NCBI RefSeq assembly: GCF_004137345.1
Contig: NZ_SDWV01000011.1
Coordinates: 1 to 64,000, forward strand
Length of the DNA stretch: 64,000 bases
Direction: 5' to 3'
DNA from: Nocardioides zhouii
GTDB taxonomy: Bacteria; Actinomycetota; Actinomycetes; Propionibacteriales; Nocardioidaceae
In this document: positions 1-64,000 of the stretch, one piece after another
Layout: every line of letters starts with the position of its first letter
Numbering within the stretch: the stretch's first letter is position 1
Notes under the pieces: generated by a model
Told to the model about the DNA's origin: nothing
What the model saw: only the letters and a program-made list of their open reading frames with translations
Database searches by the model: none
Position numbers and translations under genes: made by a program

Positions 1-73
1 CGCAGTGGTCTTTCGAGGCGGCGTCGTCTTGGCCGCGATCATGCTCTGGCTGGCATGACTTCAGAGACACGCC

Positions 74-868
74 CTAGCTGTCGATCATCCGAGGAATTCG
101 ACGAGCTACCTCCGGCGGGTACAGCGCAAGCATCGAGTAGACCCAGATTCCAGCGACGGCATAGCCGGCGACGACGTCGGAGAGGTTGTGCACTCCGAGC
201 AGGATCCGATCCGCGCCCACCATCACGACGAGCACGGCGGCCGCCGCGAGTATCGCGCGACGCACCGAGGTCCGGTGGACGTACAGGGTCACGAGCACGA
301 TCAGCACTCCCATGCCGGACGCGATCCCTGAGGCATGACCGGAGGGGAACGAATAGCTCGTCAGCGTGTGGACCGAGTCGTCCCACTGCGGTCGTTGACG
401 GCGGAACAGCAACTTCGACGCGGTGGTGGTGACCGAGGTCCCCACCATCACCGAAGCGCTCCAGACGACTGCCCGGCGGTGCTCGTGGAGCCACAGCACG
501 ATCAACAGGACGGACACGTAGAGGACGGTGCCGAGTGTGCCGAACACGGTTTCGATCGCGAGCAGGACTCTCACCGCGACCACGTGCTGGAGGGACCACG
601 CCTCGGCCGGGGCGCCGACATCGCTGTCGACAGCCTGAAGTGGGCTCCAGGCGAGGTGGACCAGGCCGGCAAGAAGCACGAAGACAATGAGGCATGAACC
701 AGCCGCGGCCACAAACAGTCGCCGGCGATCACTGTCCACATGATCGACGAAGTTCGTGAGTCGACCTGCTCCGGTCACGAGGCGAGGCCCCTTCCAGTCA
801 CGCGCATGGATGCTCACCACAAGGTTCTGTGCGGGCACCACCGCCTGGGTCGCACGTCGCTCGCGCAC
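74..868 (-). CDS. PAP2-family membrane phosphatase
   Basis: A protein of 264 residues from a GTG start. It carries the three PAP2 (type 2 phosphatidic acid phosphatase) signatures in order: K-x6-RP (KLLFRRQRP), PSGH (FPSGHASG) and R-x5-H-x3-D (RILLGVHNLSD). Hydrophobic stretches surround them, giving about five or six membrane spans. Family members dephosphorylate lipid phosphates or undecaprenyl pyrophosphate at the membrane, with the active site facing outward. The substrate cannot be told from sequence. The gene stands alone and lies outside the tRNA-bounded island. Confidence 0.85.
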   Translation of the reverse strand: MRERRATQAVVPAQNLVVSIHARDWKGPRLVTGAGRLTNFVDHVDSDRRRLFVAAAGSCLIVFVLLAGLVHLAWSPLQAVDSDVGAPAEAWSLQHVVAVRVLLAIETVFGTLGTVLYVSVLLIVLWLHEHRRAVVWSASVMVGTSVTTTASKLLFRRQRPQWDDSVHTLTSYSFPSGHASGIASGMGVLIVLVTLYVHRTSVRRAILAAAAVLVVMVGADRILLGVHNLSDVVAGYAVAGIWVYSMLALYPPEVARRIPRMIDS

Positions 869-1153
869 CGGGCCGTCGTGCCGCCGCTATTGGACTAATG
901 CTGGCTCCCTTGTGGGCGGCTCGGGAACCGGGGTCCGACGCTAGTAGGCGCTTGCTGTGAGGACGCTGAGAGACGACCGGGGGCTCTTGGTCCGATCGTG
1001 ACCGGATGCCGGTGGGTCAACGCGCGTGCATCCGATACGCGTCTGTCCAAGCTCGAAGCCACTCCGTGTCTGAGATGCGGTGTCAGCACTTGGCCATAAA
1101 CGGACGTCGTGACGCACCCGATGTCGCTTTCGCAATCGGCGACACACGCGCTC

Positions 1154-1206
1154 ACTGAATCGCCCTGGGTCTGATGGAGACTCCAACCAACCCAGGGCGA
1201 TTCAGT
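1154..1206. repeat. 17-bp perfect inverted repeat, possible IS end remnant
   Basis: Perfect arms ACTGAATCGCCCTGGGT (1154-1170) and its complement (1190-1206) flank a 19-nt loop that itself contains TGGAG-A-CTCCA. The TGAATCGCCC...GGAGACTCC arrangement resembles terminal repeats of actinobacterial IS3-family elements, from memory. That would make this two IS ends left after loss of the transposase; a terminator is the alternative. The rest of the gene-free stretch 869-1435 shows nothing I can support. Confidence 0.5.
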
Positions 1207-1435
1207 CAGCCACGCCGGCAGTTCGACATACTTGCAAAGTCACGTTCTGTTCTGACGCGAGCGGACATCTCATACCGGACGGTCCGCTCCCGAGGCTAGG
1301 GGCCGAGGCGTTGCACGGTCCCGGCACAGACTCCATTCGTCGCGCAGGTGCTCGAACCGGTTGCACTTGTCCGGACCGCTGCCGCAGCGGTTGCTAGTCC
1401 TTGCGTCACTTTCAGTCGCATCAAGGGAGCCCAGG

Positions 1436-1675
1436 ATGAGTACAGATATCCGCTCGACGCCGGAGCAGACGACGGCGAACGATCCGCTTCTGTCGCCGGA
1501 GGACGTCTCGATCATGCTTGGGGGCGTCCCGGTGCGAACGCTCAAGCGATGGAGGACGGAGAGGACCGGCCCCGTTGCAATGCACCTCGGACGGCGTGTG
1601 GTCTCCCGGCGGTCGGCGGTCGAGATGTGGCTCGAACAGAAGGACCGCGAGGCCGCGGCCTGGATGGCCTCCTGA
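1436..1675 (+). CDS. Excisionase-like helix-turn-helix protein
   Basis: A small DNA-binding protein of 79 residues. The ATG at 1436 follows CAGG. Its centre reads LSPEDVSIMLGGVPVRTLKRWR, broken as LSPEDVSIMLGG / VPVRTLKRWR, the MerR/AlpA-type helix-turn-helix of excisionases. A second conserved patch (GPVAMHLGRRVV SRRSAVEMWL) is the usual wing. It ends 2 nt before the integrase start, so the two genes form a xis-int pair as in pSAM2-like actinobacterial elements. Its expected role is directing excision with the integrase. That integrase is frameshifted, so the pair may be inactive. Confidence 0.75.
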   Translation: MSTDIRSTPEQTTANDPLLSPEDVSIMLGGVPVRTLKRWRTERTGPVAMHLGRRVVSRRSAVEMWLEQKDREAAAWMAS

Positions 1676-1677
1676 CC

Positions 1678-3073
1678 ATGCCGCAGCATCGAATCCCCCT
1701 CGGCTCCCACGGCGAGGTCAAGGTCGTGCAGCAGAGCGACGGGCGCTGGCTCGCCCATACGCAGGTACGCGACCTCGACGGACGGGTGAGGTCGGTCCGC
1801 GCGAAAGACAAGACGAAGGGAGCGGCCGGGCGAAAGCTGGAGCGACGGCTCGAGGACCGGATCGATCCGACAGCCGCGGGGGTGACCGCCGCGACAAGCA
1901 TCGAGACGCTCGCCCAGGTCTGGCTGCAGCACCGCCGTGACCATGGCAAGTCTCGGTCGCAGGGAGCGCTCGCGCCCCAGACGCTCGCGATCTACAACAA
2001 CGAGATCCGCACTGTCATCCTCCCCGCGATCGGCGCTGTACGAGTCGGGAGTCAACGTGCCCTTCCTGGATCGGCTCCTCGCCGACATCGAGCACGGCCG
2101 ACCACACGGCGCCTATCGCGGTCGTGCCGGCGGTCGTTCGACCAAGCAGTTGCGTGTCGTGCTCACCGGGATGCTCGGGCTGGCCGTCTCCCACGGCGCC
2201 CTGCCGGCAAACCCGATGCGCGACACCGCAACGTCCGCCCGCGAGTCCAAGAGGGAGGTCCAGTTCCTGACGGTCAGCCAAGCCCAAACCCTGCGTCACC
2301 TCGTCCGACGATCGTCCATGCGGGTCGAGGGCAGACGCATGGCGAACGTCGACCTCGAAGAGCTTGTCGACGTCCTGCTCGGGACTGGCTGTCGCGAGGG
2401 CGAGGCACTGGCCATCCGGCCCCGGGACCTGATCGATCTCGACGGGACCGTGCCGATGCTGCACGTGTGCGGGACCCTCGTCGAGCCACGCGGGGGGTTC
2501 GTCGAGGTCCTGCATCGCCAGGACACGACGAAGTCTCGCGAGGATCGGACTCTGATCCTGCCCGACCGCGTCGTCGAGGTTCTGAAGCGACGGATCGATC
2601 GCACTCCCCCAGCCGATCCCGACGCCCCGATCTTTGGCACTCGGTTCGGCACATGGATCTCTCCCAGCAACATGCGCACTCGACTGCGCAGAGCGCTCAG
2701 CCGCGCAGAGGCCGCCGACCCCGTGACCGCCGACGATCTCGCCGGGACGACCTTCCACACCCTGCGCCGGACGGTCGGCACCCTCATCGCGCACGAGATC
2801 TCGCTCGATGCAGCCCGCGCCCAGCTCGGTCACCGAGACCCCTCGGTCACCTTCCAGCACTATGTCGGTCGGCGCGCGGTTGCTCCCGACGTGCGAACGA
2901 TCCTCGATCGCCTCCTGGGTGACCTGCCGGCGACTGGGTCAGGCACTCTCCCCTGCCGTGACTCCTCACACAGGGCGCCCGGCGTCACCTTGCCCACCCG
3001 ACTCCAGCGCTCAGGCGATCCGGAGCGTCACCCGCCGCCGACCGACATGCGTCCCCGCGGCATCGGCCGCTGA
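1678..3073 (+). pseudogene. Tyrosine-recombinase integrase, frameshifted
   Basis: The first reading frame from ATG 1678 runs through an N-terminal arm-binding region (KDKTKGAAGRKLERRLEDRI) and core-binding sequence to ..ILPAIGAVRV near 2045. The protein then continues only in the +1 frame (VNVPFLDRLLADIE...) to 3073. All catalytic residues lie in the second part: Arg in GTGCREGEAL, H-x-x-R in FHTLRRT, His in LGHRD and Tyr in FQHYVG. One missing or extra base near 2046-2052 explains the break. The 3' end faces a tRNA-Thr att copy 110 bp away, the usual int-att layout. This integrase probably belonged to an element older than the 47-kb island. A sequencing error remains possible. Confidence 0.8.
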
Positions 3074-3185
3074 CGTGGCCCCAGAGGGCCGAAGAGGGCC
3101 TGAGAGGGCCTACAACGGCGCGTCCGACCTCTGCGGTCTTGAATCGTGTCGCAAACGTGTCACTCGCCGCGCCGAGGGCAATAAA

Positions 3186-3219
3186 GATTCCCCCGTGGTC
3201 TCGGGTCCACGGGGGAATC
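3186..3219 (-). terminator. Hairpin downstream of displaced tRNA-Thr 3' end
   Basis: A 13-bp perfect stem (GATTCCCCCGTGG / CCACGGGGGAATC) closes on the loop TCTCGGGT, and CTTTATT follows it on the minus strand. It corresponds position by position to the hairpin at 50734-50767, with the same loop. The stem differences are compensatory (A-T for G-C pairs), so both copies keep pairing. This is the old tRNA-Thr terminator that moved with the displaced 3' end. Confidence 0.75.
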
Positions 3220-3268
3220 AGAGCCGCCTCACGGAATCGAACCGAGGACCTAGTCATGACGAGTGACT
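3218..3268 (-). repeat. att copy: displaced 3' part of tRNA-Thr
   Basis: A 51-bp segment identical to 50766-50816 except for one base (G at 3258, T at 50806; this is position 37 next to the anticodon on the minus strand). It holds the tRNA anticodon arm, variable loop, T arm and acceptor 3' strand. The tRNA 5' half is absent: after 3268 the sequence diverges. The crossover of the island insertion must lie within these 51 bp. Confidence 0.9.
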
Positions 3269-3378
3269 TGCGCCTGCCGAGCGGCTTGCAGGCCGCTGAC
3301 CTGCAGGAATGCCCTTGGATCTCCGCCCAGCCGATCACGTTCGGTCATGGCCAGGCACGCTTGAGCGTGGCCGATCCC

Positions 3379-3405
3379 GGAGTTTCTGTTGAATTTCTGT
3401 TGAGC
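3379..3405. repeat. Left arm-type repeat of the island
   Basis: A 27-bp sequence identical to 50685-50711. It is GG-AG followed by two tandem 11-bp units, TTTCTGTTGAA and TTTCTGTTGAG. Both copies lie just inside the att repeats, in the same orientation. In the excised circle they would flank the attP core, the position of arm-type sites bound by the integrase N-terminal domain. The rest of 3269-3479 shows no gene. Confidence 0.7.
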
Positions 3406-3479
3406 AGCGGCCGCCGACGGTAGGGATGCGATCCACCGCCTCCAAGCGGCGGCGATGCGGCCCCGCGCAGGCCCAACTC

Positions 3480-4202
3480 TTACGACAAACCCGGAGTCTT
3501 GCTATCCACGGAGACCATCGCCCCGGAGACATACGACGCGGCGGGCGACAAGACGAAGGCGGCCACCCGCCCGAACTCCTCCGACGAAGAGTGCCGCCGC
3601 GTTGAGGAGACATCCATCGGGGCGCCATCCCCCTGTCGCGTTCCTTCCGCAGGCAACGGCACTAGCCCGTTGACGCGGATGTTTTGCGGACCGAGCTCGA
3701 CAGCGAGGTCCATTGCGAACGATGCAAGCCCAGCTTCGACGCCGTTGGCAACGGCCTGTTCCACCAACGGCACACCCGCATCGGGAGACAACACCAACGC
3801 CAGCGAGCCGCCGCTCCCCAGGCTTCGCGAGATGCCCCGGATCATGCCGACAGCGTCGAGGAAGACTGACTGGAAAGCAGCAGTCCACTCCTCATCGGCG
3901 ACCTCAAGGGCGTTTGCCTCGAGTGAGGAGGCGACACCGATCAGGGCACCGTCTAGGCGCTCCCAGGTGTCGAGTGCGGCCGACACAAGGCGCTCGGGCG
4001 ACACGTCGCCATCCTCGCCGGTCACCACCCGAACTGCAGCGGAGGAGCCAACGTAACTAGCGCTGGCGTCGTTCTCGTGCGCGGGCCGGTCGGCAAGAAC
4101 CACACGTGCCCCTTCGGCGACTAAGCACCGCGCGGCCGCCCACATCAGGGTTCCGGATCCTCCCGTGACGATGAAGACACGATCGTTGAGACCCAGATCC
4201 AT
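3480..4202 (-). CDS. SDR-fold protein lacking the Tyr-Lys pair
   Basis: A short-chain dehydrogenase/reductase-like protein of 240 residues. It has an N-terminal Rossmann start (VFIVTGGSGTLM, in place of the usual TGxxxGIG), an acidic residue after strand 2 (LADRP) and the C-terminal SDR pattern ELGPQNIRVNGLVP. The serine region is present (LALVLSPDAG). Where YxxxK is expected the sequence reads ANGVEAG, so both the catalytic Tyr and Lys are missing. It may bind a nucleotide or ligand without being an oxidoreductase, or use other residues. It is the left-most gene of the island, downstream of the IclR gene and in the same direction. Confidence 0.7.
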   Translation of the reverse strand: MDLGLNDRVFIVTGGSGTLMWAAARCLVAEGARVVLADRPAHENDASASYVGSSAAVRVVTGEDGDVSPERLVSAALDTWERLDGALIGVASSLEANALEVADEEWTAAFQSVFLDAVGMIRGISRSLGSGGSLALVLSPDAGVPLVEQAVANGVEAGLASFAMDLAVELGPQNIRVNGLVPLPAEGTRQGDGAPMDVSSTRRHSSSEEFGRVAAFVLSPAASYVSGAMVSVDSKTPGLS

Positions 4203-4267
4203 GTCCCCACTGTACGAGCGTCAGGGGCAAGCGGCGATGGCTGTCGCCCTGCCGCTGCCGCGCCCGG

Positions 4268-5065
4268 TCACAGCTGGCGCCCGATGCGGCGGCTCTCGGT
4301 CCGGAGCAACTGAGCCAGACGAGGGATCTCAGCGCGGATGCGCACTGTCGGACCCATCAGCGACAACGAGGCCACCGCCACTCCACGCATGTTGCGGATC
4401 GGTACGGCGACAGTCGAGACATCGTTGAAGGACTCGCTCTCCGAGGTGGCGAAGCCAGATCGTCGAGCCAGCTCCAGCTCGCGATCCCAGTCCACCTCGG
4501 AGCGCACGGTGCGACTCACCCTCGGCGGGAATCCTGCCTCCCGTCGCGCCTCGTCGAGCTCAGCGTTGAAGGCAGCGACGACCTTCCCTGAGCTCGTGAC
4601 GTGAGCAGGAAGGCGTCGTCCGATGTGCTCGAGATGCTCCTCCAGGCCCGGCTTCTCCAATCGCTCCACGAAGACCATGTCGGCCCCGTCGGGGATTGCC
4701 AGGTTGACGGTGAGACCGGTGGTGTCGGAGAGGTAGCGCATGACCGGCAGCGCTGCGTGCCTGAGCGCGTGGCGGGCCTGAGCGAGCTGACCGAGCTCGT
4801 AGACGTGGATGCCCAGGCGGTACTTGCCGGTCGCGGGCACCTGCTCGATGTAGCCCCGTTGACCCAGGACGGTGAGCATTCGGTGGGCTGTGCTCTTCGC
4901 GACGCCCAGGCGCCGGGCGATATCGGTAACGCCCAGTTCCGCGTCGGTCGAGAAGCACTCGAGGACGTCCAGTGCGATGCCGACCGAACGCAAGGCCGAC
5001 ACAGGCTCGGCTGTCGTACGCCGCGGAGTGCTGACAACCCACAGGTTGTCGTCGGCACCGGCCAT
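4268..5065 (-). CDS. IclR-family transcriptional regulator
   Basis: A 265-residue protein. It has an N-terminal winged helix-turn-helix (LGVTDIARRLGVAKSTAHRML, split as LGVTDIARRLGV / AKSTAHRML) and the C-terminal IclR effector domain (LPAHVTSSGKVVAAF, then VAVPIRNMRGVAVASLSL). Such proteins sense aromatic acids or related intermediates and control catabolic operons. It lies 9 bp downstream of the ring-fission hydrolase on the same strand, so the two are probably cotranscribed. It is one of three IclR paralogues in the cluster and a candidate to bind the GTTC-N9-GAAC sites. Confidence 0.9.
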   Translation of the reverse strand: MAGADDNLWVVSTPRRTTAEPVSALRSVGIALDVLECFSTDAELGVTDIARRLGVAKSTAHRMLTVLGQRGYIEQVPATGKYRLGIHVYELGQLAQARHALRHAALPVMRYLSDTTGLTVNLAIPDGADMVFVERLEKPGLEEHLEHIGRRLPAHVTSSGKVVAAFNAELDEARREAGFPPRVSRTVRSEVDWDRELELARRSGFATSESESFNDVSTVAVPIRNMRGVAVASLSLMGPTVRIRAEIPRLAQLLRTESRRIGRQL

Positions 5066-5074
5066 GACGTCAGG

Positions 5075-5893
5075 CTAGACCGGCGGCCCGAGGAAGGAGG
5101 TGAGGAGTGCATTGAACTCCGCTGCCTTCTCGATCTGGGACCAGTGCCCGCACTGGCCGAACACGTGGAGCTGCGCATCGGGGATCAGCTCGAACAACGT
5201 CTGCGACGTCGATGTGGGGATGACCCGGTCCTCGCGACCGTGAACGATCAGAGCAGGAGCCGTAATCGTGCGAAGCTCGTCGTCGTCGCTTGCCAGTGCA
5301 TCTATCCAACGCTGACGCGGCTCGGGGAACATCGCTGCGAATCGCAGATCGGCACCGTCCTCGACCGACGCCGCATAGCGCATCTGCGCGAGGTCGTCGG
5401 TGATCATGGCGTGGTCGTGAACGAAGGCCTCAAGCACCCGGCGCATCACCTGGACACCAGGCCGGTAGCCCCAGACCGCATCGAGCCCAGAGGTAAGAGG
5501 AAACCGAACACCCGCAGATCCCATCAGGACCAGGCGGTCGATCCGGTGCGGGTGCTCGATCGCCAGTCTCAGGGCCAGGGCTCCCCCGAAGGAGTTGCCG
5601 ACCACCGCGGTCCGCTCGAGGCCAGTCGCGTCCATCACGGCCACGACGTGGTCGATCCAGGAACGCAGGTCATAGACATGGCCGGCGGGCGGCACCGTAC
5701 GGCCGAACCCGATCAGGTCGGGAGCTACGACCCGGTGCCCGGCCTCGATCAGCGCGGGCATGGTCAGGCGCCAGTTGGCCTCGGCGCTCACACCGGGGCC
5801 GGAGCCGTGGAGCAGCAGCACGGGCGCCCCGGTCCCCCGGTCCACCACATGGGTTTCGAGGGAACCGATCCGCAATGTCGGGGTGTCGCTCAC
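5075..5893 (-). CDS. Meta-cleavage product hydrolase (alpha/beta fold)
   Basis: A 272-residue protein from a GTG start. It is an alpha/beta hydrolase of the XylF/DmpD/TodF type. It shows the oxyanion motif HGSGPGVSAEANW, the nucleophile elbow GNSFGGA, the acid in HGREDRVIP and the histidine in GQCGHWSQ. It should split 2-hydroxy-6-oxo-hexadienoate ring-fission products into 2-hydroxypenta-2,4-dienoate and a carboxylate. It would therefore handle products of 3-substituted catechols, whereas the dehydrogenase branch at 7053 handles aldehydes. It is divergent from the decarboxylase-tautomerase-dehydrogenase operon across a 156-bp promoter region with two operator-like sites. Confidence 0.88.
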   Translation of the reverse strand: MSDTPTLRIGSLETHVVDRGTGAPVLLLHGSGPGVSAEANWRLTMPALIEAGHRVVAPDLIGFGRTVPPAGHVYDLRSWIDHVVAVMDATGLERTAVVGNSFGGALALRLAIEHPHRIDRLVLMGSAGVRFPLTSGLDAVWGYRPGVQVMRRVLEAFVHDHAMITDDLAQMRYAASVEDGADLRFAAMFPEPRQRWIDALASDDDELRTITAPALIVHGREDRVIPTSTSQTLFELIPDAQLHVFGQCGHWSQIEKAAEFNALLTSFLGPPV

Positions 5894-5932
5894 GTGGCGA
5901 CGCTAAAGCCCCGTCCGTTGGCCCGACGGAGC

Positions 5933-5979
5933 GTTCCTCGTCGCAGAACGCGGGACCGACCCGTTCGCGTACGCAGAAC
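5933..5979. promoter_or_regulatory. Two GTTC-N9-GAAC operator-like sites
   Basis: GTTCCTCGTCGCAGAAC (5933-5949) and GTTCGCGTACGCAGAAC (5963-5979) lie 30 bp apart, on the same helix face, in the divergent promoter of the hydrolase and the decarboxylase operon. Both end in GCAGAAC, as does the site at 17800-17816. The half-site spacing suits a dimeric or tetrameric IclR regulator. Confidence 0.6.
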
Positions 5980-6049
5980 ACCGCGGTCGGCAGACGTGCC
6001 CCATGCATACGTTCGGGCCCAGTATCCCACTTTTCCGATAGGGGACCTC

Positions 6050-6841
6050 ATGACCACCTGGACCGAAGGCAGCGTTGCCACCGAACTGCTCGCCTGCGAG
6101 GCGGAGCGGCGCGACCGCGACTCGTTCGCCGACGAATGGCCGGCGCTCGACGCAACAACCGGCTACCGGATCCAGGCCGAAACCCTGCGCCGGCGGCTCG
6201 AGCGCGGCGAGAAGGTCACCGGGGTCAAGCTGGGTCTCACCAGCCGCGCCAAGCAGCAGCGGATGGGGATCGACACCCCGCTGGTGGCCTGGCTGACGGA
6301 CGCGATGGCACTCGGCGCCGGCGATCCTGTCCCACAACATGCGTTGATCCATCCGCGCATTGAACCCGAGATCGTCTTCGTGATGAAAGAGCGACTCGAG
6401 GGGCCCGGCGTAACCGCTGAACAGGCCCTCGCCGCCGTCGGCGAGGTGCGCGGCGGCGCCGAGGTGATCGACAGCCGCTACCGAGACTTCAAGTTCACGG
6501 TCGGAGACGTGCTCGCAGACAACGCCTCGTCAGGCGCCTACCTCATCGGCGACGTGGCAGTCCGCCACGACGAGCTCGACCTGGCCGCCGAGGCGGTCGA
6601 GGTGGTCGTCGATGGCGACGTCGTACACCGAGCGACCGGTGCCGATGTGCTCGGACATCCCGCGGAGGCACTTGCCCTCGCGGTCAACGACCTAGCCACG
6701 CGCGGATCGGCGATCGAGGCCGGCTGGATCGTGCTGACCGGCGGCATGTCCGACGCAGTGTTCGCCACCCCAGGGTCCACCGTCACCTGCCGCTTCGCCC
6801 ACCTCGGTGACGTGGAGCTCGAGTGCGGAAGGCCCGACTGA
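6050..6841 (+). CDS. 4-oxalocrotonate decarboxylase / 2-oxopent-4-enoate hydratase family
   Basis: A 263-residue protein whose ATG at 6050 is preceded by AGGGGACC. It has the family features VTGVKLGLTS near residue 60, an EPEIVFVM metal-ligand region, the EVIDSRY motif and ADNASSGAYLIG. The hydratase DmpE and decarboxylase DmpH are paralogues that are hard to separate by eye. I call this one the decarboxylase because it is immediately followed by the tautomerase and the semialdehyde dehydrogenase, the three steps of the 4-oxalocrotonate branch. Its stop codon overlaps the tautomerase start by one base. Confidence 0.82.
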   Translation: MTTWTEGSVATELLACEAERRDRDSFADEWPALDATTGYRIQAETLRRRLERGEKVTGVKLGLTSRAKQQRMGIDTPLVAWLTDAMALGAGDPVPQHALIHPRIEPEIVFVMKERLEGPGVTAEQALAAVGEVRGGAEVIDSRYRDFKFTVGDVLADNASSGAYLIGDVAVRHDELDLAAEAVEVVVDGDVVHRATGADVLGHPAEALALAVNDLATRGSAIEAGWIVLTGGMSDAVFATPGSTVTCRFAHLGDVELECGRPD

Positions 6842-7056
6842 TGCCCTTCATCGACGTGACCCTGGTCGAGGGCCGCAGCCCTGACCAGCTCCGGGCCCTG
6901 GTCACCGCGCTCACAGAAGCAGCAGCCTCCACCGTCGACGCCCCTCGCGAAAGCATCCGCGTCGTCATCCGCGAAGTTCCACCCACCCACTGGGCCGCCG
7001 GCGACGTCACCATCGCCGAACGCCGCGGCACCCCATCCGAAGGGCTGACCCCATGA
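6841..7056 (+). CDS. 4-oxalocrotonate tautomerase family protein
   Basis: A 71-residue protein. The ATG at 6841 shares a base with the TGA of the decarboxylase (TGATG), and Pro follows the initiator Met, giving the catalytic Pro-1 of the 4-OT superfamily (MPFIDVTLVEGRS). A conserved Arg-rich patch (IRVVIREVPPTHWAAGD) matches the second half of the family. It should isomerise 2-hydroxymuconate to 4-oxalocrotonate, feeding the decarboxylase. It overlaps the dehydrogenase start by 4 bp, so translation of the three genes is probably coupled. Confidence 0.88.
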   Translation: MPFIDVTLVEGRSPDQLRALVTALTEAAASTVDAPRESIRVVIREVPPTHWAAGDVTIAERRGTPSEGLTP

Positions 7057-8510
7057 CCACCACACTCGAGTTCTTCGGACACGTCATCGGCGGTGTCGAG
7101 GTTCCTTCCCTCGACGGCGCCCGCTTCGACACCGTCAACCCGTGGACACGCCAAGCATGGGCGGAGGTGGCGCTGGGCTCGAGGGCCGATGCCGAGGCCG
7201 CGGTCACCGCGGCCCGCCAGGCGTTCGACGAGGGGCCCTGGCCACGCATGGGGTACGGCGAGCGGCAGCGGCTGCTGCACCGCCTGGCCGCCGCCATGGA
7301 GGACAACGCCGACGAACTGGCCGCCGCGGACTCCCGCGACATGGGCAAGCCCCTCAACCAGTGCCACCACGACGTCGCTCGCGCCGCGATGAACTTCCGC
7401 TTCTTCGCCGACCACGCGAAGATGGCGACCGCCGAAGCACTTCCGATGGACACCGGGCACCACGCCTACACGCGCTTCGAGGCCGCTGGCGTCGTAGTGG
7501 CGATCGCACCTTGGAACTTCCCGCTCATGCTGGAGTCGTGGAAGGTCGCGCCCGCCCTGGCCTGGGGCAACACGGTCGTCCTCAAGCCGGCGGAGGACAC
7601 CCCCACCAGCGCGACCATCATGGCCCGACTTGCCCTCGAGGCTGGCCTGCCCCCTGGGGTGCTAAACGTCGTGCACGGCTATGGCGCGGACTCCGTGGGC
7701 GCGGCGCTGACCGAGGACCCACGCGTCGACCGGATCACCTTCACCGGCGAGACCGGCACCGGCAAGATCATCAGCCGCGCGGCGTCGGCCAACCTCACGC
7801 CCGTGAGCCTCGAGCTGGGCGGCAAGAACTGCAACATCGTCTTCGCCGATGCAGAGCTCGACAATGCAGTCCACTGGTCGATCCAGTCGATCTTCCGCAA
7901 TGCCGGCCAGATCTGCCTCTCCGGGAGCCGGCTCTTCGTCGAGCGCCCCATCCTGGACGCGTTCCTCGAGAAGTTCGTCGCGTCGGCCGAGGCGATGCGT
8001 ATCGGTGACCCGCTCAACACCGAGACCGACTTCGGGCCGTTGGCATCCGAGGAGCACTTCCACAAGGTGAAGGGCTACATCGACACCGTGGAGCAGTGGG
8101 GCGGTCGCATCCTCAGCGGTGGCGTCGGCGAGGGGTGGCAGGTCAAACCCACCGTTCTGGTCGACATGCCTCTGGACAGCCCGCACGTGACCGAGGAGAT
8201 CTTCGGGCCGGTGGTCATCATCCACCCCTTCGACACCGAGGACGAGGTGATTGCCCTGGCCAACGAGAGCGACTACGGCCTCGACGCCCAGGTGTTCACC
8301 GAGAACCTCCACACGGCCCACCGGGTGTCCGCAAGGCTCCAGGTCGGCACGGTCTGGGTCAACTGCTTCTTCATCCGAGACCTACGTGCACCGTTCGGTG
8401 GCGTCGGTTCATCCGGTGTGGGCCGCGAGGGCGGCAACTTCTCGCGCGAGTTCTTCACCGAGCCCAAGGCCGTGGTCATGCAGATCAACGCCCGGCCAGC
8501 CGGGAGCTGA
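7053..8510 (+). CDS. 2-hydroxymuconic semialdehyde dehydrogenase (ALDH family)
   Basis: A 485-residue aldehyde dehydrogenase. Visible motifs are the NAD-binding region (APWNFPL, then FTGETGTGK), the general base Glu in LELGGKN and the nucleophile in NAGQICLSGSR. Its length and neighbours match DmpC/XylG, which oxidise 2-hydroxymuconate semialdehyde made by catechol 2,3-dioxygenase into 2-hydroxymuconate with NAD+. It is the last gene of the rightward operon and ends 2 bp before the convergent reductase gene. Another aldehyde substrate cannot be excluded. Confidence 0.87.
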   Translation: MTTTLEFFGHVIGGVEVPSLDGARFDTVNPWTRQAWAEVALGSRADAEAAVTAARQAFDEGPWPRMGYGERQRLLHRLAAAMEDNADELAAADSRDMGKPLNQCHHDVARAAMNFRFFADHAKMATAEALPMDTGHHAYTRFEAAGVVVAIAPWNFPLMLESWKVAPALAWGNTVVLKPAEDTPTSATIMARLALEAGLPPGVLNVVHGYGADSVGAALTEDPRVDRITFTGETGTGKIISRAASANLTPVSLELGGKNCNIVFADAELDNAVHWSIQSIFRNAGQICLSGSRLFVERPILDAFLEKFVASAEAMRIGDPLNTETDFGPLASEEHFHKVKGYIDTVEQWGGRILSGGVGEGWQVKPTVLVDMPLDSPHVTEEIFGPVVIIHPFDTEDEVIALANESDYGLDAQVFTENLHTAHRVSARLQVGTVWVNCFFIRDLRAPFGGVGSSGVGREGGNFSREFFTEPKAVVMQINARPAGS

Positions 8511-8512
8511 CC

Positions 8513-9481
8513 TCAGAGCTCGAGCTCGAGGCGGGAGCAGGTCGGCCGCGAGACGCAGATGAGCATCTTGTCCATCGCGGCCTTCTCGCGCTTGGTGAGA
8601 ACCAGGTCGCGGTGATCGGCGGTGCCGGACCGGATCGGCGTGATGCACGAACCGCAGATCCCGTCTCGGCAGTCGTTCTCCACGTCGAGCCCCAGCGCAA
8701 GCACGACCTCGAGGATGTTGGCCTCCGGCGAGAGGCGCAGAGTGTGTCCCGACTCCGTCAGCACCAGCTCGTAGTTGTCCGCATCGAGCGCAGCGCTCTC
8801 CTGCGGCTCCACCCCGGCCCGGCTGAACAGCTCGAAGCGGACGATGTCCTGATCTGCGCCGTGCTCGGCCTCAGCGGCAGCCTCCACGGCCCGCAGCAGA
8901 CCGACCGGTCCACACACGTAGACCAGCCCGCCGTCGGGCATGTCGCGGATGACGGCCGTGAGGTCGGCGCGGCCATCGGTGTCCTCGGCCACGACTGTCA
9001 GCCGGTCACCCAAGGCCTCAAGGCGTTGGCAGAAGGCCATCGACGTGCGCGTGCGCCCGCCGTAGGTCAGGTGGAACGGTCGCCCGGTGCGGGCGAGCTC
9101 CTCGGCCATGGCCATCATCGGGGTGATCCCGACTCCTCCCGCGACAAGGGCGTGGAAGGTCGCGCCCTCGAGTGCAAAACTCTGTTTCGGCCTCGTCACC
9201 AGCAGCCGGTCGCCGACCCGGAGCTGTTCGTGGATGAAGGCCGACCCACCCCGGCTCTCAGGCTCCCGAAGGACGGCGAACTGCCATGACGACAGGTCAC
9301 CGGGGTCGCCGCAGAGGGAGTACTGGCGAGTCGTACCGTCCGGCACATAGACGTCGATATGAGCACCTGGTTCCCACGCCGGCAGAGGGTCATTGCTCTC
9401 GATCCGGCCCAGCCGGACCGACACCACTCCCTCGGCCTCCCACGTCATCTGCGTGACGCGGACCTCGCGCTGCTCAACCAT
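8513..9481 (-). CDS. Phthalate-dioxygenase-reductase-type flavoprotein
   Basis: A 322-residue oxygenase reductase with three domains in order. The flavin-binding domain carries RQYSLCG, the NAD(P)H-binding domain carries AGGVGITPMMAM and VYVCGPVGLL, and the C-terminus is a plant-type [2Fe-2S] ferredoxin with CRDGICGSC and a final Cys near residue 311 (LICVSRPT). This is the PDR/VanB single-chain architecture that passes electrons straight to a class IA Rieske oxygenase. It closes the leftward operon that holds the Rieske gene at 10428, its likely partner. Its start overlaps the HAD gene by 8 bp. Confidence 0.9.
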   Translation of the reverse strand: MVEQREVRVTQMTWEAEGVVSVRLGRIESNDPLPAWEPGAHIDVYVPDGTTRQYSLCGDPGDLSSWQFAVLREPESRGGSAFIHEQLRVGDRLLVTRPKQSFALEGATFHALVAGGVGITPMMAMAEELARTGRPFHLTYGGRTRTSMAFCQRLEALGDRLTVVAEDTDGRADLTAVIRDMPDGGLVYVCGPVGLLRAVEAAAEAEHGADQDIVRFELFSRAGVEPQESAALDADNYELVLTESGHTLRLSPEANILEVVLALGLDVENDCRDGICGSCITPIRSGTADHRDLVLTKREKAAMDKMLICVSRPTCSRLELEL

Positions 9482-10139
9482 CGCGGTCCTCCGCTGGCAG
9501 TCCGAGCAGGTCTCTCACGGAAGCAAAGGAGGTGTCCGGATCGGTGACGTCGAACCAGACGGACGGAATGCCCAGCACCTCGGCGCCCCGGATGTTGGTC
9601 GCTTGGTCGTCGAGGAAGACCATGTCGGCGAACGCCACGTCCAGACGCTCCGACAGCAGCTCGTAGAGCCGTGGATGCGGCTTGAGAAAACCCTCCACGG
9701 AGCCATCGACCACGACGTCGACCTCGCCGACGATCTCGATCTGCTCGATCCACTCGTCCTTGTGAAAATGGCCGAGGTCGTTGCTGAGGATCCCGACCCT
9801 CATGCCCGCAGCGTGCGCATCCCGGACGAGTGTCCGCGCGCCCTCACGCACCAGGGCCGGCCGCGCGGGTTCGTAGAGGTGCGCGATCATCGACCTGATG
9901 TCCGGTCCGTGTCCACCCGACCGATGCCACTCGGCAGCACGCTCGTCCCAGTAGTCACGTTCGGTGATCCTGCCCGCCTGCAGACTCTCCCAGGCCGGGT
10001 CCGGGTGCTCGGCCGTGGCCAAGGGACCGCGCTCGTGCAACAGCGACCACGCAGGAGTTCCGGCCCCATCGCGAACGAGCTCGAAGGGCGTGAGGAGGAC
10101 CGGTCCCCCGAAGTCCAGCACCAGGGCGGGGGCCGTCAT
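9474..10139 (-). CDS. HAD-superfamily hydrolase
   Basis: A 221-residue haloacid dehalogenase-fold protein. Motif I is VLDFGGPV, with nucleophile Asp but Gly where many phosphatases have a second Asp two residues on. Motif II is GILSNDLG, motif III the Lys of FLKPHPRLYE, and motif IV FLDDQATN. A helical cap fills residues 15-95. Family members include phosphatases, phosphonatases and dehalogenases. Within an operon that seems to make aryl phosphates it could be a phosphatase, but the missing second Asp weakens that. Its ATG shares one base with the stop of the zinc-ribbon gene. Confidence 0.75.
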   Translation of the reverse strand: MTAPALVLDFGGPVLLTPFELVRDGAGTPAWSLLHERGPLATAEHPDPAWESLQAGRITERDYWDERAAEWHRSGGHGPDIRSMIAHLYEPARPALVREGARTLVRDAHAAGMRVGILSNDLGHFHKDEWIEQIEIVGEVDVVVDGSVEGFLKPHPRLYELLSERLDVAFADMVFLDDQATNIRGAEVLGIPSVWFDVTDPDTSFASVRDLLGLPAEDRDG

Positions 10140-10435
10140 CAGTGCTCAGGCTCCTCGATGACGGCCTTGTCGAACAGAACCACGTTGCCGGTCCAGTGAC
10201 ACTCCGCGCACCACGTGAGGAACACGCGGTCTCCGCCGCTCCACCATTCCGAGACCAGTCCGCGATCGAGGGCGGCAGCGCAGCGCGGGCAGAACTTAGG
10301 CCGGTCCAAGAGGTGGTGGGCCGCGTCAGAGGCAAACCAATCCCCGGGCGGCGGGAGCCGGTGCGGGTCGGGAGGCAGGTCCGGCATCGGCCCGTGATGG
10401 GCTGCGCGCCGCGCCTGCGCGCTGAGGTCACGCAC
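10139..10435 (-). CDS. Small zinc-ribbon protein of the oxygenase operon
   Basis: About 98 residues. I choose the GTG at 10435 because it overlaps the Rieske stop in GTGCGTGA behind a GGA-containing ribosome site; an upstream GTG at 10471 would overlap more. Two cysteine pairs, FCPRC and WCAEC, about 28 residues apart, form a likely zinc ribbon. A Trp-rich stretch (EWWSGGDRVFLTW) separates them. I do not recognise a named family. Its place directly behind the oxygenase suggests an accessory or assembly role, as small metal-binding partners have in other oxygenase operons. Confidence 0.65.
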   Translation of the reverse strand: MRDLSAQARRAAHHGPMPDLPPDPHRLPPPGDWFASDAAHHLLDRPKFCPRCAAALDRGLVSEWWSGGDRVFLTWCAECHWTGNVVLFDKAVIEEPEH

Positions 10436-11684
10436 CTGATCCAGCCTTCTCGCGCGCAGTGGCCGCGTCACGGTGCAGAGCGAGAAGCTGCTCGCGGATC
10501 GGGCTGTAGCGCATCGACCCGCCGTTGATCCACTGGTCGGTGAAGGCGGTGCCAGCCCCGAACTTGTCCTTCTCGCACGGGAGGTGAATGATCTCGTGCT
10601 TCTCGCGGACGACGCCGAGCGGGTCCTGTCCGTCCTCGACGTCCGCCATTGCCTCCTTGAACATCTTGCGCAGCATCGCCACGCCCTGGTCCGAGCGGCC
10701 CAGGTGCTCCTGGGAACGGTCGGTGATCGCCCCTTGGGAAACCCACGCCATCACGTCCTGACCCTCGACGTAGTCGGTGACGAAGTCGCCGTTGTCGTCG
10801 AAGATCTCGTAGTTGTAGACGACCGGGCGCTCCTGCTTCTCCCATGTCCCACCGTCCGGGTGGTGGAGGGAGTAGAAGAGCTTCCACGTGGTCGTGTCGT
10901 CGATCGGAACGCGGATCTGCATCTGGTCGATGAACATCCCCCCCACCCGCATGCCGTAGGGGAACATCATCGGGTGCCCGATGGCCCAGTCGTCATCGCT
11001 CTCGGTGTGACCCTCGAGCATCCGGCGCTTGATGATGCCGTACTCGAACTCGTCGAAGGACACCTTCACGTGCTTCTTCTGGAAGGACTTCGGCGCCTCG
11101 AACCCCTGGGTCTGCCCCAAGAACTCGAAGTACGCGCCATGCAACCACTCCACGTGGTGCGGGTCGACGGAGTTCTCCATGATCTGGAGCCAGTTGCACG
11201 GCAGGGTGGCGACTCCGATGTCGCGGATGCCGTCCTCGACGTAGACATCGAAGCGCGGCAGCTCGGGCACGGGTGCGGGGCCGACGTAGACCCAGACCAT
11301 GCCACCGAGGGTCTGGGCCGAACCCGCCTTGGCCTTGATCTTCTCGCGGAACGTCGAGTTGTCGCTCTCGGCCGGCTGCTCGACACACTGACCGTCGAAG
11401 TCGTACTTCCAGCCGTGGTAGCCACAGCGGATGCCGTCCTCGTGGACGATGCCGTAGGTCAGTGACGCACGACGGTGAGGGCAGGCCTCGCCGATGATGC
11501 CGTACTTGCCCGACGGGGTCTTGTATAGCGTCCAGTTCTCACCGAGCAGCCGCACGGTCTTGCTGGGCTTCGTGTCGAAGTCCTGCTCGAACGCGATGGG
11601 GTACCAGTAGCGGCGCAGCAGCTCGCCCATGGGTGTGCCGGGTCCGACACTGGTGAGTTCTTCGTTCTGCTCGACAGTCAGCAT
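10428..11684 (-). CDS. Rieske non-heme iron oxygenase, large subunit
   Basis: A 418-residue protein. The N-terminal Rieske domain has CPHRRASL and, 17 residues on, CGYHGWKYD. The catalytic domain has the iron-site motif ENSVDPHHVEWLHG (Asp and two His). No small subunit is encoded nearby, and a PDR-type reductase ends the same operon, so this looks like a phthalate-4,5-dioxygenase or vanillate-demethylase-like homotrimer. Such enzymes dihydroxylate rings, monohydroxylate them or remove O-methyl groups. Its substrate is not visible from sequence. Being flanked by a phenylphosphate-synthase-like pair, I infer an aryl phosphate or a phenolic ether. Confidence 0.9.
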   Translation of the reverse strand: MLTVEQNEELTSVGPGTPMGELLRRYWYPIAFEQDFDTKPSKTVRLLGENWTLYKTPSGKYGIIGEACPHRRASLTYGIVHEDGIRCGYHGWKYDFDGQCVEQPAESDNSTFREKIKAKAGSAQTLGGMVWVYVGPAPVPELPRFDVYVEDGIRDIGVATLPCNWLQIMENSVDPHHVEWLHGAYFEFLGQTQGFEAPKSFQKKHVKVSFDEFEYGIIKRRMLEGHTESDDDWAIGHPMMFPYGMRVGGMFIDQMQIRVPIDDTTTWKLFYSLHHPDGGTWEKQERPVVYNYEIFDDNGDFVTDYVEGQDVMAWVSQGAITDRSQEHLGRSDQGVAMLRKMFKEAMADVEDGQDPLGVVREKHEIIHLPCEKDKFGAGTAFTDQWINGGSMRYSPIREQLLALHRDAATAREKAGSGA

Positions 11685-11743
11685 GAGGATTCTTTCTCGT
11701 CTGTGATGGTTGGTGGCCTGCGTCGTGGACTGGGCGATGCACC

Positions 11744-13555
11744 TCAGTCCAGGATCGTGACCTTGCCGGTGTTGCCGTCGACGCGGAGCATCTGTCCGGT
11801 CGTGATGGTCTTGGTCCCGAAGGCCGTGCCGGTGACGGCGGGTAGGCCGTACTCGCGGCACACGATGGCGGCGTGGCTCATCATCCCGCCGACATCGGTG
11901 ACGGTGGCCTTGATCTTGCCGAACACCGGGGCCCAAGAAGGAGCGGTGAGCGGCGCGACCAGGATCTCGCCGTCCTGGATCTCGCCGATCTGGTCGGCCG
12001 AGGAGATCACACGGGCGGGCCCCTCGACGAGGCCCGGGGAGGCGGCGAATCCGCTGAGGACTCCGTCCTCCGCGCCGTCGCCGGAGTTGAGCCATGCCGA
12101 CACGGAGTCGGAGGTGATGCCCCAGAGCATGACGGTGAAGGGCTCGGTGACCACCTCCGGCGGTATGCCGAGAGCCGGCGGCGGCGACCAGGCCTTCAGC
12201 GCCTCGTGGACTGCGCGCCGGTGCTCGATCTCCTTCGGCCAGTACGCCGGGCCGCGTGAGGGTGCACCGATCGACCAACCGGCATAGAGATCGAAGAGGA
12301 CGTCGGGGAGCTCGGAACGACGGAACATGAAGACGTCATCGACCTCGGCAATGAAGCCAGCATCCTTCAGCACGCCGCCGAGCTCGCGCATCTTGCGCCA
12401 GATCACCGAGTGGGCCCAGTGCTCGACGTAGAAGTTGTGGTTCTCGACGTAGGGGAAGACCGTGCGGGACAGCCCGAGCTTGGCGTCGAAGGCCTCGCGG
12501 TCCTCGTCGGAGTCGAGCAGCTCGCGGTATTCCGAGACGACCCGGTCACGCTCCTTGTGCAGCGCAGCGACCGGCCGGTTGAGGTCGACGCCCTCGCGGA
12601 CCTTGACGATGTAGTCGGTGATGTAGCCGAGAGGCACCTCGACGTTCTGGATCCAGATCTTGTCCGAGTGGTAGAAACCGGAGCCGGTGGAGAAGTTGAA
12701 CCACGGCTCGGCAGCCTTGTCCCATTCGGCAATCCACGCCTGTCCCGGTTGGTCGGTCGCCAACTTGGCCCACACGTCCTCCGGGCTCCCGCCATCGAAT
12801 CGATCGTCGACACCGCTGCTTACGGCCAACCTGGCGAGGCTCTTGAGGTGGTCGTCGGGCTTGAAGAGGTCGACGTCGACGCCTGCGACCATCTTGGCGA
12901 TCGCGAGGTCAGGGATCGACGGGAACGCCGCCTTGCAGAAGCCGAAGAAGTCGAGATAGGCGGCATAGCCGAGGTTGAGGAACTCGAAGTGGTACTGCCA
13001 CAACGTGAAGACGTGGTCCAGCAGTCGGTGGTAGGTCGAGAGCAGCCGGTCCCCCGATCCGCGGCCGGCTCCCGAGGTGATGACGTCCATGTCCTCCATC
13101 TGCGGCAGCGGGCTGAAGTCCAGTTCGGTCATCTGCTGAACGAGTGACCGGACCTTGACCAACCAGTCGTCGTAGAGGCGGTCCCAGTTGGCGAAGTAGA
13201 ATCCGGCGCGCTCGATGAAGTGCGGCACCCGGCCTTCGATGTCCGCCTCCGGAGCGGGCACGGGGCTGAGGAAGGCGTAGCCGTTGAGGATGCGGAGGTC
13301 GACGCCGTACGCCGGCGGCACGAGGTAGTGGCGGGTGTTGTACTGGCCGAGGGCCGCGATCGCGACCTCGAACACACCCGCGTCCCAGGGCGTGAGCGCC
13401 TCGGGCCAGTGGACCCCGTCGTGGAACCAGAAGCCGCCGTCCTCGTAGTCGCGTCGCTCCTCGGCGAAGACGGCGGAATAGGAGTAGAGACTCTGCCAGC
13501 CCTCGGCTCCCTCAGGTGTCTCGATCTCGAACGGGCTCGCAAAGCGGTCGGCCAT
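11744..13555 (-). CDS. Phenylphosphate-synthase-like subunit with phosphohistidine domain (PpsA/CreI-like)
   Basis: A 603-residue protein. The last 110 residues are the PEP-utilising mobile domain: a swivelling segment (FAASPGLVEGPARVI) and the phosphohistidine site DVGGMMSHAAIVCREYGLP. The first 480 residues, rich in Trp, Tyr and Phe, do not resemble PEP synthase and probably bind the phenolic acceptor. Size and organisation match PpsA of phenylphosphate synthase and CreI of the Corynebacterium p-cresol system. In those the phosphohistidine hands phosphate to a phenol. The ATP-binding partner is the next gene upstream. Other PEP-synthase-like functions are possible but less likely in this operon. 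Confidence 0.8.
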   Translation of the reverse strand: MADRFASPFEIETPEGAEGWQSLYSYSAVFAEERRDYEDGGFWFHDGVHWPEALTPWDAGVFEVAIAALGQYNTRHYLVPPAYGVDLRILNGYAFLSPVPAPEADIEGRVPHFIERAGFYFANWDRLYDDWLVKVRSLVQQMTELDFSPLPQMEDMDVITSGAGRGSGDRLLSTYHRLLDHVFTLWQYHFEFLNLGYAAYLDFFGFCKAAFPSIPDLAIAKMVAGVDVDLFKPDDHLKSLARLAVSSGVDDRFDGGSPEDVWAKLATDQPGQAWIAEWDKAAEPWFNFSTGSGFYHSDKIWIQNVEVPLGYITDYIVKVREGVDLNRPVAALHKERDRVVSEYRELLDSDEDREAFDAKLGLSRTVFPYVENHNFYVEHWAHSVIWRKMRELGGVLKDAGFIAEVDDVFMFRRSELPDVLFDLYAGWSIGAPSRGPAYWPKEIEHRRAVHEALKAWSPPPALGIPPEVVTEPFTVMLWGITSDSVSAWLNSGDGAEDGVLSGFAASPGLVEGPARVISSADQIGEIQDGEILVAPLTAPSWAPVFGKIKATVTDVGGMMSHAAIVCREYGLPAVTGTAFGTKTITTGQMLRVDGNTGKVTILD

Positions 13556-13600
13556 GGTCGTGGTCCTTCTGTTCGGTGATGCGGATGAGGAGTCCGAGAG

Positions 13601-14704
13601 TCAGGCGGTCTGCGCGCCCTTGCGGGAGTAGAGGGGATTGACGAGGGTGTCGACGATCGACGACACCAGATCCTTCTTGGCGGAGACTGTGTGTCGCTTC
13701 TTGCTCCACACAGTCTCCGGACGTGCCTGGAGGAGGACGATGTCCGAGCCCGGCGGAAGGTCGTCGTCCACGGCCCACTCGATGTCCTGGGCGAAGCCGT
13801 AGTGCTTCTCCGCGGTCCGGGCGAGGCGGGCGATTGCGAGGATCTCGTCGTCGTTGAGGGACGGCGCCAGAACCTGGTCCTCGGGCAGCTCGACGCGCAC
13901 CACCGTCGGGTGTGCGCCCGGGGCTCCGTCGGTCAGGAGATGTGCGTGGGTCTTGGGGCTGATGATGCGCCGGTTGATCGACCACATCACCTTGTCGACG
14001 AGGAAGTTGTCCGGGGTGACGTCACCCGACACCACTCCCTCGCCGAAACCCCAGGCCGCGTCGATGCAGATTCCCGAGCGGTCCCCGTTGCTCGGGTCGA
14101 GCGTGAACGCCACGCCCGCGGTGCGCGGGCGGACCATCTTCTGGACAGCAACGGCCATGTCGACGTCGGCGTGGTCGTAGCCCATCTCATGGCGATAGAC
14201 GATGGCGCGGTCGGTGTAGAGGCTGGCCCAGCAGGCGCGGATCTTCTCCAGGACCTCCTCGATGCCGCAGACCCAGAGGTAGGTGTCGTGCTCGCCTGCG
14301 AAGGAGGCGTCAGGTGAGTCCTCAGACGTCGCGGAGGAGCGGACGGCGACGGGCACGTCATCGACTCCGCACAGGGTGCAGAGGTCGGCGTACATCTCGC
14401 GGATGACCCGCTCGTGCTCCTCCGGCAGCTCCCAGTTGCGGACCAGTTCCCGGCTCCGGATCGCGGCACTCGCCAAGGCCACGTTGTCTGAGGAATCGAG
14501 GTCGGCGAGGAGGTCCTTGATCTGCGACATCGTGTCCGCGGCCTTTCGCGCGTCGGCGAAGACCCGCGTGGTGACGGCGAAGCCTGGCGGCACGGGCAGG
14601 CCGGCCTGGCTCATCACGCCGAGCGAGGCGCACTTGCCGCCCACCTGGGGGTGAAACTCGGCGGCGAGGGCGCCGAAGGCGATCGCACTGGGGCACTCGG
14701 TCAT
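13601..14704 (-). CDS. Phenylphosphate-synthase-like ATP-binding subunit (PpsB/CreH-like)
   Basis: A 367-residue protein equal to the N-terminal ATP-binding domain of PEP synthase, as a separate chain. It starts VGGKCASLGVMSQAG, then shows VAVRSSATSEDSPDASFAGEH, AGVAFTLDP and, near the end, VLLQARPET. ATP would phosphorylate the histidine of the partner subunit with release of AMP and phosphate. The start is ATG 14704, which has CAGGAG upstream; a GTG three codons earlier is an alternative. It follows the histidine phosphatase by 5 bp and precedes the PpsA-like gene by 45 bp. Confidence 0.82.
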   Translation of the reverse strand: MTECPSAIAFGALAAEFHPQVGGKCASLGVMSQAGLPVPPGFAVTTRVFADARKAADTMSQIKDLLADLDSSDNVALASAAIRSRELVRNWELPEEHERVIREMYADLCTLCGVDDVPVAVRSSATSEDSPDASFAGEHDTYLWVCGIEEVLEKIRACWASLYTDRAIVYRHEMGYDHADVDMAVAVQKMVRPRTAGVAFTLDPSNGDRSGICIDAAWGFGEGVVSGDVTPDNFLVDKVMWSINRRIISPKTHAHLLTDGAPGAHPTVVRVELPEDQVLAPSLNDDEILAIARLARTAEKHYGFAQDIEWAVDDDLPPGSDIVLLQARPETVWSKKRHTVSAKKDLVSSIVDTLVNPLYSRKGAQTA

Positions 14705-14709
14705 CTCAG

Positions 14710-15759
14710 TCACTCCTGGAATCGTGGGTCGGAGTTGGGCGGAAGGGCATCGAGGTCGGGGATCACGACCTCCTGCACTCGGTTGCGATAGAGCACGAGA
14801 GCTGTCGTGCCACCGGCGACGAGCCGGACGCGGACGAACTCGGTGTTGAAAGGCTCGCCGGGGTCGTAGCCCATCGCCGTGGCTGCGAAGGCCCGGATGG
14901 GTCCGGAGTGGGTGGCAACGACGACCGTCTGGGCCGAGGTCGCAGCGCGCGCGGTGAGGATGCCGCGCCAGAATCGGCGAACGCACGACACCGGCGGCTC
15001 GAAGTGGAGCATCGGCATGGTCAGCCACTGCGTGATCGGGTCGCCTCCGCCTTTCTGCACGCCCCAGAAGCGATCCATGTCGACCAGCCAGCCGGGGCGC
15101 TCGCCGAGGCCGACACGCTCGTACTGCTCCATCTGCCGCTGATAGATCCGGAAGGCGCTGGTGACGTCCCGGGGGCCTTCTGGGGTGGCGACCTCGAAGT
15201 TGCGGAAGTTGGTGTCGTCGTGGATCTCGCTGACCTCGGGCTCGCCGCGGCCGAAGAGTCCGATGTTGTCGATCAGGCCTCGCCTCATGTGCTCGGCCGT
15301 CTGTCGGGCGCGGTTGGTGGGCGCGCACAGCAGCTCGACCCGCATCCCGTCGGTGACCCGGCGGGCGAGCTCCTGGCCGCGGCGGTGGGCCTGCCACGAG
15401 CCAAGTGGAGTCAGACCGGACTCGGAGGAGTAGCCCTGCGTCTCGCCGTGCCGTACGAGGTAGATGTCGCAGTCGATCGTGCCCAGCTGCTCGCGCCGCT
15501 CCGGGACGATCTCCTTGGTGCGGGTCACCTCGGCCCAGGCCCGCGACGTCCCGACGACATTGCCGTCGTACATGACCGGGTCGCTGCGATGGTCACGCTG
15601 TCGGTGCTGGCGGAGGTAGAGCGGGACGGACTCGTCGGGCTCGCCCACCTCGGGAGGTGTCTCCGAGCGGCGGGCGAGGTGGCGATTGAGGTAGGCGGGA
15701 GCGTCGGGGCGCTCGGTCCGCGGCAGGTTCGCGGGGCTCTGCTGCTCGTCGATGGTCAT
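14710..15759 (-). CDS. Histidine phosphatase (phosphoglycerate mutase fold)
   Basis: A 349-residue protein. After about 100 residues of unassigned N-terminus comes the histidine phosphatase core: LVRHGETQG with the nucleophilic His, Arg in TNRARQTAEH, and the second His in VVATHSGP. These enzymes hydrolyse phosphomonoesters through a phosphohistidine. Sitting between ring-cleavage dioxygenases and a phenol-phosphorylating pair, it is the best candidate for removing phosphate from the oxygenated aryl phosphate before ring cleavage. The p-cresol (cre) system uses a phosphatase in the same logical position. Confidence 0.82.
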   Translation of the reverse strand: MTIDEQQSPANLPRTERPDAPAYLNRHLARRSETPPEVGEPDESVPLYLRQHRQRDHRSDPVMYDGNVVGTSRAWAEVTRTKEIVPERREQLGTIDCDIYLVRHGETQGYSSESGLTPLGSWQAHRRGQELARRVTDGMRVELLCAPTNRARQTAEHMRRGLIDNIGLFGRGEPEVSEIHDDTNFRNFEVATPEGPRDVTSAFRIYQRQMEQYERVGLGERPGWLVDMDRFWGVQKGGGDPITQWLTMPMLHFEPPVSCVRRFWRGILTARAATSAQTVVVATHSGPIRAFAATAMGYDPGEPFNTEFVRVRLVAGGTTALVLYRNRVQEVVIPDLDALPPNSDPRFQE

Positions 15760-15767
15760 CGTCGGCC

Positions 15768-16679
15768 TCAGCTGTGGACCGTGAGGAACTGCTGGTTGAC
15801 GACGCCGTCGTAGTAGAACATCGCGCGGCCCATCTCGGCCTCGGTCCAGGTGATCGGCTCTGCGCCGGGATCGACCCAGTAGCCGCCGGTGAACATCTCG
15901 TTGCGGTTGCCGAGCGGGTCGAAGAAGTAGAGGCACTGGCCTCGCGTGACTCCGTGCCGCGTGGGGTTCATCTCGATGCTGACGCCGTGGTAGACGCAGG
16001 TGTCCGCCGCGGTGCGCAGGTCGTTCCACCCGTCCACCCAGAAGGCGAAGTGATGCAGGCCCCCGTTGGGACCGGTGATGAACGCAATGTCGTGCGAGCG
16101 GTGCGAAACCTCGAGCCAGCTGGCGATCTGGAAGCCGTCATCCCCCATGACCTGCTCGGTCAGACGGAAGTCGAGGTGCTCGACCAAGAACCTGGTGTTG
16201 GTGTCGACCTCTTCAGCAGTGAGGAAGAGGTGGTCGACCCGTGGCGGCGCGATGCCGACCAGACCCATCGGCCGCGGGGGCGGGTTGGTCTGAGGGAGGA
16301 GGTTGCCCACCTGCTGCATTCCGTAGACGAGCTCCATCTCGTGTCCACTGGGCAGCGTGAACCGAATGGACGTCCCGTGGCCGGGCGCCCACTCGTCCGC
16401 TTCGTATCGGCGTACTGCGACCCCGGCCGCCTCGAGGCGCGCCTGGTACTCGTCGAGATCGCCGGCGTCGGTGACCTTGAAGCCGAAGTGGTTGAGACCG
16501 TGGGTCGGCTCGAGAGTCAGGACGACGCTGTGGTGTTGGTGCTCGTCCCAACACTTCAGGAAGACCCGGGACGCGTCGCGCCCGGTCTCGATCAGGCCGA
16601 CCACCTCGGAGTAGTAGGCCGTGGCCAGCTCCAGGTCGGGAACTCGGATCTCCACGTGGGAAAGTCGCAGGATGCTCAT
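15768..16679 (-). CDS. Catechol 2,3-dioxygenase (type I extradiol), copy 1
   Basis: A 303-residue two-domain vicinal-oxygen-chelate protein. Metal ligands are His in PPRVDHLFL, His in GLHHFAFW and Glu in PLGNRNEMF, and the catalytic His region reads SHDIAF. The N-terminal domain keeps the fold (LSHVEIRVPDLELATAYY) without metal ligands, as usual. It should cleave catechol or a substituted catechol next to the diol. Its start overlaps the end of the second dioxygenase gene by 4 bp. Two tandem copies suggest different substrate preferences or subunits of one complex. Confidence 0.9.
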   Translation of the reverse strand: MSILRLSHVEIRVPDLELATAYYSEVVGLIETGRDASRVFLKCWDEHQHHSVVLTLEPTHGLNHFGFKVTDAGDLDEYQARLEAAGVAVRRYEADEWAPGHGTSIRFTLPSGHEMELVYGMQQVGNLLPQTNPPPRPMGLVGIAPPRVDHLFLTAEEVDTNTRFLVEHLDFRLTEQVMGDDGFQIASWLEVSHRSHDIAFITGPNGGLHHFAFWVDGWNDLRTAADTCVYHGVSIEMNPTRHGVTRGQCLYFFDPLGNRNEMFTGGYWVDPGAEPITWTEAEMGRAMFYYDGVVNQQFLTVHS

Positions 16680-17758
16680 GTGTGCACTTTCATGAAGCGG
16701 TCGTTGAGCTCGCCCTCGTAGTAGAAGATGGCTCGGCCGATGTTGTCCTCGGTCCAGGTCAGGGTGGGGAAATCGGGATCGGGGCGGTAGCCGCCGGTGA
16801 ACACCTCGTTACGGGTGCCGAGCGGGTCGAAGAAGTAGATGGTGGAGCCGCGGGTGATGCCGTGCCGGGTGGGACCGACGTCGAGCTGGATGCCGTTGTA
16901 GGCCAAGATGTCGGCCGCATCCCGGACGTCGTCCCACTCGTCGAGCCAGTAGGCGAAGTGGTGCAGGCCGCCGTTGGTGCCGTGCACGATGGCGAGGTCG
17001 TGAGGGGAGTGCGATCGCTCGAGCCAGGTGCCGAGCTGGTGGCCGTTGCCGTCGAGGAGCTGCTCGGTGATGCGGAACCCGAGCACGTCCATAAAGAACT
17101 GCGTGGAGTCCCCCACCTCCTCAGCCGTGATGAGCATGTGGTCCATCCGCGGCGGAGCGATCTGGTCGCGCACCATTCGCCCGAGGTCGCTCGGCTCGGG
17201 GGCGAGGGGCTCACGGCGGCGCGAGGTGCCGACCTTCTCGACATCGGCGACGAGTTCCATGACATGTCCGCTCGGGGTCGAGAAGCGGATCGACTCGCCT
17301 TGACCGAGGGTCTCGCCCCTGCTGAGACGCTCGACCGGGAACCCGAACCGGGAGACCTTCTTCTCGAGGTCGGCCAAGTCGTCCTCGTGGTGGACCTTGA
17401 ACGACATCAGGTCCATCCCCACCCGGGACGCGTAGCGCAGCCGCAGCGAGTGGTGGTCCTCCTCGTCCCAGCACTTGAGGTAGACCGAGTCCTCGGTGCG
17501 GGCAGTGACCTCCATCCCCATCACCCCGGTGTAGTAGGCGGTAGCTAGGTCGATGTCGGTGACCGTCACGTCCACGTGACCCAGCCGCAGGATGCCGCGC
17601 GGCGGACCGGTGACTGTGCTGCGAGTCGCTTGCCGTGAGTCGGACGGATCGAACCGTTGCCCGTCGGGAGGGGCGTCGGGCGCCATGATCCGCGTCGTCC
17701 CGGCCGGAGTCCCCTCGGCCAGGTCTACGGGGGGTGTGACTCCGTTCACATCCGTCAT
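16676..17758 (-). CDS. Catechol 2,3-dioxygenase (type I extradiol), copy 2
   Basis: A 360-residue protein. Start chosen at ATG 17758 (MTDVNGVTPPV), and another Met at 17686 is possible. A 60-residue N-terminal extension without homology precedes the dioxygenase (RLGHVDVTVTDIDLATAYY). The active domain keeps all ligands: His in PPRMDHMLI, His in GLHHFAYW and Glu in PLGTRNEVF, with SPHDLAIV around the catalytic His. It is the first gene of the nine-gene leftward operon, and an operator-like site lies 42 bp upstream of its start. Confidence 0.88.
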   Translation of the reverse strand: MTDVNGVTPPVDLAEGTPAGTTRIMAPDAPPDGQRFDPSDSRQATRSTVTGPPRGILRLGHVDVTVTDIDLATAYYTGVMGMEVTARTEDSVYLKCWDEEDHHSLRLRYASRVGMDLMSFKVHHEDDLADLEKKVSRFGFPVERLSRGETLGQGESIRFSTPSGHVMELVADVEKVGTSRRREPLAPEPSDLGRMVRDQIAPPRMDHMLITAEEVGDSTQFFMDVLGFRITEQLLDGNGHQLGTWLERSHSPHDLAIVHGTNGGLHHFAYWLDEWDDVRDAADILAYNGIQLDVGPTRHGITRGSTIYFFDPLGTRNEVFTGGYRPDPDFPTLTWTEDNIGRAIFYYEGELNDRFMKVHT

Positions 17759-17799
17759 GCTCCAGAACCTACGAACGACGCAGCTCCTTCGGGTGGCCT

Positions 17800-17816
17800 G
17801 TTCCGCCATGCAGAAC
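17800..17816. promoter_or_regulatory. GTTC-N9-GAAC operator-like site
   Basis: GTTCCGCCATGCAGAAC lies between the divergent dioxygenase operon (starting at 17758) and the gene at 17857. It shares GTTC and the last seven bases GCAGAAC with both sites at 5933-5979. That suggests the same regulator controls the entry operon and the lower-pathway operon. Confidence 0.6.
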
Positions 17817-17856
17817 ACAAGATGTGGCGCTCGTCACCAGCAGTCATCCTGAGGGC

Positions 17857-18510
17857 GTGAACGAGTCCCTGAACGACCCTGCGAGCATGCGCGAGCTCGT
17901 CCGCGACTACGTCCGGGCCGTCCACACGACGTACCTCGATCACGTCCAGCACCTCCCTCCGGCCGAGCGAGGTGGATTGCCCTTGGTCGCGGCCGGCGAC
18001 CTCACCGTCGTCGCCGCGGCGGCCCGTCGCCTGCACCTGGTCGCCACGACAGATCCGCTGCCCGCTCCCTCCGGCCCGGAGGTCGAGCTGGTCGACGAGC
18101 ACCTGGGTGTGCGCTGGCGGGTGAGGTTCTACGACCCGTCGGTGCTGCCCGAGCTGGGTGTCCTTGACGAGGATCCACCCGACGTCGTACGCCGAGTGCT
18201 GGGCATCAGCGACACCGTCTACCACCTCACCGTCGCGATCGGTGGCGGCCTCAGCGGCCACCATGCGTCCCACTCGGGGGTAGCCCTGGCCAACCAGCAC
18301 TCCCAGATGGGCCGCGACCTTGAGCGCATCCGGCGTGCACTCCCCCGCCAGCGCGAGGTGGTCGACGAGCTCGGCATCTGCGCACGCCTCGGTCTCGACC
18401 GGGCCGCTGCCCTTCTGGCTGCCGACCTCACCTCCGGGCGCGTCGACGCAGAGTCCGGTGCGCCGGCCGCTGCCAGAATGGACGCCGTCCTACGTGACGT
18501 GACTCGATGA
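17857..18510 (+). CDS. Hypothetical protein, cotranscribed with an IclR regulator
   Basis: About 217 residues from GTG 17857; GTG 17824 and ATG 17887 are alternatives, and none has a good ribosome site. I do not recognise it. It has no signal peptide or membrane segment. Visible parts are a helical start (MRELVRDYVRAVHTTYLDHV), a central His-rich stretch (GLSGHHASHSGVALANQ) and an Arg-rich helix. Its stop overlaps the IclR start in ATGA, so the two are translationally coupled. A link to effector sensing or to the divergent catechol pathway is plausible but unproven. Confidence 0.55.
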   Translation: MNESLNDPASMRELVRDYVRAVHTTYLDHVQHLPPAERGGLPLVAAGDLTVVAAAARRLHLVATTDPLPAPSGPEVELVDEHLGVRWRVRFYDPSVLPELGVLDEDPPDVVRRVLGISDTVYHLTVAIGGGLSGHHASHSGVALANQHSQMGRDLERIRRALPRQREVVDELGICARLGLDRAAALLAADLTSGRVDAESGAPAAARMDAVLRDVTR

Positions 18511-19286
18511 CCTCCTCCGTCCCGGCAGGCGCTGAACGACTTTCGAGTGTGGCGACGGCGTCTCGCATCTTGCGTGAGTTCGGCAAGCACAGCACCCAGC
18601 TGGGGGTCAGCCAGCTTGCTCGCAGCGTCGGCGTGGGCAAGAGCACGGCGCACCGGGTCATCTGGACGCTCGTGGAGGAGGGACTGCTGGAGAAGGTGGA
18701 GGAGACCGGTCTCTTCCGTCTCACCTCGGTCATGCGAGGCCTGGGAGCCAGCGCCGAGACCGCCCAGCGCCTGCACGAGGCGGCCACACTCCCTCTCGAC
18801 AACCTCCGCCCCCACACGACCGGGACGCTCCACGTTGCGATCCTCGACGGCTTTGACGTGCTCTACGTGGAGCGCCGCGAGGGCCGCGGCGCCATCCCGG
18901 TCTTCCGCTCCGTCGGCGCGCGCAACGCTTCCTACGTGACCTCGAGCGGCAAGGTTCTGCTGGCCTATCTGCCAGACGACCAACTGCAGTCACTGGTCGC
19001 GGGCATGCGTCTCGTTCCCCGGACGCCGCGCACCATCACATCGCGCTCGCTGCTTCTCGCCGAGCTCGCTCTGGTCCGCCGCCAGGGTTTTGCCGAGAAC
19101 CGCGGCGAGTCCCAGCCGGGCATGTGCTCGATCGCGGCGCCGATCCGCGATCCGCTGGGCCGGGTCGTCGCGTCCGTGTCGGTGGCCGAGCACGTCGCGG
19201 ACGAGGCAGCCGGGCTGCTACACCTCGTACGCCCGGTCACCGAGACTGCTCAAAGGATCTCTGCGGGCTTGGGATGGCAACCGTGA
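18507..19286 (+). CDS. IclR-family transcriptional regulator
   Basis: A 259-residue protein with an N-terminal helix-turn-helix (LGVSQLARSVGVGKSTAHRV) and the IclR effector domain (ASYVTSSGKVLLAYL, later CSIAAPIRDPLGRVVASVSV). It is the second of three IclR paralogues. It is coupled to the hypothetical gene upstream by ATGA and overlaps the ferredoxin gene downstream by 13 bp. It lies next to the dioxygenase-phosphotransferase-oxygenase operon and is its most likely regulator through the site at 17800-17816. Confidence 0.88.
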   Translation: MTSSVPAGAERLSSVATASRILREFGKHSTQLGVSQLARSVGVGKSTAHRVIWTLVEEGLLEKVEETGLFRLTSVMRGLGASAETAQRLHEAATLPLDNLRPHTTGTLHVAILDGFDVLYVERREGRGAIPVFRSVGARNASYVTSSGKVLLAYLPDDQLQSLVAGMRLVPRTPRTITSRSLLLAELALVRRQGFAENRGESQPGMCSIAAPIRDPLGRVVASVSVAEHVADEAAGLLHLVRPVTETAQRISAGLGWQP

Positions 19287-19669
19287 CCGCGGCCTGGGAA
19301 CGGGTGTGTCGCGTCGAGGAGGCGGCTCATGACACACCAGTGGGCAGGGTGGTGGGGAGTTCCGGGCAGGACCGGGACCGGGTATGTGTCGTGGCGACGA
19401 GCGACGGGGAGTACGTCGCCCTGCTGGATCGGTGCCCGCATCGCGACATCGCGCTGTCGGGAGGCGTCGTACGGGACAACACGTTGATCTGTCCGGGCCA
19501 CTTCTGGCGCTTCGAGCTCCCTTCGGGCACCAGGACCGACCTGCCCGATCGCGGCGCCACGGTCTATCCCACTCGCATCGTCGACGGCTGGGTGGAGGCG
19601 CTCCTGCCAGCGCCCGCCGCTCCCCAGTCAATCCGGGAGTGGCTGCTGGCGCAGGCTCGTCAGGACTGA
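19274..19669 (+). CDS. Rieske-type ferredoxin
   Basis: A 131-residue protein starting at ATG 19274 inside the end of the IclR gene. It has one Rieske [2Fe-2S] site: CPHRDIALSGG and CPGHFWRFE. A 130-residue chain with only this domain is a BphA3/NirD-like soluble ferredoxin. That is unexpected here because the PDR-type reductase already contains its own ferredoxin domain and needs no separate carrier. It may serve a different oxygenase outside the operon or be a redox-linked sensor partner of IclR. Confidence 0.82.
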   Translation: MATVTAAWERVCRVEEAAHDTPVGRVVGSSGQDRDRVCVVATSDGEYVALLDRCPHRDIALSGGVVRDNTLICPGHFWRFELPSGTRTDLPDRGATVYPTRIVDGWVEALLPAPAAPQSIREWLLAQARQD

Positions 19670-20695
19670 TCAAGCGGTCGCCAGGTCACGGGCCCGCAGG
19701 AGATCGAGCGCGATGTCGACCAGCATGTCTTCCTGGCCTCCGACGAGTCGGCGCTTGCCGACCTCGACGAGCAGGTCGCGGGTGTCCACGCCGTACTCCT
19801 GGGCTGCGTTCTCGGCGTGCCGCAGGAACGAGGAGTAGACACCGGCATAACCGAGCGTGAGGGTCTCGCGGTCCACGCGCACCGGCCGGTCCTGGAGCGG
19901 GCGGACGATGTCGTCGGCGGCGTCCTGGAGCTTGAAGACGTCGCAGCGGTGATTCCAGCCCTGCAGGTCGGCGACGGCGACAAACGGCTCGATCGGGCAG
20001 TTGCCTGCACCGGCGCCCTGACCGGCGAGCGAGGCATCAACACGGTAGACGCCCTCCTCGACGGCGACGACAGAGTTGGCGACGGAGAGGGAGAGGTTCT
20101 CGTGTGCGTGGATTCCGATCTGGGTGCGCGGGTCAAGGACGTCGCGGTAGGCGCGCACCCGCTCCCGGACACCGTCCATGGTCAGACGGCCTCCCGAGTC
20201 GGTGACATAGACGCAGTGTGCCCCGTAGGACTCCATCAGCGTGGCCTGCTTCGCCAGGTCTTCAGCCGGCGACATGTGGGACATCATCAAGAACCCGGAC
20301 ACGTCCATACCGATCTCGCGAGCCGTCTCGATGTGCTGCTTGGCAACGTCCGCCTCGGTGCAGTGAGTGGCCACCCGTACTGACCGGACGCCCAAGGAGT
20401 AGGCCTCCCTCAGGTGCTCGACGGTGCCGATGCCGGGCACGAGCAAGGAGGTGAGGGTGGCGTTCTGGATGACCGACGCGGCAGCCTCGATCCACTCCCA
20501 ATCTGTGTGCGACCCCGGCCCGTAGTTGAGCGATCCCCCGCCGAGGCCGTCACCGTGCGTGACCTCGATCGCGTCGACCCCTGCATCGTCGAGGGCGGTC
20601 ACGATCCGCTTGACGTCCGCGGGGTCGATCCGGTGCCGGATAGCGTGCATGCCGTCGCGCAGAGTGACGTCCTGGATGTAGAGCTCGGTGCTCAC
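19670..20695 (-). CDS. dmpG: 4-hydroxy-2-oxovalerate aldolase
   Basis: A 341-residue protein from a GTG start. It is a DmpG/MhpE-type class II aldolase of the HMG-CoA-lyase fold: VTLRDGMHA at the N-terminus with the catalytic Arg-Asp, [10 protein letters not shown], and the metal-binding [12 protein letters not shown] region. It splits 4-hydroxy-2-oxovalerate to pyruvate and acetaldehyde. Acetaldehyde is channelled to the dehydrogenase encoded immediately upstream, which it overlaps by 4 bp (GTGA), in line with the known DmpG-DmpF complex. Confidence 0.93.
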
Positions 20696-21666
20696 GCGGG
20701 GACTCCTTCGGTGAGTCGGGCGGCCAGAGCCTCGGCGGTCCGCATCGCGGCCGACGTCATGATGTCGAGGTTGCCGGCATAGGCGGGGAGGTAGTGGGCG
20801 GCGCCCTCGACCTCGAGGAAGACCGAGACCTTGTGCGTCACGGTGACCTCACCGACGCCCTTGCCGAGCAAGGTGTGAACGGGTTCACCGGCCGGCAGCC
20901 GGCTGAACTGCACGGCTTGCTTGAGGCGGTAGCCGGGGACGTACTCGGCGACCGAGGCGACCATCTCGTCAACCGACGCGCGGATCTGATCCTGCAGCAG
21001 CTCCTGCGGGTCGTTGATGAGCGTGAAGACCGTGTCGCGCATGATCATCGGCGGCTCTGCCGGGTTGAGGATGATGATCGCCTTGCCCTTCCAGGCACCG
21101 CCGACCGCTTCCACCGCGTGCGCCGTGGTCTCGGTGAACTCGTCGATGTTGGCCCGGGTACCGGGTCCGGCCGACTTGCTCGCCACGGACGCGACGATCT
21201 CGGCGTAGGGCACTGCGGTGACGCGCGAGACGGCGGCGACGATCGGGATCGTGGCCTGCCCCCCGCAGGTGACCATGTTGACGTTGCTCACGCCGATGTG
21301 TTCGTCGAGGTTGACCGGTGGCACCACGAACGGGCCGATGGCCGCGGGGGTGAGGTCGACCAGGATCTTTCCGTAGGGCGCCAGCTTCGCCGCGTTCGCC
21401 CTGTGCGCCCCTGCAGAGGTTGCGTCGAAGACGATGGCGATGTCGTCGAAGCCGTCGAGCGCGATGAGCCCGTCGACGCCGTCCGACGTGATGGGGACGC
21501 CGAAGCGCTCGGCTCGGGCGAGTCCGTCGGACGTCGCATCGATGCCGACCATGGCGCCCATCTCCAGGGTCTCCGAGATGCGCAGCACCTTGATCATGAG
21601 GTCAGTGCCGATGTTGCCCGGCCCGATGATGGCGACCTTGGTCGCACCAGTTCCTGCCTTGGCCAT
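20692..21666 (-). CDS. Acetaldehyde dehydrogenase (acylating)
   Basis: A 324-residue protein. It has an N-terminal Rossmann fold ([20 protein letters not shown]), the catalytic cysteine region [16 protein letters not shown] and the C-terminal dimerisation region ([21 protein letters not shown], cut as [14 protein letters not shown] / LDIMTSA). This is the DmpF/MhpF/BphJ family, which turns acetaldehyde, NAD+ and CoA into acetyl-CoA. It is second in the three-gene operon hydratase-dehydrogenase-aldolase, the shared lower end of all meta-cleavage branches in the island. Confidence 0.93.
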
Positions 21667-21670
21667 GTGC

Positions 21671-22465
21671 CTACTCCTCGGAGAACGTTGCCGTCACCGA
21701 GCCGAGGCCGGTGAGGGTGGCGGTGACGACGTCACCCGGGTTGACGGCGACCATCGGCCCCAGGGCGCCCGACAGGATGACCTGCCCGGCACGCAGCGGG
21801 TCGCCGAAGTCGCGGGCGGTGCGCGCGAGCCACGCCATCGCGTTGAGCGGGTCGTCCAGGCAGGCAGCGCCGTTGCCGTGCGAGACCTGCTCATCACCAC
21901 GGACCATGGTCATCGCGACCGACACCGGCTCCACCTCCTCGAGCGTGCGTCGCTCGGACCCGAGGACATAGAGGGCACTGGACCCGTTGTCCGCGACCGT
22001 GTCACCGAAGGTGATGTCCCAGTTGGCGACGCGGCTGTCGACGATCTCGATCGCGGCAGTGACGTAGTCCACCGCTCGCCGGATCTGGGCGTCGTCGAGG
22101 TCGCCATCTACGAGGTCCTCCTTGAGGACGAATGCCACTTCTGCCTCGGCCTTCGGTTGGAGGAGCCTGGCCATGGGGATGACCTCGTGCTCGCCGTAGG
22201 CCATGTCGTCGAAGAGGTAGCCCAGGTCCGGCTGGTCGACCCCGATCTGCTTCTGCACAGCCTTCGACGTGAGTCCGATCTTGCGTCCGACCACCGTCGC
22301 TCCGGCCGCCAACCGTGCGGCGGTGCCGCGTGCCTGGACGGCGTAGGCCGCCTCGATGTCGCTCGCGCCGATCAGATCGCGCACGGGCGCGCACGGCACG
22401 CCGCTCGCCGCGGCCTCGAGCAGCCGTTCGGATGCGGCGACCACGCTGAGATCTTCAGTGTCCAT
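21671..22465 (-). CDS. 2-oxopent-4-enoate hydratase
   Basis: A 264-residue protein from ATG 22465 ([12 protein letters not shown]). Family marks are [16 protein letters not shown], the [13 protein letters not shown] metal region, [21 protein letters not shown] (read as two parts, [10 protein letters not shown] / [11 protein letters not shown]) and [12 protein letters not shown] call it the hydratase because it leads an operon with the aldehyde dehydrogenase and aldolase. It would hydrate 2-hydroxypenta-2,4-dienoate to 4-hydroxy-2-oxovalerate, the aldolase substrate. Confidence 0.87.
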
Positions 22466-22507
22466 GTCGCCATCGTGGAGGCCAAGCGGGTGGCGTCCTA
22501 GCAATCA

Positions 22508-22524
22508 GTTCCACTGACTGGAAC
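22508..22524. promoter_or_regulatory. GTTC-N9-GAAC palindromic operator-like site
   Basis: GTTCCACTGACTGGAAC is a perfect 6-bp inverted repeat (GTTCCA / TGGAAC) around five bases. It lies in the 69-bp gap between the divergent hydratase operon and the IclR gene. It fits the GTTC-N9-GAAC form of the sites at 5933, 5963 and 17800. The IclR protein encoded at 22535 probably represses or activates both directions here. Confidence 0.65.
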
Positions 22525-22534
22525 ACTCCTGCTC

Positions 22535-23305
22535 GTGACCTTCGATCAGAGCAGTGTCCTCGGGAAGGTCATGGTCGTGCTCGAGGCCTTCTCCGCGGAC
22601 GACACCGGCGTCGGCTTCACGGAGCTCCAACGACGCACCGGCCTGCCCAAGGCCACGCTCCATCGGATCGCAGGCGACCTAGTCTCCGCCCGACTTCTCA
22701 CCCGTGTCGACGGTGCCTTCCACCTCGGCTCCCACCTCTTCGAGCTCGGCATGCGCGCGTCCGTCGAGCGGACCCTGCTGGAGGTCGCGACTCCGTTCCT
22801 CGAAGATCTCTACGAGCGCACGCACGAGACCGTCCACCTGGGCCTTCGAGAGGGCGCGGAGGTGGTCTACGTCGCCAAGGTTGGGGGCCACCGGCAAGCG
22901 AGATCTCCTTCACGCGTGGGTGGTCGACTGCCCCTGCACGTGACGGCGATCGGCAAGGCGTTGTTGGCGTGGGCTGACGAGGAGGACCGGATCGCGGTGC
23001 TGACGGCGCCCCTCGAGCGACGTACGGCCCGGACGATCACCGCGCCTGGGCGGCTTCGCGAACAGCTCGACCGGGTGCGAGAAGACGGCGTGGCATTCGA
23101 GTACGAGGAGGGCGCTCTGGGCCTGGTCTGTGTCGCGGCTCCCGTGCTCGATGCCGCCGACCGACCCGTGGCGGCGATCAGCGTCGCCGGTGCGATCAGC
23201 CGCTTCCGCCCTACCGATCACGCCGCCTCTGTCCGCGCGGCCGCAGCCGGTGTCGCCGCAACCCTCGCTCGCCGTCAACTGCTCCACGCTGAGGGCCGCG
23301 CCTGA
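22535..23305 (+). CDS. IclR-family transcriptional regulator
   Basis: A 256-residue protein from GTG 22535. It has a helix-turn-helix (VGFTELQRRTGLPKATLHRI) and the effector domain (LPLHVTAIGKALLAWA, then VCVAAPVLDAADRPVAAISV). It is divergent from the hydratase-dehydrogenase-aldolase operon across a 69-bp gap that contains a perfect palindrome. This is the classic arrangement for an autoregulated local activator or repressor. It is the third IclR paralogue in 20 kb. Confidence 0.9.
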   Translation: MTFDQSSVLGKVMVVLEAFSADDTGVGFTELQRRTGLPKATLHRIAGDLVSARLLTRVDGAFHLGSHLFELGMRASVERTLLEVATPFLEDLYERTHETVHLGLREGAEVVYVAKVGGHRQARSPSRVGGRLPLHVTAIGKALLAWADEEDRIAVLTAPLERRTARTITAPGRLREQLDRVREDGVAFEYEEGALGLVCVAAPVLDAADRPVAAISVAGAISRFRPTDHAASVRAAAAGVAATLARRQLLHAEGRA

Positions 23306-23333
23306 CCCCAAGCAGTGGTCCGCGCCGGTCTGG

Positions 23334-24128
23334 TCACACACATCGCATAGCGCACGATCCGAGCTCAGGAGACGAAACACGGACCGTCAGCCCCGGCGTG
23401 AGATCGACGGGCGCAGTGATACCACCGGTGAGCACCACCATGCCCGGCTCAAGAGCGGCTTCTCGAAGATGTAGCTGGCGGACCAGCCACGCCACCGCCT
23501 CGGCGGGCGATCCCATGGCCGCCTCGCCGAAGCCGGTGCGAGCAATCAGTCCCGACTCCATGGTGAGGCGCAACGACTTCGGCGGCACGATCGCAGGGTG
23601 GAAGTCCCCCAGGACGTAGGCGGCTGCAGAGGAGCCGTCCGCGGTGTTGTCGAGCCAGTCGAAGTCGTAGCTGATCCACCGAGGATCAACCACTTCCAGC
23701 GCAACTGCCCACCTCCCCGCTGCCGCGACGGCTTCCGCGTCGACGTCCGCTCCTTGAACGGTTCTGTCAGCCAGGAATGCGAACTCGGGCTCGGCCTTGG
23801 GATGGATGAGCCGCGCCAGGTCAAGCACGCCATCGTCCGCATGCATGTAGGCCCAGAGGGTGCCGAAGTTCGGCTCGTCGATCCCGAGGGCGCGGCGCAT
23901 CGCTTCGGACGTCCAACCCAGCTTGTATCCCATGAGTCTCTCGCCCCGCCGCACCCGCAAGCCATCGCGCGCGACAGCAATGCCCCACGTTTCGACGTTC
24001 GTCAGGTCTGGAAACCGCTTGGAAATCGGTTGAAGCCCCGTTCGGTCCTGCTCGGCCCGATCCAGATCGAGGGCCGCAGCGTAGACGAGCTCGTTCCGGA
24101 CGTCACTTGCGTCCTCAGATCTCGTCAC
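23334..24128 (-). CDS. Hydratase/decarboxylase family protein, third paralogue
   Basis: A 264-residue protein of the 2-oxopent-4-enoate hydratase fold: GYKLGWTSEAMRRALGI, the EPEFAFLADRT metal region, EVVDPRWISYDF and TADGSSAAAYVLG. It is more divergent than the two copies at 6050 and 21671 (EVVDPRW replaces EVIDSRY). It is convergent with the IclR gene and downstream of the GntR gene, nearest the second aromatic module. It may be that module's own hydratase for a substituted dienoate, or a fumarylacetoacetate-hydrolase-like variant. Confidence 0.75.
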   Translation of the reverse strand: MTRSEDASDVRNELVYAAALDLDRAEQDRTGLQPISKRFPDLTNVETWGIAVARDGLRVRRGERLMGYKLGWTSEAMRRALGIDEPNFGTLWAYMHADDGVLDLARLIHPKAEPEFAFLADRTVQGADVDAEAVAAAGRWAVALEVVDPRWISYDFDWLDNTADGSSAAAYVLGDFHPAIVPPKSLRLTMESGLIARTGFGEAAMGSPAEAVAWLVRQLHLREAALEPGMVVLTGGITAPVDLTPGLTVRVSSPELGSCAMRCV

Positions 24129-24197
24129 GACGCTCCATCCCCTCCCGCGCGGTCCTGACCACGATACAAACGCACGCGAGGAGAACCGGCTGGAGTT

Positions 24198-24917
24198 CTA
24201 CGCGGGCTTATCGAGGTCGTCGCGGAACAGTGCGACCGTCTCGACGATGTGGGACTGCATGGCGACGCGGGCGACCTCGCCGTTTCGGGAGCGAATGGCG
24301 CTGCGGATGACGTCGTGGTCGTGGTTGCGGTTGGTCACGGCGTCGGAGAGGTGCTGGGCGCCGCCGATGGTGTTGATGAAGAAGTCACTCATGTCCCACA
24401 TTCGTTCGCTGAGCTCAGCCATCACACGAGAGTGGGCCATGTGGTGGATGACGAGGTGGAACTCGCGGTTGAGGAACCGGTAGCCGCGTGAGCGTGCCGT
24501 GGTGTCGGTAGCGTGCTCGAGGTCGGCGATGCGCTGCCAGGTGTCGTCAAGGTCTTCTAGCTGTGCGTCGGTGCGGCGCGTCGCGGCAGCTGCGGCGATC
24601 TCACCCTCGAACCGGCCGAACAGGTTGAAGAAGTCGAGGGTCTCCTGCGAGGTGTAGTGCGCGACGCGGCATCCGCTCTGGGGCACGATCTGGACGATGC
24701 CGATGGCCTCGAGGCGGCGCATGGCGTCCATGACGGGCTGCTTGGAGACGCCGAACTCGGCCTTGACCTCCTCGATGGAGATGCGGGACCCGGCCGGGTA
24801 CTGGCCCGAGAGGAGCCGTTCCTTGAGCTCGTCGAGGACGACGGTGCCCAAGCGCTGGCCCGTGCGGCGCACCGGCATTTCGACCACGTTGGCTCCTTCG
24901 CTCTCGACGGTTCTCAC
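24198..24917 (-). CDS. GntR-family (FadR/FCD type) regulator
   Basis: A 239-residue protein from GTG 24917. The N-terminal winged helix reads GSRISIEEVKAEFGVSKQPV, with MDAMRRLEAIGIVQIVPQSG completing it. The C-terminal FCD-type helical domain has metal-ligand-like His residues (REFHLVIHHMAHS, AMQSHIVETV). FCD proteins bind acidic ligands via a metal. It lies downstream of the MhpB-MhpC-hydroxylase genes on the same strand. It most likely binds the two ACTAG-N4-CTAGT sites in the module's divergent promoter (28995-29166). Confidence 0.88.
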   Translation of the reverse strand: MRTVESEGANVVEMPVRRTGQRLGTVVLDELKERLLSGQYPAGSRISIEEVKAEFGVSKQPVMDAMRRLEAIGIVQIVPQSGCRVAHYTSQETLDFFNLFGRFEGEIAAAAATRRTDAQLEDLDDTWQRIADLEHATDTTARSRGYRFLNREFHLVIHHMAHSRVMAELSERMWDMSDFFINTIGGAQHLSDAVTNRNHDHDVIRSAIRSRNGEVARVAMQSHIVETVALFRDDLDKPA

Positions 24918-25004
24918 TCTAGGTGGTGGGACGCCCGCTCCTGCGGTGCGACGGGGGTGCAGAGCCGCAGGAGCGGGCGAGAGTGGTGTCCCAGTGTGGA
25001 TGGC

Positions 25005-25946
25005 TCAGGTGTGGACGACGGTGGTCATGGCGAACCCGGCGATGAGCTCGCGGATGGGCCGGTAGTAGGTGTGCTGGACCTCGTAGGTGCCGACGGCGGC
25101 CATGGCGGCGTATCCGGCTATCCAGGTGCGGACCTCGTGGGAGGAGTTGCCGGCGATGCGGGTCATCTCGTCGGGGTCGAACGTATCCACGGGGCTCAGG
25201 TCGCCCGAGGCGAGGATGCGGAGCAGCTCGCGGTCCCACTCGGGGGCGAGGTCCTGGATATCAGCGGTGCCGGCGGCGAAGTCGCGGGCGGCGTCGATGA
25301 CGCGCTGCTGCCTGGCAGCGCGGGCTTCGGCGGGGAGCGGCTGGTTCTCGCCCATGAGCATCGCTCGCTGAGCCGGGGTGGCGGTGGCGAGGCGCGGGAC
25401 CGGCGGGTCGTGCGAGAGGCCCCCCGACGAGATAAGCAGCACCTTCTCGTCCCACGTGGCCAGGTGCCGGCCCAGTGCTTCGCCGAGCTGGCGGACCCGT
25501 TTGACGGGGGTGAAGGGCGGGGCGACGGAGTTGATGAAGATGGGGATGAACGGCTTGGCGGTGATGTCGCCGTAGACGATCTCCATCGGCTGCACGGTGC
25601 CGTGGTCGACCTCCATCTCCAGAGACACCGATAGGTCGATGCCTTCGGCGATCACGGCCTCTGCCAAGCTGCGGGCCTTCGCTTCGGGGACGTCAAGGCG
25701 GCCGGCCTGGCTGCCGTAGTCGCCGATGCTGGTCGCGGCGTACCCGACGCAGTAGGCGGGCATGAGGTTGTAGAAGAACCCGTTGTAGTGGTCGGGGGCG
25801 AGGTTGACCACGATGTCCGGGTCGTAGTCGTGGACGAAGTCCTTCGCCGCGGCGAACGTCTGGTCGAGCTCGGCGGTGACGTCGGCGTCGAGGTCGGCGA
25901 ACTCGAGAAGCGGGCTGTGGCTCATGGCCAGGAGGGCGAGCGTCAT
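25005..25946 (-). CDS. mhpB: MhpB-type class III extradiol dioxygenase
   Basis: A 313-residue LigB-superfamily ring-cleavage enzyme. It shows MSHSPLLEF at the N-terminus, NLAPDHYNGFFYNLMPAYC (metal and substrate region), EVDHGTVQP with the catalytic His, and SSGGLSHDPP. MhpB cleaves 3-(2,3-dihydroxyphenyl)propionate. It is unrelated in fold to the two catechol dioxygenases at 15.8-17.8 kb, so the island carries two independent ring-opening chemistries. The ATG overlaps the stop of the hydrolase gene in ATGA. Confidence 0.9.
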   Translation of the reverse strand: MTLALLAMSHSPLLEFADLDADVTAELDQTFAAAKDFVHDYDPDIVVNLAPDHYNGFFYNLMPAYCVGYAATSIGDYGSQAGRLDVPEAKARSLAEAVIAEGIDLSVSLEMEVDHGTVQPMEIVYGDITAKPFIPIFINSVAPPFTPVKRVRQLGEALGRHLATWDEKVLLISSGGLSHDPPVPRLATATPAQRAMLMGENQPLPAEARAARQQRVIDAARDFAAGTADIQDLAPEWDRELLRILASGDLSPVDTFDPDEMTRIAGNSSHEVRTWIAGYAAMAAVGTYEVQHTYYRPIRELIAGFAMTTVVHT

Positions 25947-26923
25947 GACGCAGCCTTCTCGTGGCCCTCGGCGTTCGGGGCGTTGGAGGGATGCCCGGCG
26001 GCGGACACGCGGCCGAGGAGGTGGTCGAGGTGGATGCGGTTAAACACCTCGGGCTTCTCGTACTGAGGCCAGTGGCCTGCTTCTTCGATGACCTCGAGGT
26101 AGCCGTTGGGGATGAGGGATGCGATGCGACGGCCCTCGTCTACCGGACCGGAGGGGTCCTTGGTGGTCCACACGACCAGGGCCTCGGCCTGGATGGCTCG
26201 CAGGTCGTCGTCGGAGATCATGTTCCGCTGACGGGTCTCGGGGTCCTGCAGCGCCATGTTCATCTCGCAGGCCTTGAGCCAGTCGGGCTGCTCGAAGATG
26301 GCCTGGCGGGTGCGGATGAGGTCGTCGGTGACCATGGTCGGGTCAGCCATCAGCCACGCGAGGCGCGCCTTGACGCGCTCCCACGACGGGTCCTTCGCGG
26401 CCTCCATGGACAGCGTGTAGAGCCGCTCCATGACCTGGGGGTTGGCCATGGTGCCGCCCATCGTGTTGAGCACGACGCGGTCGACGCGGTCGGGGTGGTC
26501 AGCGGCGTAGCGGGCGGCGACCCAGCCTCCTAGGGACTCACCGGAGAAGTGGGCCCTCTCCGCGCCGAGGGTGTCGAGGACGGCGGTGACCTGGTCGACG
26601 TAGTGCGGGATCTCCAACGGGTGGTCGGGCTTGGTCGAGTAGCCGTGGCCGATGAAGTCGATCGCCCACACGGAGAAGTGCTCTGCGTGTGCAGCAAGGT
26701 TGCGGACGTACGCCTCGCCGTGGCCAGTGATGCCGTGCAAGAACAGCAGGACCGGCTTCGACTCGTCACCGGCGTGCAGGTAGCGGGTGCGGTACGGGCC
26801 GGCCTGGAGGAACCCCTGGGAAAACTCGACCTGGTTCAGGTCGTTCCAGACGCTCGTGTACGGCCGGCGGGTCTCGGCGGTCGCCTCTGTGCTGGTCGCT
26901 GAGGTGGTCTGCTGGGAAGACAC
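25943..26923 (-). CDS. MhpC-like ring-fission hydrolase
   Basis: A 326-residue alpha/beta hydrolase. The start is GTG 26923, preceded by AGGAG. The first 50 residues are Ser/Thr/Ala-rich and not conserved. The core has LFLHGITGHGEAY (oxyanion), SGESLGGWVA (nucleophile), the acid region WTTKDPSGPVDE and EEAGHWPQY (His). It would hydrolyse the trienoate product of the MhpB-type dioxygenase encoded downstream. It has Glu before the nucleophilic Ser, where the paralogue at 5075 has Asn, so it serves a separate branch. Confidence 0.86.
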   Translation of the reverse strand: MSSQQTTSATSTEATAETRRPYTSVWNDLNQVEFSQGFLQAGPYRTRYLHAGDESKPVLLFLHGITGHGEAYVRNLAAHAEHFSVWAIDFIGHGYSTKPDHPLEIPHYVDQVTAVLDTLGAERAHFSGESLGGWVAARYAADHPDRVDRVVLNTMGGTMANPQVMERLYTLSMEAAKDPSWERVKARLAWLMADPTMVTDDLIRTRQAIFEQPDWLKACEMNMALQDPETRQRNMISDDDLRAIQAEALVVWTTKDPSGPVDEGRRIASLIPNGYLEVIEEAGHWPQYEKPEVFNRIHLDHLLGRVSAAGHPSNAPNAEGHEKAAS

Positions 26924-26955
26924 GGTGGTGCTCCTGTTGAGTCGGGTGTAGGCGG

Positions 26956-28899
26956 TCAGGCCTGGGGGGCGGGCGCGGGGACGGCGATGTCGACGGGCCG
27001 GGTGGAGTACTGCTGACTGCTGCCCGCGTTGGTGCTGCGGGCGTGGGATGCGCCGTTGCGGTCGGGGCGGTCGAGGACGACGCACAGCGCGTCCTCAAGG
27101 AGGCTGGTGGCCTCGTCGATGTCCCAGACCTCACTGTTGTGCCGCCAAGCGATGTAGCCGTCGGGGCGTACGAGGAGGGCGCCGGCTTCGGGGATGTCGC
27201 GGATTTGCTGCCAGTAGCCGTAGGGGTCGAGGGCGCCGGGCTGCCCGATGACGACGGTCTTGAGGAACGGCAGGTCGAGCTTGTCGGCGGCGTCGGCCCA
27301 TGCGGCACCGGCGAGGCCAGTGAGCAAAGTCATCTGGCCCTTGCCGGTGACGTCGAGGGTGGACGTGCGGCGGCCGCGGGCGTCGACGAGCCACGCGTGC
27401 GGGAGCTTCGAGCCAGGTCGGGTGGTGGCCTGCAGGTACAGCTCGGGGTGGCGGGGCCACTCTTCTTCGCCGAGCGTGGGGTCGGACTGCACGGCGCTCG
27501 AGGTGTAGCGCTGGTTGAGCTCGATGCCATGGGCGTTGAACTCGGTGTTCTTGAGTTCGAGCGCCTCGTACAGCCGTGCACGCAGAGCGACCCCTTCGGG
27601 AGTCGGGGCCTTGAGCTTCGTCAGGCCAGCAGTGACCGGGTCTGCGTCGTCGTGGTCGAACCACTCACGCAGGCCCGCGTAGTCCTTGCGGGACTGGTTG
27701 GCGCGGGCCACGATCTGCTTCCCGACCGGAGCGCGCTCGTCCGAGTACGACTCGAGCAGGCCCTGGCCGGCGTACCCCTTGACCGCGAACGCGACCTTCC
27801 AGGCGAGGTTGAACGCGTCCTGCATGGACGTGTTGGACCCCAGGCCGCTGCTCGGGGGGTGGCGGTGAACGGCGTCGCCGCCGCAGAACACCCGGCCTTC
27901 GGAGTAGCGGGTGGCGTGTTGCTGGTTCACGTACCAGATCGACTTGGTGACGATCTCGGGCTCGAGGTTCGGGTCGCCGACCAGGGTGCGGATCTGGGCG
28001 ATGACCTTGTCGTCGGCGAGGTCGGGCTCACCGGCGGCCATGTCGAAGCCCCATCCGGCGATCCATTCCTCCCACGGGCGGATGGCACGCAGCAGGCCCA
28101 TCCCGATCTCCCCGAAGCCGGCGTGGGAGTTGAAGATCCAGTACAGGATGCTTGGACGATGCTCGACGTACCGGGTGAGGTCAGCGCGGAAGCGGATGTA
28201 GGCGGTGCCGGCCCTGGCCAGCTCGCCCTCCATCGGCAGACCGAGCTGCTCGACGATGCGTGAGCGGGCGCCGTCGAAGCCGAGCAGGTAGCGGGCCCGC
28301 TGGGTGAACACCTGGCCGGTGCGGCCGTCGCGGAACGTGACGGTGACGCCGTCCTCGTCCTGGGTGTGGTCGAGGTACTCGGTGTTGAAGCTCAACACCG
28401 CGCCACGTGACGCAGCAGCGTTGAGCAGGATGGGCTCCATCTGCGGCTGCGGCAGGTCGAGCATCGTGCACGGGCTGCCCTTGAGGTAGTCGCCGTAGCG
28501 CAGGTCACCGGTGCCCCAGGTCTGCAACCGTAGGATCTCCTCACCGGCCAGGCTGGTCGTGAAGAGCGTGTCGCCCATCTGGTCCCACGGTGTGGCGTGC
28601 TGCCGGGCGGTGTCCTCGAGGCCGAGGTCGCGCAGCACCTCCACGGCCCGCTGGTTGGTGATATGCGCCCGAGGGCCGTTCGCGCCCCAGGGAAACACGG
28701 TGGCGGCGTGTACCCGAACGCCGTAGGTGGCCAGTGCGGTGGCGGCGATACCGCCGGCGGGGCCCAGGCCCACAATGACGACGTCGGTGTCGAACCCGTC
28801 CTCGTCGGCATGGAAGGGCTCGAACATCGGGGCTGGGTGCCCGTCCGCCTGGACGGCCGCAGCGTCTTCGGTCGGATGGCCTGCGCGGGGTGTGCTCAT
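26956..28899 (-). CDS. FAD-dependent phenolic hydroxylase (TfdB/MhpA type)
   Basis: A 647-residue single-component flavin monooxygenase. It has the FAD motif VVIVGLGPAGGIAATALA, the middle DG motif LLGFDGARSRIV and the second FAD motif FCGGDAVHRHPP. The thioredoxin-like C-terminal domain typical of phenol-hydroxylase members follows. The sequence RAHITNQRAVEVLRDLGLED resembles 2,4-dichlorophenol hydroxylase. It should ortho-hydroxylate a phenol to the catechol cleaved by the MhpB-like enzyme. It is first in the operon, facing a 313-bp divergent promoter with two GntR-type sites. Confidence 0.87.
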   Translation of the reverse strand: MSTPRAGHPTEDAAAVQADGHPAPMFEPFHADEDGFDTDVVIVGLGPAGGIAATALATYGVRVHAATVFPWGANGPRAHITNQRAVEVLRDLGLEDTARQHATPWDQMGDTLFTTSLAGEEILRLQTWGTGDLRYGDYLKGSPCTMLDLPQPQMEPILLNAAASRGAVLSFNTEYLDHTQDEDGVTVTFRDGRTGQVFTQRARYLLGFDGARSRIVEQLGLPMEGELARAGTAYIRFRADLTRYVEHRPSILYWIFNSHAGFGEIGMGLLRAIRPWEEWIAGWGFDMAAGEPDLADDKVIAQIRTLVGDPNLEPEIVTKSIWYVNQQHATRYSEGRVFCGGDAVHRHPPSSGLGSNTSMQDAFNLAWKVAFAVKGYAGQGLLESYSDERAPVGKQIVARANQSRKDYAGLREWFDHDDADPVTAGLTKLKAPTPEGVALRARLYEALELKNTEFNAHGIELNQRYTSSAVQSDPTLGEEEWPRHPELYLQATTRPGSKLPHAWLVDARGRRTSTLDVTGKGQMTLLTGLAGAAWADAADKLDLPFLKTVVIGQPGALDPYGYWQQIRDIPEAGALLVRPDGYIAWRHNSEVWDIDEATSLLEDALCVVLDRPDRNGASHARSTNAGSSQQYSTRPVDIAVPAPAPQA

Positions 28900-28994
28900 A
28901 AGGACCTCGAGAGTCGGCAGCGTGCGATGCGCTGGGCTGATGAAGAGCCCAATGCGGGGGCTCCCGGCGACGCTAGGGTGATCGGCGTCACGTC

Positions 28995-29166
28995 AACTAG
29001 AATGCTAGTTAGGTACCAAAGAAGTCAACCCTCCCGCGCTCGTTCGTCCTTGTGGCACAGCTGGCATCCCCTTCCGCGGGCGTACGGTGGGCGTTCCCAA
29101 CTAATCTCACGCAAACTCTTGTGGTCGCCGTCACACCTGTGTCATCGTCCAACTAGAACGCTAGTA
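28995..29166. promoter_or_regulatory. Two GntR-type operators in a divergent promoter
   Basis: AACTAGAATGCTAGTT (28995-29010, fully palindromic arms) and AACTAGAACGCTAGTA (29151-29166) share ACTAG-AAYG-CTAGT. They sit at the two ends of the gap 28900-29212, one near each divergent gene. The half-site and 4-bp spacer suit a GntR dimer, and the GntR gene at 24198 is the obvious candidate. Apart from these sites the gap shows nothing clear. Confidence 0.7.
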
Positions 29167-29212
29167 GGTCACCAGCCGCCTCGGATCGAACCACGCTCAG
29201 GAGAACCCCTTC

Positions 29213-29809
29213 ATGGACCTCAACAAGGCCACCACCGCTTTCCTCGCCTGCCACTGGGAGAACGACGTCGTCGGAGCGGACGGCGCGTTCGCGCCGTTCT
29301 TCCGTGCCGAGGTCGAGCGCCGCGACGTCATCGCCGTCGCCAAGCGCGTCCTCGACGCCGCCCGCGGCGCCGGCGCCCAGGTCGTCTACACCCGCGTCGC
29401 CTTCAAGGAGGGCCACTCCGACTTGGTCACCAACATCCCGCTCCTCGGCGTCGTCGCCCAGCAAGGCAGCCTTCTCGACGGCACCCCTGCCACCGCGATC
29501 ATCGACGAGCTCAAGCCCGAGGCCGATGACTGGAACGTCGCCAACCCCAAGGTCTCGGGATTCGCGTCCAGCGACCTCGACGAGCGCCTCCGCGGCGCGG
29601 GCATTGACACCGTCGTTCTCCTCGGCGTCGCCACCAACCTCTCCGTGGAGTCCACCGGCCGCTCCGCTGGCGACCTCGGCTACCGCGTCATCGTCGTCGA
29701 GGACGCCTGTGCCGCCGCCGACCAAGGCACTCACGACGCCACCATCGCCACGTTCGGCCTCCTCGGCGAGGTCGCCTCCGCCGACGACGTCATCGCCGCC
29801 CTGGCCTGA
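29213..29809 (+). CDS. Isochorismatase-fold protein with Cys-to-Ser substitution
   Basis: A 198-residue cysteine-hydrolase-superfamily protein. The start is AFLACHWENDVV, where most members have an Asp-x-Gln-x-Asp pattern. The Lys region is present (NPKVSGFASSDL). At the nucleophile position the sequence is GVATNLSVESTGR, with Ser in place of the usual Cys (GVATNVCVEST). A subfamily with HW-N-D and Ser exists as far as I recall, so this may be a distinct chemistry and not a dead enzyme. It is the first gene rightward from the GntR-controlled promoter. Confidence 0.78.
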   Translation: MDLNKATTAFLACHWENDVVGADGAFAPFFRAEVERRDVIAVAKRVLDAARGAGAQVVYTRVAFKEGHSDLVTNIPLLGVVAQQGSLLDGTPATAIIDELKPEADDWNVANPKVSGFASSDLDERLRGAGIDTVVLLGVATNLSVESTGRSAGDLGYRVIVVEDACAAADQGTHDATIATFGLLGEVASADDVIAALA

Positions 29810-29819
29810 CGTACACCCG

Positions 29820-29837
29820 GGCCTGAACGTTCAGGCC
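29820..29837. repeat. 18-bp perfect palindrome between two genes
   Basis: GGCCTGAACGTTCAGGCC lies 10 bp after the isochorismatase-fold gene and 85 bp before the dehydrogenase. It could be a partial terminator or an operator, although no T-run follows. Its centre GAACGTTC differs from the other operator families in the island. Confidence 0.45.
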
Positions 29838-29921
29838 AACCGAAACGCATCGCATCCCGGGGTCCGACGCCCGCGGGCCAGATGAGCACCCCCTCTGCAC
29901 CACCCGGAATAGGAGACACCC

Positions 29922-31052
29922 ATGTCCGACATGCTCGCCGCCCGCCTGCACAAGATCGGCGACCCGATGCAGCTCGAGCGGGTCCCCACCCCCGAGCCCC
30001 GTCCCACCGACGTCGTCGTCCAGGTCACCGCCTGCAACATCGTCCCCAACCTCAAGAACGTGCTTGCCATCTATGCCGAGTGGTTCCCCTACCTCCCGCT
30101 GCCCCAACTGCCAGCCATCTTCGGCCTCGACACTTCCGGCGTCGTCTCCCAGGTCGGTGAGATGGTCACCAACGTCAAGGTCGGCGACCGCGTCTACATC
30201 AACCCCGGCGTCTCCTGCGGCGGCTGCCGCGCCTGCAAGCGCGGCGAAGGCCCCAACTGCGACCTGTACACGTTCATGGGCTACTTCTCGTTCGGCAAAG
30301 ACGGTCAGAAGATGTTCGATGCCTACCCCTACGGTGGGCTCGGCGAATACATGACCGCCCCGCAGGAAAACTGCATCAAGCTCCCCGACACCGTCTCCTT
30401 CGAGCAAGGTGCGCGGTTCGGCTACCTCGGCACCGCCTACTCCGCCCTCAAGAAGGCTCAGGTCGGCCCAGGCAGGACCGTCCTCATCGACGGCTGCTCC
30501 GGCACCCTCGGACTCGGCGGTGTCCTCAACGCCCTCGCCATGGGCGCCACCAAGATCTTCGGCACCGGGCGCAATGCCGAGCTCCTCCAGGATGTGAAGG
30601 CCCTGGCCCCGGACCGCATCGAGGTCCACGCCGTTGGCGATGGGTCACTCAAGGACTTCGTGCTCGAGCACAACGGCGGCGAAGGCGTTGACGCCGTGAT
30701 CTCCACCCTCGGCCCTGGCTCCCCCAAGGAGACACTCCTCGAGGCGCTGTCCACCCTCGCCCGCGGCGGTGTCCTCGTCGACATCGGCGGCATGATGGAG
30801 CACCCAGAGCTCGACCTGTTTCACATGATGTGCAGCCAGAACTCGGTCATCGGAAGCCTCTGGTTCACCAACGGCGAAGCACAGGAGATGTCCGACCTCG
30901 CCGGCTCCGGAGCCCTGGACCTCTCTGTCCTCGAGCACCACGTGTTCCCGCTGGAGAAGATCAACGAGGCCCTTGACGACGGCCTCCCCGCCCGCCACGG
31001 TGGCTTCTCCAACTTCATCATCACGCCCGACCAAGCCCTGCTTGGTTCCTAG
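29922..31052 (+). CDS. Zinc-type medium-chain dehydrogenase with altered zinc site
   Basis: A 376-residue MDR-family oxidoreductase. The structural zinc lobe is intact (CGGCRACKRGEGPNC). The catalytic zinc site keeps Cys (VTACNIVP), but the usual GHE is GLD (FGLDTSGVV), so a ligand His is lost. The nucleotide-binding region reads IDGCSGTLGLGGVLNALAMGA. It may reduce or oxidise a side-chain alcohol or aldehyde made in the second aromatic module. It shares the rightward promoter with the isochorismatase-fold gene and is followed by a strong hairpin. Confidence 0.8.
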   Translation: MSDMLAARLHKIGDPMQLERVPTPEPRPTDVVVQVTACNIVPNLKNVLAIYAEWFPYLPLPQLPAIFGLDTSGVVSQVGEMVTNVKVGDRVYINPGVSCGGCRACKRGEGPNCDLYTFMGYFSFGKDGQKMFDAYPYGGLGEYMTAPQENCIKLPDTVSFEQGARFGYLGTAYSALKKAQVGPGRTVLIDGCSGTLGLGGVLNALAMGATKIFGTGRNAELLQDVKALAPDRIEVHAVGDGSLKDFVLEHNGGEGVDAVISTLGPGSPKETLLEALSTLARGGVLVDIGGMMEHPELDLFHMMCSQNSVIGSLWFTNGEAQEMSDLAGSGALDLSVLEHHVFPLEKINEALDDGLPARHGGFSNFIITPDQALLGS

Positions 31053-31065
31053 GGTTCGACTCGAG

Positions 31066-31092
31066 GCCCCGACCGGCATCGCTGGTCGGGGC
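31066..31092 (+). terminator. Rho-independent-like terminator
   Basis: A 9-bp perfect GC-rich stem GCCCCGACC / GGTCGGGGC with loop GGCATCGCT starts 13 bp after the dehydrogenase stop and is followed by TTCG. It marks the right end of the catabolic half of the island. Confidence 0.7.
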
Positions 31093-31250
31093 TTCGACGC
31101 GTCCGCGACCATGGGCCAAGCCGAGCGCCTAGGTCGTCTCAGTGTCAGCAGGGTCCGCTGCACGATCAGGTGGCAGTTGTCACCGGTCTGTGCAGTAGAC
31201 CCTTCTCATTTGCCATCACGATGCGGCAGTTCAAAAACGTCACGCGTCTG

Positions 31251-33290
31251 TCATGCCGTGGAGCGCACCCATGGAAAGCCGGAAGGGGATGTGGTCTCGG
31301 TTCGAAGTGCTTCGTCCCAGGCTGCCCTCCGGCGAGGGCGCATGTTGTTGTGGACAAGCCAGCTCAGCTGCGCGCGCGTCAGGTCGTCGTTGGTTCCGTA
31401 GAACGCGGCAGCACGGTTGAGGATCTTGGTGGCGCGTTCTGGACCCACCCGCGGTTGCGCGATGAGCAGTTGGAGGAGCTTGATCTTTCGGAGGGGGTTG
31501 GTGTGGTTGCCCTGAGCGGCCTGGGTGATGACGTCGGCGACGGACAGGCGACCAGCGGTGACGTGGAGCAGTGCCATCGACCGTTGGCGGGCCGGTGACT
31601 CAGCGGACATGCTGCCGAGGAGGTCGCGAACCTGGACCGACAGCGCGTGGACCTCGGGAAGCGCACTCGAGCGAGCAGGGGCTTCGTCGAGACCCTGGAG
31701 GCGCGGCGGGATGTCTGTGGATCGGCTGGGCGGCGTGCGGAGCCAGTGCGGGCTCTGGCCGAGGGCTCGGGCGTTCGTGATCACTTCCCGGACGGCCTGC
31801 GGGTCGGCGGGCGTGAACGAGACAGATGCTCGGTCGACGAAGTCGGCCGTCTCCCAGTCCTTGATCCTGCCGTAGCTGTCCCACGGACGAAGGCGGTCGG
31901 CTCGCAGGGTGAAGAACCCGTCCGAGACGGTGTGCATGCTGGGGAACCACTCGCGCCAGGTCGCGACACCGATTCGTGCCATCGTTGGGTCGAGGCCCAT
32001 CCCCGGGTGCTTGCGGCACGCACGCAGGATCTCCTTGTAGACCGTGCGGCGAATGGTCTCCCATTCTCCTTCCGTCAGCTCCAGGCTCGGCGCGATCAGG
32101 AAGATGACGGTCAAGCCCGTGTGCTCCAACGGCGACTGCGCGAGAAGCTTGACCATCTGCTCGACCTTTCGCTTGAAGTGCGGCGATGTCGTGGCGGTGA
32201 GCTCGATGGCGATGCGTAGTCCGTCGTTGCGTACGACCGTCAGGTCCGCGCGAGCGGGGGTGTCGATGCGCTTCCTGCCAGCGCCATCGCCTGCGAGCAG
32301 GTTGGCAGTCGAGAATGCCTCTCCCAGGACGGCGCCGGCCAGCGTGTATTCGGCCGCACGCAGCCCGACCTCCGTGGCGAGGACGTTGTGTCGGTCGTGG
32401 TGCCCCCGGCCACCGAATGGTTGGCCTCCCGTGATGGCAATCCACTCCGCACTGGTCAGGTCTGGCGTTGCCTGAGAGAACGCCGCACCGGTGGCGGGTC
32501 GGTACAGCGCCAGCGCGTCGGCGGCGCGTGTGGTCCACTCGTTGGGAGCCGTGGTGTCGATGAGGTTCGCGCGGATGCACAGTGCGGCCGGGTGGCTCAG
32601 GTGGTGACGCAGGCGGGCATCGCCGATGAGCGCGGCCGCTTGCTGTGCGGTGCAGGTCGACCAGCCGTTCACGACACCAAGCAGCGCGACGTGGGTGTTG
32701 ATCGAGTACGGCGAGTGGTCAAGGGTGGCGCCCAGGATCGCGGCGAGCGCGGCCGAGGAGTCGCCGGCGAGTTGAGCGGGCGGCCGCAGGTAGCCGGCAG
32801 CCTGCTGTCGAAGTATCGCTTGGTGCGTGAACCACCGTTCGGAGGAGTGATAGGGCCACAGGTCGGCCCAATAGGGATCCGCACGGTGACCGGCGGACAA
32901 CGCCGGAGTGCCTCGAGTCGGGATGGCGTTGAAGGCGTACGTCTTCTCGGCGGTTGCAAGCCGTTCGACCGGAACGCCACCTGGCCCCAGCGGACGCAAC
33001 TTCTGCGGCGCCAGCCGTCCATCGTTCCCGTCGGTGGATTGTGGCGCGGCCAGAAAAGCTCTCGGCATCGGCGCAGGCGGCAGGGGCCCGTCGCGCATGT
33101 CGGAGCGCCTGAGGCGCAACGGTCGGCCAGTTCCGCGGGAGGAGGACACGGCGGGAGGGACGATGCTCGGTTCATCCGGCACCGCCGGTGTGCGCCGCCG
33201 CTCGACTACTCGTCGCGCGGGGACAGGGCGGTCGTGCTGGTCGATGGACATTGCTGGGTCTGCGTTCTCGTCGGTCACGTGCCGCACCAT
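31251..33290 (-). CDS. Large element protein with restriction-like motif and mIHF-like C-terminus
   Basis: About 679 residues from ATG 33290; ATG 33251 and later Mets are alternatives and no ribosome site is decisive. The first 150 residues are Arg/Pro-rich. Near residue 330-380 a segment reads RADLTVVRNDGLRIAIELT followed by HFKRKVEQM, the Asp...Glu-x-Thr...Lys spacing of PD-(D/E)xK folds, as in replication-relaxation proteins of actinobacterial elements. The C-terminal 90 residues contain LRKIKLLQLLIAQPRVGPER then ATKILNR, close to the helix-two-turns-helix of mycobacterial integration host factor. I infer a DNA-binding or DNA-cutting role in element maintenance. Confidence 0.6.
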   Translation of the reverse strand: MVRHVTDENADPAMSIDQHDRPVPARRVVERRRTPAVPDEPSIVPPAVSSSRGTGRPLRLRRSDMRDGPLPPAPMPRAFLAAPQSTDGNDGRLAPQKLRPLGPGGVPVERLATAEKTYAFNAIPTRGTPALSAGHRADPYWADLWPYHSSERWFTHQAILRQQAAGYLRPPAQLAGDSSAALAAILGATLDHSPYSINTHVALLGVVNGWSTCTAQQAAALIGDARLRHHLSHPAALCIRANLIDTTAPNEWTTRAADALALYRPATGAAFSQATPDLTSAEWIAITGGQPFGGRGHHDRHNVLATEVGLRAAEYTLAGAVLGEAFSTANLLAGDGAGRKRIDTPARADLTVVRNDGLRIAIELTATTSPHFKRKVEQMVKLLAQSPLEHTGLTVIFLIAPSLELTEGEWETIRRTVYKEILRACRKHPGMGLDPTMARIGVATWREWFPSMHTVSDGFFTLRADRLRPWDSYGRIKDWETADFVDRASVSFTPADPQAVREVITNARALGQSPHWLRTPPSRSTDIPPRLQGLDEAPARSSALPEVHALSVQVRDLLGSMSAESPARQRSMALLHVTAGRLSVADVITQAAQGNHTNPLRKIKLLQLLIAQPRVGPERATKILNRAAAFYGTNDDLTRAQLSWLVHNNMRPRRRAAWDEALRTETTSPSGFPWVRSTA

Positions 33291-33800
33291 GCGCAAGCGA
33301 GCGAGACCTGAGGCTCCGCTCGCGAGGCCACTCGATGATCGGGTCCGGTGCGACTGAAAGGCGATCGACGGTTGTTGCGCTGAACGCAAAGACTGGGGGG
33401 CCAATCCTGCGCCGATCGCGCCTGGAGCTGGAGATTCCAGGCCCCATGCTTCGCCCTTCGGGCGAGGGGTGGTGGCGTGGTGCAGGTTGAGAAGTGCGCA
33501 AGCGGGGCGGGACACAACGATACGAAACGAGATCTGGACTACATGACGGCGCATAGGTGATCAGCGAAGAGACAGGTGCGAACCCGGGGAGAAAGAGCAC
33601 AGACCAGGTGACGTCGAGAGACATGCAGCAGACGAGAGCCGAGCGCAGCGAGGCCTCATCTATATGACCGGTGGTGGCGACGGGACGCACCTGCAGAGCC
33701 CTCAGCTCGACCCGGTAGACACGACGCTCAGCGGAGCAGGAGTGGTGGCTGCGATATCGACTGGAGCCTTGCCGTCGGGCCTGTCGGCCCTGCACCGACG
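33291..33800. other. Gene-free stretch
   Basis: About 510 bp with no reading frame I can support and no strong hairpin. It should include the leader of the large element gene read leftward. Part of it would become coding if that gene started further upstream. Confidence 0.4.
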
Positions 33801-34229
33801 TCACGCGTCAGGTGGCGCAGCGGCGCGGCGTACGGCGTTGAACTCCTCAGCACTGAGGTAGCCGTGGATGTAGGCGAAACGCACTTCGTCCCACGTTCCG
33901 CGGCGCGCACCCTCGGTCGGGTACGGAGCGCACTCGGTGGCGGTGTACGTCAGGGTCGACAGCGTCGCTACCAGCGCGCTGCAATCGCCCGCCTCGACCG
34001 CTGCGCGGACGATCATCTTGGTCGGGCTCACGTCGGTGCCGAGCAACTCGGCGGCGGCCAGGAGCCATCGGGCATCTCGTTGTGTCCTCCCCAGGGCGAG
34101 AGCGATGGCGGCGAGCGGTTCACCCTCGTCGTGCATGAGTCACGCCGCACGCCGGTGGTCGATGCGACGCAGGCGTTCACCTGCCGTGCGCACCAGGTCG
34201 GCGCTCAGCTGAGGTGGAGTCAAGGGCAT
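33801..34229 (-). pseudogene. Small hypothetical gene interrupted by an in-frame TGA
   Basis: The intact part from ATG 34136 encodes 111 residues (MHDEGEPLAAIALALGRTQR...). Directly upstream and in the same frame is a 29-residue stretch from ATG 34229, MPLTPPQLSADLVRT then AGERLRRIDHRRAA. It ends at TGA 34142-34140, two codons before that Met. Its ATG overlaps the stop of the upstream gene by 10 bp, as expected for a coupled start. I infer one gene of about 142 codons with a CGA-to-TGA change. Two separate genes are the alternative. Function not recognised. Confidence 0.5.
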
Positions 34230-35209
34230 GAAGGGCAGGAGGGTGCCCACGAGGTGTGAGGGTCAGGGTGTCCGCCTGTCAGTCCGTCGATGGCGTGCAG
34301 CACGATGGACCGAGCGGCCCCCACGTTGTGCAGGGCTTCCGCCACGGGGATGAGCGGCGTGACGTGTCCGGAGAGGTGACAGGCGACCGCGAGGACGGCG
34401 CGGTCCTGCACGGTTGCCTCGGTGTCCATCGTCGATAACCGGTTGGCCCAGGTCCAGTCCATACGGCTGGCTCCCTTCGGCGGTAGGACGGCGTCGACGA
34501 ACCGGTGGTGTTGCAGCCACATCCCGCCGTCGTGAGCACCCAGCAGCCGCAGGGCTGCCACCTCCGGGGAAGATGCAGCGAGGTCCTTGAGGGCTGTCGC
34601 GACTTCAGCCTCGACCGACCTGCGATCGACAGGAAGCCACGTGGTCTGGAAGTCACGCAGCATGAGTCGCGAGAGGTCGAGGCCGGTCGACTCGCGGGGT
34701 GACTCCGTGGGGGACAGTGGATCGTCATAGTGGAGCACTCCGGTGCCATCGGCCCAGACCTTGAGTCGCTGCGATGGTGTGTGGACCAGGGCGACGCTGG
34801 GAGATCGGAGCACTGGGCTGACGTCAGGGTGGTCGCCGAAGCTGACGTCAGCCTGCTGGGCGACTGCGAGCCAGCGAAGGATGTACGGGATGTGGGCAGC
34901 ATCCGGGCGGTCGTAGCCGCCGACGACGGCGACGACGAGACGGTCAGCGACAAGTTCTCGCGCAGCGTCTTCTTCGATGTGCTGACGTGCCGCGTCGTAC
35001 ACCCTGCCCAGGTCGAGAGGGAGGCCGACGCGAAGACGTGACGACGTGCCACACCAACTCTGAATCCCGATGTACAGGGCGTCACCCTCAAGGAACCAGT
35101 CAAAGAAGAGCTCGGGGAACGCGCGCTCCAGCCCCGCGCCGTACATGACGTTGAGCTCCCCGGCTCCGGGATCCACAGTCATCGCAGACCAACGAAGGTC
35201 AGGACCCAC
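34220..35209 (-). CDS. Hypothetical protein
   Basis: A 329-residue protein from GTG 35209, whose start overlaps the stop of the upstream gene (GTGGGTCCTGA). No domain is recognised. It is soluble, rich in Trp, Asp and Leu, with no signal peptide. It is part of a same-strand run from 36058 down to 33801 with overlapping ends, so probably one operon of element-specific genes. Confidence 0.6.
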   Translation of the reverse strand: MGPDLRWSAMTVDPGAGELNVMYGAGLERAFPELFFDWFLEGDALYIGIQSWCGTSSRLRVGLPLDLGRVYDAARQHIEEDAARELVADRLVVAVVGGYDRPDAAHIPYILRWLAVAQQADVSFGDHPDVSPVLRSPSVALVHTPSQRLKVWADGTGVLHYDDPLSPTESPRESTGLDLSRLMLRDFQTTWLPVDRRSVEAEVATALKDLAASSPEVAALRLLGAHDGGMWLQHHRFVDAVLPPKGASRMDWTWANRLSTMDTEATVQDRAVLAVACHLSGHVTPLIPVAEALHNVGAARSIVLHAIDGLTGGHPDPHTSWAPSCPSCP

Positions 35210-35468
35210 CGAGCTCGGCGACGCGCAGGTCCAGCCATGCCTCGAGCTCGGCGGTCGAGACGTCGGACGCGCACGCAGGTATCCCGTCGATGTACTCCCG
35301 CAGACCCCGCGCGCCGTCCAGGCCGAGCAGCGGACCGGTGCTCGGCTTGCGCATCATGCGGACCAGGACGAGCCCGTCCTCGGTGCGGCCTTCGAAGTGC
35401 ACCCAGTAGTCCTCTCCGAGGTGCAGCGGGACGTTGCCAGTCTTGGGGTCAACGGAACCGGGAATCAT
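35199..35468 (-). CDS. Small hypothetical protein
   Basis: An 89-residue protein starting at ATG 35468, which shares a base with the TAA of the upstream gene (TAATG). It begins MIPGSVDPKTGNVPLHLGED and has a beta-rich middle (YWVHFEGRTEDGLVLVRMMR) and an acidic helical end. No family recognised. Tight overlaps on both sides indicate coupled translation within the operon. Confidence 0.6.
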   Translation of the reverse strand: MIPGSVDPKTGNVPLHLGEDYWVHFEGRTEDGLVLVRMMRKPSTGPLLGLDGARGLREYIDGIPACASDVSTAELEAWLDLRVAELGGS

Positions 35469-36058
35469 TAGTTGTTCTCCTTCTTGCAGGTCGCACACAC
35501 GGGCATGTCGTCGTCGTCCAGGGCCACGGCCGGGCGGCCGCAGGTCGTGCACTCGAAGCGGGCCACGAGCCTGGCAAGGCAGCGGTCGATGTGGACGAGG
35601 TAGGGGCTGGGATCGCGCGAATCCGCGGCATAGACGTCGAGCCACGCGGCCAACGTGATGCCGTCAACGCCGTCGACGTCGATGCGGATCTGGAGGTCCT
35701 CGAGCGACTCCGGCGGACGAGAGTTGGCAAGAGCAACCATCTCGGTGCTGTCCTCGAGCAGTCCCCGGCGCGGGTCGGTCTCGGACATGACCACCCACAT
35801 CTCCCGTACGCGCCGCCACGCCACCCCTTCCGCCCGCGGACGCACACACGTGCGCCGAAAGTCGCGGCTGTCGAACATCCCGGCATCGGCCAGCAGGGCA
35901 ATCGCCCGGCGCTCCCCCGGTGTCGGCGCCTTTGCCATCAACCCACTCACGAGCTCTGCCACATCAAAACCTTCGGCCACGGTGACCCCCCTTCCATCGT
36001 CATCATTCTTACACAGCCTGACGGATGCATCCAATATTTGTTGATCGCTATTGGTCAC
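35468..36058 (-). CDS. Hypothetical protein with C-terminal zinc ribbon
   Basis: A 196-residue protein. The last 35 residues hold two cysteine pairs (FECTTCGRP and VCATCKKE), a compact zinc ribbon likely to bind nucleic acid or protein. The region before is helical and unassigned. It is first in its leftward operon and divergent from the helix-turn-helix gene at 36120 across 61 bp, so the two may share regulation. Confidence 0.6.
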   Translation of the reverse strand: MTNSDQQILDASVRLCKNDDDGRGVTVAEGFDVAELVSGLMAKAPTPGERRAIALLADAGMFDSRDFRRTCVRPRAEGVAWRRVREMWVVMSETDPRRGLLEDSTEMVALANSRPPESLEDLQIRIDVDGVDGITLAAWLDVYAADSRDPSPYLVHIDRCLARLVARFECTTCGRPAVALDDDDMPVCATCKKENN

Positions 36059-36119
36059 GGCCCGAAGGGAGGGGCGTGTCGGGAACCCGGCGGGTGGCTC
36101 CCCTTGGCACCATCAACGC

Positions 36120-36581
36120 ATGCCCGACGAGAGCCCTGACGCACGTGACAAGCTGTCGCGCGTCTCCGCCGAAGCTGCTGAGCTTGTCGAGGTCGAGAAC
36201 CGTCACCGAAGCCAAGCTGCAGCCCTAGCGCAAGCCATGTACGAGGCGAGCAAGGCAGGTCACACGTGGGGGGAGATTGCCCGAGCCGCGGGCCTCGCGA
36301 GCCCCAAGACCGCGAGGTCCCGGGCCGAACGGGCGATGGACGCAGCGGACTTGAGCCCATCGGTTCGCTGGCGCCACGCGCACGGAGACGCAGTCCCACG
36401 CCCCGCGCCAGAGTCCCCCGGCATCTCCGTTACCGAGGCCGCCCGTCGCCTCGGCATCACCCGCAACACCGTCTACGCCTGGATCAATAACGGAAAGCTT
36501 CAGTCCGCCGAGGACCACGCCGGCCGACCGCGAGTGCTCCTCGACGAGGAAACGCCAGGCCAAGAGGCCGCTTCGAACTGA
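36120..36581 (+). CDS. DNA-binding protein with two helix-turn-helix segments
   Basis: A 153-residue protein from ATG 36120. One helix-turn-helix is near residues 47-70 (HTWGEIARAAGLASPKTARS). A second, excisionase-like one is near 101-140 (SVTEAARRLGITRNTVYAWI, then NNGKLQSAEDHAGRPRVLL). It precedes the excisionase and integrase genes on the same strand and could regulate them or act as a recombination directionality factor. Confidence 0.7.
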   Translation: MPDESPDARDKLSRVSAEAAELVEVENRHRSQAAALAQAMYEASKAGHTWGEIARAAGLASPKTARSRAERAMDAADLSPSVRWRHAHGDAVPRPAPESPGISVTEAARRLGITRNTVYAWINNGKLQSAEDHAGRPRVLLDEETPGQEAASN

Positions 36582-36661
36582 ACCGGGCTTCGACACACGC
36601 CCCGCCAGTCGACTCAATAGTCCAGAGATCACCTTCGCTCGCCCCCGCACACCGCAGCGAC

Positions 36662-36955
36662 ATGACAACTTTCACTGACCAGCCGAGGTTCACGGGCTGC
36701 CCATGCGGCACCACGAAGGCTTACATCGAAACTGGTGCCCCGTCCCTCGGCGTCGAGGACTGGCTCACGCCCGAAGATGTGGTCGCCCTGCTCCGCGGCG
36801 CCCTGAGCCTCGGCACGCTTCGCAACTACCGCTCGGCACGGGTTGGGCCGGCGTACATCCGCATCGGCCGTGCCGTGTTTTACCCACGCGCCGAAGTGAG
36901 CGCCTGGCTCGCTGAACAGGTGCGCGAGTCCGAGGCCCGCTGGAACGACCGCTAG
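36662..36955 (+). CDS. Excisionase-like protein
   Basis: A 97-residue protein with a MerR/AlpA-type helix-turn-helix: LTPEDVVALLRGALSLGTLR, then NYRSARVGPAYIRIGRAVFY. An N-terminal CPC motif precedes it. It lies 54 bp before the intact integrase start. Its organisation parallels the pair at 1436-3073, including the LTPEDV/LSPEDV start of the DNA-binding region. It probably directs excision of the island. Confidence 0.75.
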   Translation: MTTFTDQPRFTGCPCGTTKAYIETGAPSLGVEDWLTPEDVVALLRGALSLGTLRNYRSARVGPAYIRIGRAVFYPRAEVSAWLAEQVRESEARWNDR

Positions 36956-37009
36956 GGAAGCGATGTCACGCCTCTGCCTGTGACCGTATCGACGCGGCAC
37001 AGGAAGGTC

Positions 37010-38248
37010 ATGAACGAGAACAAGAAGAGTCCTCCCAAGAGCAGCGTGGGACGTCCGGCCCTCCCCCTGGGAACCACCGGTCAGCAGTGGGTCACCCACC
37101 GTCCCCAAGGCGGCTACATCGCCGCGGTGTGGGTCCGCACCCCCCGAGGCAAGCACAAGCAGGTCACCGCGTCCGGGCAGACCAAGGGCGCTGCCCGCCG
37201 CAAGCTCCAGTCGAAGCTCGACAAGATCGTCGACACGCCGTTCGAGGGCGTGCAGCCGACCTGGACGGTCACGGACCTGGCCGCCCACTGGGAGGAACAC
37301 AAGGCGCGCGCCGGGCATGCCCGTCGTCGCGTCCCGCTGACCGCCCAGACGCGGTGGGGTTACCACAGCGAGATCGTCCGCATCATCACGCCGGCCATGG
37401 GTGACCTGCGGCTCCACGAACTCTCCATCGCGCTGCTCGAGTCCCTATTGGCCGATCTCGAGGACACCGGCCTCTCCACCGTCCGAGCACGCTCGGTGCT
37501 GCACGCGATGCTCGAGCTCGCGGTCCGCGACGGAGCCATCGCGTCCAACCCGACCAAGTACGTCGCTCCCCCACTGCGCGAGCCGAAGGAAGTCGAAGCC
37601 CTGACGATCCCGATGGCTCGGCACCTGCTCCGGGTCGTGAGCCCCGAGTACCGGCGCAAGCCGGGATTTCGAGGACCCACCCGCGACCTCCATGACTTCT
37701 GCATGGTCGCCCTGGGCACCGGGGCGCGCATCAGCGAGATCCTCGCCGTGACCCACGAGCTGGTCGACCTGGACAGCGATCACCCGACCATGACGATCTC
37801 CGGGACGATGATCGAGCCTCGCACCGGCTACATCGTGCGCCACCACCGTCAGGAAGCGACCAAGAACAACCAGGTCCGGACGCTGCTGCTCCCCGACGCC
37901 GTCGCCGAGATCCTGCGTGAGCGTCGAGACGGATCGCGCTTCACCGCACCCACCGACCCGGTCATCGCATCGAATCAGGGCACCTTCATGTGGGCCTCAA
38001 ACATCCGCGAGCGGCTTCGCAAGGCCATCGCAGACGAACCCACCTTAATCGGCGTCACTCCTCACGCCTTGCGCAGGACGGTCGCGAGCCTCATCGCGTA
38101 CGACGCCGGGCTCGACGCCGCTCGCTTGCAGCTCGGCCACAGCCTTGCCGGGTCGACGCCTCTCCGGTCGTACGTCGTCCACCGACAGCAGGTACCCGAC
38201 CACCGGGCCATCCTCGACTGGTTGTTCCACGACGTCGAACAGTCGTGA
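37010..38248 (+). CDS. Tyrosine-recombinase integrase (intact)
   Basis: A 412-residue protein. I choose ATG 37010 over GTG 36980 because it carries the same GGCACAGGAAGG leader as two small genes downstream. It has an N-terminal arm-binding domain (ASGQTKGAARRKLQSKL), a core-binding domain, and catalytic residues Arg (GTGARISEIL), Lys (QEATKNNQVRTLLL), H-x-x-R (PHALRRT), His (LGHSLAG) and Tyr (LRSYVVH). It resembles the broken integrase at 1678. It is the likely enzyme for tRNA-Thr insertion of the island, although it lies 12.5 kb from the nearer att copy. I see no tRNA fragment beside it. Confidence 0.88.
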   Translation: MNENKKSPPKSSVGRPALPLGTTGQQWVTHRPQGGYIAAVWVRTPRGKHKQVTASGQTKGAARRKLQSKLDKIVDTPFEGVQPTWTVTDLAAHWEEHKARAGHARRRVPLTAQTRWGYHSEIVRIITPAMGDLRLHELSIALLESLLADLEDTGLSTVRARSVLHAMLELAVRDGAIASNPTKYVAPPLREPKEVEALTIPMARHLLRVVSPEYRRKPGFRGPTRDLHDFCMVALGTGARISEILAVTHELVDLDSDHPTMTISGTMIEPRTGYIVRHHRQEATKNNQVRTLLLPDAVAEILRERRDGSRFTAPTDPVIASNQGTFMWASNIRERLRKAIADEPTLIGVTPHALRRTVASLIAYDAGLDAARLQLGHSLAGSTPLRSYVVHRQQVPDHRAILDWLFHDVEQS

Positions 38249-38317
38249 ACCCGGCGCAGGAGGACCGCTAGACGCCAACTTTCCACTCGACCGACATCAG
38301 GTGGCACAGGAAAGAGC

Positions 38318-38473
38318 ATGAATAACTACCGGCAGACGCGTTCCACGAAGCAAGACCTCCAGCACGAGGTACTCATCGAGCTCGAACTCCAGCAGGACGA
38401 AAGCGAGAACGACTCCGACCACTGCTACGAGGCCGCGTGCCAGCGTCCCGTGCAGTCCGTGAATCCTGACTGA
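38318..38473 (+). CDS. Small acidic hypothetical protein
   Basis: A 51-residue open frame, MNNYRQTRSTKQDLQHEVLI and on to ..SVNPD, rich in Glu, Gln and Asp. The evidence that it is real is its leader GGCACAGGAAAGAGCATGAA, which nearly repeats those before the integrase (37010) and the gene at 38690. Function unknown. Confidence 0.5.
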   Translation: MNNYRQTRSTKQDLQHEVLIELELQQDESENDSDHCYEAACQRPVQSVNPD

Positions 38474-38689
38474 AGGCACCCCGAGGACCTGCCCCGGGTC
38501 CACGCGCAACTCGACGTCGCCGTTCGAGCGCCCAAGTCCCATTCCCGCCGGCCCAGTGGACGCTCACGCTCCCAATGCCGACCTTTGATCAAGGTCTTGG
38601 CTGCCCTCGGTCGAAAGTAGGACGCACGGCGAGGCTCACTCGTTGTCACGGCTCTGCCCGACGTGCTCGGCTCGAGGCACAGGAAGGGC

Positions 38690-38911
38690 ATGAACATCAA
38701 CAGGCACGTCCCCAACGTCGAGTCCAGCGAGTCCATCGAAGCAGTCCTCGAGGAGCTTCGCCGACAAGGCAAGGTGGTCCGCCTCAAGGAGCGTCGCGGC
38801 GGATGGGCCGTCTATGTCTTGCCCAAGTACGTCAATGGCCGTCCCACCGACGATCGGGTCGCCCCAGCCACTCTTGTCGACCTTGCCGAGAAGTACTCCC
38901 TGCGCGACTGA
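38690..38911 (+). CDS. Small hypothetical protein
   Basis: A 73-residue protein, MNINRHVPNVESSESIEAVL onward, with a basic middle (RRQGKVVRLKERRGG). The leader GGCACAGGAAGGGCATGAA matches those of the integrase and the 51-residue gene, giving a clear ribosome site. No family recognised. The basic, helical character would suit a small nucleic-acid-binding or regulatory protein. Confidence 0.55.
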   Translation: MNINRHVPNVESSESIEAVLEELRRQGKVVRLKERRGGWAVYVLPKYVNGRPTDDRVAPATLVDLAEKYSLRD

Positions 38912-39216
38912 CGTGCGATTCTTCGCTGCCACGGCCGTGCGACGCCCGTAGCAGCGCCACACACGGCCCGCGGCACGGGGGGCGCACGTCGTCACGACCA
39001 TGGCGTGGAGGCGTCCACGCCCATACTTGGCGTCGCGGTGCCGATCATCTGGCTATACGACCCGACAGCGTCGATAGGCGGCGTGAAGACGCACCAACCA
39101 TCCCGGCGGATGCGGGATTTGAGGTGCAGCGACCGCATGCAGGGCATCGCCGTGGTCGCAGAGAACAGCACTGCCATCTCACCGCAAGACGGTGGTCTGA
39201 GGCCCATAGGAAAGGT
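38912..39216. other. Gene-free stretch
   Basis: About 305 bp between the small gene and the convergent zinc protein of the ubiquitin-like cassette. I see no supported reading frame, tRNA or strong hairpin. Confidence 0.4.
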
Positions 39217-39663
39217 TCAACCGCCCCAGATGTGACTCCACATCCGCGTCCAGAAGCGATTGGTCCGCTTATTCTCCTGCTCCTGCGAGATGGCGGCTTC
39301 CGAAGCTTCGTGTGCAGCTTCGGGCTCATCCCGGGTCCGAAGTGCGCGGCGATCCCGAGCGCGATTGGCGGCGATCTGTTCCTTCGTGAACTGGTACGAC
39401 CACGTGACTCGTCCGCGCTCGATGATGTAGTGCGACTGACAAGGGAGCGTCCAGTTGCCGATCGATGGCCGCATCGAGATGTCGCGGCCATTGAAGGCAA
39501 ACGACCATTGAGCCGGCGACAGAGGCGTGAAGACTTCCTCTCCGCAGCCGCACGCGCACAGGTGAGCGCACGTGGTGAACTCGATGGAGACGTACAAGAC
39601 ACCGGGCTCCAGAGTGCTCGGGAAGCTTTCGACGAACTCCGGAGCGAGGGTCGCGACTCTCAT
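39217..39663 (-). CDS. DUF6527-like zinc protein of the ubiquitin-like cassette
   Basis: A 148-residue protein. Metal-ligand candidates are CAHLCACGCGEEV near residue 32-42 and PCQSHYII near 77, with Trp residues between (SPAQWSFAF). This fits the DUF6527 pattern of CxCGC...CxSH. The C-terminus is charged, then aromatic (NRFWTRMWSHIWGG), perhaps an amphipathic membrane-contact helix, and ends in Gly-Gly. It overlaps the E1-like gene by ATGA. DUF6527 proteins are found with bacterial ubiquitin-like operons. Their role is unsettled. Confidence 0.7.
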   Translation of the reverse strand: MRVATLAPEFVESFPSTLEPGVLYVSIEFTTCAHLCACGCGEEVFTPLSPAQWSFAFNGRDISMRPSIGNWTLPCQSHYIIERGRVTWSYQFTKEQIAANRARDRRALRTRDEPEAAHEASEAAISQEQENKRTNRFWTRMWSHIWGG

Positions 39664-40904
39664 GCCGCGTCCACCGGCCCCTCACTGGCCCCAGACTCGT
39701 CCGGCTCGTCTGCCTCGAGGTCGTCGTCGACCGTGCCGCTTTCGTTGGCGATGTGGTTGGTGAACATCGAGTACGTGGCAAAGTCTTCGGACGTGGCGTC
39801 GGCGTAAAAGCCGAGGTGCCGCTTCCAACGACCAATAGCGAGAACCGCGTTTAGCGCGTTGAGGTCGGCGACCTGGATGTTGCGTCCATAGTCGTCTCTT
39901 TCCTCGGCGGGCTTGGGGATGCGGGCGAGCGCATCCTCGACGTCGGCACCCGGGCCGGCGAACACCATGCGGAGCAGGCCCGAGAGCCTGGAGTCGATCT
40001 CTTCGATGCCCATGCCGATGTCGATGAACGCGATGTGGCGCTCGATCAGGTGGGCAGCGATTGCGGGCTTCATGGTCGCGTCGTCCATCGCAAGGAACAC
40101 GAAGGTTGCGTCGTCGAGAAGGTTGAGGTTGTCGTCAGTGATGTAGGTCTGCTCGGTGTCGATGCCGGTGTGCATGCGCCCGTAGAGGTCGTAGTAGTAG
40201 TCGACTTTCGGGGGCCGCGCACGCAGCTGCTCGAGGGTCGGGGCACCAGGGGCGCGGAACGCGTTGTGGTTGTCGAACACGTCACCGTCGATGATCAGGA
40301 TGCTTGCTACGGGCGTTTTGGCGACCTGGTCGAGGATGTAGGCGCCGGTACCGCCGAGGCCGACGATGGCGATCCGCTGGCTCCAGAAGACCTGCGCCAT
40401 GACCGAGAGGCCAGCACGGGTGGTGGCGGTGTCGCGGTAGCGGAATGGCACGTTGTCCTCGACCTGTTGCCAGGCTGCGCCCGGGGTGGCGGTCACGGTG
40501 TCGTCGAGCGCCATCGCAGGGTGGGCGAGCATGCGAACGTAGGCGGTGACCTTCTCGTACTCGCTCGCATATCCCTCGGGACCGGGCTTGCTTGAGAGCA
40601 TGAGGTTTGCGTTCAAGTCAGGGGAGATGGCCAGCGCTTCCGCGCTCGCAAAGGTGAACGGCGCTGCGTCCTCGTTGCACGGCGTGGACCCGCCGAACCA
40701 GATGCGGTGGTCGCTGCCGTGGACGATGTTGTCGCCGCTGACGGTGACGGGGTAGGCGAGGAACCCGTACGCGACCCCCTTCTCCGTGGTCACGTACGGG
40801 ACCCGCTTCACGACCAGGTGGCCGTTGACGAGGCTGATGTCGTGTCCGTCGTCGATAAGACGACGGACGTCCGGATCAGGACCGAGAGGTGCGGTAGACA
40901 TCGA
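39660..40904 (-). CDS. E1-like ThiF adenylyltransferase without a ThiF-domain cysteine
   Basis: A 414-residue protein starting at ATG 40904, which overlaps the Ubl gene by 29 bp. Residues 1-160 resemble the DUF6791 region found before ThiF domains (VHGSDHRIWFGGSTPC, SSKPGPEGYASEYEKVTAYV). The ThiF domain from about residue 176 has the nucleotide motif AIVGLGGTGAYIL, DGDVFDNHNAFR with the Arg finger, Lys in RPPKVDYY and the adenylating Asp in AMDDATMKP. No Cys occurs in the ThiF part; the only Cys is near residue 75. It may adenylate the Ubl but could not form the usual E1 thioester. Confidence 0.82.
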   Translation of the reverse strand, partial: SMSTAPLGPDPDVRRLIDDGHDISLVNGHLVVKRVPYVTTEKGVAYGFLAYPVTVSGDNIVHGSDHRIWFGGSTPCNEDAAPFTFASAEALAISPDLNANLMLSSKPGPEGYASEYEKVTAYVRMLAHPAMALDDTVTATPGAAWQQVEDNVPFRYRDTATTRAGLSVMAQVFWSQRIAIVGLGGTGAYILDQVAKTPVASILIIDGDVFDNHNAFRAPGAPTLEQLRARPPKVDYYYDLYGRMHTGIDTEQTYITDDNLNLLDDATFVFLAMDDATMKPAIAAHLIERHIAFIDIGMGIEEIDSRLSGLLRMVFAGPGADVEDALARIPKPAEERDDYGRNIQVADLNALNAVLAIGRWKRHLGFYADATSEDFATYSMFTNHIANESGTVDDDLEADEPDESGASEGPVDAA

Positions 40905-41199
40905 ACACCATCTTGTTCTTGACCTTGACGCTGTGCTTCGGGCTGAGCGAACCCTCGTGCTTCTCGTTGGGCCCGCGGGTGTACGCGACGGTGACCGCCT
41001 CACCTTCACCGATCGGCTGGCCGGGGTAGGCGAGGTTGACGACCTCCTCGTAGGAAATCGTCTTCTCTGCCCACCGGTGCGGGCGCGTGTTCACGACGAT
41101 CCTGACCGTCCGGTCCTCGTGCCCGGGCTTCTGAGCCGCGCGCGCTGCGTCAAGTCCTTCGGTGGGCTCTGCCTGGGGTGCTGCGTCGGGTGCCTTCAC
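40876..41199 (-). CDS. Ubiquitin-like protein, single Multi_ubiq domain
   Basis: A 107-residue protein from GTG 41199 with a strong AGGAGGG site. Residues 1-28 are a flexible Ala/Pro-rich tail. The rest is one Multi_ubiq-type beta-grasp domain: VRIVVNTRPHRW, ISYEEVVNLAYPGQP, EAVTVAYTRGPNEKHEGSL and SVKVKNKMVFDVYRTSRS. It has no C-terminal Gly-Gly and ends TSRS, so conjugation would need processing or another chemistry. It is the first gene of the Ubl-E1-DUF6527 operon, and the genes overlap tightly. No E2-like or JAB gene is beside it. Confidence 0.82.
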   Translation of the reverse strand: MKAPDAAPQAEPTEGLDAARAAQKPGHEDRTVRIVVNTRPHRWAEKTISYEEVVNLAYPGQPIGEGEAVTVAYTRGPNEKHEGSLSPKHSVKVKNKMVFDVYRTSRS

Positions 41200-41248
41200 G
41201 GCGACCCTCCTATTCTCTCGAGACTGCTGACCGCACCGTATTTGGCAC

Positions 41249-41305
41249 AGTGCTCGATATGTCGAGCACTGCTAACATAACACACGTGACCGACATGTCG
41301 AGCAA
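41249..41305. promoter_or_regulatory. Two palindromic operators between Ubl and XRE genes
   Basis: AGTGCTCGATATGTCGAGCA (41249-41268, arms extend to CT at 41270) has 9-bp perfect arms around TATG. GTGACCGACATGTCGAGCAA (41286-41305) repeats it with 16 of 20 matching bases and a 10-bp perfect core palindrome CGACATGTCG. The sites are 36 bp apart in the 127-bp gap and would suit the XRE repressor encoded at 41327. Confidence 0.75.
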
Positions 41306-41326
41306 TGCAGTTTTTGTGGAGCGACC

Positions 41327-41701
41327 TTGAGCGCCGCGCCCTCGGTGAACGTGAAGGCGTTGCATGCAGCCTTGGATGCGGCCCGCGAGGCAGAGGATTT
41401 GTCCTGGCGACAGCTGGCGAAGGAACTTGGGGTGAGCGCCTCGACGATCTCGCGGATGTCGCAGGGGTTGAGACCAGACGTAACGGCCTTCGCGGCCATG
41501 ACGACCTGGCTGAGGATGTCGGCGGAAGACTTCTACGAGGGCGCAGCGGCCTCGGACGAAGACCCTGATCTCGTTGCGCAACTGGGTCCGTTGCTACGAG
41601 CCCGGAAAGATCTGAGCGAGAAGGATGTCTCCTACCTTGAAGAGGTCATCGCAGCAGCCGCCAAAAGGTTCCAGTCCGAGCGCCGGGAAGGGTCGACGTA
41701 G
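41327..41701 (+). CDS. XRE-family repressor
   Basis: A 124-residue protein from TTG 41327 with GGAG 6 bp upstream. The helix-turn-helix is SWRQLAKELGVSASTISRMS, followed by an unassigned helical C-terminus. It is divergent from the Ubl operon and overlaps the ImmA-like protease gene. XRE/ImmA pairs control mobile elements and stress responses: the protease cuts the repressor on a signal. Here the operators lie next to the Ubl promoter, so the Ubl cassette is the probable target. Confidence 0.83.
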   Translation: MSAAPSVNVKALHAALDAAREAEDLSWRQLAKELGVSASTISRMSQGLRPDVTAFAAMTTWLRMSAEDFYEGAAASDEDPDLVAQLGPLLRARKDLSEKDVSYLEEVIAAAAKRFQSERREGST

Positions 41702-42266
41702 GGGCGGCTGGACCCAAGCCAAGATGCGTGAGGTCGCTGCCGAGGAGCGCAGCGAACTGGGCCTCGACGTTCATGACGCGTTCGACCCATACGCGCTGGC
41801 AGACGCCCACGGCATCCCGGTCTACTCGCTTACCGATCTACTCGAACGGGGGCTCGGCGCCGAGGCCCATGAGCATTTCCATGCATCAAGCACCCAATCG
41901 TGGTCTGCCGCGCTCATCCCGTTGGGCAGCGCCCGTGTCATTGTCGAGAACGATGCCCACGTTTCCGTGCGTCGCCGCAGCAACATCGCACACGAACTCG
42001 GGCACCACCTGCTCGAGCACTCCTTCGACAACGTCATCCTCGGCGATGACCACAAACGCCAGTTCGACGCGACCCAAGAGAGGCAGGCGCACTTCATCTC
42101 GGGTGAACTTCTCATTCCGGACCAGGCCGCTCGCCGGGCGGCGTTCGCGGACTGGGACAACCTTCGGGTAGCTGAAGCGTTCAACGTCAGCCCTCAGTTC
42201 GCACAGATGCGGATGGCCGGTGCCCGCGTGATCGCTAAGAGGTCCGCGACCAAGCGGAGGTACTGA
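41625..42266 (+). CDS. ImmA/IrrE-type metalloprotease
   Basis: A 213-residue protein if it starts at ATG 41625, which overlaps the XRE gene. ATG 41724 would give 180 residues. The zinc motif is IAHELGHHLLEH, with the third ligand probably Glu in ATQERQAHFISGELLIP. That last stretch is typical of ImmA/IrrE (COG2856) proteases. It likely cleaves the XRE repressor encoded just upstream, relieving repression of the divergent ubiquitin-like operon. Confidence 0.85.
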   Translation: MSPTLKRSSQQPPKGSSPSAGKGRRRGGWTQAKMREVAAEERSELGLDVHDAFDPYALADAHGIPVYSLTDLLERGLGAEAHEHFHASSTQSWSAALIPLGSARVIVENDAHVSVRRRSNIAHELGHHLLEHSFDNVILGDDHKRQFDATQERQAHFISGELLIPDQAARRAAFADWDNLRVAEAFNVSPQFAQMRMAGARVIAKRSATKRRY

Positions 42267-42590
42267 CGCCATCATCGCTCGCCAGTTCTCAGACAGATTC
42301 ACTCGACCCAACGTGAGTCGACGCCCCAACGCAGCAACGAGGCGCTGAGGCACGTGGAGCAGGCGAGCTGCCTGACCGGACAAAGCCGACACCGGGACGG
42401 ATCGGGACACTCGGATGACCTCAACAAGCGGCTGATTGACCAACACGCACGAGCGCTCCAGAGGACTGGCGGACCCTCGGTCACCTAACGCCGCAACCGC
42501 AGCCGTCCTCGCTGGGACCAGTTGCCGAGCGCGTGGGCCGAAGTCCGTTTGCAGCACTGAAGGGCGGGCACCTGCGGTCAGGCACTCGAC
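42267..42590. other. Gene-free stretch
   Basis: About 324 bp between convergent genes. I see no supported reading frame and no strong terminator hairpin. Confidence 0.4.
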
Positions 42591-42758
42591 CTACTGAGTA
42601 GCAGCTGGCCGCTCTACCGGTGCTTCAGCGGTGCTGATGGCTGCTTCCGCAACTCGAAGCCGGTACCAGGTCGGTTGATGACGAGTGGGAAGTTCGGCTA
42701 ACTGGCTGCGTGACTTGGCGCTCAGCTGAAGCAACCACTCGCGATTCGTGTTCGTCAT
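42591..42758 (-). CDS. 55-residue ORF coupled to the antiviral deaminase
   Basis: MTNTNREWLLQLSAKSRSQL leads into AELPTRHQPTWYRLRVAEAA and ends at TAG 42591. Its ATG overlaps the deaminase stop in ATGA, the strongest evidence that it is translated. It is basic in the middle with two Trp. I know no family for it. It could be a small regulator or partner of the deaminase. Confidence 0.5.
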   Translation of the reverse strand: MTNTNREWLLQLSAKSRSQLAELPTRHQPTWYRLRVAEAAISTAEAPVERPAATQ

Positions 42759-44331
42759 CCCACGCCATCCTCACCCGTTGGCTCGTCTTCGGTCTTACTA
42801 TGCACTAGCCCTCCGACAGTCTCTAGGACGTCCCCCGTGTCGGACCGGAGCTCCAACGCGATCGGGATCTGCAACTCGGTCTCCTGAGCAACACCGATCG
42901 GATCCGCGTCGGCAAGTCGCATACGTGAAGCTGCTGGCGACCAAGAGTCGAACCGACCATCTTGGAGCCGATCGCGATTAATGCTCCTGAACACTTGAGG
43001 GTAGATCGTCCAAGACGTACCAACAAAAGGCTCAACCGAGACGCCAACAGTTTGGCCGTGCACCGCATGCGCAAGTTCGGTCGCGTACATGTCTTCGGCA
43101 AGGGACTTGGGATAGGGATCGACATACACAATACGGCTAACCCCGCTCGAAATGATGAGCCGCATACACATGTGGCATGGATACGCTGTCGTGTATAGGA
43201 TCGCGCCCCGAATGGATGTGGAGCCACGCGCAGCCTGCGTTATTGCCGACATCTCGGCATGAACGATTCGTCCGAACTCGATCAAGCTCAGGACGCGCGA
43301 GTTCTTAAGTCGACCATCTTTGTCCTCAGAAAGGGCTACTTCCAAGCGATCTTCGCTCAGCTCCTTCTTCATTCGGTCAGACAAATGGCCACTATGCGAT
43401 AGCGCGTCGAGCACCTCTCGCAGAGCCCGACGAGTTGCTCTCTTGTTAAAGTCATAACCCAACTGGAAGTCACGATTGTCGGTTAGATCGTCGCTCCAAT
43501 ACTCGCCGCCACCCGCCTTCGGTACTTCATTGCAACCGACTGCCAGGACCTCCCCAACTTCGCTAGCTATGACTGCTCCGACCTGACGGCCCGCGTCGGA
43601 CGACCGTAGAGAAGAGGCGAACGCCAAGAACATCGCGGCTTCATCCTTGGTGGGCGTAATGAAGGGCTTCCCAAAGATGAGACCTACGAAGCGCCCCAAC
43701 TCTTCGCGCACTGATCCCACTTCCAGTTCAGCGAAGTAGTCCGCCCGGCAGTAGGCGTCGCGAACGTGTTGGCCGTATGGGCGGTCTGGATCGAGTTGAT
43801 CACGCTCTATCAACCTAGCGACTTCAGCCTCCAGTCCGCCCGAGCCGGGGTCTGCGTCCTGGAGTTCACCCCTTAACCGGGTCCGTCGTTTCTCCACAGG
43901 GGCATTGAGTCCCAATAGAACGAACCTGCTTCCGTATGTCGCCCGAAGGAGGTCCACTTCCTCCTCATGCTTCAGCGACCACAGGATCCAAGCTACGCGC
44001 TGGGAATGCCCTTCGAAACCCATCCGATCGCGTCGTTCGAGTATCTCAGCGATGGCATATCCTGCGACGGCATCGTTTCCGTATTGCCTACGAAGCCGAT
44101 CGCCCGCTCCCATTCGAGACTCATAGTATTTCTCGTTGTCGGCGCTGTCGGACAACTCTTCACCGAGAGCCTTTTCCAGGAGTCGGCTGAGCCGCACGAT
44201 CTCGGTGCCATATCCGTACTGATGCAACTCCTCCTCGAGGAGTTGCGTGGCCCTTTCAAGGTCGGTCCCGATTGGGGAGACGAGGCCTATAACTATTTCG
44301 AAACAGTGAACTCTTGGACGTCAATTAGCAT
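42755..44331 (-). pseudogene. Antiviral dCTP/dCMP deaminase-type gene with N-terminal frameshift
   Basis: The long frame gives 490 residues from a TTG at 44227. The C-terminal deaminase has the zinc site HAEMSAI (His 323, Glu 325) and PCHMC (350-354). Upstream in the same frame, without a start codon, the DNA encodes FEIVIGLVSPIGTDLERATQ, the P-loop-like start of two-domain antiviral deaminases (kinase-like plus deaminase, AvcD/DCD type). A good start (ATG 44331 after GGGGGAA) reads MLIDVQEFTV in another frame and stops at 44293. One base lost near 44296-44305 would explain this. Base use is visibly more AT-rich than flanking genes. Confidence 0.75.
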
Positions 44332-44624
44332 CGTTCCCCCATGAACTCTTAAATCGCAAGCCTTCGAGAAACATACCGTGGATGAGACTTGATTGGAGCC
44401 AACTGAGCCGCGACCTGCTCTGACGGAGACACGGCGTCTGTGCGAGCACCTCTCGACCCACATTCGTCAAGGCCCCTCCGGCAACTCTGCTTCGCTACGC
44501 AACGGCGCTCGGAAGGGCTGAGCCACCCACGTCGCTGAGTCCGCCAGGATCCGCGTGCGCGACTTCCCAGTCTGCATCTGAACGTTCGACGAGTGCGCGG
44601 CATTCTGGACAGTTCGACGTGGCA

Positions 44625-47591
44625 TCAACCCACGCCAGCTCTGAACTCGTCGTACGTGTCCGCTAGGTGGTGCAGCAGCATCGACTGGAACTCGGGCTTG
44701 GCAAAGAAGAGATCAAAGAGGTGCCCGTTCTTCTCATGTCGGGCAACCATGAGCTCCTTGACCTTGTTCGCTAGGACCAGTTCGTACTGACTGCGGTCGT
44801 TGTTGAGCGCGACGGTCTTCATGTCTTCGTCTGCCTTGAGCTCGGCCTTCTGCTGGTCGATCCAGATCTTGTCTGGCTCGCCGAGCTCGGCGCCGTACTT
44901 GTCGTTCATCACTGCGATCAAGGCAGACAGCTTGTCGAGGACGGGATCGGCTTGCTTGCCCTTGCCCTCCCCCGGCAGCGCAACGCCGGACTCGTCTGCA
45001 GCGGTCAAGGTGATGGCGGTGTCGCCGGTCACGGCGATGCGTAGGTGGGTGAGCTGGACCGATGATGAGAGTTGAGGCATCGGGTCGGAGTCGCTGGCAG
45101 GCAGGTCGGCGAGCAGGAGCTTGCCGTAGAGGAAGAGTTCTTCGAGGTCGGTATCGGTGAACGGCATGACTTGGGCAACGAATGAGTAGGCGCGGCAGAA
45201 GTGGTTGAGTGTCCCGCGGAAGGGCTCCTGTGCGTCTTCGTCGAGGGAGGCGAACCGGCCCACCGCAGGGTTGAGGTTGGCGTAAATCACTGACTGTTGC
45301 GCGGGGTCGTCGGACAGGAGGGCCTGGACCGTGGCGCGGACTTCCTCGGAGGACAACACGCCAGCTATGCGGAGGTCGTGCTCCATCGTGTAGAGCACGT
45401 TGGGGTCGGTCGGCGTCGCGAAGGACTCCTCGAAGAACGGCTCGAACGCCTCCTGGATCTCCTCCGCGGTGTTGGCGAAGTCCAGCACGAAGGTGTCTAA
45501 CTTGCCCGGGTGAGTGCGGTTCAGCCGCGACAGCGTCTGCACGGCTTTGACGCCAGCGAGCTTCTTGTCGACGTACATGGTGTGCAGAAGCGGCTCATCG
45601 AACCCGGTCTGATATTTCTCGGCCACGACCAGCACCTGGTACTCGTCGTGGAACCGCTCGGGCAGCTGGGTCTCGCCGAACCCGTTCATGAACGCCTCGG
45701 TGTAGCTCAGCTCCGGCGCGTCGGGATTCTTCACCTCTCCGGAGAAGGCGACCAGCGCACGGATCGGTGCCTCGCCAGTGTCGTACCCCTTGCGCTTGAT
45801 ATAGGCGTCGATCGCTTGCTTCGTGCGTACGGCGTGGAGCCGGGACCTAGTCACGACCATCGCTTTCGCGCGGCCGTCGATCTTCGCGGCGGTCTTCTGC
45901 CGGAAGTGCTCGACGATCACCTCGGCCTTCTGCTCCAACTGGTAGGGGTGCAGCGAGACGAACCGCGCCAACGCCGCCTTGGCCTTCGACGCTTCCATCT
46001 CGGGGTCGTGGCGGGGCTCGGTGTTGGCGAGCTTGTAGTAGGTCGCGTACGTCGCGTAGTTGGCCAGGACGTCAAGAATGAAGCCCTCGTCGATGGCCTG
46101 GCGCATGGAGTAAGTGTGGAACGGTCGCCGCTGTCCGTCGGAGTCGAGCTGCCCGAAGGTCTCCAGCGTCTTTGGCTTCGGCGTAGCGGTGAAAGCGAAG
46201 AACGAGAGGTTCTGCTGCTTGCCCCGGTTGCGCGCGCTGGCGAGCAACACGTCCTCTGGTTCGTCGGCTGCTTCCGCCGCAGCCTCTGAAGCTTCGGCCG
46301 CCTCCAGTGCCGCTGCGCTTGGCACCCCCAACACTTTCTTCAGCTTCGACACCGCTTCACCGGAGGTCGAGGAATGCGCCTCGTCCACGATCACCGCGAA
46401 CCGGCTGCCCACGACGGCATCAGCAGCCTCAGCGATCACCGGGAACTTCTGCAGCGTCGTGATGATGATCCGGGCGGCGTTGCCTTCCAGCGCCTCGCGC
46501 AACTGGCTGGAGTGCTTGTCGACGCGCACGATCGTGCCCGGCGTGTGGTCGAGCCCGGCAACCGTCTCCTGAAGCTGCCGATCGAGCACCTTCCGGTCGG
46601 TGATCACCACGACCTTGTCGAAGACCGGCTGGTCATCGGCCCCATGCAGCCGACTCAGCGAATGTGCGGTCCAGGCGATCGTGTTGGACTTCCCCGAACC
46701 GGCGGAGTGCTGGATGAGTCGATCAGTACCAGCACCATCCGCCAGCGTCGCGGCGACGATCGACTGCACGGCGTGCCACTGCTGGAAGCGAGGGAACAGC
46801 ACCCGTCCGTCCCCCTCGTGGACGAACGTTGCGAGCAGATCGAGGAACGCGTCGCGCTGCCAGACTTGCTCCCACAGGTACGCCGTCTGGTAGCCATCGC
46901 TTGTCGGGTTCCCCGCGCCCCCGGGCCGCCCCGCTCCGGCCGAGCCGGTGTTGAACGGCAGGAAGACCGTTTCGTCACCCGCGAGTCGGGTTGTCATGGC
47001 CACCCGGTGCGGGTCCACGGCGAAGTGGACCAGAGTGCGCTTCGCGAAGATCAGGTCGTGCCGGTTGCGATCGGTGCGGTACTGAGACATCGCGTGCTCG
47101 ATCGTCTGATGCGTCAGTGGGTTCTTAAGCTCCGCGGTTGCGACGGGGATGCCGTTGACCACGAGAGTCACGTCAAGCGAGTCATGCGGACGCGACTCCG
47201 AGTGGTGCAACTGGCGCACGACAGCGAGCCGGTTGGCGGCATAGCGCTCGCCCAGCTCGGGCGTGAGGTTGTTGACGGGTCGGAACCACGACATTCGCAC
47301 GGTCACCCCGGAGTCCTTTACGACCCCGCGCAGCACGCTGATCGTGCCGCGGTGGTTGAGCTCTCCAGCCAGACGGATCAGGAACTTGCCCTGCGCGTGC
47401 TCCTCGCCACCGTGACGCTGGACCAGCTGCTGCCACGCCTTCGGCTGAGACGTCCGGATGAAGGCGATTACCTCGTCTCCGAACAAACCCAGCTGCTGGT
47501 CGTACGCCGACGGGCTGGCGCCATGCCAGCCGTTGGCCAGCAAGTGGGCCTCGATGTTGGCCTCGAACGCAGACTCTTGATGGACGCTCAC
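44625..47591 (-). CDS. hsdR: Type I restriction enzyme, endonuclease/translocase subunit
   Basis: A 988-residue protein from a GTG start. The N-terminal nuclease has the PD-(D/E)xK pattern LDVTLVVNGIPVATAELKNP. The helicase motor has Walker A (HSAGSGKSNT), the DEAH box (VIVDEAHSS) and FFAFTATPKP, and a helical C-terminus follows. It cuts unmodified DNA after ATP-driven translocation with HsdM and HsdS. It overlaps hsdS by GTGA at the end of the hsdM-hsdS-hsdR operon. The gene is intact, but it depends on HsdM, which has an amber codon. Confidence 0.93.
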   Translation of the reverse strand: MSVHQESAFEANIEAHLLANGWHGASPSAYDQQLGLFGDEVIAFIRTSQPKAWQQLVQRHGGEEHAQGKFLIRLAGELNHRGTISVLRGVVKDSGVTVRMSWFRPVNNLTPELGERYAANRLAVVRQLHHSESRPHDSLDVTLVVNGIPVATAELKNPLTHQTIEHAMSQYRTDRNRHDLIFAKRTLVHFAVDPHRVAMTTRLAGDETVFLPFNTGSAGAGRPGGAGNPTSDGYQTAYLWEQVWQRDAFLDLLATFVHEGDGRVLFPRFQQWHAVQSIVAATLADGAGTDRLIQHSAGSGKSNTIAWTAHSLSRLHGADDQPVFDKVVVITDRKVLDRQLQETVAGLDHTPGTIVRVDKHSSQLREALEGNAARIIITTLQKFPVIAEAADAVVGSRFAVIVDEAHSSTSGEAVSKLKKVLGVPSAAALEAAEASEAAAEAADEPEDVLLASARNRGKQQNLSFFAFTATPKPKTLETFGQLDSDGQRRPFHTYSMRQAIDEGFILDVLANYATYATYYKLANTEPRHDPEMEASKAKAALARFVSLHPYQLEQKAEVIVEHFRQKTAAKIDGRAKAMVVTRSRLHAVRTKQAIDAYIKRKGYDTGEAPIRALVAFSGEVKNPDAPELSYTEAFMNGFGETQLPERFHDEYQVLVVAEKYQTGFDEPLLHTMYVDKKLAGVKAVQTLSRLNRTHPGKLDTFVLDFANTAEEIQEAFEPFFEESFATPTDPNVLYTMEHDLRIAGVLSSEEVRATVQALLSDDPAQQSVIYANLNPAVGRFASLDEDAQEPFRGTLNHFCRAYSFVAQVMPFTDTDLEELFLYGKLLLADLPASDSDPMPQLSSSVQLTHLRIAVTGDTAITLTAADESGVALPGEGKGKQADPVLDKLSALIAVMNDKYGAELGEPDKIWIDQQKAELKADEDMKTVALNNDRSQYELVLANKVKELMVARHEKNGHLFDLFFAKPEFQSMLLHHLADTYDEFRAGVG

Positions 47592-48835
47592 GACGGGATC
47601 CCGCTTCCTGCCGTGGTTACGTCTAGTTCGCCAGCCACCGCCGCGGCAATAAGGGAGTACTTGAACTCAAGCAGAAGGTCGATGCATTGGGCCAGGGCGG
47701 CAAGTCCCGACTTCCGAGAATCAGCACGCTCCGCAACAACTTCGACGGCGAGGCGCTGGAGCTCAACCTCGGGAACAACGATCGAAAGATCTTGAATGTC
47801 CGGAAAGTAGATCGTCTTGTGGGTCGAGCCGGTGGCAAGGAATCCGAGCAGGTAGGGGCGCATCACGCGCAGCGAGTACAGCAGGAACTCAGGGAGCAGT
47901 TCAGGTCCACAAGTCCAAGTCACGAAGTCCTGGCTGGTTGCCATGTCGTTGCCCATGATCACGGCGAAGCCCGCCGATGCAGTCCGACTAAGCGCCACGG
48001 TTCGGGCCGGATGAACTACTGCCGCACTGTTGGCGAGTCCAAGTTCGCTTATCTGGATGCTGGTCTGATCAATCACGTCGATCTCGTCGCGGCGGAACCG
48101 ATGAACGTCCCCTGTGGTGAGCCAAGGGATAGTGCAGTTCAACCAATAGTCGGAGATAGACCTGCTGGGGGTATGCCCCGTTCCCATCCGAGCGAGTTGA
48201 CCCAACCTACGGACTTTGCGCGATGCGCCACCCACACGCGCCCATGGCAACTCAAACTCCGCCTGCCGCTTCTCGTCGAGTCCCAGGATGGCGGCTCGTT
48301 GTACGGACTCGAATGCCGCCTGAATGGCTTCCATCTCCTTATGGCGGGCGGCGATGACTCGGTCAATCCGGTCAACTCGATCGTCGAGGAAGGCGGCCAC
48401 CCGTCGTTGCTCGTTGATGTCAAGCTCTGGCACCGGGATTGCCTTCATGTCATCTTGGGTCAACTTGTCACGTGTCGATCCCGAGATGACGCGACCGTAG
48501 TCAGTGGCGTTTAGCGCGTGGGTGAGGAATCGAGGCTCCACTCCACGCGGCCGCAAGACATGCATGTGGTTGTTTACCCAGACTGGCCCGTCGACGTGGA
48601 ACGCGACGCTCTTGGCTCGGTCGAAAAATGGCGCTCCGTCTTCACCGACAAGCACAAGCTCTTCGTCAAAGAGGTGCTGATCGACCCAGCCGACTACATC
48701 GTTGGCGCCCCAGTAGGGTACGTCGCCGGGACGATGCGATCGTTGCTCCGCGCTGAGGGGCACGCGTTGCCCGTCAAGGCACTCGACTAGGCGCCGCAGG
48801 GGTACCGGCTTCACAACCCGAGCCCCTTCATCCAT
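47588..48835 (-). CDS. hsdS: Type I restriction enzyme, specificity subunit
   Basis: A 415-residue protein with two target-recognition domains separated by conserved helices. The first ends in PVPELDINEQRRVAAFLDDR followed by a long helix. The second ends in VVPEVELQRLAVEVVAERAD. The two domains set the two halves of a split DNA target. It overlaps the end of hsdM by 25 bp and the start of hsdR by 4 bp. The recognition sequence cannot be read from the protein. Confidence 0.9.
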   Translation of the reverse strand: MDEGARVVKPVPLRRLVECLDGQRVPLSAEQRSHRPGDVPYWGANDVVGWVDQHLFDEELVLVGEDGAPFFDRAKSVAFHVDGPVWVNNHMHVLRPRGVEPRFLTHALNATDYGRVISGSTRDKLTQDDMKAIPVPELDINEQRRVAAFLDDRVDRIDRVIAARHKEMEAIQAAFESVQRAAILGLDEKRQAEFELPWARVGGASRKVRRLGQLARMGTGHTPSRSISDYWLNCTIPWLTTGDVHRFRRDEIDVIDQTSIQISELGLANSAAVVHPARTVALSRTASAGFAVIMGNDMATSQDFVTWTCGPELLPEFLLYSLRVMRPYLLGFLATGSTHKTIYFPDIQDLSIVVPEVELQRLAVEVVAERADSRKSGLAALAQCIDLLLEFKYSLIAAAVAGELDVTTAGSGIPS

Positions 48836-50589
48836 GCCTGGATCTCACCCTCGAGACTCTTTATCTCGGATGCGATCTCCTCAACCGGACGGGGCGGGGT
48901 GTAGACGTAGAAGTGCCGATTGAATGGAATCTCCCAGCCCAGCTTGGTCTTGGCGTGGTCGATCCAGGCGTCGGGCACGTGGGGCCGGATTTCGTCGATC
49001 AGATGCTGCTCGGCCGCATCAATAAGCACCTTGGACCTCTCTCCCTCGCCGAGGTCCAGGAAGCCAGCCGGCAACGGAACGTTCTCCTGATCCCGCAGCT
49101 TTGCCTCCGGCTGCGGCTTGCCCTTCTTGAGCACTGGCTCGCCCGTCTCGTCGACGAGTGGCCGTTCGACGGTAATCCGCTGGCACCCGAAGACCTCCCG
49201 ATCGAGCACCTTCACCCGCGGGTCGCCGGCAAACTCGCCGTGCGCGCCGCCGTACAGCTTCGCGATCTCGCCAATCGCGTCGCTGGTGAGTTCTTTGCGC
49301 TTGTCGCCGAGCGACTTCCGCATCTTGGTGCCCATTCCCCGGGCGTCGATAAGCTACACCAGACCTTGTTCTGCCTCCGCCTTGTCGTTGGTGAGGATCC
49401 ACACGTAGGTGGAGATGCCGGTGTTGTAGAACATCTGGTCCGGCAGCGCGACGATGCCCTCGAGCCAGTCGTTCTCCAAGATCCAGCGGCGGATTTCCGA
49501 CTCCCCGGATCCCGCCTGACCGGAGAACAACGGCGATCCCGACAGGACGATGCCGACCCGCGAGCCGGTCGGCTTCATGTGCGAGAGCATGTGCTGAAGG
49601 AAGAGCAGCGACCCGTCGGAGACCCGTGGCAGCCCGGCGCCGAAGCGACCGTTGAAGCCGAGTTTGGCGTGTTCGTCCTTGATCGGTGGGGCGTAGCCCT
49701 TCCAGTCCACGCCGTAGGGCGGGTTGGCGAGGATGAAGTCGAACTTGTCGGTCGCGAATGCGTCGGCTGTGAGGGTGTTGCCCTGCTGCATCCGATCGAC
49801 CGAGATGCCTTGCATCATGAGGTCGGACTGCGCGATCGCCCACGTCTCGTCGTTGAGCTCCTGGCCTGCGACCTGCACGATTGCACCGGGGTTGAGCTCC
49901 TCGATCCGGTGCAGCGCCCCCATAAGCATTCCACCAGTGCCAGCCGCAGGGTCGTAGACGGTGCGGACTGGCTTGGGGTTCTCGATGAGCTCGGCGGCAG
50001 CCTTACCAGTCAGCAGCAGGTCGACCATGAGCCGGATGACCTCGCGCGGGGTGTAGTGCTCACCAGCCGTCTCGTTGCTCATCTCGGAGAACTTGCGGAG
50101 CAGTTCCTCGAAGACGTAGCCCATCGACTCGTTGCTCACGACCTCCGGACGTAGGTCGAGGTCCGCGAAGTCTGCCACCACGCCGTACAGAATCCCGGCC
50201 CGATCCATTCGGGCGATCTTGTCGTCAAAGTTGTAGGCCTCGATCACGGCATAGGCATCGCGCGAGAGCCGGCGAATGTAGCCAGCCAAGTTGTCGGCCA
50301 GGTTCTTGTCGTCGTTGAGCATCGTCGCGAATGTCAACGGCGACGTGTTGTAAAAGCCCTGCCCAGACACAGACTTGAGCAGCATGTCCTCGCCAGGACC
50401 AATGTCCTTGAAGCCTTTGGACTTCACCAGGACCGCGTCCTTCGTCGGAGCAAGCACTGCGTCCATCCGGCGGAGCACCAGCAAGGGAAGCATCACCGCG
50501 CCGTACTCGTGCTGCTTGAAGGTGCCGCGAAGCTTGTCGGCCACCTTCCATACGAATGCGACCTTGTCGGCAAAGCCCTGCGGCGCCAT
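48811..50589 (-). pseudogene. hsdM: Type I DNA methyltransferase with in-frame amber codon
   Basis: The reading frame from ATG 50589 gives 411 residues with the N6-adenine methyltransferase motifs DPAAGTGGM and NPPYG, then stops at TAG 49356-49354. The same frame continues at once with LIDARGMGTKMRKSLGDKRK to 48811, the conserved HsdM C-terminus. The context QGLV-stop-LIDARG, where HsdM usually has V-Q-LIDAR, points to a CAG-to-TAG change. Full length would be 592 residues. An ATG 18 bp after the stop (49335) could restart a 174-residue C-terminal piece, so a split but working HsdM is possible. Confidence 0.85.
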
Positions 50590-50684
50590 GACTCCCCTTC
50601 GTCAACCCGAGTGCGTCCGGCCCACTCTATTTGCACGGAGCCTGGGCATGGGGGTGATGACCGCTTCCCGCTCTGGCCCAGCGG

Positions 50685-50711
50685 GGAGTTTCTGTTGAAT
50701 TTCTGTTGAGC
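50685..50711. repeat. Right arm-type repeat of the island
   Basis: This is identical over 27 bp to 3379-3405 and contains the tandem units TTTCTGTTGAA and TTTCTGTTGAG. It lies 22 bp inside the tRNA terminator. With the left copy it would flank the attP core in the excised circle. Confidence 0.7.
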
Positions 50712-50733
50712 TGACCCTCATCCGCACGCAGAA

Positions 50734-50767
50734 GACTCCCCCGGGGTCTCGGGTCCCCGGGGGAGTC
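50734..50767 (-). terminator. tRNA-Thr terminator
   Basis: A 13-bp perfect stem GACTCCCCCGGGG / CCCCGGGGGAGTC with loop TCTCGGGT begins 2 bp after the tRNA 3' end. It was supplied by the incoming element: the corresponding older hairpin is at 3186-3219 with the same loop and compensatory stem changes. Confidence 0.8.
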
Positions 50768-50816
50768 AGAGCCGCCTCACGGAATCGAACCGAGGACCTA
50801 GTCATTACGAGTGACT
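50766..50816 (-). repeat. att copy inside the intact tRNA-Thr
   Basis: The 51-bp partner of 3218-3268, with one mismatch at 50806. It covers the tRNA from the anticodon stem to just past its 3' end, so insertion rebuilt a whole tRNA gene. Confidence 0.9.
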
Positions 50817-50842
50817 CGCTCTACCGACTGAGCTAAGGCGGC
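50770..50842 (-). tRNA. tRNA-Thr(CGU)
   Basis: 73 nt without encoded CCA. The acceptor stem is GCCGCCT/AGGCGGC. The D arm is GCTCAGTCGGTAGAGC. The anticodon stem AGTCA/TGACT carries the loop CTCGTAA, so the anticodon is CGT (reads ACG). The T arm carries GGTTCGATTCC. The island is inserted in its 3' half and the sequence restores a full gene. Confidence 0.95.
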
Positions 50843-50977
50843 GTGGCCTGCGAGCAGTGCTCGACGGACCGCGGGTAACTATACGGAGAGCGCTGGCGTG
50901 GACCGAAATCCGGGGGGTGGGGTGGCGCCGGATAGGTTCGACGAACCATCCCCATCACCGACCCGCAGGAGCCCCCG

Positions 50978-51421
50978 ATGCCCACTCGCACCGCCCGCAC
51001 CGCCTGGAACGGCGGCCTCCAGGACGGATCCGGCCAGGTCGAGCTCTCGAGCTCCGGCGCCGGCACCTTCGACGTCTCGTTCCCCCAGCGCGCGGCCGAC
51101 GACGCCGACGGCACCACCAGCCCCGAGGAGCTCGTCGCAGCCGCGCACTCGGCCTGCTACGCCATGTCGCTGTCCGACCTCGCGACCGAGGCAGGAGGCA
51201 CCGTGCAGTCGCTCGACGTCAAGGCCGACGTCACCCTCGGCCCCGACAAGGAGGCCGGCGGCTTCAAGCTGACCGGCATCACCCTGACGGTGCGTGGTGA
51301 GGTCGACGGCCTCGACGACGCCGCCTTCAAGGACGCGGCCGACACGGCCAAGGCCGGCTGCCCGATCAGCAAGGCGCTCACCGGCGTCGAGATCACCCTC
51401 GACGCCGCCCTGGAGAGCTGA
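50978..51421 (+). CDS. OsmC-family peroxiredoxin-like protein
   Basis: A 147-residue protein with both redox cysteines in family context, AAHSACYAMSLSDL near residue 60 and AGCPISKAL near 127. This is the YhfA/OsmC type, which reduces organic hydroperoxides in the cytoplasm. It is the first gene on the chromosomal side of the tRNA and is convergent with the peptidase gene. Confidence 0.9.
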   Translation: MPTRTARTAWNGGLQDGSGQVELSSSGAGTFDVSFPQRAADDADGTTSPEELVAAAHSACYAMSLSDLATEAGGTVQSLDVKADVTLGPDKEAGGFKLTGITLTVRGEVDGLDDAAFKDAADTAKAGCPISKALTGVEITLDAALES

Positions 51422-51425
51422 GCTC

Positions 51426-52982
51426 TCAGCAGGTCGTGCCGTCGTCGGGGACTGCCCCGTCCAGCAGGTAGTCCTCGACGATGGTGTCGATGCACTCGTT
51501 GCCCGAGTTGTACGCCGTGTGGCCGTCGCCGTCGCGCTCGACCAGCACGCCCGACTCGAGCTGCGCCGACAGGGCCTCGGCCCACTTCATCGGCGTCGCC
51601 GGGTCGCGGCTCGTGCCGAGGACCAGGATCGGCGCGGCGCCCGCGCCGCGGATGTCGAGCGGCGCCTCGCTCGAGGTCACCTCGATGCCTCGGCAGCCGG
51701 TCATCGACCAGGCGAAGATCCGGCCGAAGGTCGGCGACGCCTCCTCGAAGTCCGCGAAGAGCGACGGCACCTTCGCGAAGGGCACCGACGTCGGGTCGTC
51801 GAGGCAGTTGATCGAGTAGTTCGCCTCGATCGAGTTGTCGAGGTAGGTGCCGTCCTGGCTGCGGGAGGCGTACGCGTCCGCCAGCTGCATCAGGGCAGTG
51901 CCCTTCCCGTCCAGGGCGGAGGTCAGCGCGGCGCTCAGCAGGTACCAGTAGTCGCGGTTGTAGAGCGGCGTGATGATGCCGTAGAACGCGTTGCCCACCT
52001 GCAGCTCGCGGTCTCCGGCCGGCAGCGGCTGCTCCTCGATCGAGTCGACGAGGTCGCTGATGGTGGCCAGTCCCTCGTCGACGGTGTCGCCCAGGAAGCA
52101 GTTGTCGGTCGAGTCGAGGCAGTTCTGCACGTAGGCGCGGAGTGCGGTCTCGAAGCCGGTGGCCTGGTCGATCGCCGCCGACTGCGGGTCGAGCGAGACG
52201 TCGACCGCCCCGTCGAGCACGAAGCGGCCCACCCGGTCCGGGAACAGCTCCGCGTAGGTCGCGCCCAGCTTGGTGCCGTACGACGCCCCGAGGTAGGTCA
52301 GCTTGTCCTCGCCGAGCGCCGAGCGCAGGACGTCCATGTCGCGGGCTGCCTCGATCGTGGTGACGTGGCCCAGGACCGGGCCGGATCCCGCCACGCACCT
52401 GGCGCCGAACGACAGGACGGAGCGCTTGTAGGACTGCTCCTCCGCCACGGTGTCCGGCGTCGGGTCACCCGCGAGGTAGGCATCGAGCTCGCTGTCGCTG
52501 AGGCAGTCGACCGGCGCCGACGTGCCAGTCCCCCGCGGGTCGAAGCCCACGATGTCGAACCCCTGCAGCAGCGGCTCGCGGAACACGCGGCCGGCCGCGG
52601 CGGCGTACGACGTCCCGGGCGCGCCCGGACCGCCGGGGTTCACCACCATCGAGCCGACGCGCGAGCCGGTGGCGGGCACCCGCAGCAGCGCCAGGTCGAT
52701 GGTCTCGCCGGCGGGCTCGGCGTAGTCGACGGGAACGGTGAGGGTGCCGCAGTCGTAGTCGGCGTAGTCGTCGCACGGCGACCAGTCGACGCGCTGGGCG
52801 TAGAGGTCGGTGAGCGCGTCCTCCGGGGCCTGCGTCACCGACGAGGGAGGCGGCGTGTTCGGTGACGGGGTGGGGCTGGCCTGTGGCGGGTCGGGCGTGG
52901 AGCCCTGGATCGCGAGCCCGACCGCGACGAACGCGGTCAGCGCGAGGGCGAACACGGCGAGCACCGCGAGGAACTTCTTCAC
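51426..52982 (-). CDS. Secreted alpha/beta-hydrolase peptidase (tripeptidyl aminopeptidase-like)
   Basis: A 518-residue protein from GTG 52982, which has GGAGG upstream and overlaps the holB stop by 4 bp. It has a Lys-Lys start and a hydrophobic segment (FLAVLAVFALALTAFVAVGL), then a Pro/Ser/Thr linker, as in an exported or lipid-anchored protein. The hydrolase core has NPGGPGAPGTSY, the nucleophile YLGASYGTKLGA, Asp in GTSRDPATP and His in DGDGHTAY. The family removes N-terminal peptides from polypeptides outside the cell. Cysteine pairs near the C-terminus suggest disulfides. Confidence 0.85.
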   Translation of the reverse strand: MKKFLAVLAVFALALTAFVAVGLAIQGSTPDPPQASPTPSPNTPPPSSVTQAPEDALTDLYAQRVDWSPCDDYADYDCGTLTVPVDYAEPAGETIDLALLRVPATGSRVGSMVVNPGGPGAPGTSYAAAAGRVFREPLLQGFDIVGFDPRGTGTSAPVDCLSDSELDAYLAGDPTPDTVAEEQSYKRSVLSFGARCVAGSGPVLGHVTTIEAARDMDVLRSALGEDKLTYLGASYGTKLGATYAELFPDRVGRFVLDGAVDVSLDPQSAAIDQATGFETALRAYVQNCLDSTDNCFLGDTVDEGLATISDLVDSIEEQPLPAGDRELQVGNAFYGIITPLYNRDYWYLLSAALTSALDGKGTALMQLADAYASRSQDGTYLDNSIEANYSINCLDDPTSVPFAKVPSLFADFEEASPTFGRIFAWSMTGCRGIEVTSSEAPLDIRGAGAAPILVLGTSRDPATPMKWAEALSAQLESGVLVERDGDGHTAYNSGNECIDTIVEDYLLDGAVPDDGTTC

Positions 52983-54154
52983 GGACGACCTCCGGGCAGT
53001 CGCAGGGCGACCGTCATCGACTCGAGTGCCAGCTGCGGCGGCACGTTGAACTCCAGCATCTGCTCGCGGGCGGTGAAGATCGCGTCGATCATCCTCAGCA
53101 GCTCGTCGGGCGTGGCCGCGCGGGCGAGTGTGGCCACGTCGCCGCGGAGCTCCTCGTTGACCATCATCCCGGGCGCGCAGACGCTGAGGGCGATGGCGTC
53201 GCGGTAGACCGAGACGAGGTCCATCAGCGCGCGGTCGATCACGTCGAGCACGCGACGTTTGGCCTTCTGCTTCTGCAGCTTCTCCAGGCCGCTGAGGGCC
53301 GCGCGGTAGGACCGGCTGGCGAGGTCCTTGCGCTCGCTGCCGAAGATCGCCTGGAGCTCCCCGAGCTCGCGCTTCTCGGCGTCGGCCGTGATCGCCTCGG
53401 TCTCCTCCTTGGCGAGCTCGGCGAGGTTGGTCGCCGCGGTCATGCACGACCCGAGCGACGTCAGCCGGGCCGGGATGCTGACCACCTCGCGGCGACGTGA
53501 CCGGGTCTCCTCGTCGAGCGCGAGGGCGCGCGCCCGGCCGATGTGGCCCTGGCTGGCGCGGGCGGCGAAGCTGGCGACCGTCTCCGAGATCCCGTCGTGG
53601 CTCGCGAGGAACCGCGCGACGTCCTCGGTGCCGGGGGTGTTGAGGGTCAGCGTGCGGCAGCGCGAGCGGATCGTGGGGAGCACGTCACGGACCGTCGGAG
53701 CGCACAGCAGCCACAGGGTCTTGGGCGTCGGCTCCTCGATCGCCTTGAGCAGCGCGTTGCCGGTGCGCGGGTTCTCCGGGGTGCCGAGGCGGTCGGCGTC
53801 CTCGATGACGACGACCTGCCAGCGGCCGATCGAGGGGAACTTCGCCGCCGACTGCACCAGGCCGCGCATGTCGTCGACGTAGAGCACCGACGTCTCGGAC
53901 TTCACCCACGTGATGTCGGGGTGCGAGCCGGCCATGCCGAGCCGGCACGCCTCGCACGCGCCGCAGCCCGTACGCAGCTCGCACTGCAGGGCGGTCGCGA
54001 ACGCCCGCGCCACGTTGGAGCGGCCGGAGCCCGGCGGCCCGGTGATCAGCCAGGCGTGGGTCATGCCCTGCCCGGCCGCGGCCTGCTGCAGCACCTCGAT
54101 CGTGGGGCGCTGGCCGACGAGGTCGTCCCAGACGGTCCGGGTCGCAGTGGTCAT
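52979..54154 (-). CDS. holB: DNA polymerase III subunit delta'
   Basis: A 391-residue clamp-loader subunit starting at ATG 54154. It has the AAA+ P-loop-like TGPPGSGRSNVARAFA, the zinc-binding cysteines CGACEACRLG, the SRC motif IRSRCRTLTL and EDADRLG. It helps load the beta clamp onto DNA. It overlaps tmk at its start and the peptidase gene at its end, forming a tmk-holB-peptidase operon; tmk next to holB is common in actinobacteria. Confidence 0.93.
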   Translation of the reverse strand: MTTATRTVWDDLVGQRPTIEVLQQAAAGQGMTHAWLITGPPGSGRSNVARAFATALQCELRTGCGACEACRLGMAGSHPDITWVKSETSVLYVDDMRGLVQSAAKFPSIGRWQVVVIEDADRLGTPENPRTGNALLKAIEEPTPKTLWLLCAPTVRDVLPTIRSRCRTLTLNTPGTEDVARFLASHDGISETVASFAARASQGHIGRARALALDEETRSRRREVVSIPARLTSLGSCMTAATNLAELAKEETEAITADAEKRELGELQAIFGSERKDLASRSYRAALSGLEKLQKQKAKRRVLDVIDRALMDLVSVYRDAIALSVCAPGMMVNEELRGDVATLARAATPDELLRMIDAIFTAREQMLEFNVPPQLALESMTVALRLPGGRP

Positions 54155-54795
54155 CGGTGCTCCAGCAGGGGTTCGAGGCGAGCCCGGATGGCGGTGGAGA
54201 TCACGTCGATCGGCGCGCGGGCGTCGAGGACGACGTAGTGGTCGGGGTCGGCGGCCGCGAGGTCGAGGAACCCCTGCCGCACCCGCTGGTGGAACTCGAG
54301 CGACTGGCCCTCGATCCGGTCGCGCTCGTCGAACCGGCCGAGGCCCGCCTCCGGCGCCAGGTCGAGCACGACGGTGAGGTGCGGGCGCAGGTCGCCGGTG
54401 GCCCACCGGGCGACGGCCTCCACCTCGGCGACGTCGAGCGTACGGCCGGCGCCCTGGTAGGCCAGCGTCGAGTCGACGTAGCGGTCGGTGATCACGACCT
54501 CGCCGCGGTCGAGGGCGGGCAGCACGACGTGGTCGACGTGCTCCGCCTTGTCGGCGGCATACAGCAGCGCCTCGGTGCGGTCCGACAGCTCGCCGGTGGC
54601 CGGGTCGAGGACGATCCGCCGCAGCTCCTTGCCGACCCCGGTGTCGCCGGGCTCGAAGGTCAGCAGCACGGTCTGACCACGCTCGACCAGCCAGTCGCGC
54701 AGTAGCCGCGACTGGGTGGACTTGCCGGCCCCCTCGCCCCCCTCGAAGCAGACGAAGAGCCCGTGCTCTGAGAAGACTCCGGCGCTCACGCGCAC
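54151..54795 (-). CDS. tmk: Thymidylate kinase
   Basis: A 214-residue protein. The P-loop is FEGGEGAGKSTQ, the DR motif is ITDRYVDSTLAYQGAG and the TMP-binding FEPGDTGVG is present. It phosphorylates dTMP to dTDP. The start is GTG 54795 or the GTG two codons later. Its stop overlaps the holB start by 4 bp. Confidence 0.93.
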   Translation of the reverse strand: MRVSAGVFSEHGLFVCFEGGEGAGKSTQSRLLRDWLVERGQTVLLTFEPGDTGVGKELRRIVLDPATGELSDRTEALLYAADKAEHVDHVVLPALDRGEVVITDRYVDSTLAYQGAGRTLDVAEVEAVARWATGDLRPHLTVVLDLAPEAGLGRFDERDRIEGQSLEFHQRVRQGFLDLAAADPDHYVVLDARAPIDVISTAIRARLEPLLEHR

Positions 54796-54831
54796 ACCCT
54801 ACGGGCGCGGTGCGACACCTCTGCGGGCGAA

Positions 54832-54899
54832 CGGACCGAACGCGCCCCGACCGGGATCGCGTACGCCTGCCAGCGGCCGGCGGCGACGCGTTCGGTCCG
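54832..54899. repeat. 13-bp inverted repeat upstream of tmk
   Basis: CGGACCGAACGCG (54832-54844) and its complement (54887-54899) are separated by 42 bp in the gap between tmk and the membrane protein gene. It could be a terminator of the upstream gene or a regulatory site for the tmk operon. Confidence 0.45.
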
Positions 54900-54908
54900 A
54901 CGGTCGGC

Positions 54909-55616
54909 TCAGGCGGCGTTGCTTCCGCTGAAGAAGAACATCGCGACCACGAAGGCCCAGCCCCCTGTGAGCCGACGATGTCCGGCGCGGGGTCGCGCCA
55001 CGCCCAGGGGCCCACCGAGCAGGAGGTACGCCACGCACCCGAGCGGGCCGGCGAGGAGCACGAACCATGCCCACGCCCATCGGGTGGCGCGCCACGGCTC
55101 GGGACCGCCCACCAGCAGGAGCAGGATCCCCAGCCACGTGGCCAGCACGAGAAGGACGACGGCACCCGGCGCCCTCCACCCGTGGACCGAGGTGGAAGGG
55201 GCGTCGAGGGACGACCCGGAGGTGAGGGTGATTCCCGAGTTGATGCCGCGCAACGTGTCGCGCGGGTCGACCGCGCTGACGAACACGCTCTCGTCCCACG
55301 CGTTGTAGCCGCGGCTGTCGTCGACCTGCACCACCGCGTACTGGTCGAGAAGCCCGTTCCAGACACTCCACCGCAGCTCGACGCGGTCACCCTTCGCAGG
55401 CGGCTCGTCGCCGACCACCTGCACCTCGCTGACCTTGCTGCTGGCCACGTCGGCGAGGAGGTCGCCGTACGTCGCGGGCCGCATTCCGGTCGTCACCAGC
55501 AACGCCGCCGCGACGAGGGCAAGCAGGCCGAACAGCGCACCCGTCAGCCGCCAGCGGCGATCGAGCCACTCGTCGTGCGTGGCCCGCGCCTGCTGCGGCG
55601 TCGTGGTCAACGTCAT
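54909..55616 (-). CDS. Hypothetical membrane protein
   Basis: A 235-residue protein. One membrane span lies near residues 24-44, then an extracytoplasmic region of about 100 residues, then three more hydrophobic segments (APGAVVLLVLATWLGILLLL, WAWAWFVLLAGPLGCVAYLL, WAFVVAMFFF). No known domain recognised. It sits between topA and tmk on the same strand. Confidence 0.75.
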   Translation of the reverse strand: MTLTTTPQQARATHDEWLDRRWRLTGALFGLLALVAAALLVTTGMRPATYGDLLADVASSKVSEVQVVGDEPPAKGDRVELRWSVWNGLLDQYAVVQVDDSRGYNAWDESVFVSAVDPRDTLRGINSGITLTSGSSLDAPSTSVHGWRAPGAVVLLVLATWLGILLLLVGGPEPWRATRWAWAWFVLLAGPLGCVAYLLLGGPLGVARPRAGHRRLTGGWAFVVAMFFFSGSNAA

Positions 55617-55644
55617 GCCTCACCCCCTGCGAGGAGAGTAAGGG

Positions 55645-58359
55645 TCAGGACTTCTTGGCGGCAGCCTTCTTGGTCGTCTTCTTCGCAGCCGTCTTCTTGG
55701 CGGTCGTCTTCTTGGCAGCGGACTTCTTGGCCGGAGCCTTCTTCGCGCCCTTCTTGACTGCCTTCTTGGCGGGACCGCGCTCGCGGCGCTCGGCGAGCAG
55801 CTCGGCCGCGCGCTCGAGGGTGATCGCGTCGACGGTGTCGTCCTTGCGCAGGGTCGCGTTGTACTCGCCGTCGGTGACGTACTCGCCGAAGCGACCGGCC
55901 TTCACGACGACCGGCTGGCCGGAGACGGGGTCGTTGCCGAGCTCCTTGAGCGGCGGGGTGGCCGCACCGCGGCCGCGCTGCTTGGGCTGGGCGTAGATCG
56001 CCTTGGCCTGGTCGAGGGTGATGTCGAAGATCTGGTCCTCGGTGGTGAGCGAGCGCGAGTCGGTGCCCTTCTTGAGGTAGGGCCCGTAGCGACCGTTCTG
56101 CGCGGTGATCTCGGTGCCGTCCTCGTCGCTGCCGACGACGCGGGGCAGGTCGAGCAGCTTGACCGCCTGCTCGACGGTGACCGTGTCGAGGGTCATCGAC
56201 GCGAAGAGCGAGCCCGTGCGCGGCTTGGCGCTCTTCGGCGCGTCCTCGGGCAGCACCTCGGTGACGTACGGTCCGAAGCGGCCGTTCTTCGCCACGATCT
56301 GCAGGCCGGTGTCGGGGTGGTTGCCGACGACCTGCTCCTCGCCGGCCGGGTTGGCCAGCAGCTCCTTCGCCAGTGCGACGGTCAGCTCGTCGGGCGGGAG
56401 GTCGTCGGGGACGTTGGCACGCACGGGTGCGCCGTCGCCGTCCTCGGCCGGCGGACCCTCGACGTACGGTCCGTAGCGGCCGACGCGGAGGTTGATCTGG
56501 TCCTCCGGCGTGCCGATCGGGAAGGTCGCCATCTCCTTGGCGTCGATGTCGCCGAGCTCGGTGACGAGCGTCTTGAGGCCGACAACGTCGCCGGCACCGT
56601 AGTAGAACTCGCCGAGCTCGGTGGCGCGGTCCTTGCGGCCGCCGGCGATCTCGTCGAGGACGTCCTCCATCGAGGCGGTGAACTCGTAGGACACCTGGCG
56701 CGGGAAGTGCTCCTCGAGCAGCCGGATGACCGAGAACGCCAACCACGCGGGGACGAGCGCGGTGCCCTTCTTGTAGACGTAGCCGCGGTTGAGGATGGTG
56801 CCGATGATCGAGGCGTACGTCGACGGGCGGCCGATGAGCCGGTCCTCGAGCTCCTTGATCAGGGTCGCCTCGGTGTAGCGCGCCGGCGGCTTCGTCTCGT
56901 GGCCCTCGGGGGTCAGCGTCGCGGCCGACACCGCAGCACCCTGGCTGAGGTTGGGCAGCCGGGTCTCCGCGTCGTCCTTGCGCTTGGACGCGTCGTCGAT
57001 GTCCTCGACGTAGGCCTTGAGGAAGCCGTGGAAGGTGATCGTGCGACCACTCGAGCTGAAGACCGCGTCGCGACCGTCGGAGGCGGCGCCGCCGATGCGG
57101 ATCGTCACCGAGTTGCCGACGGCGTCCTTCATCTGGGAGGCGACGGTGCGCATCCAGATCAGCTCGTAGAGCCGGAACTGCTCGCCGGAGAGCCCGGTCT
57201 GGGCAGGCGTACGGAACGACTCGCCAGCGGGCCGGATCGCCTCGTGCGCCTCCTGGGCGTTCTTGACCTTCGAGGCGTACGTGCGCGGCGAGTCGGGAAG
57301 GTACTCGGCGCCGTACAGCTCACGCACCTGGTCGCGTGCCGCGCCGACCGCGCCGCCCGAGAGCGTCGTGGAGTCGGTGCGCATGTAGGTGATGAAGCCG
57401 TTCTCGTAGAGCCGCTGCGCAACCGACATCGTCACGCTCGCGCTCATGCCGAGCTTGCGGCTCGCCTCCTGCTGGAGCGTGGTGGTGCGGAAGGGGGCGT
57501 ACGGCGAGCGGCGGTAGGGCTTGGACTCGACCGAGCGGACGTCGTACGTCGTGTCGGCGAGGCCGGTGGCCAGCGACTCGGCGTCGGCGCGCGAGAGGTG
57601 GACGCGCTCGCCCTTGCCCTTCGGGACGCCGGTGTTGTCGAAGTCGGAGCCGCGGGCGACGCGGACGCCGTCGACGCTGTAGAGCTTGGCGGGGAACATC
57701 CGCGGGTCGTGGCCGCTGCCGGCGTCGAACGTGGCGTCGATGTCCCAGTAGGACGCGACGCGGAACTTCATCCGCTCGCGCTCCTTGTCGACCACCAGGC
57801 GGGTCGCCACCGACTGCACGCGGCCGGCGGAGAGGCCGGACATGACCTTCTTCCACAGCACGGGCGAGACCTCGTAGCCGTAGAGGCGGTCGAGGATGCG
57901 GCGCGCCTCCTGGGCCTCGACGAGGTCGTCGTTGATCTCGCGGGGGTTCTCGACCGCGGCGAGGATGGCGGCCTTGGTGATCTCGTGGAAGACCATCCGG
58001 TGGACCGGCAAGCCCTTCGGCGGCTTGAGCTCGTCGAGGAGGTGCCAGGCGATCGCCTCGCCCTCGCGGTCCTCGTCGGTGGCGAGGTAGAGGGCGTCGG
58101 CTTCCTTGACCAGCTTCTTCAGCTTGGCGATGTGGCTCTTCTTGTCGCGCGGCACGACGTAGTAGGGCTCGAAGCCGTTGTCGACGTCGACCGCCAGGCG
58201 GCCCCACGGCTTGTCCTTGATCTTGGCCGGCGTGTCCGCGGCGTTGTTGGGCAGGTCGCGGATGTGACCGATCGAGGACTCGACGACGTAGTCCGAGCCC
58301 AGGTAGCCGCCGATGGTGCGGGCCTTGGCCGGTGACTCGACGATGACGAGCTTTGCCAC
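55645..58359 (-). CDS. topA: DNA topoisomerase I
   Basis: A 904-residue protein from GTG 58359 (VAKLVIVESPAKARTI). The Toprim domain has ATDEDREGEAIAWHL. The active-site Tyr region is FITYMRTDSTTLS, and GLSAGRVQSVATRLV is present. Instead of zinc fingers the C-terminus has repeated NGRYGPYL / NGRFGPYV-type repeats and a long Lys/Ala tail (AKKTTAKKTAAKKTTKKA), the actinobacterial form. It relaxes negative supercoils. Confidence 0.96.
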   Translation of the reverse strand: MAKLVIVESPAKARTIGGYLGSDYVVESSIGHIRDLPNNAADTPAKIKDKPWGRLAVDVDNGFEPYYVVPRDKKSHIAKLKKLVKEADALYLATDEDREGEAIAWHLLDELKPPKGLPVHRMVFHEITKAAILAAVENPREINDDLVEAQEARRILDRLYGYEVSPVLWKKVMSGLSAGRVQSVATRLVVDKERERMKFRVASYWDIDATFDAGSGHDPRMFPAKLYSVDGVRVARGSDFDNTGVPKGKGERVHLSRADAESLATGLADTTYDVRSVESKPYRRSPYAPFRTTTLQQEASRKLGMSASVTMSVAQRLYENGFITYMRTDSTTLSGGAVGAARDQVRELYGAEYLPDSPRTYASKVKNAQEAHEAIRPAGESFRTPAQTGLSGEQFRLYELIWMRTVASQMKDAVGNSVTIRIGGAASDGRDAVFSSSGRTITFHGFLKAYVEDIDDASKRKDDAETRLPNLSQGAAVSAATLTPEGHETKPPARYTEATLIKELEDRLIGRPSTYASIIGTILNRGYVYKKGTALVPAWLAFSVIRLLEEHFPRQVSYEFTASMEDVLDEIAGGRKDRATELGEFYYGAGDVVGLKTLVTELGDIDAKEMATFPIGTPEDQINLRVGRYGPYVEGPPAEDGDGAPVRANVPDDLPPDELTVALAKELLANPAGEEQVVGNHPDTGLQIVAKNGRFGPYVTEVLPEDAPKSAKPRTGSLFASMTLDTVTVEQAVKLLDLPRVVGSDEDGTEITAQNGRYGPYLKKGTDSRSLTTEDQIFDITLDQAKAIYAQPKQRGRGAATPPLKELGNDPVSGQPVVVKAGRFGEYVTDGEYNATLRKDDTVDAITLERAAELLAERRERGPAKKAVKKGAKKAPAKKSAAKKTTAKKTAAKKTTKKAAAKKS

Positions 58360-58652
58360 TTCAGATTGCTCCCTCAGATTCCAGCTGCTGTCGTGCTCAG
58401 CGCGGCAACGGTAGCGCCACATCCGGACTTCGCCACTCCGGGCGGCGATCGGTGCCTCCCGTGGACGACGTCCACCGCCGTGCCGGGTCCGGTCTGGACC
58501 GGGCGTGTCGGACGCAGTCGCTGGCCACTTTCGCACCCCGCGGCTGTGGACGACGGGCCTCGGGGCCTCGCCTGTGGACAAGCCGGCCGCAGTGTCGGAG
58601 GACGTCCCGATCGTGGTGGGACGCCCATCCGACCGACCTCCAGGAGGACCCG

Positions 58653-59420
58653 ATGCTCGACCACCGCTACTACGAAGACATGCTCTGGCGCGAGCCGCGC
58701 GAGAGGCTCGACGACCAGGGCCGGCTCAGCCACCTCGTCTTCGTCGACGGCCGGCTGGTCGACGCCTGGAGCGAGCAGGTGGAGACCAGCTCGTACGCCG
58801 ACGTGGCGCGCCGCCACGACGAGGACGCCCGCACGCGCGTCGTGCAGAGCCCGCCGCCCCTGCCTCGGCACGTGCAGGCGCTGCACTGGCTCGACTGCAT
58901 CGCCGGGAGCCGCGAGGAGCTGCTGGCGATGACGACCTCGCCGGTGGCCCTCCCCCGCCTGCGCGACCACCTCGACCCGGTCGCGGACGAGGCGTGGCTG
59001 GTCGCCGACGAGCTGCTCACCGACCTGCGCGAGGCGCTGCTGCCCGCCGACCTCGCCGCACCGCTGCGCGAGTGCCTCCTGCTGGTGCGCGAGCGGCTGC
59101 CCGAGCTCGCCGAGCGGATGACGCCGCCGCGGCTGGCGGCCGGTGTCGCGTGGGTCGTCGGCAAGGCCAACGCCGCGATCGGCCCGGAGGGTCCGGTCAC
59201 CCAGGTGCGGATCGCCGACCACCTGGGCACGACGTCGCTCAACGCCTGCGGCACCCAGGTGCTCGGACACGTACGCCGCCTCGGCTGGGTGAGCGCCCGG
59301 CCGTGGGCGTCGAACGCGCCGGCGCTCACGGCGGTCGGGCGGGTGGAGCTGCTGTCCGCGAGCGTGCGCCGCGACCTCGTGGACCTCCGCGACCGCTCGA
59401 TCGCGGAGGAGGGTGTCTAG
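58653..59420 (+). CDS. Hypothetical protein with possible winged-helix end
   Basis: A 255-residue protein from ATG 58653 behind CAGGAGGACC. It is soluble, rich in Asp, Glu and Leu. Near residues 170-230 there is a helix-turn-helix-like region (TQVRIADHLGTTSLNACGTQ) followed by VLGHVRRLGWV, which could bind DNA. I do not recognise the rest. It is divergent from topA and overlaps the convergent methyltransferase gene by 4 bp. Confidence 0.7.
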   Translation: MLDHRYYEDMLWREPRERLDDQGRLSHLVFVDGRLVDAWSEQVETSSYADVARRHDEDARTRVVQSPPPLPRHVQALHWLDCIAGSREELLAMTTSPVALPRLRDHLDPVADEAWLVADELLTDLREALLPADLAAPLRECLLLVRERLPELAERMTPPRLAAGVAWVVGKANAAIGPEGPVTQVRIADHLGTTSLNACGTQVLGHVRRLGWVSARPWASNAPALTAVGRVELLSASVRRDLVDLRDRSIAEEGV

Positions 59421-60901
59421 GAGTCGATCTCGAGGAACCCCTCGCCGACGAGCTCGCGCACCACCGGGAGATAGGTCGTCCGCAGGTCGGACTCGTCGCG
59501 CTCGAGCAACGAGCCCAGCGCGCCCAGGAGCTGACCGACGGTGAGGTCGCCGTCGCAGGCCCCGAGGAACGCGGCCTCGACCGTGTCGGCCGTACGCGCC
59601 CGGCGGAAGCCCCGCTGCTGGCGGAGCACGATCGCCTCCGGGTCCTCGGCGCCGGGACGCCCGACCGTCTCCTGCTGCACGTCGTTGCGGGCGCGCAGGG
59701 TCCGGCCGAGCAGCTGCTCCTCGGTGACGCCGCGCAGGTCGGCGACCGCCTCGCCCCAGGCGTGGATCGCCGGACCGATGGGCTGCTCGACGTCGTACGG
59801 CCACTCGAGGAGGTCGTGGCGGCCTCCGCCACCCAGGCGCACGTTGATCCAGCCGAAGCCGACGCCCTCGATGCCCTGATCCTCGAGCCAGGAGAGCCAC
59901 GTGTCGTAGCGCTGGACGTACTCCGGCCCGCCGTGGTGGCCGCTGTCCTTCAGCCACAGCTCGACGTACGCCGCCGGGTCGAGGGTCTCGCGCTGCACGA
60001 CGAGCGCGTCGCAGTCGTCGCGCAACCACGAGCCGAGCCGCTCGTCCCAAGGCCGACCCTCGACGATCGACCAGTTCGCGAGCACCTGGAGCCAGCCACC
60101 GTCGGTGAGGTGGTCGGGGCCGGTGCGGACGATGTGCTCGACGACCCGGTCGCCGGGCAGGCCCGAGTCGCGGTAGACGAGTCGCTCCCCGGTGGCGGGC
60201 GAGATCACGAAGGGCGGGTTCGTCGCGATGAGGTCGAAGCGCTCGCCGGCCACCGGCTCGAAGAACGAGCCGTCGCGCACCTCGACCTCGACGCCGTTGA
60301 GCTCGGCGTTGAGCTGCGTCATCCAGAGGGCGCGGCTGTTGACGTCGGTCGCTACGACGCGTCCGGCGTGGCGGGCGAGGTGCAGGGCCTGGACGCCACA
60401 GCCGGTGCCGAGGTCGAGGGCCGAGCCGACCGGCTCGCGCATCGTCAGCTGGGCCAGGCTCGTCGACGCGCTCGAGATGCCGAGCACGTGGTCGCGACCG
60501 ACGGCGACCGGCGTGCCGTCGAGACCGGGCGTCAGGTCGGAGACGACCCAGAGGTCGCGGTCCAGGCCGGCCTCGGAGGCGGCGTAGGGGCGGCAGTCCA
60601 TCCGCGCCGCGACCTCGCTGACGCTCTGCTCGAGCAGCCCGGCGTTGCAGAGCCGGTCGACCAGGCCGGGCAGGGCTCGATCAGCTTCCTCCCGACTGAC
60701 GGTGGCCTGCAGCAGGAAGAGCCGGACCAGGGTGTCGAGCGGCCCGCCCGACGTCGTACGCCGCAGCGCGGGCAGGGTCTCGTTGCGACCGAGCGCGCGG
60801 TGCGCCTCCTCCCCGATCGCCTCCGCCACCCGGTCGTACGTGAAGCCGGCCGTGTGCAGGGCGTCGCGCAGCGCCGCGGTGAAGTCCAGACCTGAAGGCA
60901 T
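59417..60901 (-). CDS. SAM-dependent methyltransferase (PrmC/RsmC-like)
   Basis: A 494-residue protein. The N-terminal 120 residues are helical. The Rossmann methyltransferase has ALDLGTGCGVQALHLA, ATDVNSRAL and the N-methylating motif NPPFVISP. A C-terminal 200-residue domain follows. NPPF enzymes methylate amino or amide nitrogens of nucleic acids or proteins. The two extra domains are typical of an actinobacterial family of unsettled substrate. Confidence 0.85.
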   Translation of the reverse strand: MPSGLDFTAALRDALHTAGFTYDRVAEAIGEEAHRALGRNETLPALRRTTSGGPLDTLVRLFLLQATVSREEADRALPGLVDRLCNAGLLEQSVSEVAARMDCRPYAASEAGLDRDLWVVSDLTPGLDGTPVAVGRDHVLGISSASTSLAQLTMREPVGSALDLGTGCGVQALHLARHAGRVVATDVNSRALWMTQLNAELNGVEVEVRDGSFFEPVAGERFDLIATNPPFVISPATGERLVYRDSGLPGDRVVEHIVRTGPDHLTDGGWLQVLANWSIVEGRPWDERLGSWLRDDCDALVVQRETLDPAAYVELWLKDSGHHGGPEYVQRYDTWLSWLEDQGIEGVGFGWINVRLGGGGRHDLLEWPYDVEQPIGPAIHAWGEAVADLRGVTEEQLLGRTLRARNDVQQETVGRPGAEDPEAIVLRQQRGFRRARTADTVEAAFLGACDGDLTVGQLLGALGSLLERDESDLRTTYLPVVRELVGEGFLEIDS

Positions 60902-60942
60902 GGCGCCAGCGTCCCAGACCACCGCGGCCGCGCGCACGGCCG

Positions 60943-61419
60943 TCACCCCGGCAGGCAGGCCTCGCGCCGCTCCTGCACCTTCACCGCGACCTCCTGCACC
61001 CGGTCGCCGTACTCCCCGGCGAGCGCTCCGGCGCGGATCTCGCGGTAGGCCTCGAGCCGGTCCTCGCCGGTGAGCCGGCGCGCCTCGTGGAGGTCCGCCT
61101 TCATCTCGTCCGGCAGGGCGCCACGGATGGCGCGGATCCGCTCGTCGCGGCGCTCGGCGAAGCGCTGCACCCGCGCGCCGTAGTCACCGTCGAGGGCGTC
61201 GCGGCGGATCTCGCGCAGGGCCTCGGGCTTCTGTCCGACAGGAAGCGCACGTACGGCCTTGAGGTCGGCCTGCAGGTCCGCGGGGAGCTGCGACCAGACG
61301 GCGCCGCACGGGACCTGCAGTCCGTCGTCGGAGGTGGTGGTCGGGACGGCGCCCGTGAAGAGGCCGGAGGTGGCGAGGAGCCCGGCCGCGAACAGCCCGG
61401 CGGTCTGGATGAGTGGCAT
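60943..61419 (-). CDS. Small exported protein with two internal repeats
   Basis: A 158-residue protein. A hydrophobic N-terminus (LIQTAGLFAAGLLATSGLFT) suggests a signal peptide. The mature part contains two imperfect repeats of about 41 residues, from LPADLQADLKAVRALP and from LPDEMKADLHEARRLT, each ending YG-x-RVQ. They are helical and highly charged. Cys residues lie before the first repeat and after the second. It is divergent from the response-regulator gene, so it may be under its control. Confidence 0.75.
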   Translation of the reverse strand: MPLIQTAGLFAAGLLATSGLFTGAVPTTTSDDGLQVPCGAVWSQLPADLQADLKAVRALPVGQKPEALREIRRDALDGDYGARVQRFAERRDERIRAIRGALPDEMKADLHEARRLTGEDRLEAYREIRAGALAGEYGDRVQEVAVKVQERREACLPG

Positions 61420-61575
61420 GTCGATCTCCTTGTCGGGTGGGCCGACCTTCGTGCCGGCACCTGGTGACGACCGTGGTCGGCGCGGGTGGCGGCCGGGTCA
61501 GCGTGGTGTTCGGGTTCGGTAAGGACGCGGTGCGAGCCCCGTACGGCGACCGCCGCGCGCACTAGCGTTCGTGTC

Positions 61576-62259
61576 GTGGACCAGACGCGTGGGCTCGTGC
61601 TCGTCGTGGAGGACGAGCCCGCGATCAGCGACCTCGTCCGCCGCTACCTCACCGCGGCCGGGTTCGGGGTGCACCTCGAGACCCGGGTCGCCGGCGCGCT
61701 GGAGGCCGTACGCCGGCTGCGACCCGCCGTCGTGCTGCTCGATGTCGGCCTGCCGGACGGCGAGGGGACCGAGGTCTGCCGGGCGATGCGCGACGCGGGC
61801 GACTGGACGCCCGTCCTCTTCGTCACCGCCCGTGACGACGAGGTCGAGCGGGTGCTGGGCCTCGAGCTCGGCGCAGACGACTACGTCACCAAACCGTTCT
61901 CGCCGCGCGAGCTCGTCGCGCGCGTGAAGACGGTCATCCGGCGCAGCAGCGCGCCGATCGGGCCGAAGGTGGCCCGCGACGGGGATGTCGCCCTCGACCC
62001 TGGCTCGCGGACTCTCACCGTCGACGGCGAGGTCCGCCACCTGACGACCACCGAGTTCAACCTGCTGGAGGTGCTGATGACCGCGCCGGGCAAGGTGTTC
62101 GACCGCGCCGAGCTGATGTCGCGGGCCTGGGGCCAGGCCGACTATGGCTCCAGCCGCACCGTCGACGTCCACGTGGCGCAGCTGCGCGCCAAGCTCGGCG
62201 ACCACTGCCCGGTCGAGACCGTGCGCGGCATCGGCTACCGGGCCCGGAAGCGGACATGA
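61576..62259 (+). CDS. OmpR-family response regulator
   Basis: A 227-residue protein from GTG 61576. The receiver domain has EDEP, the phosphorylated Asp in VVLLDVGLPDGEG, VTARDDE and the Lys in YVTKPFSP. The C-terminal winged helix has LTTTEFNLLEVLM and SSRTVDVHVAQLRAKLG. It is coupled by ATGA to the histidine kinase. Target genes are unknown; the divergent exported repeat protein is one candidate. Confidence 0.93.
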   Translation: MDQTRGLVLVVEDEPAISDLVRRYLTAAGFGVHLETRVAGALEAVRRLRPAVVLLDVGLPDGEGTEVCRAMRDAGDWTPVLFVTARDDEVERVLGLELGADDYVTKPFSPRELVARVKTVIRRSSAPIGPKVARDGDVALDPGSRTLTVDGEVRHLTTTEFNLLEVLMTAPGKVFDRAELMSRAWGQADYGSSRTVDVHVAQLRAKLGDHCPVETVRGIGYRARKRT

Positions 62260-63575
62260 GGGCCACCGGGCTGACCGCACGGCTGGCGCTCGCGATGGCC
62301 GCGGTCGCTGTCGTGTCGGCGCTGCTCGCCGGCGTCCTCGTCGCGCCGCTGCTCTCCGGAGCGCGTGAGGAGGCCGTCCGCGCCCCCCTCGCCCGTCAGG
62401 CCGACCTGCTCGCCCGGCTCCCCCGCCTCGCCCTGACGTCCGACCGGCTCGACCGGGTGACCGAGGTGTCAGGCCTCACCATCGGCGTCGTCACCGCCGC
62501 GCGCGTCTCCGGAGCCGGCGCCGCCCTGACCCCGGACCAGGTGGCCCGGCTGCGGGCCGGCGACCCCGTCTCGACGAGCGGCGAGCTCGACGGCGTACCC
62601 GTCCTCGTCGAGGCCCGCCCCTCCCGCGGCGGCGGCGCTGTCGTGCTGGCCGCCGACGTGGCCAGCGCCGACGACGCGCTCACGTCCGTACGTCGCCGCG
62701 TGGTGCTCGCGCTCGGCCTCGGGTCGCTCGTCGCGCTCGCCCTCGCCGCGTGGCTCGCGCGACGGCTGGCTGCCCCCCTGACCCAGACCGCGACCGCGGC
62801 CCGGCGCCTCGCGGCCGGCGAGCGCGGGGTCGCCGTGCCGACGTCCGGCCCGGCCGAGGTCGTCGCGGTGGCCGAGGCCCTGGGGCAGCTCGATGCGGCG
62901 CTGGCCTCGAGCGAGGAGCGGCAACGGCGTTTCCTGCTGACGGTGTCCCACGAGCTGCGTACGCCGCTCACCGCGGTCCGCGGCTACGCCGAGGGCCTCG
63001 CCGACGGGACGGTGCCGCCCGAGGACGTGCGCGAGGTCGGCGCGACACTCGTCGGGGAGGCCGACCGGATGGCCGGCTACGTCGCCGACCTGCTCGCCCT
63101 GGCCCGGCTCGAGGCCGACGACTTCCGGATCGCCATGGTGGACGTGGACCTGGCGGCGCTGGTCACCGCGACCTCCGAGGCCTGGCAGGCCCGTGCCAGC
63201 ACGGCCGGGATCACCGTCACCGCACGGCCCGAGCCCGCGGTCGTGCGAGCCGACCCGGACCGGCTGCGGCAGGTCCTCGACGCCCTCCTCGACAACGCGC
63301 TGCGGGTGACGCCTCGCGGCGGCACGGTCGTGCTGGCCTCACGCGCCGGCGCGGTCGAGGTCAGCGACTCGGGCCCCGGACTGGCGCCCGATGACCTCGC
63401 CGTCGCCTTCGACCCCGGCGTGCTGCACGAGCGCTACCGCGGGTCCCGGCCCTCGGGTGGACAGGGGCTGGGGCTCGCCATCGCGGCGGGGCTCGTACGC
63501 CGGATGGGCGGCAGGATCGCCGCCGGAGTCGCGCCGGGGGGCGGGGCGGTGTTCACCATCACCCTCGATACCTGA
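62256..63575 (+). CDS. Sensor histidine kinase
   Basis: A 439-residue membrane kinase. Membrane spans lie near residues 10-34 and 147-168 with a sensor loop between. A HAMP segment follows, then the H box (FLLTVSHELRTPLTAV), N box (VLDALLDNALRVTP) and G boxes (VSDSGPGLAP, GGQGLGLAIA). It should phosphorylate the response regulator encoded just upstream. The signal is not apparent from sequence. Confidence 0.93.
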   Translation: MRATGLTARLALAMAAVAVVSALLAGVLVAPLLSGAREEAVRAPLARQADLLARLPRLALTSDRLDRVTEVSGLTIGVVTAARVSGAGAALTPDQVARLRAGDPVSTSGELDGVPVLVEARPSRGGGAVVLAADVASADDALTSVRRRVVLALGLGSLVALALAAWLARRLAAPLTQTATAARRLAAGERGVAVPTSGPAEVVAVAEALGQLDAALASSEERQRRFLLTVSHELRTPLTAVRGYAEGLADGTVPPEDVREVGATLVGEADRMAGYVADLLALARLEADDFRIAMVDVDLAALVTATSEAWQARASTAGITVTARPEPAVVRADPDRLRQVLDALLDNALRVTPRGGTVVLASRAGAVEVSDSGPGLAPDDLAVAFDPGVLHERYRGSRPSGGQGLGLAIAAGLVRRMGGRIAAGVAPGGGAVFTITLDT

Positions 63576-63648
63576 GGACGTGGCGGACGTCCGACGGGCC
63601 TGATCCCGTTCCCCACGTCCTGAGACATCGCCGTGCCACGATGAGCCG

Positions 63649-64000
63649 GTGCTCGAGCGACCACCCGACGTGACCGACGACGAGATCCTCGAGACCCTCC
63701 GCACCCACTGGGAGCCGCTGGCCACGGCCGTCGAGCACCTGCCGGTCGGCTGGGGCGCGCACCACTGGCGCGTCGACGTCGGCGGCAAGCCCGTACTCTT
63801 CGCGACGCTCGACCCCGACCTGCCGCGGCACACGCGCGCGAGCCTGGAGGCGGCGTACGCCTCGGCGGCCGCGCTCGACCTCGACTTCGTCTGGCCGTCA
63901 CTGCCTCGCCTCGACGATGGCTACGTCGTCCCCGTCGGCGTCCGCACACTGAGCGTCACCGGCTGGCTGGAGGGCGAGCGACCGGAGGAGTCGGTCGCGG
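63649..64000 (+). CDS. Phosphotransferase-like protein, cut by the window end
   Basis: A frame open from GTG 63649 to the window edge, about 117 residues. It starts VLERPPDVTDDEILETLRTH and has LPVGWGAHHWRVDVGGKPVL followed by FATLDP, like the nucleotide-binding lobe of aminoglycoside-phosphotransferase-fold kinases. The catalytic lobe lies outside the window, so the assignment is tentative. Confidence 0.6.
   Translation, partial: MLERPPDVTDDEILETLRTHWEPLATAVEHLPVGWGAHHWRVDVGGKPVLFATLDPDLPRHTRASLEAAYASAAALDLDFVWPSLPRLDDGYVVPVGVRTLSVTGWLEGERPEESVA

Follow-up and report, generated by a model that had tools for sequence, protein, structure and literature searches.

We propose that three overlapping minus-strand genes at positions 39217–41199 of the window, the 64,000-nucleotide stretch of Nocardioides zhouii DNA analysed here, encode a Bub-like but JAB-less conjugation cassette in which ubiquitin-type transfer would run as a cysteine-free oxyester relay with DUF6791 standing in for the E2. 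We put the probability of this mechanism as a whole at about one half. The parts on which it builds are read from the sequence: a ubiquitin-like protein (Ubl) of the Multi_ubiq family, a DUF6791-ThiF E1 with an intact adenylation core, a DUF6527 protein, and a divergent pair of helix-turn-helix (HTH) and M78 genes. These features and their neighbours are as follows.

39217–39663, minus strand: DUF6527 protein, 148 aa, BubE-like (PF20137, E 4e-22)
39660–40901, minus strand: E1-like protein, 413 aa from ATG (DUF6791 PF20590, E 3e-41; ThiF PF00899, E 1e-8)
39888–39890, minus strand: E1 Tyr338 codon, in the crossover loop before helix 345–363; candidate replacement of the E1 cysteine
40593–40595, minus strand: DUF6791 Ser103 codon, candidate acyl acceptor
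40677–40679, minus strand: Cys75 codon, sole cysteine of the window E1, within DUF6791
40876–40901, minus strand: overlap of the Ubl and E1 genes
40876–41199, minus strand: Ubl, 107 aa, BubA-like, GTG start
41248–41308, no strand assigned: operator-like site between the divergent genes, a palindrome with a second copy
41327–41701, plus strand: divergent HTH regulator, CapH-like, start codon uncertain (HTH_31, E 2e-7)
41625–42266, plus strand: M78/ImmA-IrrE metallopeptidase, CapP-like, HELGH motif (PF06114, E 1e-17)
42755–44227, minus strand: anti-phage dCTP deaminase-like neighbour (PADLOC dCTPase, E 6e-128)

Identity, abundance and surroundings of the cassette

Pfam profile searches recovered the families that the initial annotation had assigned to the three genes (PF14452; PF20590 with PF00899; PF20137). 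The overlapping starts it described are correct for the DUF6527 and E1 genes, which share an ATGA at 39660–39663; the Ubl/E1 overlap, given as 29 bp, measures 26 nt. Among the 90 cassettes in which a Ubl gene adjoins the E1, window included, 86 have a start codon that gives precisely this overlap (85 ATG and one GTG). The impression of a peculiar minimal cassette did not survive comparison. A single scan yielded at least 585 confirmed relatives, 115 plasmid records carry relatives, and the gene set of this widespread cassette was already described in 2006. Our comparisons draw on 92 DUF6791-type loci, namely the window, 11 plasmid loci chosen from 60 among the 115, and the best 80 of the 585. 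Viral contigs contain four relatives of the DUF6791-type E1; when they were scanned with a single E2 protein, a query limited to close relatives, nothing matched. Neither DUF6791 nor DUF6527 is mentioned among the literature matches listed, from which we claim no absence from print.

The cassette almost certainly belongs to operon type 6e as described by Iyer et al. 2006, in its JAB-less form, and is related to Bub systems. In that paper (PMC1779556), type 6e operons are sporadic and mobile and combine a Ubl of one to three repeats, an E1 and a small metal-binding protein; the non-JAB variant has an E1 with an uncharacterised N-terminal domain instead of JAB. The window, with its single PF14452 domain and its DUF6791-ThiF fusion, agrees with this description, and no difference in gene content was found. 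The matching of the N-terminal domain to DUF6791 and of the small protein to DUF6527 is made here and is putative; for the small protein we base it on a prototype 6e operon of Synechocystis, whose protein is annotated as DUF6527 and fits the whole signature printed there, C-x(3)-C-x(35-38)-H-x(2)-C. The window protein fits the first half only: it has C36-x(3)-C40, but C75-x(2)-H78 follows where the signature has H-x(2)-C.

Citrobacter Bub (BubA, BubB and BubCD; PDB 9ea4, 9ea5, 9ea8, 9eae and 9eav) shares with the window a Multi_ubiq Ubl, and BubD has the same E1 fold and a crossover-loop tyrosine; a DUF6527 gene occurs in L095, a homologous operon of the Citrobacter type. In contrast, Citrobacter Bub has Prok-E2_E (BubB) and JAB (BubC) domains, neither of which the window encodes, DUF6791 being present instead. 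We do not class the window as a Citrobacter-type Bub system because no BubB E2 was found in its own genome or, with our E2 profile, in the loci of 91 relatives. It can also be likened to Bil and type II CBASS Cap2, which activate a Ubl or Ubl-like protein in bacterial defence. Cap2 works through cysteines. Bil uses a cysteine-based E1 and E2 (Cys417 and Cys138, as reviewed in PMC11354881), whereas the window E1 lacks any conserved cysteine.

The surroundings are a defence island, and the cassette apparently sits within a mobile island at tRNA-Thr. An HTH gene and an M78 peptidase with an HExxH motif adjoin the operon, the gene content of a CapH+CapP pair. Among PADLOC models, capP is the best match of the peptidase (E 3e-12); capH matches the regulator weakly (E 4e-4), and RmrA models score better. 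Between the divergent genes, a palindrome at 41248–41271 has two perfect 10-nt arms, and the second copy at 41286–41308 is 83% identical to 41250–41272. With few queries, regulator genes in the 91 other DUF6791-type loci were CapP-like in at least 35, CapK/CapS-like in at least 6 and WYL in at least 1; the JAB-type locus L095 is flanked by CapK/CapS-looking genes, the window by CapH/CapP-looking ones. The deaminase-like neighbour scores 376.9 bits against the NCBIfam model antiphage_deaminase, below its cut-off of 400. A purpose in phage or stress defence is likely. A paper on Bub operons (PMC13373217) counts CapW or CapH+CapP in 219 of 544; by the same account, Bub operons are not known to protect against phage.

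An E1 and a Ubl without the usual chemistry

The E1 scores above the NCBIfam cut-offs of PRK06153.1-4 and PRK06153.1-3. DUF6791 covers about residues 10–158 and the ThiF adenylation domain, by structure, about 165–390 (the Pfam scan used the longer GTG-start form). The best fold match of its predicted model (pLDDT 90) is Citrobacter BubCD, 9ea4 (VIA Z 24.9, rmsd 2.1 over 217 aligned residues), with ThiF 1zud just below (Z 23.8). When the whole model was searched with Foldseek and VIA, the matches listed were to the ThiF part, and against a viral fold library ThiF-type matches came first, followed by weak mixed ones (best 50 of 701). ThiF parts of the DUF6791 and JAB operon types align with each other (hhalign E 1.6e-19). 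D205, D207, R216 and K232 are present in all 92 E1s and N213 in 91; these are adenylation-type residues. The search patterns that retrieved 80 of the loci include N213, R216 and some of the GGTG region, whose conservation is therefore biased upward; Y338, S103, H65, K105 and K117 lie outside those patterns.

The ThiF part lacks cysteine, as the initial annotation stated, and no cysteine is conserved across the 92 E1s. Judged from the aligned sequences, this absence holds as a trait of the DUF6791-type E1 family beyond the window, and the expectation of a chemistry other than thioester ubiquitin transfer is upheld to that extent. A hidden thioester system would have to use Cys75, the only candidate in the window E1 and a cysteine in 78 of 92 cassettes. 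However, the other 14 have Arg, His, Leu, Val or Phe there, and four E1s contain no cysteine whatever; on this conservation we reject Cys75 as the catalytic residue and regard such a system as very improbable. Seven JAB-type E1s share one invariant cysteine (C284 of L095), located outside the crossover loop in the strand that precedes the adenylation Asp; its counterpart in the window is Ala271.

Tyr338, by contrast with Cys75, is tyrosine in all 92 E1s, and it appears to be placed where the usual E1 cysteine would be. ThiF and MoeB carry a cysteine in this crossover loop. A loop tyrosine is also present in 20 of 21 JAB-type E1s, the exception being L102. PDB 9eav contains BubCD(D104A/Y370F) with BubB and BubA; in our alignment D104 corresponds to the JAMM Asp and Y370 to the loop tyrosine, so that Tyr338 is apparently the counterpart of a residue mutated in that structure. 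Equating the two requires a five-residue gap, because Tyr338 and Tyr370 lie 9 and 14 residues, respectively, before a matched Leu-Asn. Hhalign instead pairs Tyr338 with another tyrosine, 8 residues upstream of the loop tyrosine, which is missing in L104 and L105. Oxyester intermediates in Bub systems have reportedly been described by Ye et al.

The Ubl is a single Multi_ubiq domain without terminal Gly-Gly, again as first annotated (PF14452, E 5e-12; C-terminal ...RTSRS). Its last residue is serine in all 90 cassettes with an adjacent Ubl, in contrast to the glycine seen in JAB-type Ubls: among eight of these, three have a C-terminal Gly, and in two a Gly directly precedes a fused E2. The window Ubl matches PDB 9cd2, the ZDHYS365 multi-ubiquitin domain protein (E 3e-6). 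That protein is a multi-Ubl chain of 222 residues rather than a single domain, but the window Ubl can be aligned with its final Ubl domain, both end in Ser, and the chain probably comes from a DUF6791-type operon.

The family of the "DUF6527-like zinc protein" was correctly named; three of the four clustered cysteines (C36, C38, C40 and C75) are lost in some JAB-type members. Cys36 is retained, and C36, S67 and H78 are kept in 93 of 93 proteins from both operon types. The protein may well act through the candidate Ser67-His78 pair, a suggestion that comes from these alignments; Cys36 is as invariant as Ser67, so conservation alone is no proof of a serine enzyme. The predicted model (pLDDT 92) has no PDB fold match at E up to 0.001, and its best VIA Z is 3.1.

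DUF6791 and the missing E2

No E2 or JAB family was found among the 20 window ORFs scanned with Pfam, cassette genes included (10 at E ≤ 1 and 10 at E ≤ 0.001). One of these ORFs, at 31251–33554, has no Pfam match of any kind. The whole genome has a single Prok-JAB match, on another contig (C42), and no match to Prok-E2_E or Prok-E2_B. Control genomes also gave none for either family; other genomes did match the same Prok-E2_E search, and no positive control was seen for Prok-E2_B. For these three families, we reject on these results an E2 or JAB supplied from elsewhere in the genome. Across the family, 91 DUF6791-type loci were searched with an eight-sequence E2 profile, and none gave a match at E ≤ 10 (flanks of at most 4–6 kb, shorter at contig ends); one of the profile's rows, L102, was included by gene position only, and another, L103, is a short Ubl tail. 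Pfam Prok-E2_E matched none of seven whole genomes with a DUF6791-type cassette. Searches made to collect more Prok-E2_E sequences had a match in 3 of 396, 6 of 386 and 3 of 385 genomes. One DUF6791-type locus, L083, has a JAB-like match (E 0.006). For the 21 JAB-type loci, seven (L095, L100–L105) were chosen from E1-query matches and 14 came from E2 searches, so that the presence of an E2 in those 14 reflects selection. The whole upstream ORFs of this type carry a [WF]S.H motif in 19 of 21; L099, which has the loop tyrosine, reads VSFH, and L102, which lacks the tyrosine, also lacks the motif.

The statement that the cassette has no E2 thus stands for a separate E2 or JAB beside it, but may fail in function, DUF6791 being a candidate stand-in. 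Position 103, in a family motif FSxKP (here LSSKP), is Ser in 91 of 92 E1s and Cys in the remaining one, and His65, Ser103, Lys105 and Lys117 are invariant or nearly so. Similarity in sequence does not support an E2: hhalign finds no significant link to Prok-E2_E (E 0.05, probability about 1%), 40 DUF6791 members searched against Pfam at E ≤ 10 gave no E2-family match (HMMER filters drop most above 0.1), and the PDB holds no sequence relative (best E 0.22). A second E2 profile used with hhalign excluded seven weak loci (L106–L111, L114) and contained three wrong rows, the fused L113, L121 and L122 having been cut to their Ubl part. The E2 reading draws on the predicted order of secondary structure (helix, strand meander, helix), which would be compatible with a UBC/E2 fold, on an aromatic-or-Leu-Ser-x-basic motif, and on the missing E2 gene. 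The boldest reading, which we judge less likely than not, is that DUF6791 represents an E2-like domain, so far unrecognised and free of cysteine, through which one polypeptide would adenylate the Ser-terminated Ubl and relay it via Tyr338 and Ser103 esters to targets.

Proposed mechanism and competing readings

We suggest that the ThiF domain adenylates the carboxylate of the Ubl's C-terminal serine, for which trimming of the Ubl would not be required. Transfer would then avoid a thioester, with Tyr338 serving as the E1 residue for the oxyester step or for its positioning. DUF6791, which is joined to the E1 at the place that JAB takes in JAB-type relatives, would substitute for the missing E2; its Ser103 would accept the acyl group, aided by His65, Lys105 and Lys117. 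The Ubl would next be handed to targets, from which the DUF6527 protein could cleave it off again via Ser67 and His78. The CapH/CapP-like proteins would hold the operon silent until DNA damage.

DUF6791 could instead be a JAB-analogous hydrolase or a Ubl-handling domain, the E1 transferring the Ubl from the adenylate or via Tyr338. Iyer et al. made such a guess, a JAB-like role for the non-JAB N-terminal domain (PMC1779556). In the E1 fusion DUF6791 does stand where JAB would be, its conserved His, Ser and Lys residues would also suit a serine hydrolase, and no sequence link ties it to an E2. Yet hhalign finds no link to JAB either (E 0.48), DUF6527 already provides a candidate deconjugase, and since no Bub-kind E2 was found in any of the 91 loci, the cassette would have no other component for the E2 step; we consider this alternative unlikely.

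Improbable, in our judgement, is a cassette that conjugates nothing to proteins and whose E1 does no more than adenylate the Ubl, which would then serve as a sulfur carrier, in a nucleotide adduct or in signalling, in the manner of MccB, ThiF or MoeB. All three are near fold matches (Z about 21–24), the profile search ranks the tRNA dehydratase TcdA just below BubCD (E 1.6e-9 versus 2.6e-10), and an E2 gene is lacking. Sulfur carriers, however, end in Gly and this Ubl in Ser; no sulfur-metabolism gene occurs among the 20 window ORFs scanned, and the DUF6527 gene and HTH/M78 pair fit Bub-type operons. That the cassette is a decaying remnant without function is scarcely credible: location in an apparent mobile island would suit decay, but three open frames, the family-invariant residues and the conserved 26-nt overlap are all intact.

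The cassette itself is one of hundreds, and the useful part is the 92-member comparison, which makes the oddity of a cysteine-less E1 testable residue by residue. Its claims concern Tyr at the E1 position, Ser within DUF6791, the Ser-His pair of DUF6527 and the terminal Ser of the Ubl. If DUF6791 turns out to be the E2, these cassettes would be very small ubiquitin-type systems, evidence that a whole cascade is able to run on oxygen esters. Should the E2-like reading prove true, three overlapping genes would encode a full ubiquitin-type conjugation machine with no catalytic cysteine.

Cassette genes and relatives

The three genes of the cassette overlap one another on the minus strand:

40876-41199, minus: Ubl of 107 aa, Pfam match to Multi_ubiq
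39660-40901, minus: E1-like protein of 413 aa, DUF6791 then ThiF (Pfam matches)
39217-39663, minus: DUF6527 protein of 148 aa (Pfam match)

Family searches matched each family named in the initial annotation (Multi_ubiq, DUF6791, ThiF, DUF6527), and its 29-nt Ubl/E1 overlap is revised to 26 nt: 86 of 90 cassettes with an adjacent Ubl have a start codon at that same overlap, and the ATG at 40901 was therefore taken as the E1 start. An E1 profile returned at least 595 pattern matches and at least 585 confirmed relatives on genome contigs (one genome per species), and relatives occur in 115 plasmid records. We compared 92 cassettes, comprising the window, 11 hand-picked plasmid loci and the best 80 of the at least 585 genome loci; the Ubl gene adjoins E1 in 90 and DUF6527 lies downstream in 89, with the order Ubl, E1, DUF6527 in all 11 plasmid loci. 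Four viral-collection contigs (L115-L118) also carry E1 relatives with DUF6791 before ThiF (DUF6791-type). Because Iyer et al. 2006 (PMC1779556, available text) described this operon variant and hundreds of bacteria are reported to carry Bub operons (PMC13373217, available text), the cassette is of an already described kind.

E1 chemistry and the E2 question

ThiF lacks cysteine in the window, as first noted; the sole E1 cysteine, Cys75 (Cys in 78/92), lies outside it. No ThiF column is conserved as Cys across the 92 cassettes (the best, 271, in 41); 22 E1s have no Cys from residue 150 on, and four have none. Adenylation residues are conserved in this alignment of DUF6791-type E1s. Tyr338, present in 92/92, is placed by the predicted model in the crossover loop directly before helix 345-363, the loop that holds the cysteine in ThiF and MoeB. 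The closest fold match of the E1 model is Citrobacter BubCD (PDB 9ea4; Z 24.9; ThiF, 23.8), whose E1 has JAB before ThiF (JAB-type), and a crossover-loop Tyr occurs in 20 of 21 JAB-type loci. PDB entry 9eav carries Y370F together with D104A, D104 being the JAMM Asp by alignment; the alignment suggests that Y370F alters the loop Tyr. Counting against equivalence of Tyr338 and Tyr370 are the 5-residue gap that it requires and hhalign, which pairs Tyr338 with a different Tyr, upstream of the loop one and missing in JAB-type loci L104 and L105. One Cys is invariant in seven JAB-type E1s (C284 of plasmid homologue L095), outside the loop and aligned to window Ala271.

The JAB-type architecture, from L095, is a Ubl-Prok-E2_E fusion, a JAB-ThiF fusion, then DUF6527. 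An aromatic-Ser-x-His motif occurs in an upstream ORF of 19/21 JAB-type loci, a count that partly reflects selection, since E2 queries retrieved 14 of the 21. An E2 profile had no match in 91 DUF6791-type loci, nor had Pfam Prok-E2_E in seven whole genomes with DUF6791-type cassettes. DUF6791 itself conserves Ser103 (91/92; the remaining one Cys), His65 (92/92), Lys105 (90/92) and Lys117 (91/92). Because its predicted element order (helix, strand meander, helix) is compatible with a UBC-like domain but profile and family searches against E2 families did not support homology, we hold the reading of DUF6791 as a cysteine-free E2 only tentatively, at roughly 0.3. The JAB-like role that Iyer et al. 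2006 (PMC1779556) guessed for this domain likewise found no support in hhalign of DUF6791 against JAB.

The Ubl ends in Ser in 90/90 DUF6791-type cassettes, whereas among eight JAB-type Ubls compared, Gly is the last residue in L100, L101 and L104, stands ahead of E2 in the fusions of L095 and L103, and is followed by two or three further residues in L096 and L105; the L102 Ubl ends in Ala. The L102 locus, on a Nocardioides plasmid (L102:2383-4464), lacks the loop Tyr, E2 Ser motif and annotated DUF6527 gene, and is possibly a different or degenerate subtype.

DUF6527 protein

Cys36, Ser67 and His78 are present in 93/93 DUF6527 proteins (87 DUF6791-type, six JAB-type); cysteines 38, 40 and 75 are missing from some JAB-type members. 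This conservation fits a Ser-His protease, an activity that Bub operons are reported to encode, as well as or better than the plain zinc protein of the initial annotation; the invariance of Cys36 makes a Cys enzyme possible. The DUF6527 model (pLDDT 92) matched no solved fold.

Genomic setting and significance

Flanking features are:

41248-41271: palindrome between the Ubl gene and HTH/M78 pair
41286-41308: partial copy of the palindrome, same interval
41327-41701, plus, pointing away from the cassette: HTH protein, weak CapH match in PADLOC, below RmrA models
41625-42266, plus, pointing away: M78 peptidase with HELGH motif, best PADLOC match CapP
42755-44227: anti-phage dCTP deaminase-like gene, beyond M78 (family/PADLOC matches)
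44625-50589: type I restriction cluster, beyond the deaminase-like gene (family/PADLOC matches)
36980-38248: integrase (family matches)
3218-3257 and 50766-50805: tRNA-Thr 3'-end copies, a 40-nt direct repeat

CapW or CapH+CapP accompany 219/544 Bub operons, and phage protection by Bub operons is not demonstrated (both PMC13373217, available text). An annotated ImmA/IrrE (four) or WYL (one) gene lies close upstream in 5/11 plasmid loci; in three proteobacterial loci a small DUF2188 gene (L005:5485-5718; L011:4535-4756; L101:2094-2321) separates the HTH/ImmA pair from the Ubl gene.

The repeat at both edges, with the integrase, suggests that the cassette lies within an apparent genomic island of ~47.6 kb. 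Within it, 4601-28899 encodes aromatic-catabolism-type proteins (Rieske oxygenase, extradiol-type dioxygenase, FAD hydroxylase, acetaldehyde dehydrogenase, FAA hydrolase) and PPDK_N and PEP-utiliser proteins; the 767-aa ORF at 31251-33554 had no Pfam (E <=0.001) or PHROG (E <=0.01) match. Two ORFs at 48811-50589 match positions 5-413 and 563-657 of one 661-position type I methyltransferase model, so hsdM may be split in two.

The cassette itself is of modest weight; more is at stake in the unproved reading of DUF6791 as a cysteine-free E2.
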